This document shows, piece after piece, positions 1 to 34,124 of a DNA stretch of 34,124 bases. Made by a program: the position numbers and the translations under genes. Origin of the DNA: Gammaproteobacteria bacterium (GTDB lineage Bacteria > Pseudomonadota > Gammaproteobacteria > GCF-002020875); NCBI GenBank assembly GCA_018648825.1, contig JABGQL010000096.1, positions 19,515-53,638 on the forward strand. Reading direction: 5' to 3'. The first letter of the stretch is position 1, and each line of letters opens with the position of its first letter. The notes beneath the pieces were generated by a model, which searched no databases, was not told where the DNA came from, and saw nothing but the letters and a program-made list of their open reading frames with translations.

Positions 1-984
<984 letters not shown>

Positions 985-998
985 ACGTTGACCAAAAT

Positions 999-1029
999 TC
1001 AGCCCTCATTTTCGAGGGCTGAGTTTTTT
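999..1029 (+). terminator. Rho-independent terminator after gap
   Basis: A perfect 9-bp stem (999-1007 paired with 1014-1022) with a 6-base loop is followed by a run of six T. It lies 14 bases past the gap stop codon, so gap transcription probably ends or is attenuated before pgk. Confidence 0.92.
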
Positions 1030-1057
1030 GCAAAGCAGTTTCTAGCTCTATTCTGTT

Positions 1058-1085
1058 TTGCAAAGAACCCTTTTTAAGCTTTAAT
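1058..1085 (+). promoter_or_regulatory. Candidate sigma-70 promoter for pgk
   Basis: TTGCAA at 1058-1063 matches the -35 consensus at 4 of 6 positions. TTTAAT at 1080-1085 matches the -10 consensus at 5 of 6, with a 16-base spacer. It lies downstream of the gap terminator and 37 bases before the pgk ATG, where a new promoter would be expected. The region is AT-rich, so a chance match is possible. Confidence 0.4.
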
Positions 1086-1122
1086 TACACACCTATTTTT
1101 TAAGATTTTCAGGAGTAGTGAA

Positions 1123-2304
1123 ATGTCAGTAATCAAGATGACCGATCTCGATCTCGCCGGTAAACGTGTACTGATCCGTCAGGATCTCAATGTGCCGATC
1201 AAGGATGGAAAAGTGAGCAGCGATAAGCGTATTCGTGCCTCTATGCCAACGATTGAGCACTGCATCAAGGCAGGAGCACAGGTGATGCTGATGTCTCATT
1301 TGGGTCGTCCAACAGAGGGCGAGCCTGCGAGTGAGTTCTCTATGCAGCCTGTTGCGGACTATCTCAGTGATGCACTGGGTAAAGAGGTGCCACTGATGGT
1401 CAACTATCTGGCTGATGGCCCGGTTTTGAATAATGGTGATGTGGTGCTGCTGGAGAATGTCCGTTTCAATGTTGGAGAGAAGAAGAGTGCTGACGACCTC
1501 TCTGCCAAATATGCCGCACTGTGTGATATCTATGTGATGGATGCCTTTGGTACTGCGCATCGTGCACAGGCCTCCACCCATGGCGTGGCTAAGACTGCAC
1601 CTGTTGCTTGTGCCGGTCCACTGCTCGCGGGTGAGTTGGATGCATTGGGCAAGGCGCTGGATAACCCTGCGCGCCCAATGGCTGCCATTGTTGGTGGCTC
1701 TAAGGTGTCAACCAAGCTGACCGTGCTAGAGTCTCTTTCCGGTGTGGTCGACCAGTTGATCCCTGGTGGTGGTATCGCGAATACCTTTATTGCAGCCGCT
1801 GGCCATAATGTGGGTAAATCTCTGGTTGAAACAGACCTGATCCCTGAGGCGCAGCGCCTGATGGAGGCTGCTAAGGCCAAGGGACGTGAGATCCCTGTAC
1901 CTACCGACGTGGTTGTGGGTAAAGAGTTCTCTGAGAGTGCTGTTGCCACAGTGAAGAGGGTTGAAGATGTAGAAGATGACGATATGATCTTCGATATCGG
2001 CCCAGATACCGCTGCCCGCTTTGCAGAGATGATGAAGGTTGCTGGAACCGTAGTCTGGAACGGCCCAGTCGGTGTCTTTGAGTTTGACCAGTTTGGTGAA
2101 GGCACCAAGGCACTGGGTGAGGCGATTGCGGACTCTGATGCCTTCTCTATCGCAGGCGGTGGCGATACCTTGGCAGCCGTAGACAAGTACAATATCTCTG
2201 ATCGCGTCTCTTATATCTCTACCGGTGGTGGTGCCTTCCTCGAGTTCCTCGAAGGTAAGAAGTTGCCTGCAGTAGCGATGCTGGAAGAGCGTGCAAACGG
2301 GTAA
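1123..2304 (+). CDS. pgk: Phosphoglycerate kinase
   Basis: Transfers phosphate between 1,3-bisphosphoglycerate/ADP and 3-phosphoglycerate/ATP in the cytosol; in a Calvin-cycle organism it runs in the ATP-consuming direction. The 393-residue length is normal for bacteria. Visible family features are the N-terminal [10 protein letters not shown] substrate-binding segment, the GGSKVSTK segment near residue 190, NGPVGVFE and the nucleotide-binding GGGDTLAAV near residue 345. The start is supported by an AGGAG ribosome-binding site (1111-1115), 7 bases upstream. The gene is 39 bases ahead of pyk with no terminator between them, so the two are probably cotranscribed. Confidence 0.98.
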
Positions 2305-2343
2305 GTTGGAAGAAATTTCATCGAGACCACAGATAGGAAACCT

Positions 2344-3807
2344 ATGCTGAGACGCACAAAAATTGTTGCAACCCTCGGACCGGCAACGGATTCGCCGGAG
2401 GCGCTGGATAAGCTGATTGAGGCGGGCATTGATGTAGTACGCCTCAACTTCTCTCACGGCTCTGAAGAGGAGCACCTCAACCGTGCAGAGACGGTGCGTA
2501 ATCGTGCCCGTGCTCATGGTCGCCAAGTTGGTGTCATGGCCGATCTGCAAGGGCCGAAGATCCGTATTGGTAAATTTGTTGGTGGAAAAATCCAGCTGGC
2601 GGAAGGTGATGCCTTCTGTATCGATATGGGAATGGAGATCGATGCGGGCACCCAAGAGGCGGTTGGAACCACCTACAAAGAGTTGCACAACGACCTCTCG
2701 CGTGGTGATTCACTGCTGCTGGATGATGGACGTATTGTACTCTGGGTACGAGATGTTGACGGAAACAAGGTCAACTGCCGAGTCACTGTGGGTGGTGCGC
2801 TCTCCAACAACAAGGGGATCAACCTACAGGGTGGAGGGCTCTCCGCTGCAGCACTCACCGATAAGGATCGTGCCGATATTCTGATTGCCGCCAAGATGCA
2901 GGCCGACTATGTTGCCGTCTCTTTCGTGCGTAGTGCAGAGGATGTACGCGAAGCGCGTAAATTGTTGATAGACGCAGGCTGGGGAGAGTGCGGCATAGTC
3001 TCCAAGATGGAGCGTGCTGAAGCCATCCCGGTAGCTGATGAGATTATTGCGGAGTCCGATGGCATTATGGTCGCGCGTGGTGATCTGGGTGTAGAGATTG
3101 GCGATGCCTCCTTGCCTCCCGTGCAGAAGCGGCTGATTAAACTGGCCCGTTCGATGGACCGTTTTGCGATCACCGCAACCCAGATGATGGAGAGCATGAT
3201 CGAGAATCCCATCCCGACCCGTGCCGAGGTGTTTGATGTCGCCAATGCAGTACTGGATGGTACCGATGCGGTGATGCTCTCGGGTGAGACTGCTGTAGGA
3301 AAATATCCGGAAAAAGTGGTCGAGGCGATGTCCAATATCTGTATCGAGGCAGAGCAGCAACGCGCTGCCAAGGTATCTGGTCACCGCATGAATGAGCACT
3401 TCCGCCGCCGTGATGAGGCTATTGCGATGGCCGCGATGTATACGGCCAACCACTTGGGTGTAAAGGCGATCGCCTCACTCACCGAGTCGGGGCATACCGC
3501 GTTGTGGATGTCGCGCATCAGCTCTGGAATCCCTATCTTTGCAATGACCCGTAATTTGCAGACGCGGCGCAAGGTGACGATGTATCGCGGGGTCTACCCA
3601 GTCAGCTTTGATCTGACGGACAAGAGCAAAGGCGAAATCAATCAAGAGATGATTGATGAGTTGGTTCGTCGTGGTGTGGTGCGTACCAAAGATACCGTGA
3701 TTCTTACCAAGGGAGACCTGGTGGGTGAGGGGGGCGGAACCAACACCATGAAGATCTGTCGCGTCGGTTCGATGAGTGCGGATGATCTGGATGCTGAATC
3801 GAGTTAG
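2344..3807 (+). CDS. pyk: Pyruvate kinase
   Basis: Converts phosphoenolpyruvate and ADP to pyruvate and ATP, the last step of glycolysis. The 487 residues begin with the typical RRTKIVATLGPA strand. The active-site segment SKMERAEAI lies near residue 220, ARGDLGVEIG near 245, and ITATQMMESM near 277. The C-terminal allosteric-type domain is complete. An AGGA sequence five bases before the ATG supports the start. Its position between pgk and fba is typical of gammaproteobacterial autotrophs. The effector of this isozyme cannot be deduced from sequence. Confidence 0.97.
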   Translation: MLRRTKIVATLGPATDSPEALDKLIEAGIDVVRLNFSHGSEEEHLNRAETVRNRARAHGRQVGVMADLQGPKIRIGKFVGGKIQLAEGDAFCIDMGMEIDAGTQEAVGTTYKELHNDLSRGDSLLLDDGRIVLWVRDVDGNKVNCRVTVGGALSNNKGINLQGGGLSAAALTDKDRADILIAAKMQADYVAVSFVRSAEDVREARKLLIDAGWGECGIVSKMERAEAIPVADEIIAESDGIMVARGDLGVEIGDASLPPVQKRLIKLARSMDRFAITATQMMESMIENPIPTRAEVFDVANAVLDGTDAVMLSGETAVGKYPEKVVEAMSNICIEAEQQRAAKVSGHRMNEHFRRRDEAIAMAAMYTANHLGVKAIASLTESGHTALWMSRISSGIPIFAMTRNLQTRRKVTMYRGVYPVSFDLTDKSKGEINQEMIDELVRRGVVRTKDTVILTKGDLVGEGGGTNTMKICRVGSMSADDLDAESS

Positions 3808-3890
3808 ATAGATGTGCCGCTGAGCTGTTTGGGTTGAGTGGTGTTTATGGTTTTATTTTTATTTTTGTAGAATAGTTAAGGAGAAAGTCG

Positions 3891-4952
3891 ATGCTGATTT
3901 CAATGCGTCAATTGCTGGACCATGCAGCTGAGAATAGTTATGGAATGCCTGCGTTTAATGTGAATAACATGGAGCAGGTTCACGCCATTATGCAGGCTGC
4001 GGATGAGACCAACAGCCCCGTCATTATGCAGGGCTCTGCTGGTGCACGCTCTTATGCGGGTGAACCATTCCTGCGTCACTTGATCTCTGCTGCGGTTGAG
4101 ATGTACCCACACATTCCTGTGGTAATGCATCAGGACCACGGCTCTGAGCCAGCGATCTGCCTGCGCTCTATCCAGTCTGGTTTTACCTCAGTGATGATGG
4201 ACGGCTCTCTGATGGCAGACTGCAAAACACCATCCAGCTTTGAATACAATGTCGATGTAACCAAAACGGTAGTTGACATGGCCCATGCGGGCGGTGCCTC
4301 TGTAGAGGGTGAGCTGGGTTGTCTGGGTTCGCTGGAGACTGGCGAGATGGGTGAGGAGGATGGTCATGGTGCTGAGGGTAAGCTCGACCTGGACATGCTG
4401 CTGACCGATCCAGAAGAGGCTGCACAGTTTGTGAAGGCCACTGGTGTTGATGCTCTGGCAATTGCTATTGGTACCTCTCATGGCGCCTACAAGTTCACTC
4501 AGGAGCCTACCGGTGAGATCCTGCGTATTGATCGCATTAAAGAGATCAACGCACGCATTCCAAACACCCACCTGGTAATGCACGGTTCCTCTTCTGTACC
4601 TCAGGAGTGGCTGAAGATCATCAACGACTTCGGTGGTGATATGGGTCAGACCTACGGTGTTCCTGTCGGTGAGATTGTTGAAGGTATCAAGAATGGTGTG
4701 CGTAAGGTCAATATCGATACAGACCTACGTATGGCTTCTACTGGTTCGGTTCGCCGTCACCTGCAGGAGAATCCAGCTAACTTCGATCCACGTAAGTTCC
4801 TTAAAGAGGCTACGCAGGGTATGAAGGAGATCTGTAAGAACCGTTACCAGGCCTTCGGTTGTGAAGGGATGGCGGACAAGATTAAGCCAGTCTCTCTGGA
4901 GACCATGTTTGGTCGTTACGCGACTGGCGAGTTGGACCCTAAGGTCAACTAA
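3891..4952 (+). CDS. fba: Class II fructose-bisphosphate aldolase
   Basis: Zinc-dependent aldolase that condenses dihydroxyacetone phosphate with glyceraldehyde-3-phosphate, and in the Calvin cycle also erythrose-4-phosphate. At 353 residues, it carries the class II motif HQDHG at residues 80-84 (catalytic Asp82, zinc ligand His83), a [10 protein letters not shown] segment, an AIAIGTSHG zinc/substrate segment and KVNIDTDLR near the C-terminus. The sequence resembles the longer class II subtype often linked to CO2-fixation operons; that subtype call is inference. An AAGGAG site seven bases upstream supports the start. A strong terminator follows, closing the carbon-metabolism cluster. Confidence 0.96.
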
Positions 4953-4974
4953 ACCAGCTGCTTTGTAGTTAAAG

Positions 4975-5009
4975 ACCCGCAGTCATCGAAAGGTGGCTGC
5001 GGGTTTTTT
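4975..5009 (+). terminator. Rho-independent terminator after fba
   Basis: An 11-bp stem with one G-T pair (4975-4985 with 4994-5004) and an 8-base loop is followed by a T-tract (5004-5009). It sits between fba and the convergent pilW gene. On the opposite strand the T-run is weak, so it mainly serves fba. Confidence 0.92.
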
Positions 5010-5024
5010 GTGGATCAACGGTTT

Positions 5025-5699
5025 TTAGTGGTTTCGCAGTTGAGTAGTGATCTGGTAGATCTTGCGTAGATGATAGTCATTGAAGGGGCCATAGTCGCTG
5101 TTCAGTAGGGGATAGGTTGCTTCGTCCTTGCTGTCTCGCACGGCCAACTCACTACGTAACAGTATTGCTGTAGTTATGGTGTGAACCTGCTCCCAGTTGC
5201 TGACCTCATGGGCCTCTAGATAGTGGTCAATGGCTCCATCGCTATCCAGATCAGCCCCAAAGCGAAACTGGAGACCATCCACATGGCTGGCTAGGCTCTG
5301 TGGTGTGGGGCTGGCGCTGCCATTGCCATCACAGCGCAGATCACCTGAATCCAGATAGTAACGGATGGTGGCGGCTGAAGATCCCGCGCAATCTTTTCCA
5401 TCTTGATAGCTCAGAGTGAGGGTGTCACTCTGGTTCTCGCCACTGTTGTTGGTGGCAGAGAGCGGGTTACCGCTAAAACCTGTTTTAGGGTAACCAACCT
5501 TTTTTAACTCAGCGTTGAAGAACTGCATCAGATACCGCCCCTGCTCATGCAGCGAGCGCCACTCGGACTGATACTGAAAGCTCCCTCTCCCCTCTATAAA
5601 GAGCTGAGTGGTTGCCAGTAATATAGAGACCCCCAGTGCGATGGAGACCAGCAGTTCAACCAGTGTAAAGCCACCGCTACGGCTTGGTGTGCTGATCAT
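5025..5699 (-). CDS. pilW: PilW-type minor pilin (type IV pilus assembly)
   Basis: Minor pseudopilin-like protein with a prepilin leader: a short basic N-terminus, then the GFTLVELL processing/methylation motif and a hydrophobic helix of about 20 residues, as cleaved by PilD-type peptidases. Downstream, the LHEQGRYLMQFF...ELKKVGYP pattern is characteristic of PilW. The 224 residues are shorter than many PilW proteins. The start codon overlaps the end of the upstream pilV by four bases (ATGA), indicating translational coupling. No pilX, pilY1, pilE or fimT follows. The product probably helps initiate the pilus fibre in the inner membrane and periplasm. PulJ-like secretion pseudopilins are the main alternative. 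Confidence 0.85.
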   Translation of the reverse strand: MISTPSRSGGFTLVELLVSIALGVSILLATTQLFIEGRGSFQYQSEWRSLHEQGRYLMQFFNAELKKVGYPKTGFSGNPLSATNNSGENQSDTLTLSYQDGKDCAGSSAATIRYYLDSGDLRCDGNGSASPTPQSLASHVDGLQFRFGADLDSDGAIDHYLEAHEVSNWEQVHTITTAILLRSELAVRDSKDEATYPLLNSDYGPFNDYHLRKIYQITTQLRNH

Positions 5700-6142
5700 A
5701 ATGGGGTGATCTGGAGGGTATGCTCAACAGAGGCTACACCCTCTTGCCACTGGATGGTGATCTCAATATGGTCTCCACGGTTATCGATCACCCCCACGCC
5801 TGAGGGGAGTAGTGAGGTGTTGCGTTGGTTCCACTCTCGTAGATCAAATTTTGCCATCATGGTTGGGTCGCAGCTTGTTGCGCTACAGTCACTGCCTGTT
5901 GGGGTGCCAGAGAGGTCAAAGTAGCTGCTTGAATGCACCGCAAGCGGATTAGAGCGCATGCGTTCAGCCATGTCGATGGCCTGTAGTGTAGCCAAATCGT
6001 GGTGAATGGCTCCGCGTGTTGCCTGTAGTGCCTGAGTAGAGAGTGCAGCAAATCCAAGCAGTGCAGTGGTAAGAATGAATAGAGAGATCAGGGTCTCAAG
6101 CAGGGTAAATCCTCTCTCAGGATAGAGATTGAGATTTCTCAT
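5696..6142 (-). CDS. pilV: PilV-type minor pilin (type IV pilus modification protein)
   Basis: Prepilin-like protein with GFTLLETL processing motif followed by a hydrophobic helix, and the ATLQAIDMAERMRSNP block that is a hallmark of PilV. Two in-frame ATG codons are available. I prefer the one at 6142, because an AGGA lies 12 bases upstream and the leader is then about 10 residues; the ATG at 6154 directly abuts that AGGA, too close for use. It is the first gene of a two-gene unit with pilW and is divergent from the DUF1538 gene at 6175. The other minor-pilin genes normally found with it are absent here. Confidence 0.85.
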   Translation of the reverse strand: MRNLNLYPERGFTLLETLISLFILTTALLGFAALSTQALQATRGAIHHDLATLQAIDMAERMRSNPLAVHSSSYFDLSGTPTGSDCSATSCDPTMMAKFDLREWNQRNTSLLPSGVGVIDNRGDHIEITIQWQEGVASVEHTLQITPL

Positions 6143-6157
6143 ATCAGTAACCATTCC

Positions 6158-6167
6158 TGTTATTATG
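6158..6167. promoter_or_regulatory. Overlapping divergent -10 elements (DUF1538 operon / pilVW)
   Basis: On the + strand TGTTATTAT (6158-6166) is an extended -10 (TGn plus TATTAT, 5 of 6). On the - strand the same bases (6162-6167) read CATAAT, also 5 of 6. Neither strand has a good -35. The + strand element ends 8 bases before the ATG at 6175, which has no Shine-Dalgarno, so the transcript could be leaderless. Inference from sequence only. Confidence 0.4.
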
Positions 6168-6174
6168 CGCTGCC

Positions 6175-6909
6175 ATGAACGAATCGCTCTCCGGATTTAT
6201 ACATACACTATTAGGCAGTCTACGCGACTTGGCCCCGATCATCTTGGTGATTGGTTTTTTTCAGTTGGTGATTCTACAACAGCCGATCAACAATCTGCCG
6301 GAGATCGCCTTTGGCCTGTTTCTGGTGGTGCTGGGGCTCACCTTCTTTATCTATGGGCTAGAGATGGGGCTATTCCCGATTGGAGAGGGGATGGCTGAAG
6401 CGCTGGCCAAAAAAGGTAGCCTGCCATGGCTGATGACCTTCTCCTTCCTGCTCGGTTTTGGTACCACGGTCGCTGAACCTGCGCTGATTCTGGTCTCCAG
6501 TGAAGCGGCTGAGGTCGCCGCAGCGGGGGGGATGATCGGTAACAGTGAGGAGGAGAAGCAGGGTTATGCCAATGGCCTACGTTTTACCGTGGCGTTTTCC
6601 GTAGGGCTGGCGATTCTGGTTGGCGTGATCCGGATCCTCAAAGGGTGGCCGATTCAGTATCTGATTATTGGTGGCTATCTAGGCGTGGTGGTGATGACCC
6701 TATTTGCTCCAGATGAAATTATTGGGCTCGCCTATGATGCAGGTGGTGTCACCACCTCGACCGTCACCGTGCCGCTGGTAACCGCGCTTGGGGTTGGCTT
6801 AGCCAGCAGTATTCGTGGGCGTAACCCGATGACCGATGGTTTTGGTCTGATCGCCTTCGCCTCCCTCACCCCAATGATCTTCGTGATGGGATATGGGATG
6901 TTTATCTGA
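6175..6909 (+). CDS. DUF1538 integral membrane protein A
   Basis: Polytopic inner-membrane protein of 244 residues, almost entirely hydrophobic helices, of the DUF1538 family, whose function I do not know. Conserved-looking intramembrane motifs are GFGTTVAEP (residues 94-102) and [14 protein letters not shown] (187-200); the Thr/Ser- and Gly-rich loops with a buried Glu101 and Asp188 would suit a transporter or channel. The following gene carries the same two motifs, so the pair are paralogous halves. There is no Shine-Dalgarno before the ATG, but an extended -10 lies just upstream. Its stop codon overlaps the next start (TGATG). The PII and CBS genes downstream suggest nucleotide-controlled transport. 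Substrate unknown. Confidence 0.85.
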
Positions 6910-7694
6910 TGGGGTTTCTGGCCGAATTTCAGCACTCACTGATTGCTACTGCGGGGGATATGTTACCGATTGTAGGGATTATCTTCGGTTTCCAGCTGGC
7001 GGTTATTCGTCGCCGCATTCCCAACCTGAAACGGGTGCTGATCGGTTTCTTCTATGTACTACTGGGGCTCTCCCTGTTCTTGATGGGCCTGGAGCAGGCG
7101 ATCTTCCCGTTGGGAGAGCAGATGGCGACCCAGCTCTCTGACCCCAAATTTATTCTGGATGGACTGGGGCGCAGCATCGATCAACTGCGCTGGTCGGACT
7201 ACTACTGGGTCTACCTGTTCGCCTTTTTGATTGGCTTCTCTACCACCATTGCAGAACCCTCACTGCTGGCGGTTGCGTTGAAGGCAGAGGGGGTTTCCGG
7301 TGGTACTGTGGCCGCCAATGGGCTGCGTATTGCGGTGGCATTGGGGGTGGCAGTCGGGATCACCCTAGGGGCATTTCGTATTGTTAGCGGGATACCTCTC
7401 TACTACTTTATCGTGACAGGCTACCTCATCGTGATGATTCAGACCTACTTTGCCCCCAAATTTATTATCGCCCTAGCCTACGACTCGGGTGGAGTGACCA
7501 CCTCAACGGTAACGGTTCCACTGGTAGCAGCCTTAGGGTTAGGGTTAGCGACCTCGGTGCCGGGGCGTAGTGCCATGCTGGATGGGTTTGGATTGATTGC
7601 GTTTGCCAGCCTGCTGCCTATTATTGCGGTGCTGGGATATGTACAGTTGTCAGAGTGGATGGCGCAGCGTTCTGCTGCAGCGGATGAACTATGA
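6909..7694 (+). CDS. DUF1538 integral membrane protein B
   Basis: Second DUF1538 protein, 261 residues, with the same arrangement as its neighbour: GFSTTIAEP (residues 109-117, Glu116) and [14 protein letters not shown] (191-204), both in hydrophobic surroundings. It begins inside the stop codon of protein A, so the two are translationally coupled and likely form a heteromer in the cytoplasmic membrane. The duplicated motif pair suggests an ancestral duplication now split into two chains. It is followed after 24 bases by the PII-like gene. Function unknown; a small-solute or ion transporter is a guess. Confidence 0.85.
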   Translation: MGFLAEFQHSLIATAGDMLPIVGIIFGFQLAVIRRRIPNLKRVLIGFFYVLLGLSLFLMGLEQAIFPLGEQMATQLSDPKFILDGLGRSIDQLRWSDYYWVYLFAFLIGFSTTIAEPSLLAVALKAEGVSGGTVAANGLRIAVALGVAVGITLGAFRIVSGIPLYYFIVTGYLIVMIQTYFAPKFIIALAYDSGGVTTSTVTVPLVAALGLGLATSVPGRSAMLDGFGLIAFASLLPIIAVLGYVQLSEWMAQRSAAADEL

Positions 7695-7718
7695 ATTATG
7701 GTGTAATAGGAGAGCATA

Positions 7719-8066
7719 ATGCATTTTAAATTGCTGATCGCATTGGTGGACGAGGATAAGACCGACACGGTCATGGCTGCAGCCCGTGAGGCGGGTGCTA
7801 CCGGCGCCACGGTCATCAACCATGCGCGTGGTGAGGGGTTGAAGGTGGCCAAAACCTTCTTTGGATTGGCGCTGGAGACCAACCGCGATATGCTGCTGTT
7901 TATTGTTGAAGAGCACCTCAGTCGCCATATTCTGGAGACGATTGGTGAGGTGGGTGAATTCAGCGAGCCGGGAACTGGAATGGTGTTTCAGCTGGATGTT
8001 GAGGATGCACTGGGGCTATCCAGCCAGATTGAACAGTTAAGTGACGTGGTAGAGGAGCAGATCTAA
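7719..8066 (+). CDS. PII-like signalling protein (P-II family)
   Basis: A 115-residue cytosolic protein with the ferredoxin-like PII pattern: an N-terminal KLLIALVDEDKTD strand-helix, AREAGATGATV, a central loop region, and a C-terminal GTGMVFQLDVEDALGL strand resembling the GDGKIFVFDVEQV segment of GlnB/GlnK. The T-loop region differs from GlnB: the Tyr-containing uridylylation motif is not visible, so control by GlnD is unlikely. An AGGAG site supports the start. By analogy with GlnK-AmtB or SbtB-SbtA, it may bind an adenine nucleotide and gate the DUF1538 proteins. That role is inference from gene order. Confidence 0.85.
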   Translation: MHFKLLIALVDEDKTDTVMAAAREAGATGATVINHARGEGLKVAKTFFGLALETNRDMLLFIVEEHLSRHILETIGEVGEFSEPGTGMVFQLDVEDALGLSSQIEQLSDVVEEQI

Positions 8067-8494
8067 TGGGCGGCAAGAGTGTGGTTCGTGTGCGGGATGT
8101 GATGAAAAAGAACTTTGATATGGTGGATGGGTTAGCGACCATCTCTGATGCGTTGGCAGAGATGCGTCATGTTGAGAATAAATCACTGATCGTTGATAAG
8201 CGCAACGATGATGATGAGGTTGGGATGTTGTTGATCTCCGATATTGCCCGTCATGTACTGGCCAAAGATCGTGCTCCAGAACGGGTCAATGTCTATGAGG
8301 TGATGACAAAGCCGGTGATGACAGTGGATGCGGAGATGGATATTCGTTACTGTGCCCGCCTGTTCGAGCGCTTTAAACTCTCCCGCGCACCGGTGGTAGA
8401 GAATCAAAAGGTGATTGGTATTGTCAGCTTTACCGATATGGTGCTAAAAGGGATGTGTGATATCCGTGGAGAGTGCGGCAGCGACTCAGACTGA
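8066..8494 (+). CDS. Tandem CBS-domain protein
   Basis: A 142-residue protein made of two CBS motifs (a Bateman module). The first is VRDVMKKNFDMVDGLATISDAL and onward, the second YEVMTKPVMTVDAEMDI through GIVSFTDMVLKG. CBS pairs usually bind AMP, ATP or related nucleotides and control attached or partner proteins. It starts inside the stop codon of the PII gene (TAATG), so translation is coupled. With a PII protein and two membrane proteins in the same unit, it is probably a second nucleotide sensor for that system. No effector domain is attached. Confidence 0.88.
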   Translation: MGGKSVVRVRDVMKKNFDMVDGLATISDALAEMRHVENKSLIVDKRNDDDEVGMLLISDIARHVLAKDRAPERVNVYEVMTKPVMTVDAEMDIRYCARLFERFKLSRAPVVENQKVIGIVSFTDMVLKGMCDIRGECGSDSD

Positions 8495-8495
8495 G

Positions 8496-9041
8496 ATGCA
8501 GCGTGTTTCGGCAGAGGGTTGGCTGAGTGGGGTGGAGCAGATCCACTCCCCCAACTTTGATAACCGCCCGCAGGGAGAGGAGATCAGCCTGCTGGTGTTG
8601 CACGGGATCAGTCTTCCCGAGGGTGTGTTTGGTACCCCTTTTATCGATCAACTTTTCACTAATCAGCTGCAGGGGGATGAGTCCCCCAGTTTTGAACCGC
8701 TGAAGGGGCTTAGGGTCTCTACCCACCTGTTGATTCGTCGTGGTGGAGAGCTGGTACAATATGTTTCATTGAATGAGCGGGCATGGCATGCGGGGGTCTC
8801 CAGCTTTGAGGGGCGAACGCGCTGTAATGACTTCTCCATCGGTATCGAGCTGGAGGGGAGTGATGAGACCCCCTATAGTGAGGCACAGTACCAGCAGCTC
8901 CGGGGGGTGATTCCACTGCTACATAAGCACTATCCGGCGATTACCCAGCAACGTATTGTGGCTCATAGCGATATCGCACCCGGCAGAAAAACCGATCCCG
9001 GCCCCGCCTTTGAGTGGCAACGGATCGCCCAACTTGTATAG
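8496..9041 (+). CDS. ampD: 1,6-anhydro-N-acetylmuramyl-L-alanine amidase
   Basis: Cytosolic zinc amidase that removes the peptide from anhydromuropeptides during peptidoglycan recycling, and thereby affects AmpR-type signalling where present. With the ATG at 8496, the protein has 181 residues and starts like E. coli AmpD (EGWLSGV...SPNFDNRP). Zinc ligands are placed at His36, His157 (AHSDIAPG) and Asp167 (KTDPG). The ERAWHAGVSSFEGR and CNDFSIGIELEG blocks are diagnostic. GTG codons at 8457 and 8466 would give longer proteins that overlap the CBS gene; I prefer the ATG just after its stop (TGAGATG) on family length. ampE follows after 10 bases. Confidence 0.95.
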   Translation: MQRVSAEGWLSGVEQIHSPNFDNRPQGEEISLLVLHGISLPEGVFGTPFIDQLFTNQLQGDESPSFEPLKGLRVSTHLLIRRGGELVQYVSLNERAWHAGVSSFEGRTRCNDFSIGIELEGSDETPYSEAQYQQLRGVIPLLHKHYPAITQQRIVAHSDIAPGRKTDPGPAFEWQRIAQLV

Positions 9042-9051
9042 GTAACCATTT

Positions 9052-9918
9052 ATGTCTCTACTGGCCATCATTATCACCCTCGGCATTGAACGCTTCTATG
9101 CGGTGCTGGATGAGTACCGTAATCTGGGGTGGTTTGCCCGCTGGGGCAACTGGGTCGAAGAGCACCGCACCGTGGATAGCAAACGAGGCAGCTTCTTTAC
9201 GCTACTGTTAACCCTGCTTATCCCCGTGTTGCTCGCACAGCAGTTGGGAGAGTGGATGGGGGATGGCGGCTGGTTACCAGAGTTACTCTTCAGTGTGTTG
9301 GTGCTGATCATCTCTCTGGGGCCAAAAGATCTGCGTAGCCAGGTCGAATCTGTGCTGGAGAGCTGGAGTAAAGAGGATATTGAGGGGGGGATACTGCATG
9401 CCGAAGGGTTGCTTGAGGGGGAGATTCCACAGCAACCACACGGAGTTGTGCGTAAATTGACCGAGGCAGTATTAACCGAGGCCAACCCCCGCATCTTTGC
9501 GGTGCTCTTCTGGTTTATTCTGCTGGGGCCTGCTGCTGCACTGATGGTACGTCTAAGCTTGATCTTGGCGGAGTTACAACAGGGAGAGGAGGGGGAGGCT
9601 GCACCACACTGGTTAACCCAATTTAACCACTTCTTGGGTTGGCCTTCGGCGCATCTTGTTGCACTCAGCTATGCGTTGGTGGGGGACTTCTCCAAAGCCT
9701 TTAAGCAGATGATGAAACAGGCGGGAGACTGGAAACATAACCATGCGGTAATGCGTCATGCGGGGACTGGGGCGATACAGCTTGAGCCTGTAGACGAGGA
9801 GGAGTCACTGATTGAGACGGACCTGCAAGAGGTGTGGGATGCGCTGGAGATGGTGCGTCGTGCAGAGATGGCCTGGATGGTACTGTTGGCATTGATGGTG
9901 ATCAGTGACCTGTTCTAA
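9052..9918 (+). CDS. ampE: AmpE-like inner-membrane protein
   Basis: A 288-residue polytopic membrane protein of the AmpE family (distantly related to CobD/CbiB). It starts with MSLLAIIITLGIERF and has the family features: an early membrane helix, a PRIFAVLFWFILLGPAAALMVR-like helix in the middle (around residues 146-167) and a C-terminal membrane segment after residues with RRAEMAW. The biochemical role of AmpE is poorly defined; it was linked to beta-lactamase signalling as partner of AmpD. ampD is immediately upstream, and a phosphatase gene follows within 15 bases. Confidence 0.88.
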   Translation: MSLLAIIITLGIERFYAVLDEYRNLGWFARWGNWVEEHRTVDSKRGSFFTLLLTLLIPVLLAQQLGEWMGDGGWLPELLFSVLVLIISLGPKDLRSQVESVLESWSKEDIEGGILHAEGLLEGEIPQQPHGVVRKLTEAVLTEANPRIFAVLFWFILLGPAAALMVRLSLILAELQQGEEGEAAPHWLTQFNHFLGWPSAHLVALSYALVGDFSKAFKQMMKQAGDWKHNHAVMRHAGTGAIQLEPVDEEESLIETDLQEVWDALEMVRRAEMAWMVLLALMVISDLF

Positions 9919-9933
9919 AGGACTCTCTAAATA

Positions 9934-10548
9934 ATGAGTGAGATAGCCACCACCACTATAGATCTATTACGCCATGGCGAGCCTGAGGGGGGGCGGCGTT
10001 ATCGTGGGCAGATCGATGATCCACTGAGTGATAAAGGGTGGGGGCAGATGCGTGATGCAGTGGGAGAGCACTGCCCTTGGGATCGTATTCTCAGCTCCTC
10101 TCTCAGTCGCTGTAGTGCCTTTGCCCAAGAGTTGGCAGCGCGTCACCAACTGCCGCTAGAGCTGAGTGATGCCTTTACTGAGATTGGCTTTGGTGTATGG
10201 GAGGGGAAAACTGCGCAGGAGCTTATAGAGCAAGACCCGCAACGCCTCTACCGCTTTTGGGATGATCCGCTCAACAACACCCCGCCAGAGGCAGAGGCGC
10301 TGAGCGACTTTCATCAGCGTATTACGGGCCAGTGGGAGCAGACTCTTAAGCAATACACAGGGTCACACCTACTGATCGTGGGACATGCAGGAATGATGCG
10401 GATGATTCTGAGCCATATACTGGGGATGCCGATGGATAAGATGTTTCGGCTACAGATCCCGAATGCGGGTATCAGTCGTATTCAGGTTGACCATTTTGAA
10501 GGCGGGAGTCTGCCAAGGCTGCTGTTTCATGCTGGGGTGTTGTCGTAA
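9934..10548 (+). CDS. Histidine phosphatase family protein, CobC-like (alpha-ribazole phosphatase?)
   Basis: A 204-residue histidine-acid phosphatase/phosphoglycerate-mutase fold protein. The catalytic RHGE is at residues 13-16 (phospho-acceptor His14), followed by the YRGQIDDPLSDKG pattern typical of CobC-like alpha-ribazole-5'-phosphate phosphatases. The second catalytic His is in VGHAGMMR (His151). The GVWEGKTAQEL block is also family-typical. CobC acts late in cobalamin assembly, but no other cob gene is in the window, so the true substrate is uncertain. It lies directly after ampE. Confidence 0.85.
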   Translation: MSEIATTTIDLLRHGEPEGGRRYRGQIDDPLSDKGWGQMRDAVGEHCPWDRILSSSLSRCSAFAQELAARHQLPLELSDAFTEIGFGVWEGKTAQELIEQDPQRLYRFWDDPLNNTPPEAEALSDFHQRITGQWEQTLKQYTGSHLLIVGHAGMMRMILSHILGMPMDKMFRLQIPNAGISRIQVDHFEGGSLPRLLFHAGVLS

Positions 10549-10620
10549 GCAGCTGTAGCACCAGAGAGAGATCAATGCTATGGTCAAAAGCATCAGTCGA
10601 GTTTAGTTAGCGAGGTCATC

Positions 10621-11820
10621 ATGAGAGTTGTTTTGGGGATGATTGAGGTCCGTAAACCCATCAATTTTGATATCTACAGTGAGCACGGTGACCGCCTACT
10701 CTCTAAAGGTATTATTCTATATGATCAGAGCAAAGTGGATAAGGTTCTGAATCTAAAGTGCTATACGACACAGTATGGTGAGGAGTACCAAGAGTATATT
10801 GAGAACCACCCGGCAAGCTCTCCAGCGATCTATATCGAAAAGCTGATTGTACGGTTGGAGGTCGCCTATACCAACTTCATTACCAATGGCTACAATCTGG
10901 TCGGTGAAGTGGTGGATATCTCCAAAGAGCTTGTTGAATCATTAGACTGCAATCCAGATATGCTTATCGGCATGATTCACTTACGTTCTAACCTGAATCA
11001 TGCCATTTTTCGTACCTTCCAGAATAGTGTGCTTGCAGTCCTTACCGCAAAGAAACTGAAGTGGGGTGGAAACATGCTAGAGTCGATAGCCTGTGCAAGC
11101 CTGACCCAGAATTTAGGGATGTACCTGCTGCAGCTGGACCTAGAGAAACATGAGGGGGAGTTGAATAGCTTCCAACGCGCACAGATTCGCCAGCACCCAA
11201 AGCAGAGCAGCAAGATGTTGATGACACTTGGTGTGCAAGATCGCAGCTGGATTCAGACCGTTGCCTATCATCATGAGAGAATGGATGGCAGTGGATATCC
11301 CTACGCCCACTTTGGGAAAGATATTCCTCACGAATCAAGGCTGCTAGCCGTTGTCGATCGCTATGGTTCGATGATTACGCCGCGGGAGTATCGGGACCCT
11401 GGTTGTGTGAAAGAGATCATGCGCTACTTTTTGAGTAAGACACAGAGCAAATATGATCGTCACTTAAGCCAAGCCATGATCTCCGCAATTGGTCTTTTCC
11501 CTCCGGGAATTACAGTTCTGCTGGAGTCTGGGGAGATCGCAATTGTAACCAAGCGCACCAGTGATCGGCTGTATCCTGAGGTTCATGCCGTGTGGGGTGT
11601 GGATAAAAAACCGTATACACGGCCCGTACTGCGCACAACCAGTGATCCTAAATATCATATTGTTTCAGTCACGGAGCATAAAGATGTCGCTCGATTGAAT
11701 GTCGACCTGCTATGGGGAGATGCCAATAATGATCGAAGTGAGCAGCCACTCTTCAGAGGTGAGGTTGTGCAGGTGGCTGCTGCACAAGATAAGGGAGAAG
11801 ATGAGATTACGCTCTTCTAA
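10621..11820 (+). CDS. HD-GYP-type protein with degenerate metal site
   Basis: A 399-residue protein recognisable by HHERMDGSGYP at residues 217-227, the GYP signature of c-di-GMP phosphodiesterases, plus QHP (191-193), a VVDRYGSM block (Asp246) and the usual C-terminal FPPG...LLESGEIAIV segment. Two metal-binding elements are altered: the first helix has Gln134 where a His is expected, and the HD pair is replaced by TQN in LTQNLGM (161-167). It is therefore probably not an active phosphodiesterase and may be a c-di-GMP sensor or scaffold. An AGCGAGG site precedes the ATG. It is flanked by unrelated genes. Confidence 0.85.
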   Translation: MRVVLGMIEVRKPINFDIYSEHGDRLLSKGIILYDQSKVDKVLNLKCYTTQYGEEYQEYIENHPASSPAIYIEKLIVRLEVAYTNFITNGYNLVGEVVDISKELVESLDCNPDMLIGMIHLRSNLNHAIFRTFQNSVLAVLTAKKLKWGGNMLESIACASLTQNLGMYLLQLDLEKHEGELNSFQRAQIRQHPKQSSKMLMTLGVQDRSWIQTVAYHHERMDGSGYPYAHFGKDIPHESRLLAVVDRYGSMITPREYRDPGCVKEIMRYFLSKTQSKYDRHLSQAMISAIGLFPPGITVLLESGEIAIVTKRTSDRLYPEVHAVWGVDKKPYTRPVLRTTSDPKYHIVSVTEHKDVARLNVDLLWGDANNDRSEQPLFRGEVVQVAAAQDKGEDEITLF

Positions 11821-11917
11821 GCTGCTCCTTTCAAGCTAAGGGGTTGAGCCTAAAACAGTGTAAGATATCGCCCACTAAAGAGTGATAACTGATCATCAGG
11901 AATAAAAAAGGTAATCT

Positions 11918-12703
11918 ATGGGCTGGGCAGGAAAGTTGTTAGGTGGGGCATTTGGGTTTCTATTAGGCGGGCCACTGGGTGCGTTGATGGGGGCCGCTTT
12001 TGGACACAACTTTGATAGAGGAATGGAGCGGGTCGCCTCCTCCATAGGGTGGGAGCCGGGCAACCAGCAGAGGGTTCAAACCGCCTTCTTTACCGCCACC
12101 TTCTCAGTGATGGGGCATGTCGCCAAGGCCGATGGGCATGTAACCGCAGAAGAGATCCGCATGGCGCGGGCGGTGATGGATCACCTGCAACTCAACGCCA
12201 GCCTACGCAAAGCGGCAGAAAAGCTTTTCAATGAAGGAAAAAATCCAGAATTCCCACTGGATGACCTGCTCAAACAGTTTCGTAAAGAGGTGGGTCGTCG
12301 TACCACCCTGACCCAGATGTTTATGGAGATTCAGCTGCAAGCGGCCTATGCCGATGGCACGCTGCACCCTGCAGAGCATAAAATCCTGCAACATATTGCC
12401 AATGAGCTGGGGATTACTCCCGCCCTCTATGAACAGCTGGAGTCGATGGTCAAGGCCTCCGCAGGTCAGCGCCCCGGCAGCCACTCACAGCGCCCCACTC
12501 TGGAGAGCGCCTATGAGACTCTGGGTATTCAATCCAGCGCCACCGATGCAGAGGTCAAGCGCGCCTATCGTCGTCTGACAAGCCAGCACCATCCCGATAA
12601 ACTGGTGGCAAAAGGGCTGCCGGAGGAGATGATGAAGATCGCCACGGAGAAGACCCACCAAATCCGCTCTGCCTATGAGGCGATTCAAGAGGCCAGGAAG
12701 TGA
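11918..12703 (+). CDS. djlA: DjlA-type DnaJ co-chaperone
   Basis: A 261-residue co-chaperone for DnaK. It has an N-terminal Gly/Ala-rich hydrophobic segment (GAFGFLLGGPLGALMGAAFG, residues 10-29), a possible membrane anchor as in E. coli DjlA; then a TerB-like acidic helical domain (FSVMGHVAKADGHV and AYADGTLHPAE, each with a divalent-metal-like Asp cluster); and a C-terminal J domain with HPD at 225-227 and the KLVAKGLPEEM segment typical of DjlA. Length and order match the family. It probably assists envelope stress sensing. It is the last gene before the defence island. Confidence 0.94.
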   Translation: MGWAGKLLGGAFGFLLGGPLGALMGAAFGHNFDRGMERVASSIGWEPGNQQRVQTAFFTATFSVMGHVAKADGHVTAEEIRMARAVMDHLQLNASLRKAAEKLFNEGKNPEFPLDDLLKQFRKEVGRRTTLTQMFMEIQLQAAYADGTLHPAEHKILQHIANELGITPALYEQLESMVKASAGQRPGSHSQRPTLESAYETLGIQSSATDAEVKRAYRRLTSQHHPDKLVAKGLPEEMMKIATEKTHQIRSAYEAIQEARK

Positions 12704-12750
12704 ATCATAAAAAGTGAATACGTGGGGATGGAGTTTTAAGGAGATGGTTT

Positions 12751-13938
12751 GTGCACATTGAATCGATTCAATTAGAAAACTTTAAAAGCTTCCGTAAGGC
12801 ACAGATGTTGGATATTCCAAAATTCTGCGTCATTGTGGGGGCCAATGGTAGCGGAAAGTCCACGCTATTTAGTGTGTTTGAGTTTCTTCGTGAAGCCTTA
12901 GATAGCAATGTACATACCGCCTTAGTCAAACTGGGTGGCAGTCGGGGATTTCAAGAGGTTCGTAGCCGGGGTGCGACGGGAAATATTGAGATTGAAATCA
13001 AATTCCGTGAAACGGAAAATGCGCCTTTGGTAACCTATTATCTTGAAGTGGGGGAGGCCAATGGTCGTCCTATCGTCGCGCGAGAAATTTTGAAGTACCG
13101 ACGAGGCAGTGGAGGCAAACCATGGCATTTCCTAGATTTTTCTAATGGAGAGGGTGAAGCGGTCACCAATGAAATTGAAAACGTGACCGATGTCTCCGAG
13201 CTGCAACGTGAAAGTCAAAAGTTAAAATCACCTGAGATTTTGGCGGTTAAAGGGCTGGCACAGTTTGAACGTTTCCCAGCTGTGGTGGCTTTAGGGAACC
13301 TGATTGAGAACTGGCATATTTCCGACTTCCATATCAGTCGTGCCAGACCAGAACAGGAGGCGGGCTATGCAGAACACCTATCAAGAGAGGGAGAGAATCT
13401 GTCCCTAGTTACAGAATATCTCCATACGCGCCACCCAGAATCTTTTCAGACGATTTTGCAAAAGTTAACGGAGCGAGTGCCGGGCATTACTTCGGTGAAT
13501 GCGAAGACGACTGAAGAGGGGCGAGTGCTATTACGCTTTCAGGATGGAGCCTTTGAAGACCCGTTCCTTGCGCGTTATGTTTCTGATGGAACCATTAAGA
13601 TGTTTGCTTATCTGGTGCTGTTATACGATACAGAGCCACACCCTCTGCTCTGTGTTGAGGAGCCAGAGAACCAACTCTACCCAGAGCTACTGTGGGAGCT
13701 TGCTGAAGAGTTTCGTTCCTATGCCGAAAGAGGAGGACAAGTTTTTGTCTCCAGCCATTCGCCAGACTTTCTCAATGCTGTACGGATCGATGAAGTGTAT
13801 TGGATGGTTAAGGAGCAGGGTTGCACAACGATCAAACGTGCCCTGGATGACAAACAAATTGCTGCCTTTATGGCTGAAGGAGATCAGATGGGTTATCTCT
13901 GGAAAGAGGGCTTTTTCCAGGGTGCAGGCCTCAGATAA
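12751..13938 (+). CDS. AAA (AAA_21/RecF-like) ATPase, defence-type
   Basis: A 395-residue SMC/RecF-like ATPase. It starts with the ABC-type IESIQLENFKSF strand, with Walker A GANGSGKST (residues 30-38), Walker B ending in the Glu pair at 303-304 (LLCVEEPENQLYPE) and the H-loop VSSHSPDFLN (His336). These features match AAA ATPases of OLD, PARIS AriA and related phage-defence pairs. The GTG start is supported by AAGGAG seven bases upstream. Its stop overlaps the start of the TOPRIM-like gene (TAATG), so the two are coupled. The ATPase likely senses a trigger and controls its partner. No nuclease domain is attached. Confidence 0.88.
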   Translation: MHIESIQLENFKSFRKAQMLDIPKFCVIVGANGSGKSTLFSVFEFLREALDSNVHTALVKLGGSRGFQEVRSRGATGNIEIEIKFRETENAPLVTYYLEVGEANGRPIVAREILKYRRGSGGKPWHFLDFSNGEGEAVTNEIENVTDVSELQRESQKLKSPEILAVKGLAQFERFPAVVALGNLIENWHISDFHISRARPEQEAGYAEHLSREGENLSLVTEYLHTRHPESFQTILQKLTERVPGITSVNAKTTEEGRVLLRFQDGAFEDPFLARYVSDGTIKMFAYLVLLYDTEPHPLLCVEEPENQLYPELLWELAEEFRSYAERGGQVFVSSHSPDFLNAVRIDEVYWMVKEQGCTTIKRALDDKQIAAFMAEGDQMGYLWKEGFFQGAGLR

Positions 13939-14495
13939 TGCAATTGGTCTTCTTTCTCGAAGAGCCTTCGGCAAAAGCGATGCTACAAGGAGTATTGCCT
14001 AAAATTTTACCAGCGGGTGTTCAGACTCAGTTTGTAGTGTTTGACGGTAAGCAAGATTTGGAAAAGCGTCTGCCTCTTCGTTTGAGAGCTTGGCAGCGAC
14101 CAGATGCGAAATTCATAGTCATGCGGGACCAAGATAGCGGTAACTGCAAAGAGATTAAAGCGGGATTGGTTCAGAAGTGTCTTAATGCTGGCAAAGAGGA
14201 ACACCTTGTTCGTATTGCTTGTCATGAGTTAGAGAGCTTTTATCTGGGAGATCTGGCTGCTGTGGCTGAGGCAATTGGCCCAAACAGTCTCGCAAGGCAG
14301 CAAAATAGAGCAAAATACCGGGACCCGGATCGATTAGCAAACCCGTCTCAGGAACTTAAAAAAATGGCCCCTTCGTACCAGAAAATGTCTGGGTCTCGGG
14401 CTATTGGTTTGGTAATGGATGTTGAGGGCAATCGCTCTTACAGCTTTAATATGTTGCTGAGTGGTGTAAAGAGGTTAGCGGGTGTAGAGCAATGA
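13938..14495 (+). CDS. DUF4276 family TOPRIM-like protein
   Basis: A 185-residue DUF4276-type protein paired with the upstream ATPase. TOPRIM-like elements are visible: an acidic pair after the first strand (FLEEPS, Glu8/Glu9), a DxD at VMRDQDSG (Asp64/Asp66) and a third acidic cluster in HELESFYLGD (Glu97/Glu99). That arrangement suits a metal-dependent nuclease, as in OLD-family and AriB effectors. Translation is coupled to the ATPase by a one-base overlap. Likely role: effector of a two-gene anti-phage system; the target (DNA or RNA, self or phage) is unknown. No other named family seems a better fit. Confidence 0.82.
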   Translation: MQLVFFLEEPSAKAMLQGVLPKILPAGVQTQFVVFDGKQDLEKRLPLRLRAWQRPDAKFIVMRDQDSGNCKEIKAGLVQKCLNAGKEEHLVRIACHELESFYLGDLAAVAEAIGPNSLARQQNRAKYRDPDRLANPSQELKKMAPSYQKMSGSRAIGLVMDVEGNRSYSFNMLLSGVKRLAGVEQ

Positions 14496-14574
14496 GCTTG
14501 AAATGTTGGTATGAGTTGAGTGAGCGCTAACTTCTTGCCGGATATGCTATGAGCATCAGACTATGGATTGATTC

Positions 14575-14604
14575 TTGCTGTATCAAGGTGGTATGATTTA
14601 AAAT
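14575..14604 (+). promoter_or_regulatory. Candidate promoter upstream of mod
   Basis: TTGCTG (14575-14580) and TAAAAT (14599-14604, 5 of 6 to -10) are separated by 18 bases in the gap between the DUF4276 gene and mod. The -35 match is poor. It would give a leader of about 85 bases containing the hairpin at 14635-14675. Confidence 0.3.
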
Positions 14605-14634
14605 AATTTGTATTACAGTATGTTACAAGATAAC

Positions 14635-14683
14635 ACCCCCCACGCATTCCGTTAGATCTGCGCACCTTGGGGGGTCACTTTTT
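14635..14683 (+). promoter_or_regulatory. C6/G6 hairpin in the mod leader (terminator or attenuator)
   Basis: ACCCCCCA (14635-14642) pairs perfectly with TGGGGGGT (14668-14675), and inside it CGCA pairs with TGCG (14659-14662). CACTTTTTC follows, i.e. five T. It ends about 20 bases before the mod GTG. It may terminate the upstream AAA-DUF4276 unit or attenuate mod-res expression. Confidence 0.55.
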
Positions 14684-14697
14684 CTGGGGATTGAACG

Positions 14698-16230
14698 GTG
14701 CCGATACTGGATTGGTTGAATAAAGAGGAGGCGGTAAAAGAGAGCGTCCGTGTCCCTTATCGTCTGCTTAAGTCGATAAAAAAGTATAGCTATGGTGATG
14801 CCAATAGCGAAAATATGCTGATTCAAGGGGATAACTTAGAGGCACTCAAGGCGTTGCTGCCACTCTATGCTGGGCAGGTGAAATGTATCTATATTGACCC
14901 CCCTTACAACACCAAATCTGCCTTTGAACACTACGATGACAATCTGGAACACAGTCAGTGGCTGACAATGATGTACCCTCGGCTGGAACTGTTGAGGGAG
15001 TTGTTGGCTGAGGATGGGAGTATTTGGGTTTCGATTGATGATTCTGAAGCGGCTTATCTTAAGGTAATGATGGATGAGATTTTTGGGAGAGACCGTTTTG
15101 TTGCATCAAATGTTTGGCAGAAAAGATATTCGAGAGAGAATAGGGAAGCGATAGGTGATGTTCATGAGTATGTATACGTATATGCTATGAATAAAAAAGT
15201 GTTTAAGAAAAATCGTAATAAAGTTCCACTGAATGAAGAGCAGGGAAAGGTTTATCGCAACCCAAATGACGATCCTAAGGGGAGGTGGAGAACGATTCCT
15301 ATAACTGCTCAAGCAGGCCATGCAACACCAGACCAATTTTATGAAATTGTGAGTCCAAGTGGAAAAGTGCATAAGCCATCCAAAGGGAGGTGCTGGGGGT
15401 TTGCACAAGGAACTTTTGAAAGGCTTAGAAAAGAAGGGCGTATATATTTTGGGAAAGGAGGGAACTCTCAGCCAAACTTAATTAGGTATTTGTCTGAAGT
15501 TGAAGGCATGGTTCCATGGACTTGGTGGCCTAGTATTGAGGTCGGTCACACGGATGAGTCAAAGAAGGAAATATTGGCGCTGTTTCATGATCAAAGTGAG
15601 TTTGATACGCCGAAGCCCGAAAGGTTGATGGAAAGAATTTTTCATATTGCAACTAATCCAGATGATTTGATTTTGGATTCTTTCCTTGGTTCAGGAACTT
15701 CTGCAGCAGTAGCCCAAAAAATGAATCGCCGCTATATCGGTATCGAGATGGGTGAACATGCCACCACCCACTGTCAGCCCCGTCTAAAAAAGGTGGTTGA
15801 TGGAGAACAGGGGGGCATTTCTAAGGCAGTTGAGTGGCAAGGTGGTGGTGGTTTTAACTTTTATCGATTGGGTGAAACGGTATTTGATGAGGAAGGGCGG
15901 ATTAACCCCGCTGTCCGTTTTATAACCCTCGCCTCCCACCTCTGGTTTACCGAAACGGGCCACCCATTACGCTCTGATGGCAAACAGCCATTTTTAGGGC
16001 TTCATCAAGGGGTGGCTTATGCTCTGCTCTATAACGGCATCTTGGGAGATAAAAGCGCCAGTGGTGGAAATGTGCTGACCCGTTCTCTATTCAAGTTGTT
16101 GCGTGAGCAGGCGGGTGGTTTTGAGGGGCCTTGGGTGGTCTATGGGGAGTCGAGCCGCATTACCCTGCCCGGTCTCAAGCGTGAACAGGTCACCTTTAAA
16201 CAGACCCCCTACGATATCAAGGTACGTTAA
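14698..16230 (+). CDS. mod: Type III restriction-modification methyltransferase (Mod)
   Basis: Adenine-N6 DNA methyltransferase of the beta class: the catalytic DPPYN (residues 67-71) precedes the central target-recognition region, and the S-adenosylmethionine-binding FLGSG (329-333) follows. The GTG start gives the typical MPILDWLNKE...VPYRLL N-terminus of Type III Mod proteins; a weak GGGGA lies upstream. At 510 residues it is smaller than EcoP15I Mod. It recognises the site for both methylation and restriction. res follows after two bases. The central part (about 15060-15715) is noticeably more AT-rich and uses AGA and ATA codons more than its flanks, suggesting an exchanged recognition domain. 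Confidence 0.94.
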   Translation: MPILDWLNKEEAVKESVRVPYRLLKSIKKYSYGDANSENMLIQGDNLEALKALLPLYAGQVKCIYIDPPYNTKSAFEHYDDNLEHSQWLTMMYPRLELLRELLAEDGSIWVSIDDSEAAYLKVMMDEIFGRDRFVASNVWQKRYSRENREAIGDVHEYVYVYAMNKKVFKKNRNKVPLNEEQGKVYRNPNDDPKGRWRTIPITAQAGHATPDQFYEIVSPSGKVHKPSKGRCWGFAQGTFERLRKEGRIYFGKGGNSQPNLIRYLSEVEGMVPWTWWPSIEVGHTDESKKEILALFHDQSEFDTPKPERLMERIFHIATNPDDLILDSFLGSGTSAAVAQKMNRRYIGIEMGEHATTHCQPRLKKVVDGEQGGISKAVEWQGGGGFNFYRLGETVFDEEGRINPAVRFITLASHLWFTETGHPLRSDGKQPFLGLHQGVAYALLYNGILGDKSASGGNVLTRSLFKLLREQAGGFEGPWVVYGESSRITLPGLKREQVTFKQTPYDIKVR

Positions 16231-16232
16231 TA

Positions 16233-18968
16233 ATGGAATTAAAACCGTATCAACAGAAGGCATTGGAGGCGTTAGGCCAGTTTCTGGAGCTGTGTCGTGA
16301 GGGGACTTCACCTGATGTTAGCTTTAATCTGGTGACCCAGTCGCTGGAGCTGGGGCAATATCAGAGCCGGTACAAAGTGCTAAAGGGGATGGAGTCAGTC
16401 CCTTACTGCTGTGTGCGGATTCCAACGGGAGGCGGAAAAACCATTCTCGGAGCACATGCAGTCAAGCTTGCTTCAGATAATTACTTGGAGTGTGATTTTC
16501 CTGTGGTGCTCTGGCTGGTTCCCTCCAATACCATTCGCTTGCAGACAGTGGATGCCCTGAAGAATTTGCAGCACCCTTATCGACAGGTGTTGGATGATGC
16601 CTTTGAGGGGCGGGTACGGGTGGTTGATATTGCTGATTTCGAGTTGCTCCGCCCAGCAGATATTGCGCAATCTGCCTGTGTTATTGTGGGTACCATTCAG
16701 ACCTTGCGTGTGACCAATACCGATGGGCGCAAGGTGTATGCACATAATGAGAATTTGGAGCCTCACTTCATACGGATGAGTAGTGCTGAACAGATGGGAA
16801 TGGAAGAGGCTGAGACTGGTCAGGTTAAATTCTCTTTGGCAAACCTACTTCACTACCACCAGCCTCTGTTAATTGTGGATGAGGCTCACAATGCGGTGAC
16901 GGGGTTGAGCGTAGAGATGCAGCAGCGCATTAATCCGGCAGCGATTGTTGAATTTACTGCTACACCAAAGGCGCGTAATAATGTCCTCTTCAGTGTCTCC
17001 GCTACCGAGTTGAAAGAGGCAGAGATGATCAAACTGCCTGTGGTGTTAACGGCGCATAGTAGTTGGCAGGCAGCAGTGTCCGGTGCGTTGGCAGAGCGTA
17101 CTTATCTCGTAGAGAGGGCGAGTAATGAGCCTGAATATATTCGGCCATTGGTGCTGTTTCAGGCGCAAAACAAGGATCAGGAGGTTCATGCAGAGGTGCT
17201 GCGAAAACATCTGATTGAGAATGAGCAGATTGATAAAACACGGGTTGCGGTGGTTACCGGAGATCAACGTGAGTTAGATGGGCTGAATCTATTTGACCCC
17301 AAATGCCCAGTTGAGGTTGTCATTACCGTACAGGCGTTGAAGGAGGGGTGGGACTGCTCCTTTGCGTATGTGTTCTGTTCCTTGGCTAATATTCAGTCAA
17401 AGACCGATGTGGAGCAGTTGTTGGGGCGTGTACTGCGTATGCCCTATGCACGAAAACGACAGCAGCCGGATCTTAATCGTGCCTATGCACACTTGTGTGA
17501 GCCTAATTTTATCAGTGCGGCAGATAACCTGAGAGATCGGTTGATTGATATGGGGTTTGCCAATGAGGAGGCAGAGGATAATATTGAGATCAACTCGCTA
17601 CCGCTGGAAGGTGGAGGAGATACTGCTGAGGATGAGCTGCTATTGGTATCGATTACATTAGAGGAAGAGGGTGTAATTTCTGTTTTGCCGAACTCGTTGA
17701 GTGATGTGGTGACCATTGAACATAAGGGAGAGGGTGCAGCGGTTATTGAGGTAGCAACCCCTCTGGATGAAGGGCAGCAGAAGACATTGGTTGCACTACT
17801 TCCGAAGGCAGAACAGGAGCGTGCGAACCACCAGCTGAATTTACAGCGCTACCAGTTAGAGAAGCGGAAATCACCAGCGATGCGGGGGCTATCTTTTGCT
17901 GTTCCCCAGCTTTGCCTTTCTGTACAGGGAGAGTTGGAGCTGGCAGAACCGGAGCTGTTCAGTTATCTCGGAGGGTGGAGTCTAAATGACTACCCTGCGA
18001 TATTAAATGCCGCTGAATTCAGTGCGGATGAACGTAGTGAGCGTTTTGCGCTGGATGTGGATGATGGTGCGGTCACCAGTAGGTATATTGCGGAAACAAA
18101 ACAGCAGTATCAACTGCGGGGGCTGGATACCGCTTGGGATGAGAAGGTATTGGCCCGTTTTCTGGATAGACAGTGTCGCCAACCCGATATCGGTCAGCCT
18201 CAATTGTTGGAGTTCTTACGTCAGATTATTGAGCAGCAGCGCAGTAGTGGCCTCTCTCTGGAAAGGTTGGTGTTGGGCAAATACCGCCTCGCCAAGGCGG
18301 TTAAGCGGAAAATTGCCAGCTATCGGTTGCAGGCAGAGAGTGAGAACTATCAGCACTACCTATTTGAGCAGGATGATGGAGTTAATGTAGAGGTGGAGTT
18401 TGACTATGGTTTCCAATTTTTGGCAAACCACTATCCAGCCAATAGCTACTATCGCGGCACACACCAGTTTAATAAGCACTATTATGGCACGCAGCGAGTG
18501 GGTGACTTGAAGAGCAAGGGGGAGGAGTTCGAGTGCGCACGAGCTATTGATATGCATGGCGAGGTGGCGTATTGGGTGCGTAATCTGGAGCGCAAGGGAG
18601 AGGCCTCCTTTCGATTGCCGTTGGCACATGGCTGGTTTTATCCTGATTTTGTGGTGCAGCTGCAAGATGGCAGAGTCGCTGTAATTGAGTATAAAGGGAA
18701 GCATCTGGAGGCGTTGGACGATACCAAAGAGAAGGAGCAGATTGGTCAGTTGTGGGGCGCGAAGAGCCAGGGTAGAGGACTTTTTTTGATGGCATTGAAG
18801 CTGGATGAGGTGGGAAGAACGTTGTATCAACAGTTGGATGAGCTGTTTAGTACAGCGCTTAGTACAGAAACTGAAGATGCCTTGGAAGATTATGAGTTAG
18901 GTTTGATTGTGAAGCGGCGTCAGAGCCAGAAAGCGGATGCAATAGAAGTCAATATTGATGACCTATAA
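16233..18968 (+). CDS. res: Type III restriction enzyme subunit (Res) with RelB-like C-terminal tail
   Basis: A 911-residue ATP-dependent restriction subunit. Superfamily 2 helicase motifs are intact: PTGGGKT (64-70), DEAH (216-219), FTATPK (241-246), QALKEGWDCS and QLLGRVLRMP. A PD-(D/E)xK nuclease follows: YPDF (Asp805) and VIEYKGK (Glu819, Lys821). With Mod it cleaves unmodified DNA. The nuclease ends near residue 870. The remaining ~33 residues (ETEDALEDYELG through VNIDDL) resemble the toxin-binding C-terminus of RelB-type antitoxins, and the gene overlaps a relE-like gene by 11 bases. The frame is uninterrupted, so the enzyme appears functional. The tail assignment is a similarity judgement by eye. 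Confidence 0.93.
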   Translation: MELKPYQQKALEALGQFLELCREGTSPDVSFNLVTQSLELGQYQSRYKVLKGMESVPYCCVRIPTGGGKTILGAHAVKLASDNYLECDFPVVLWLVPSNTIRLQTVDALKNLQHPYRQVLDDAFEGRVRVVDIADFELLRPADIAQSACVIVGTIQTLRVTNTDGRKVYAHNENLEPHFIRMSSAEQMGMEEAETGQVKFSLANLLHYHQPLLIVDEAHNAVTGLSVEMQQRINPAAIVEFTATPKARNNVLFSVSATELKEAEMIKLPVVLTAHSSWQAAVSGALAERTYLVERASNEPEYIRPLVLFQAQNKDQEVHAEVLRKHLIENEQIDKTRVAVVTGDQRELDGLNLFDPKCPVEVVITVQALKEGWDCSFAYVFCSLANIQSKTDVEQLLGRVLRMPYARKRQQPDLNRAYAHLCEPNFISAADNLRDRLIDMGFANEEAEDNIEINSLPLEGGGDTAEDELLLVSITLEEEGVISVLPNSLSDVVTIEHKGEGAAVIEVATPLDEGQQKTLVALLPKAEQERANHQLNLQRYQLEKRKSPAMRGLSFAVPQLCLSVQGELELAEPELFSYLGGWSLNDYPAILNAAEFSADERSERFALDVDDGAVTSRYIAETKQQYQLRGLDTAWDEKVLARFLDRQCRQPDIGQPQLLEFLRQIIEQQRSSGLSLERLVLGKYRLAKAVKRKIASYRLQAESENYQHYLFEQDDGVNVEVEFDYGFQFLANHYPANSYYRGTHQFNKHYYGTQRVGDLKSKGEEFECARAIDMHGEVAYWVRNLERKGEASFRLPLAHGWFYPDFVVQLQDGRVAVIEYKGKHLEALDDTKEKEQIGQLWGAKSQGRGLFLMALKLDEVGRTLYQQLDELFSTALSTETEDALEDYELGLIVKRRQSQKADAIEVNIDDL

Positions 18969-19242
18969 ACTGAAGTTTCTACCAGCAGCTCTCAAGGAGT
19001 GGAAGAAGCTGGATGCATCTATTCGTAATCAGTTTCAGAAGAAGCTGAAAGAGCGGTTAAAATCTCCCAAGGTGTTGTCAGCACAGTTGAGTGGTTTTGA
19101 AAGTGCTTATAAAATTAAGTTACGTTCATCGGGTTATCGCTTGGCTTATGAGGTGATTGATAATGACGTTGTAGTGATGGTGCTAGCTGTGGGTAAACGT
19201 GATCGCCTTGAGGTATACGAAAATGCTAAGTCACGGAAGTAA
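18958..19242 (+). CDS. RelE/ParE-family toxin without separate antitoxin gene
   Basis: A 94-residue RelE-like toxin, full-length for the family. Diagnostic segments are KLKFLPAALKEWKKLD, YKIKLRSSGYRLAYEV and VVVMVLAVGKRDRLEVYE, closely matching E. coli RelE (same spacing of the Lys/Arg residues and the C-terminal Tyr). RelE cleaves mRNA in the ribosomal A site. I start at the ATG at 18958; a TTG three bases earlier is less likely. It overlaps the end of res by 11 bases, the same kind of overlap normally seen between relB and relE. No relB gene is present; Res supplies an antitoxin-like tail. Confidence 0.92.
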   Translation: MTYKLKFLPAALKEWKKLDASIRNQFQKKLKERLKSPKVLSAQLSGFESAYKIKLRSSGYRLAYEVIDNDVVVMVLAVGKRDRLEVYENAKSRK

Positions 19243-19323
19243 ACCAAGGGCTGAAAAATCCCCTCTCATCCTGTAAAGTTCCCCCTTTGAAACGAAACCA
19301 TTCCCAGATAAAAAGGAAGTGTT

Positions 19324-20019
19324 ATGAAAGATAATCTGATTGCCCCCTCCATCCTCTCTGCCGATTTTGCCAAGTTGGGCGCGGAGGTCGACAACGTACT
19401 GGCGGCGGGTGCCGATATCGTCCACTTCGACGTGATGGATAACCACTATGTACCGAACCTGACCATTGGTCCGTTGGTGTGTGATGCGCTACGCAGCCAC
19501 GGCGTTACCGCTGATATTGATGTACACATGATGGTGAAGCCTGTAGATCGCTTCATTCCTGATTTTGCCAAGGCGGGTGCCTCCTACATCACCTTCCACC
19601 CAGAGGCTTCAGAGCATATCGATCGCTCACTGGCGCTGATCAAAGAGCATGACTGTAAATCAGGTCTGGTATTCAACCCTGCGACACCACTCTCTTATCT
19701 TGATTACGTAATGGACAAGATTGATATGGTACTGCTGATGTCGGTTAACCCCGGTTTTGGTGGACAGAGCTTTATCCCTGCAACCATGGATAAGCTGCGT
19801 CAGGCACGTAAGATGATTGATGAGAGCGGCTACGACATCCGTCTGCAGATCGACGGTGGGGTTAAGGTTAATAATATTCGCGAAATTCGCGAGGCGGGTG
19901 CTGATACTTTTGTTGCAGGTTCTGCAATCTTTGGTGCGGCTCAAGAGTCTGATGCCCACGACTATGACTCGGTGATCGGCGAGATGCGTGCAGAGCTGGC
20001 TAAAGCCAACAACGCTTAG
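19324..20019 (+). CDS. rpe: Ribulose-phosphate 3-epimerase
   Basis: TIM-barrel enzyme interconverting ribulose-5-phosphate and xylulose-5-phosphate in the pentose phosphate and Calvin cycles. At 231 residues it shows the metal ligands in [19 protein letters not shown] and QIDGGV, plus the [11 protein letters not shown] phosphate loop. AAGGAAG lies seven bases before the ATG. gph follows after five bases and trpE after that, so the three probably form one unit. It is the first housekeeping gene after the defence island. Confidence 0.98.
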
Positions 20020-20024
20020 CTGTT

Positions 20025-20699
20025 ATGAGTTTAAAACTTCCAAAAATGGTGCTGATCGATGTTGATGGCACTCTGGTCGATAGCGTCCCAGACCTGGCTT
20101 GGTGTGTGGATGAGATGATGAAGCAGCTTGACCTGCCAACGCGTGGGGAGGCGCGGGTGCGTCAATGGGTGGGTAATGGTGTAGAGCGTCTGGTTCGGCG
20201 CGGGCTGACCGACTCGCTGGATGGCGAGCCGGAGGATGCACTGTTCGACAAGGCGTTCCCCATCTTCTCTGCACTCTATGCTGAGAACACCAGCAAGCGC
20301 AGCGTGCTCTACCCCGGTGTGGAGGAGGGGTTGGCATGGCTCAGAAGTCAGCCACTGCGCATCGGTTGTGTCACCAATAAGGCCGAGTGTTACACCCTGC
20401 CGATTCTCAATGATCTGGGAATTATGGACAACTTCGAGATTGTGGTCAGTGGTGATACCCTGCCAGTGAAGAAGCCTGACCCGGGTCCGTTGTTGCATGT
20501 CTCCAAGCACTTTGGGCTAGAGCCCAGCGAAGCAACCATGATTGGTGATTCGATGAGTGATGTGAAGGCAGCACGCGCTGCGGGCTTCTCCATCGTCTGT
20601 ATGAGCTATGGCTACAACCATGGTGAGGATATTCGAGACTCTAACCCAGATGCTGTGATCGACTCCATGGCTGAATTCCCTCAGGTCTTCAATGCATGA
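20025..20699 (+). CDS. gph: Phosphoglycolate phosphatase
   Basis: HAD-superfamily phosphatase that hydrolyses 2-phosphoglycolate, the toxic product of RuBisCO oxygenation. At 224 residues, it has the catalytic IDVDGTLVDS (Asp12, Asp14), a cap domain, the motif II/III region (KPDPGPLLH) and the motif IV GDSMSDVKAAR. The gene starts five bases after rpe, the standard gammaproteobacterial and autotroph pairing. The role fits a Calvin-cycle host, though DNA-repair sources of phosphoglycolate make it useful in any aerobe. Confidence 0.95.
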   Translation: MSLKLPKMVLIDVDGTLVDSVPDLAWCVDEMMKQLDLPTRGEARVRQWVGNGVERLVRRGLTDSLDGEPEDALFDKAFPIFSALYAENTSKRSVLYPGVEEGLAWLRSQPLRIGCVTNKAECYTLPILNDLGIMDNFEIVVSGDTLPVKKPDPGPLLHVSKHFGLEPSEATMIGDSMSDVKAARAAGFSIVCMSYGYNHGEDIRDSNPDAVIDSMAEFPQVFNA

Positions 20700-20722
20700 A
20701 TGCTCTTACCTGAATATAAACC

Positions 20723-22198
20723 ATGGAACAGTCTCGCTTTGATCAACTGGCCGCTCAAGGTCACAACCGAATCCCGTTAACCCGTGAGATTCTAGCGGAT
20801 ATGGATACCCCACTCTCAGCCTATCGCAAGGTGGCAGAGGGGGCGTGGAGCTATCTGTTTGAGTCTGTGCAGGGGGGGGAGAAGTGGGGGCGTTACTCCA
20901 TTATCGGTCTACCTGCGAAGACTATTCTGCGGGTGCGTGGCCAACAGATCACCATAGAGACCGATGGGGTTGAGGTGGAGTCGATTCACTCGGATGACCC
21001 GCTAAGCTGGATAGAGGCATATCGTCAGCAGTTTGATGTGGCGCAGTGCGAAGGCTTCCCGCGCTTTACGGGGGGATTGGTGGGCTGCTTCGGTTACGAC
21101 ACGGTGCGCTTGATTGAAGAGAAGCTGACAGAAATTCCCGAAGCGGACCCGCTCAACAATCCCGATATCATATTGATGGTCTCGGAAGAGGTGCTGGTGT
21201 TTGACAACCTCAGTGGTAAGCTCCATATTGTGATCCATATGAACCCTGCGGATGAGGGTGCACTGGCACAGGGACAGCAGCGTCTGGATGAGATCACTGC
21301 GCAGCTCAACCGACCCGTGACACCGTTAGCGAGTACCCCGAACCGCGCCATCAGTGAGTCTGATTTTGTCTCTGGTTTTACCCAGGACAAATTTGAGTCA
21401 GCGGTAGAGCGGATTAAAGAGTACATTGTTGAAGGTGATGTGATGCAGGTGGTGATCTCACAGCGCCTCTCTATCCCCTTCCAGGCACCACCGCTGAACC
21501 TCTATCGTGCACTGCGTACCCTCAATCCGTCGCCCTATATGTTCTATCTCAATTTAGAGGATTTCCATGTGGTTGGCTCCTCTCCAGAGATTCTGACCCG
21601 CGTGGAGGATGGTGAGGTAACGGTACGCCCCATTGCGGGGACCCGCCGCCGTGGTCATACCGAAGCGGAGGATCTGGCTCTAGAAGAGGAGCTGCTGGCG
21701 GACCCTAAAGAGCTGGCAGAACACCTGATGCTGATCGATCTGGGGCGCAATGATGTGGGTCGTGTTGCGGTAACCGGTAGCGTCGAGCTGACCGAGAAGA
21801 TGAAGATTGAGCGCTACTCCCATGTGATGCACATCGTCTCCAACGTCACTGGAAAGCTGAAGTCAGAGATGAGTGCGATGGATGCACTGCGCGCTACCTT
21901 CCCCGCAGGTACGGTGAGTGGTGCGCCAAAGATTCGGGCGATGGAGATCATCGATGAGTTGGAGCCGGTCAAGCGTGGCATCTACGCCGGAGCGGTGGGC
22001 TATATCGGCTGGAATGGCAATATGGACACCGCCATCGCTATTCGTACTGCTGTGATTAAAAACGGTGAACTGCATATTCAGGCGGGGGCTGGGGTGGTGC
22101 ATGACTCCATTCCCAAGCTGGAGTGGAAAGAGACTATGAACAAGGGGCGTGCTGTATTTCGTGCGGTAGAGATGGCTGAGGCTGGCCTTGACCACTGA
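20723..22198 (+). CDS. trpE: Anthranilate synthase component I
   Basis: Converts chorismate and ammonia (from TrpG glutaminase) to anthranilate, the first committed step of tryptophan synthesis. The 491 residues include the N-terminal regulatory strand with [16 protein letters not shown] (feedback-binding region) and the chorismate-binding core: [22 protein letters not shown] and [17 protein letters not shown]. No clear Shine-Dalgarno precedes the ATG. It lies 24 bases downstream of gph and is probably cotranscribed with rpe-gph. Its partner trpG lies about 9.8 kb downstream. No Trp-rich leader peptide is visible before it. Confidence 0.97.
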
Positions 22199-22535
22199 CT
22201 CCAGCTTTATCCAGTTTCGAGATGGTATGGGCGGTCGCTTGATCGAGCGTGCTTGGAACCTGCAGATCTACTCGCTCAACAGTTGGCGTGAGTTTCGTTC
22301 ACAGATCATCAATGAGAATCTGGATAGTGATGGCGCTTTTTTTCAGCAAGCGCGTGAGGCTGAAGGGTGGTTAAGTTGTGGTGAACGCGCGGTGATGTTG
22401 GCGACACTTTATGCGGTTGGGTTTGATGGTTTTGCAGAAGAGCTGAACGGTGGCTGTTCGATTCAGATGGAAGAGGACATCAGCCATAACCACCGTGAGG
22501 CATTTCGACTGGCGATGTCCGTCGCTACGGTTTGA
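22188..22535 (+). CDS. Small protein of unknown function after trpE
   Basis: A 115-residue soluble protein that I do not recognise. The TTG at 22188 overlaps trpE by 11 bases and is preceded by GAGG six bases upstream, suggesting coupled translation. An ATG at 22227 is a fallback start with a poorer site. The sequence is rich in charged and aromatic residues with no membrane segment or signal peptide; two Cys residues (in LSCGER and GGCSIQ) and an acidic patch (MEEDIS) stand out. Codon use looks like that of trpE. The next gene converges after 44 bases. Confidence 0.65.
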
Positions 22536-22579
22536 GCCAGAGAAGGTGCTTTTCGAAGGTGATCTCTGAGGATGCTCTC

Positions 22580-25500
22580 TTAAGTGTTTTTGGTAGCCTC
22601 TATAGAAGCAGCCCACTGCTTCATCACTCCATAATTACGCTTCCCACTACCGAGTAATGGAATCTCCTCTATCGGCTCCAGCCGTGCGGGGACCATCAAT
22701 GGCGAGAGGTTAGAGCTACGAATCTGTTGTGCCAGTGCGGTTTTCTCAATCTCGCTACAGTAGAACAGGGTGATCTGTTCCCCCTTACGCAGGTCGGGGC
22801 TGGCTACAGCCGCGACCTCTATCTCACTCTCCAGCAGAGCGCGGATCTGCTCCTCTACCGCAGTCAGACTCACCATCTCCCCCCCCACCTTGGCAAAGCG
22901 GGCGTAACGGTCAACAATGGTGAGAAAGCCCTCGGCATCGACGTGCCCTTTATCACCACTGCTGTACCAGCTGACCCCATCTTGTTTAATCAATGGCTGT
23001 GAGCAGGGCTGTTGTGGGCAGAGGTAGCCGCTCATTTGCTGCACCCCAGCCATAAGAATTAACCCATCCTCCCCCTCTGGTAGTGGTTGCAGACTCTCTC
23101 TATCCACAATGCGCAGTAGGGTGCCGGGGAGTGGACGACCAACGCTGCCGATACGGTTTCCCTGTTGGCTCATTGGGCTCATACCACAATCGGCAAGTGG
23201 TTCGTCGGGGATGTTGACGCTGACTGCGGGACTCATTTCGGTAGCCCCATACCCCTCGTAGATGATCTTTCCAAACTTTGACTCAAAGGCTTCGCGTACC
23301 GCTAACTTGAGCGGTTCTGCACCAGAGACCACGATGCGCATCGAATCCAGTTGATGAGGTTGAACCTTGTGGTTGCGGCTCATCCACTGCAGAAAAGTGG
23401 GGGTTCCAACGTAGAGTGTTGCCTGGTGCTTTTCAATCGCATTGACCACGCTCATGGTGTCGGTGGGGTCGGGGGCGGTGACCAGGGGGATGCCCTCCAG
23501 CAGAGGCATTAGGGTGGTGGCGGTCAGGCCGAAGGAGTGAAACAGTGGTAGGCTGCCGAGCATGATGTCGTGTGCCTTGGGGTGCAGTCGTGGCTGCAAC
23601 ATCTGCATAATCTGTTGGATGTTTCCCATCAGATTGCGATGTGAGAGGGGGATCCCTTTGGGGTTCCCTTCACTGCCGCTGGAGAAGAGAATAGCCGCCT
23701 CCTGCTCCAGCGTAGAGGGGTGTGTGGTCAAGCGGGAGAGCAGTGGGGTAGGGAGCAGGGCCACCATCAATGCGGTGTAGATACGCTCCAGAGTAGAGAT
23801 CTCCTCTTTGATCGACTCTAGGTTCACCACCTTCACGGCTGCCAGAGCGGGCTCCATCGACTTGCCCTTCTCTTTGAGCTTTTGTAAAAAGCGGGCTGAG
23901 GTGTAGACGGTATCGATCTCAGAGAGTGCAATGGCATCAGCAATCGCCTCTGTAGAGGCGCTGTAGTTGAGGTTGACCACACAGCGCCCACGCATCAAGA
24001 TCGCAAGATTGGTGATGACACCCGCCGCCGTGGTCGGGAGTAGCAGACCAATACGGGCATTGTCGCTCTGCCTTTCAATGCGACGTGCAATCAGGGTGGT
24101 GGCGATCAGTAGCTTGATCCCGCTGAAACGGTCTCCCGTCACCAGATCAGTCAGTGCGTTGCGCAGCCCCATCTGCTTAGCCTGTGTGACCCACGCCTGC
24201 TGTAGACAAGGGTAGTGAACGCTCTCCTGCTGCCATGCGCGTAGTGAGAGCTGCTCCACCCGCTGTTGTGCCTCTCTCGCCGTGAGGGTCTCTGGCTGTG
24301 GTGCGTCAAAGGCAATATGTACCAATCGTTTAGGGAGGCGATAGAGAGAGAGGGGGCGCCTGCTGGGTACCGCACGTGAGAAGCGGCTGCCCCAGAGGCC
24401 ATGGATATAGAAGGGGATGATGGGGGCTCCAGTACCGGAAACCGCCTTCTCAAAACCGCGGCGGAAGGGGCGCAGTTGCCCATTATGGCTGATGGCCCCT
24501 TCAGGAAAGAGGCAGACCAGCTCCCCTGCATTGAGCTGTTGTCGCACCCGCTGTAGTGCACTGCGGCTGTGTCGATTAGAGATCGGAATGACCCCCACCA
24601 GATCAAGAAAGGGGCGCAGCCAGCGCTGCTGGTAGAGTGCCTGCTCCATTACAAAACGGATCGGGCGTGGTGAGACAATTTGCAGCATTGCCCAGTCGAT
24701 CCAGCTGATGTGGTTACCCAGCAGTAGAGCGCCGCCCTCGGTGGGTACCTGCTCCAGTCCATCCACATGGATCTGATAACGGCGGCGAAACAGTAGACGA
24801 ACCAACAGCCGAATCAGCGACTGTGGCATCTTCCACAACGCAACCACGGTTGAGACTCCTGCGATCAGCGCAATGGTATAGAACAGCAGTGTTGGGTCGA
24901 TGGGTGTTGTACGCTCTAGCAGGGCGACTCCCATGGTGGCAGCGAGGAAGCTGAGCATGGTGACGTTCTGCATCCAGTTATTTCCCGCAAGTACACGCCC
25001 CAGCTGTTGTGGTGGTGCGTGGTACTGAATCAGTGCGTTGAGAGGGGCCAACAGTAGACCACCGAAGAGGCCTGACAGCAGGAATAGCAGAGAGAGGGTG
25101 GTTACAGAGTGAGCAGAGGGGATCAACAGCAGTGCTATGGTGAGACCAATAGCACCGAGTGGAATTAATCCCGTCTCGATCCACCCTCGGGAGATACGTG
25201 CAACCAGTAGTGAGCCCAGCAGAATGCCGGCCCCTGCAGCTGCCAGTATCCCCTGAATCACCACGGTGTTGGTCACCCCCAGCTCAGCCTTGGCGAAGGC
25301 GGGAAAGGCGGCGATCGAGACTTGAGAGATGCCCCAGAAGAGAGAGAGCCCAAGGATTGAGTAGGGGATTGTTGGGTGGCTACGCAACAGCTCCCAAGTG
25401 GAGCGTCGGGGCTCGCTGGGAGTGGGAAGTGGTGCCTGAGCGGGCTCCCCCTGTTCCGGTGTGTCGGGCAGATAACCGGCCAACCACCACTCGGCTACAG

Positions 25501-26077
25501 CAAGCAGGGTCAGCAGCCAGCCCAACGGCGCAACCAGCTGAATGACCGCCTCGGGAGTTTCGGGTGTGCCACCTGCGTAGAGCCACTCAAATAGCAGTGA
25601 GAAGAGAAACATACCCGATAGAATGGCGATGATGGTGACAGCCTGTACCCAGCCGTTGGCGCGGGTCAGTTGAGAGAGGTTCACCTGCTCGCGTAGATAC
25701 CCGTACTTGGCGGGGGAGAAGAAGGCACTCTGAATGGCCAACAGCAGTGTGAGTGCAAAGGCGATCTCAAACCACCCTTGGTAGTAGCTTAGGGTGACCA
25801 ATAGTGCGACAGCAACGGCAACCGCTGCGGAGTGGCGCATGACCATGCGTTTGGCGAAGCGGTCTGAGATTTTTCCTGCTGGGACCACCAGCAGAATAAA
25901 GGGGATTAAGATCAGCGCATTGACCAGAGCGGTCAGTAGGATCTGTGTCTCGCCGCTCTCCATTTTGAATACGCTATTCTGAATGGTGATTTTGTGGCCG
26001 AGATCGACAAAGGCGTTGAGAAACAGCACCAGTAGATAGATGCTTAGCCCGCGTAATTTTCCTTCGTGCTGTTCCAT
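22580..26077 (-). CDS. aas: LplT-Aas fusion: lysophospholipid transporter / acyltransferase / acyl-ACP synthetase
   Basis: A single 1165-residue protein with three domains. Residues 1 to ~420 are an MFS transporter resembling LplT, which flips lysophospholipids inward. Around residue 450 is a PlsC acyltransferase (GNHISWIDW, the NHx4D motif, and FPEGAIS). From ~700 onward is an AMP-forming acyl-ACP synthetase (LFSSGSEGNPKG near 796, YGATE near 941, YSSGDKGHVDAEGFL). In E. coli these are LplT and Aas, which recycle lysophosphatidylethanolamine. Fusion puts uptake and reacylation in one inner-membrane protein. The upstream Shine-Dalgarno is weak (CGGAT). The gene is convergent with trpE and divergent from the TauE gene. 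Confidence 0.93.
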   Translation of the reverse strand: MEQHEGKLRGLSIYLLVLFLNAFVDLGHKITIQNSVFKMESGETQILLTALVNALILIPFILLVVPAGKISDRFAKRMVMRHSAAVAVAVALLVTLSYYQGWFEIAFALTLLLAIQSAFFSPAKYGYLREQVNLSQLTRANGWVQAVTIIAILSGMFLFSLLFEWLYAGGTPETPEAVIQLVAPLGWLLTLLAVAEWWLAGYLPDTPEQGEPAQAPLPTPSEPRRSTWELLRSHPTIPYSILGLSLFWGISQVSIAAFPAFAKAELGVTNTVVIQGILAAAGAGILLGSLLVARISRGWIETGLIPLGAIGLTIALLLIPSAHSVTTLSLLFLLSGLFGGLLLAPLNALIQYHAPPQQLGRVLAGNNWMQNVTMLSFLAATMGVALLERTTPIDPTLLFYTIALIAGVSTVVALWKMPQSLIRLLVRLLFRRRYQIHVDGLEQVPTEGGALLLGNHISWIDWAMLQIVSPRPIRFVMEQALYQQRWLRPFLDLVGVIPISNRHSRSALQRVRQQLNAGELVCLFPEGAISHNGQLRPFRRGFEKAVSGTGAPIIPFYIHGLWGSRFSRAVPSRRPLSLYRLPKRLVHIAFDAPQPETLTAREAQQRVEQLSLRAWQQESVHYPCLQQAWVTQAKQMGLRNALTDLVTGDRFSGIKLLIATTLIARRIERQSDNARIGLLLPTTAAGVITNLAILMRGRCVVNLNYSASTEAIADAIALSEIDTVYTSARFLQKLKEKGKSMEPALAAVKVVNLESIKEEISTLERIYTALMVALLPTPLLSRLTTHPSTLEQEAAILFSSGSEGNPKGIPLSHRNLMGNIQQIMQMLQPRLHPKAHDIMLGSLPLFHSFGLTATTLMPLLEGIPLVTAPDPTDTMSVVNAIEKHQATLYVGTPTFLQWMSRNHKVQPHQLDSMRIVVSGAEPLKLAVREAFESKFGKIIYEGYGATEMSPAVSVNIPDEPLADCGMSPMSQQGNRIGSVGRPLPGTLLRIVDRESLQPLPEGEDGLILMAGVQQMSGYLCPQQPCSQPLIKQDGVSWYSSGDKGHVDAEGFLTIVDRYARFAKVGGEMVSLTAVEEQIRALLESEIEVAAVASPDLRKGEQITLFYCSEIEKTALAQQIRSSNLSPLMVPARLEPIEEIPLLGSGKRNYGVMKQWAASIEATKNT

Positions 26078-26231
26078 GATCCGTTACGATACCGACTTTT
26101 CCACTAGGTTACACCTATGATCCTAGAATCCTCAGTTGACCGCTATTAAAATCTGTAAGCCAATGCAACTACAGGAAAAACCGATGATTATTATATTCAC
26201 TCAATGGGTGAAGGTCGCTACGCACCAAATT

Positions 26232-26326
26232 GCACGCACAGGCGCACGCATTACTGCGTTACAACTCCTTACAATAACTGGTTATTCCGCGTCGTTGTGC
26301 CTTGTTCTGCGCACGCCTGTACGCAC
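26232..26326. repeat. Large nested imperfect palindrome upstream of the TauE gene
   Basis: Outer arms 26232-26250 and 26308-26326 are complementary at 14 of 19 positions around a shared ACAGGCG/CGCCTGT core. Inside, ACAAC (26261-26265) pairs with GTTGT (26294-26298), and AATAAC (26273-26278) pairs with GTTATT (26281-26286) at the centre. It forms a long hairpin without a trailing T-run, so it is not a terminator. It resembles a small intergenic repeat or MITE remnant, but no second copy is in the window. Confidence 0.55.
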
Positions 26327-26356
26327 ACTCTGGTCCGTCCAATTGAGGCATCTAGG

Positions 26357-27097
26357 ATGATTGAGATGCTCACCACCACAGAGCTACTATTTTGTGCCTT
26401 AACACTGTTGGCCGCCTACTTTGTGCGTGGCATTACCGGCTTTGGCTCAGCGCTGGTGGCGGTGCCGCTGCTGTCGCTGTTGTTGCCCGTCACAGTGGTG
26501 GTGCCGGTGGTGATTCTGCTCGACTACTTGAGCTCATTGTCGCACGGTGTGCACCACCGTAAGCAGGTGTTGTGGCGAGAGATCTTTCCTCTGACTCCAT
26601 TTACCCTGATGGGTATTGTGACTGCGCTCTATCTGATGAAGACGGTTGAACCGGGTGCTCTGACACTGGCGCTAGGGATTTTTGTGATGCTCTATGCGCT
26701 CTATTCGCTGTTGCAGATTAAGCCGCAGCAGGGCTCCCGCCTATGGGCGGTCCCACTCGGTTTTCTTGCAGGGTTGGTGGGTACCACGTTTGGTACCGGC
26801 GGCCCCTTTGTTGTGATCTATCTCACCCTGCGGCAGCTCGATAAACTCACTTTTCGGGGTACGATCGCGGTGATCTTTCTAATTGATGGGGGGATGCGCT
26901 TGGTAGGGTACACCCTCTCCGGTTTCTTCAACCAAGACTTACTGTTGTGGACGCTGCTCTCAATCCCGCTGGCTGTGGTCGGTATGTGGGGCGGGGGGCA
27001 GATCCATATTGGGCTGAGTCAGCAACGTTTTGTACAGATTGTCAGCGTAGTTTTGCTGGCGAGCGGGAGTGCTCTACTGCTGAAGTCGTGGGGGTAG
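26357..27097 (+). CDS. TauE/SafE family (sulfite/anion exporter-like) permease
   Basis: A 246-residue polytopic inner-membrane protein of the TauE/SafE family, transporters of sulfonates, sulfite or related anions. The family glycine motifs are duplicated: VRGITGFGSALVAVPLLSL near the N-terminus and GFLAGLVGTTFGTGGPFVV in the middle. I choose the ATG at 26357; the frame is open upstream to 26204, but that extension reads through the palindrome and is hydrophilic, so it is unlikely to be coding. An in-frame ATG at 26366 is also possible. It stands alone between a divergent gene and a kinase gene. Substrate cannot be assigned. Confidence 0.87.
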   Translation: MIEMLTTTELLFCALTLLAAYFVRGITGFGSALVAVPLLSLLLPVTVVVPVVILLDYLSSLSHGVHHRKQVLWREIFPLTPFTLMGIVTALYLMKTVEPGALTLALGIFVMLYALYSLLQIKPQQGSRLWAVPLGFLAGLVGTTFGTGGPFVVIYLTLRQLDKLTFRGTIAVIFLIDGGMRLVGYTLSGFFNQDLLLWTLLSIPLAVVGMWGGGQIHIGLSQQRFVQIVSVVLLASGSALLLKSWG

Positions 27098-27211
27098 TCC
27101 TTGAGTAGGCCTTGATAAGTTACGAATTGTTGCGTGATGGGAGTAGACAGTGGGGTGTAGCTAAGGTACTTTGTGTTGTTCTGAACTTGGGGACTATTGA
27201 GGCTACTTTGA

Positions 27212-30145
27212 ATGAAAATCTTGTTGGTTGATGATTCACCAGCAATTATCGATATCTATGGAGAGCTACTGCGCAGTGACGGCTATGAGGTTGTCACCGC
27301 AGGGTCTGCCATTGATGCGTTGAAGCTCGCACTTGCTGAGCAGCCAGATATTGGCATCATTGACTATTTTCTGCCGGATGGAAATGGTGCGGCGTTAACG
27401 CATAGTCTGTTGGGGGCTCCAGAAACGGCCCATATGCTGATCTCACTATTCTCTGAAGTGGACCATCTGCGCGATGCACTGGATGCAGGTGCGATCGATA
27501 TGATCAGTAAAAATGATCCAGATGACCTCATCCTGCTGCGTGTACGTGCCTTGGCTCGACAGGTAGAGCAGTGGCACTATCAACAAAGTATGCGCCAGAT
27601 TGAGCAGGAGAGAGATCCAGATGATCCCATTCGGATCCTCTTGGCCGATGACTCGCTGGCGATCCGCTTTATGTATGCAGAGCTGTTACGTGAGTCAGGC
27701 TTTCAGGTGGAGGCGGTTGGTAGTGTAAAAGAGGCGCTTGAGGTTGCCGTGGTGTTTATGCCGGAACTGGCGATTATTGATTACTATATGCCGGACGGGA
27801 ATGGAGATCAGTTAATCAGCAGCCTGCTCTCTGATCGCAGAACACAAGATGTGATGCCATTTATTCTAACGGATAACGAGGAGGTGATCGAGAAGTCCAT
27901 CTCCGCAGGCGCGATTGATGTGCTACATAAAAGCGACTCCCAAATGGTGTTTCTCAACCGTATCCAGTCGATGGAGCGTTATATCCGTTCACAGCGGTAT
28001 AAGGTGAAGCTGGTAGAGCAGCTGTTTCAGCATGTTCCTGTGGCGATGGTGGAGATTGCGGGGCAATTTGTGATGCAGACTAATCCGGGTTTCAACGCCA
28101 TTTTTGGTTTCTCTCCCTACCCAGGGATGGAACATGTCGTGCTACTCTCTCGTATGGGTATGAGTGAAGAGAGCGTCCATGAGATTGAGAGGTTGCTCGC
28201 TGTTGAGGTGCCTCAGTCTAATAAAGTGCTCAAAAGCTGGGGCTATATCGGGAGAGATGGCGCATCAAAACAGCTAGAGTTGACCTTGACTATGCTGCCA
28301 GAGGATAAAAGTAAGCGTGTCAGACGCCAGTTGCTCTCAATCTCTGATGTGACTGCACTGATGGATCTGAACAAGGCAGAAGAGCAAGCGCGGGAGTCGG
28401 AACTGAGGCAGAGCTGGCTCTGTTCGATTCTATCCAGTATTCCGGATGGAATTCTGGTGGTAGGTGACGAAGGTGAGATCCAGCAGACCAACCCAGCGGC
28501 ACTGGAGATGCTGGGGTATAGTGAAGAGGAGTTGATTGGCACAGAGATGGAGATGCTGTTCTCTGACGTAGAGCAGGAGGAGGTGGACCGCTACCTGAAA
28601 CGTAAGGATGGCTCTGTTGTGCCGGTTTCGCTGACCACAGCCTCTTTGGATAGTGGAGATGGGGAGGGCATGGGGGGGCATGTGGTGGTGCTGCATGACC
28701 TAGAGGCGCTGTTAAGCGCAGAGAGTGCAGAACGTGCCAGTAAGGCGAAGGATGAGTTTCTCGCCTCCATGAGCCATGAGTTGCGTACCCCGTTGACCAC
28801 CATCATTGGTAGCAGTGAAATACTCCTTGAAAGTGACCTGAATCAGGATCAGCAGGGGCTGTTGCGTGTGATTGAGATCTCCAGCCGTCGCCAACTGTCG
28901 CTGGTCAATGATATTCTAGATCTCTCCAAGATTGAGTCTGGTAAGTTTGAGATTAACCACATTGAGTTTGATCTGGATACACTGATTGATGAGATTGAGC
29001 ACCTCTTTATTGCCCAGGCGCAGGGTTCCAAAATTACCTTCCGTACTGAGAAAGAGGTGGATTTTAAATACTGCCTGATCGGTGATGGGCAACGCATCGG
29101 ACAGGTATTGATCAACCTGTTGAGTAACGCCTTCAAATTCACCTCAGAAGGGGAGGTTGTGCTGCGCGTCCGGCAACAGGATGAGAGGCTCTTGCTGGGC
29201 GTGATCGATCAGGGGATCGGTATTCCAGAAGATGTGCTGAGTCGCCTGTTTCGCCCTTTTGAGCAGGCCGATGGCAGCATCTCGCGTCGCTTTGGGGGGA
29301 CCGGGCTTGGGCTACATATCTCTAAAGTGCTGGCCGAGCTGATGGGGGGAGAGATTGAGGTGAGCAGTGTGGCGGGGGAGGGGGCCTGTTTTCAGTTGAG
29401 TATTCCTCTGCTGATCAGCGAGCAGGCAGTAGTGCCCCAAGAGAAGAAGCGAGCCTTGACCTCAGAGCAGTTCTTCGGGCGCGTGTTGTTGGCAGAAGAT
29501 ACGCCAGAGATTCAGGCGTTAATGCGCCGGATACTCGGCAATGTGGGTGTTGAGGTCGAGGTGGCCAATAATGGACAAGAGGCGATTGATATTGTGCTCT
29601 CACAAGTAGAGCCGTTTGATCTGATCTTGATGGATATGCAGATGCCAGAGCTCAACGGTATTGAAGCGACCGAGATGTTGCGCCAGCTGGGTTACGATGT
29701 ACCCATTGTGGCACTGACCGCCAATGTGATGCAGAAGCATCGTGACCAGTTCGAGACCGCAGGCTGTAATGGCTTCCTCAGTAAGCCGATTGATCGGCAG
29801 GCACTGTTTCAGGTGTTAGGAGAGTATCTGCAGCATGGGGAGGGCGATATGACTGTGGCTACAGAGGAGAGCTGGGTTGACCCTGAATTGCATGAGGTGT
29901 TTATTAAACATGCAGTGCAGTTGAGAGAAGAGTTGAAAGGTCACTTCAATGAGGAGGCGTGGCAAGAGGCGAGAGAGGTATCCCACAGTTTGAAGGGGAG
30001 TGGGGCTACTTTTGGTTATCCTCTGTTGGGGGATATGGGGCATGCAGTCTGCCATGCGCTGGATCTGGGGCATCATGAGCAAGTTCCAAAACTGATAGAA
30101 AAACTACTTGAAGAGCTGGATCAAGTACTTAATAGCGACCTGTGA
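27212..30145 (+). CDS. Hybrid histidine kinase: REC-REC-PAS-PAS-HisKA-HATPase-REC-HPt
   Basis: A 977-residue soluble sensor with a full phosphorelay. Two N-terminal receivers (phospho-Asp51 and Asp190) are each followed by a conserved Lys, but as K-N-D or K-S-D rather than the usual K-P. Two PAS-like regions lie at about 265-380 and 405-500. Then come HisKA with SHELRTPL (His522), HATPase_c with the N, G1 and G2 boxes (LLSNAFKF, DQGIGIP, GGTGLGLHIS), a third receiver (Asp808, LTANV, SKP) and a C-terminal HPt with SHSLKGSG (His925). No membrane segment is visible. The GAGG site is near the ATG. It is nine bases ahead of the antiporter gene and may control it; no output domain is attached. Confidence 0.92.
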   Translation: MKILLVDDSPAIIDIYGELLRSDGYEVVTAGSAIDALKLALAEQPDIGIIDYFLPDGNGAALTHSLLGAPETAHMLISLFSEVDHLRDALDAGAIDMISKNDPDDLILLRVRALARQVEQWHYQQSMRQIEQERDPDDPIRILLADDSLAIRFMYAELLRESGFQVEAVGSVKEALEVAVVFMPELAIIDYYMPDGNGDQLISSLLSDRRTQDVMPFILTDNEEVIEKSISAGAIDVLHKSDSQMVFLNRIQSMERYIRSQRYKVKLVEQLFQHVPVAMVEIAGQFVMQTNPGFNAIFGFSPYPGMEHVVLLSRMGMSEESVHEIERLLAVEVPQSNKVLKSWGYIGRDGASKQLELTLTMLPEDKSKRVRRQLLSISDVTALMDLNKAEEQARESELRQSWLCSILSSIPDGILVVGDEGEIQQTNPAALEMLGYSEEELIGTEMEMLFSDVEQEEVDRYLKRKDGSVVPVSLTTASLDSGDGEGMGGHVVVLHDLEALLSAESAERASKAKDEFLASMSHELRTPLTTIIGSSEILLESDLNQDQQGLLRVIEISSRRQLSLVNDILDLSKIESGKFEINHIEFDLDTLIDEIEHLFIAQAQGSKITFRTEKEVDFKYCLIGDGQRIGQVLINLLSNAFKFTSEGEVVLRVRQQDERLLLGVIDQGIGIPEDVLSRLFRPFEQADGSISRRFGGTGLGLHISKVLAELMGGEIEVSSVAGEGACFQLSIPLLISEQAVVPQEKKRALTSEQFFGRVLLAEDTPEIQALMRRILGNVGVEVEVANNGQEAIDIVLSQVEPFDLILMDMQMPELNGIEATEMLRQLGYDVPIVALTANVMQKHRDQFETAGCNGFLSKPIDRQALFQVLGEYLQHGEGDMTVATEESWVDPELHEVFIKHAVQLREELKGHFNEEAWQEAREVSHSLKGSGATFGYPLLGDMGHAVCHALDLGHHEQVPKLIEKLLEELDQVLNSDL

Positions 30146-30154
30146 TATTTACCA

Positions 30155-31858
30155 ATGGCACATGATTATCTGCTGGACCTGACCCTATTGTTGTTTGCGG
30201 CAGTTATTGTGGTGCCTCTGTCGCAGTGGGTACGGTTGGGTGCGGTGCCTGGTTTCTTGATTGCAGGGGGTGTGGTTGGCCCCTCCGGTGTGGGTTGGAT
30301 TACCAATAGCACAGAGATCGGCCACTTTGCCGAGATTGGGGTGGTGCTGCTGCTGTTTGTGATTGGTATTGAACTCAAGCCCGCGCTGCTGTGGAGAATT
30401 CGTCGCCTGGTCTTTGGGCTGGGTAGTGCGCAGGTTTTGGTTACGGGAGTGCTGCTGGTGGCGGTGAGCCATCTGTTGTTTGAGGTTCCTCTCAAGGCAT
30501 CAATCTTGATTGGCTTGGCCTTGGCGCTCTCCTCAACCGCTTTTGTACTGCAGTTGCTGAAAGAGAACCGCTCTCTCACCTCGGTTTATGGGCGTAGCTC
30601 CTTTGCGATACTGTTGCTGCAAGATTTGGCGGTTGTGCCGCTGCTGGCACTGGTGCCACTATTGGCGATGCCCGAACTGAGTATTGGAGCGAATATCGGT
30701 CTCGCGGTGGCTGAGTCACTGTTGATTTTGGGGGGGGTGATTGTGGTCGGGCGTTACCTGCTGCATCCACTGCTGCACCGTATTGCACTCTCCCGGAGTT
30801 CAGAAATCTTTACTGCAACGGCGGTACTGATTGTGATCGGGACCGCGCTGGTGACCGAATATATCGGCCTGTCGATGGCGATGGGGGCCTTTATGGCGGG
30901 TCTACTGCTCTCCAGCTCTCCTTATAAACATCAGGTGATGGCTGAGATTCACCCACTACGCGGGCTTCTGTTGGGGCTCTTCTTTATGTCGATGGGGATG
31001 TCACTCAACCTGGGGCTGCTACTGGCACAGCCGCTCCTCACCTTGGGGCTGGTTGGCTTGCTGATTCTTATCAAGATCATCGCTCTCTACCCTATTGCGC
31101 GCCTCTATGGGGTCAAAGCCAACCACAGTGCTGCTATTGCACTGGTGTTGGCGCAGAGTGGGGAGTTTGCGCTGGTCCTCTTTTCGTTGGCATATCAGGC
31201 AGAACTGTTTGATAACATATTATTTGAACAGCTACTGCTGGTGGTTTTACTGAGTATGTTAGCGACCCCTCTGTTGGCCTATTGGGCACAGAAACAGGCT
31301 AAACGACAACAGAACTGTGTCGCCTGTACCGAGGAGGCTCCCGTTGAACCGCCGGTAGCAGCCCCCATCATTCTGATTGGTTTTGGTCGTGTGGGACAGC
31401 GTATCGGAGAGGTGCTGAAAATGGCGGGGCACGCCTTTGTTGCTCTCGACAGTAGTGCGGCTTCGGTCGAACGTGAGCGTAGTAAGGGGGCGCCCGTCTA
31501 TTACGGAGATGCACACAACCCAGAGTTGTTGAAGGCGGCGGGTGTCAAAGAGGCGACAGCGATAATTGTGACCATCAACAGCCCTAAATCAACAGAGGAG
31601 CTGGTCGCTTACCTGCGTAGTGAATATCCTCAAACCAAACTTTACGCCCGTGGGCACAGTATTGAGCAGTGCATCACCCTGCGTAAGATGGGGGTCACCG
31701 ATGCCGTCTCTGAGAATATTGAGGCGAGCCTAGAGCTGGCAAGAATGGCGCTGGAGGATACTGATTTAGAGGAGAAGGAGAGCAAGATGGTGGTTGAGGC
31801 GTACCGCCGTAGATACCATAGTGAAATGAGGGGAGAAGTGGTTACAGAGAATCCCTAG
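30155..31858 (+). CDS. Kef/CPA2-family K+/H+ antiporter with TrkA-N domain
   Basis: A 567-residue CPA2-family cation:proton antiporter. The N-terminal ~385 residues are hydrophobic transmembrane helices with family motifs such as GxSxxG-like VVGPSGVGWI, LALSSTAFVLQLL and GAFMAGLLLSSSPYKHQ. The C-terminus has a TrkA-N/RCK nucleotide-binding domain starting LIGFGRVGQRIGEVL near residue 409 and ending with a charged tail. In E. coli this architecture is KefB/KefC, K+ efflux gated by glutathione and nucleotides. The ATG has no clear Shine-Dalgarno and lies nine bases after the kinase stop, implying coupling. Exact ion and ligand are uncertain. Confidence 0.92.
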   Translation: MAHDYLLDLTLLLFAAVIVVPLSQWVRLGAVPGFLIAGGVVGPSGVGWITNSTEIGHFAEIGVVLLLFVIGIELKPALLWRIRRLVFGLGSAQVLVTGVLLVAVSHLLFEVPLKASILIGLALALSSTAFVLQLLKENRSLTSVYGRSSFAILLLQDLAVVPLLALVPLLAMPELSIGANIGLAVAESLLILGGVIVVGRYLLHPLLHRIALSRSSEIFTATAVLIVIGTALVTEYIGLSMAMGAFMAGLLLSSSPYKHQVMAEIHPLRGLLLGLFFMSMGMSLNLGLLLAQPLLTLGLVGLLILIKIIALYPIARLYGVKANHSAAIALVLAQSGEFALVLFSLAYQAELFDNILFEQLLLVVLLSMLATPLLAYWAQKQAKRQQNCVACTEEAPVEPPVAAPIILIGFGRVGQRIGEVLKMAGHAFVALDSSAASVERERSKGAPVYYGDAHNPELLKAAGVKEATAIIVTINSPKSTEELVAYLRSEYPQTKLYARGHSIEQCITLRKMGVTDAVSENIEASLELARMALEDTDLEEKESKMVVEAYRRRYHSEMRGEVVTENP

Positions 31859-32041
31859 AGTTTTTGATATTGATGAGCAGCTACAGTGTGATGGCCATTT
31901 TTGTAAGGCGCCGACTATTGTAGTTTGGTAGCATGAGCCGCTTTATGGCATCAACCTGTGTGAGCTATGTGTGATTAGCATAATGAAAAGTGAACACAAA
32001 TCAGTCATGTACAGTAAAAATATCAATGGGATGATCTTGTT

Positions 32042-32620
32042 ATGCTGCTGATGATCGACAATTACGACTCCTTTACCTATAACCTGGTTCAATATTTTGG
32101 CGAACTGGGTGCTGAAGTGGAGGTGCATCGAAATGATCAAATTACCCTAGAGCAGGTTCGGGCGCTCAATCCTGAACGTATCGTGCTCTCCCCGGGGCCT
32201 TGTACGCCAAATCAGGCCGGTATCTCGCTGGATGTGGTTCATCAAATGGCAGGTGAGCTGCCGATCTTGGGAGTCTGTCTGGGGCACCAAACCATTGGTC
32301 AGGCCTTTGGTGGAAAGATTGTCCATGCCGGTGAGATCATGCACGGCAAAACTTCGATGATCTATCACAAGGATGGCGGGGTATTCAAAGGACTCTCCAA
32401 TCCGATGGAGGCGACCCGTTACCACTCACTGGTGATTGAAAAAGAGAGCCTGCCTGAGGTATTTGAGATAACCGCTTGGACGGAGAATCAGGCGGGGGAG
32501 CTGGATGAGATTATGGGTGTGCGTCACAAAGAGTTGGATATCGAGGGGGTACAGTTTCATCCTGAGTCCATTTTGACCGCAGAGGGGCATGCACTGTTGA
32601 AGAACTTTCTGCAGCGATAA
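32042..32620 (+). CDS. trpG: Anthranilate synthase component II (glutamine amidotransferase)
   Basis: Class I glutamine amidotransferase that feeds ammonia to TrpE. The 192 residues have the usual blocks: [29 protein letters not shown], the nucleophile GVCLGH (Cys79), and QFHPES with the catalytic His and Glu near the C-terminus. A dual role with PabB is common in bacteria with a single trpG and cannot be excluded. It heads the trpG-trpD-trpC unit, with 35 bases to trpD. The 183-base upstream gap shows no convincing promoter and no Trp-codon leader. Confidence 0.96.
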
Positions 32621-32655
32621 CGATTAAGAGAACAAGAGTAAGGGAGAGTACGGCG

Positions 32656-33669
32656 ATGGAGATTCAGGCGGCGATACAAGCGGTAATTGAGCAGAGAGAT
32701 CTGAGTAGAGAGGAGATGCAGTCGGTGATGCGCAGCATCATGACCGGTGAAGCGACACAGGCTCAGATTGGAGGGTTCCTGATCGGGTTGCGGATGAAGG
32801 GCGAGACGGTGGATGAGATCACCGCAGCTGCCTCTGTAATGCGTGAGCTGGCAACGCCAGTAGCGGTCTCTGGAGACCACATGGTGGACTGCTGTGGGAC
32901 TGGAGGTGATGGCTCCAAGACCTTCAATATCTCAACCGCCTCCACCTTCGTCATTGCGGCAGCCGGTGGGCAGGTGGCAAAACATGGTAACCGCTCTATC
33001 TCTAGCAGCTCTGGCAGTGCCGATCTGTTGGAAGCGGCAGGAGTGAAACTTGATCTTTCACCAGAACAGGTGGCGAAATGTATCGAACAGGTCGGTGTTG
33101 GCTTTATGTTTGCACCAATGCATCACAGTGCGATGAAACATGCGATTGGCCCGCGCAAGGAGATGGCGGTGCGTACCGTCTTCAACCTGCTGGGACCACT
33201 GACCAACCCTGCAGGTGCCCCCAATCAGGTGATTGGTGTATTTGATGCGGCTTGGGTAGAGCCGTTGGCGCAGGTGCTGAAACAGCTTGGTAGCCATCAT
33301 GTGATGGTGGTGCACGGCTCTGATGGACTGGATGAGATTACGGTGAGTGGAGATACTCATGTTGCTGAGTTGAAAGAGGGTGTCGTGACTACCTATACCA
33401 TCAATCCTACACAGTTTGGCATCTCTATCGCGGGGCTGGAGAGCTTGGCGGTGGATGGTGCTACAGAGAGCCTTAAGGTGGTGAAGGGGGTGTTGGATGG
33501 TGAGACTGGTGCTGCAGGGGATATCGTGGCGCTGAACGCTGGAGCGGCGATCTATGTGGCGGGATTGGCGGACTCATTACGGGCGGGTGTGGAGCGTGCG
33601 CAGGCGCTGATTGTTAGTGGCGATGCGCGTGCGAAATTAGATGCACTTGTGGGCTGTTCGCAGCAGTAG
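32656..33669 (+). CDS. trpD: Anthranilate phosphoribosyltransferase
   Basis: Transfers phosphoribose from PRPP to anthranilate, the second step of tryptophan synthesis. The 337-residue protein shows the glycine-rich PRPP loop [13 protein letters not shown], the KHGNRSISS segment, and the [15 protein letters not shown] block. The ATG at 32656 is preceded by GGGAGAG within a normal distance. trpC follows after 10 bases. The family fold has an N-terminal helical domain and a C-terminal alpha/beta domain, and both are complete here. Confidence 0.97.
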
Positions 33670-33679
33670 GTGACCATTT

Positions 33680-34124
33680 ATGAGTGATACCCCCGATATT
33701 TTAGTTAAAATCCTGCAGCGCAAGCAGCAGGAAATTGCCGCACGTCGTCTGAAAAGTGACCTCCAAGAGCAGCGTTCAATGGCACGAGATGCGATGCCTG
33801 TGCGTGGTTTTGTCGATGCGATGCGTCGGCGTATCGAGGTGGGTGACCCTGCGGTTATTGCCGAGATTAAAAAGGCCTCTCCCAGTAAGGGGTTGTTGCG
33901 CGAAAATTTTATTCCAGAGGAGATTGCTGAGAGCTATCAGCAGGGGGGGGCTGCTTGCCTCTCTATCCTTACGGACCGGGACTTTTTTCAGGGGGAAGAG
34001 GCCTACCTGATGGCCGCACGCGCGGCTTGTGAACTTCCGGTGATCCGCAAAGATTTCATTGTCGATCCGTACCAGGTGTACGAGGCGCGCGCGATCCATG
34101 CCGACTGTATTTTGTTGATTGTGG
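33680..34124 (+). CDS. trpC: Indole-3-glycerol phosphate synthase, 3'-truncated by window edge
   Basis: N-terminal 148 codons of a (beta/alpha)8-barrel enzyme that closes the indole ring in tryptophan synthesis. The ATG at 33680 lies 10 bases after the trpD stop. Visible features are the N-terminal helix [20 protein letters not shown], the active-site strand [13 protein letters not shown] (catalytic Lys), [12 protein letters not shown] and [18 protein letters not shown]. The rest lies beyond base 34124. It is monofunctional-like in this N-terminal part. Whether a trpF domain is fused cannot be seen. Confidence 0.96.

What the first reader, a model, noticed from the sequence alone, without database searches (positions are those of the whole stretch)
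18840..19242. Antitoxin-like tail fused to the Type III Res subunit, overlapping an orphan RelE gene
Seen directly: Res continues ~33 residues past its PD-(D/E)xK nuclease, from residue ~879 to 911, and relE begins 11 bases before the res stop. The tail (EDYELGLIVKRR, then VNIDDL at the very end) resembles by eye the C-terminal toxin-wrapping region of RelB (for E. coli RelB, VKERLRNP ... VTLDEL). Known: RelB neutralises RelE through its C-terminal half, and relB normally overlaps relE in just this way. Inference: the restriction enzyme itself may carry the antitoxin function, so loss or inactivation of Res would free the toxin. This would link restriction to an addiction or abortive-infection module. 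It would be a fusion of the RelB tail without the DNA-binding half.
Basis: partly seen in the sequence, partly recalled or inferred. Interest (0 to 1): 0.82.

Follow-up and report, generated by a model that had tools for sequence, protein, structure and literature searches.

The report
Restriction enzyme carrying a RelE-antitoxin tail
In one uncultured bacterium a DNA-cutting defence enzyme ends in the toxin-binding tail of an antitoxin, right in front of the matching RelE toxin gene, whose own antitoxin gene is missing; the defence enzyme therefore probably keeps the toxin silent itself, an arrangement I found nowhere else.

Summary
The type III Res protein (16233-18968) runs 90 residues past its catalytic ExK lysine; 24 aligned relatives run 51-56. 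Its last 30 residues (882-911) match a profile of antitoxin C-termini taken from relE operons (41 bits; best of 5000 shuffles 18.7; E = 4e-7 in its whole genome), and are the only such match there. One correction: the donor is a Phd/YefM-type RelE antitoxin, not ribbon-helix-helix RelB. The 11-base overlap with relE is the standard junction of that relBE family (76 of 115 loci). About 100 other Res relatives lack both the tail and a relE relative in the DNA examined. The genome has no other RelE relative and no RelB; its antitoxin-like hits elsewhere lack the RelE-binding tail. Tail and RelE diverge together as in intact relBE pairs, so the tail has not decayed. The retained 30 residues equal the RelE-binding segment of E. 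coli RelB (50-79), with the key Arg and RelE Glu14 both present. Most likely Res acts as RelE's antitoxin, after a fusion that discarded the DNA-binding half. Binding is untested; a guard or abortive-infection role is speculation. One sequence only, from a draft assembly.

The parts
16233..18968 (+). res, type III restriction subunit, 911 aa, with antitoxin tail; helicase motifs (GGGKT, DEAH) and PD-ExK nuclease (PD 804-805, ExK 819-821) intact
   Evidence: PADLOC REase_III E 4e-192 over 2-873; Pfam ResIII; invariant motif columns
18852..18875 (+). linker, Res residues 874-881 (TALSTETE), between the native Res end and the antitoxin tail
   Evidence: relatives end at about residue 868-878; profile match begins at 882
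18876..18965 (+). antitoxin tail, Res residues 882-911 (DALEDYELGLIVKRRQSQKADAIEVNIDDL)
   Evidence: profile of Phd/YefM-type antitoxin C-termini: 41.3 bits for the tail alone, shuffles at most 18.7; E 3.9e-7 genome-wide with an independent profile
18918..18920 (+). codon of Res Arg896, equivalent to E. coli RelB Arg65, which takes over the contact that RelE Arg93 makes with Glu14
   Evidence: hand alignment; invariant Arg column in 27 antitoxin tails; structure paper PMC3507626
18958..18968 (+). 11-base overlap of relE start and res stop
   Evidence: sequence; same overlap in 76 of 115 relE loci
18958..19242 (+). relE, RelE-family mRNA interferase gene, 94 aa, Lys52, Lys54, Arg61, Arg81, Tyr87 and Glu14 present
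   Evidence: TIGR02385 above cut-off; E. coli RelE structures E 3e-27; conserved columns
14698..16230 (+). mod, type III N6-adenine methyltransferase, 510 aa
   Evidence: PADLOC MTase_III E 2e-189
12751..13938 (+). AAA ATPase of candidate defence system HEC-01, same island
   Evidence: PADLOC HEC-01 E 4e-206
13938..14495 (+). DUF4276 protein, partner gene of HEC-01, same island
   Evidence: PADLOC HEC-01 E 2e-83; Pfam PF14103
12704..19247 (.). inserted defence island that ends right after relE
   Evidence: four same-genus genomes have the left-hand DnaJ-like gene directly before rpe; alignment resumes at 19248

Best explanation
A relBE operon of the Phd/YefM-antitoxin type was joined in frame to the end of a type III res gene. 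The event deleted the antitoxin's promoter, start and DNA-binding half but kept its 30-residue RelE-binding segment. The Res protein now carries that segment on a flexible arm and works as the antitoxin: the arm folds onto RelE, displaces its C-terminal helix with the catalytic Tyr87, and holds it inactive. relE has no recognisable ribosome-binding site of its own and starts inside the end of res, so RelE should be made mostly by ribosomes that have just finished a tail. Operator control by the antitoxin is lost; transcription would come from the mod-res operon. Loss of the island would leave RelE unopposed as Res disappears. Shown: homology, junction, absence of another detectable RelE or RelB, co-divergence of tail and toxin. 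Inferred: binding, neutralisation, coupling, and the consequence of losing Res.
For: Tail-profile match far above shuffles, unique in 11,934 frames and in its genome. Same 11-base junction as intact relBE loci. Extra length only in this Res. RelE catalytic residues and Glu14 intact. Only one RelE relative in the genome and no RelB; the Phd/YefM-like hits lack the tail, and the strongest two neighbour PIN-like frames. At matched RelE divergence the tail is as similar to real antitoxins as they are to one another (residual -2.5, sd 5.6, rank 25 of 63). RelE binds RelB residues 50-79 in the crystal (PMC3507626), and a 36-residue RelB C-terminal chain was solved with RelE (2kc8). AlphaFold2 puts the tail outside the well-predicted Res core, with low confidence, as expected of a segment that folds on its partner. 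No promoter-like match upstream of relE within the 3' part of res scanned; no ribosome-binding match before relE.
Against: One sequence, from a draft assembly (168 contigs, 88.5% complete); a solitary antitoxin or second relB could lie in the missing part. A recent neutral fusion would show the same conservation. Normal antitoxins are dimers made in excess, whereas here the tail is held on a large enzyme in roughly equal amount. No complex was modelled and nothing has been tested.
Confidence: 0.7

Rival explanations
1. Frozen accident without wider role. The island recombined with a relBE module at some point. Only fusions that kept the RelE-binding tail in frame survived, since any other would free the toxin. 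The tail neutralises RelE but the link to restriction is meaningless. (This shares the mechanism of the best explanation and differs from it only in denying a benefit, so the two confidences overlap.)
For: No second example among about 100 Res relatives or among 31 antitoxin-tail hits in 369 genomes, where this is the only long frame above the noise. relE is the last gene of the island.
Against: Same-genus genomes have no relBE at this site, so the fusion probably arose before or with arrival of the island and was then kept.
Confidence: 0.5
2. Non-functional remnant: the tail is a decaying leftover, and RelE is harmless because it is not expressed or not active.
For: Single sequence; relE lacks a ribosome-binding match; RelE position 45 is Ser where E. 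coli has Arg, although several intact relatives also have Ser.
Against: Tail and RelE both keep their conserved residues and diverge in step as in functional pairs.
Confidence: 0.15
3. A free antitoxin is made by internal translation starts near the end of res (for example Met853, giving a 59-residue peptide), so that full-length Res is not the working antitoxin.
For: In-frame ATG 853 with AGGA 9 bases upstream; other weak starts at 840 and 864.
Against: 86 internal start codons in res, several with equal or better matches; the Met is present in close relatives without a tail, so it is likely structural.
Confidence: 0.1
4. Assembly chimera that joined res to a relBE fragment from elsewhere.
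For: Draft assembly; single occurrence; tail and relE have lower G+C (43 and 42%) than the res body (50%).
Against: Both flanks of the island match the same locus in same-genus genomes, and the join is in frame inside the antitoxin. Low G+C of a 90-base stretch occurs in 5% of res windows.
Confidence: 0.05

Closest known systems
relBE modules with a Phd/YefM-type antitoxin, e.g. Catenovulum adriaticum plasmid pCadTS8_2 (L131)
   Same: RelE 67% identical; antitoxin C-terminus about 50% identical to the Res tail; same 11-base overlap
   Different: There the antitoxin is a separate 83-residue protein with its DNA-binding half; here only the last 30 residues remain, on a restriction enzyme
E. coli RelBE
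   Same: RelE with the same catalytic residues; RelB 50-79 is the RelE-binding segment and aligns with Res 882-911 with one inserted residue
   Different: RelB has a ribbon-helix-helix N-terminal half and represses its own operon
PrrC with type Ic restriction system EcoprrI (PMC3506569, PMC12707154)
   Same: RNase toxin encoded with, and silenced by, a restriction system; works as a back-up when restriction is inhibited
   Different: PrrC is a tRNA anticodon nuclease held by the whole Hsd complex with no antitoxin-derived part that I know of; here the inhibitor would be a recognisable antitoxin peptide in a type III system
Fused toxin-antitoxin genes and ptuXYZ (PMC11980606)
   Same: Fusions involving RelE-superfamily modules; RelE-fold RNase in an operon with a putative nuclease and an ATPase
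   Different: In those fusions the antitoxin is joined to its toxin; no antitoxin tail on a restriction enzyme is described for ptuXYZ

Membership tests
Type II toxin-antitoxin module, RelBE family | RelE-fold toxin with catalytic residues | tested here: met
Type II toxin-antitoxin module, RelBE family | Adjacent antitoxin with a toxin-binding C-terminus overlapping the toxin gene | tested here: met
   (by homology)
Type II toxin-antitoxin module, RelBE family | Antitoxin is a small protein with a DNA-binding N-terminal half | tested here: not met
   No Phd/YefM or RelB domain on this contig; Res takes its place
Type II toxin-antitoxin module, RelBE family | Antitoxin neutralises toxin in the cell | not testable with these tools
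Type III restriction-modification system | Mod N6-adenine methyltransferase plus Res with helicase and PD-ExK nuclease | tested here: met
Type III restriction-modification system | Cuts DNA between two inversely oriented unmodified sites | not testable with these tools
   biochemical property
Restriction guard system (PrrC-like) | RNase released when the restriction enzyme is inhibited | not testable with these tools
   inference only
Restriction guard system (PrrC-like) | PrrC-type ABC-ATPase anticodon nuclease | tested here: not met
   the toxin is a RelE-family protein

The most novel reading that the evidence does not exclude
The restriction enzyme is a guarded sensor: RelE is held on Res, and when a phage inhibits or destroys Res, or the island is lost, RelE is released and stops translation. 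This would be a PrrC-like back-up built from a captured antitoxin peptide in a type III system.
Probability: 0.2. Interest if true: 0.88.

Novelty: new variant of a known kind. Interest (0 to 1): 0.66.

Why it matters
The authors of 'Live virus-free or die' (PMC3506569) noted that immunity loci carry toxins but not the usual antitoxins, and proposed that immunity proteins themselves restrain the toxins; PrrC was their worked example. Here an immunity protein carries a recognisable antitoxin peptide next to the matching toxin, so that idea can be tested with two genes in E. coli. It would also show that the 30-residue toxin-binding segment of an antitoxin can be moved onto an unrelated enzyme and still work.

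Tried and rejected
AlphaFold2 of Res alone gave no information on binding. A direct PDB search with the tail alone found nothing meaningful, too short; Pfam and NCBIfam scans of the last 62 residues likewise found no antitoxin family. Viral-contig scans with single Res and RelE queries found no relatives; the RelE alignment found 80 relE loci, nearly all with an ordinary antitoxin-like gene in front. Literature searches found no report of an antitoxin tail on a restriction enzyme among the open-access papers held. Ribbon-helix-helix RelB as donor was rejected: the closest RelE relatives pair with Phd/YefM-type antitoxins.

Full report
WHAT IS THERE. The window holds a type III restriction-modification operon: mod (14698-16230) and res (16233-18968), preceded by a two-gene candidate defence system that PADLOC calls HEC-01 (12751-14495). 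Directly after res comes relE (18958-19242), whose ATG lies 11 bases before the end of the res stop codon. The RelE protein is close to E. coli RelE (E 3e-27 against solved chains) and keeps Lys52, Lys54, Arg61, Arg81 and Tyr87 (that these are the catalytic residues is partly my own knowledge, Tyr87 is stated in PMC3507626).

THE TAIL IS EXTRA. Res relatives end 51-56 residues after the catalytic ExK lysine in 24 aligned proteins, while this Res continues for 90. In about 100 further loci (genome collections and three plasmid records, a few cut by contig ends) no relative carries the tail, and none has a relative of this RelE in the DNA examined. Plasmid matches listed all stop at residue 873 or before. 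Other, unrelated toxins next to res were not looked for systematically.

THE TAIL IS AN ANTITOXIN C-TERMINUS. I collected relatives of this RelE and read the gene in front of each. The antitoxins nearest to it have the Phd/YefM N-terminal pattern and end in a segment such as DVVDDYELAKVVEDRRRNLSGAIEVNLDDL (Catenovulum) against DALEDYELGLIVKRRQSQKADAIEVNIDDL in Res. A profile of 29 such ends gives the isolated tail 41.3 bits, against 18.7 for the best of 5000 shuffles, and finds nothing but relE-linked antitoxins and Res among 11,934 open frames. A separate profile from 27 antitoxins, without the window, searched over 369 genomes of the class gives 31 hits below E 1e-3; 30 lie in frames of 45-187 residues and one, this Res, in a frame of 922.

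THE JUNCTION IS A relBE JUNCTION. The 11-base overlap occurs in 76 of 115 relE loci read, and the bases around it are much the same (AAGTCAATATTGATGACCTATAAA here, AAGTCAACTTAGATGACTTATAAA in Catenovulum). The simplest history is an in-frame fusion of res with the last third of an antitoxin gene, relE following unchanged.

NO OTHER ANTITOXIN FOUND. The genome has one RelE relative and no RelB domain. Phd/YefM hits lie on other contigs. The two strongest neighbour frames that look like PIN-domain toxins (my reading, not scanned); the third has no clear toxin partner; two weaker ones were not read. None carries the RelE-type tail, since the tail profile found only Res in this genome. The assembly is 88.5% complete, so absence is not proven.

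HAS THE TAIL DECAYED? I compared RelE identity with antitoxin-tail similarity across 63 distinct relBE pairs. At equal RelE divergence the Res tail is as similar to real antitoxin tails as they are to each other: residual -2.5 against a spread of 5.6, rank 25 of 63. The tail has kept pace with the toxin. This fits a working antitoxin, or a fusion too recent to have decayed; one sequence cannot separate the two.

STRUCTURAL LOGIC. In the E. coli complex RelE binds RelB residues 50-79, which displace its C-terminal helix; RelB Arg65 takes the place of RelE Arg93, which otherwise binds Glu14 (PMC3507626). The Res tail is the same length, aligns with that segment with one inserted residue (hand alignment), keeps the Arg (Res 896), and the RelE here keeps Glu14 and Arg93. 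A RelB C-terminal chain of 36 residues was solved bound to RelE (2kc8), so the segment can bind without the DNA-binding half. AlphaFold2 of Res places residues 878-902 in a low-confidence helix outside the confident core. The complex itself could not be modelled: the fused reading needs a one-base step that the tool does not accept.

EXPRESSION. relE has no ribosome-binding match, and no promoter-like match lies in front of it in the 3' part of res (18300 onwards), so it is probably translated by coupling to res. Internal starts in res that could release a free tail peptide exist but are no better than several others.

THE ISLAND. Four same-genus genomes have the DnaJ-like gene directly before rpe; the window has 6.5 kb between them, and similarity resumes at 19248, six bases after relE ends. 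relE is thus the last gene of an acquired defence island. Matching flanks on both sides argue against a chimeric assembly. Tail and relE have similar G+C (43 and 42%), lower than the res body (50%), but a 90-base stretch that low occurs in 5% of res windows, so this is weak evidence.

VERDICT. Neutralisation of RelE by Res is my best explanation (0.7). A benefit beyond keeping the toxin silent, such as guarding restriction, is possible but unsupported (0.2), and the rarity of the fusion allows a frozen accident. What it works like: a RelBE antitoxin and, if the guard reading holds, PrrC with EcoprrI. What it is: not an ordinary RelBE module, since the antitoxin's DNA-binding half is missing.

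Noticed in passing
window 12751-14495: A HEC-01 candidate defence pair (AAA ATPase plus DUF4276) lies in the same inserted island upstream of mod; no relative of either gene was found in the stretches held around the closest Res relatives.
   Followed up: partly
window 19248-19290: A stretch (GGGCTGAAAAATCCCCTCTCATCCTGTAAAGTTCCC) in front of rpe is conserved across same-genus genomes and marks the right edge of the island; possibly a promoter or RNA element.
   Followed up: no
L219, upstream of relE (about 1-1504): The frame in front of relE in this viral contig is 383 residues long and ends in a RelE-antitoxin-like C-terminus; it may be another long fusion or only an upstream open frame.
   Followed up: no
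G253:C92:2104-2181: A 45-residue open frame matches the antitoxin tail in a genome with no RelE match at the threshold used; perhaps a relic.
   Followed up: no
window 22580-26077: One long frame appears to join a transporter-like part, an acyltransferase and an acyl-ligase, as in LplT-Aas fusions (by eye, not searched).
   Followed up: no
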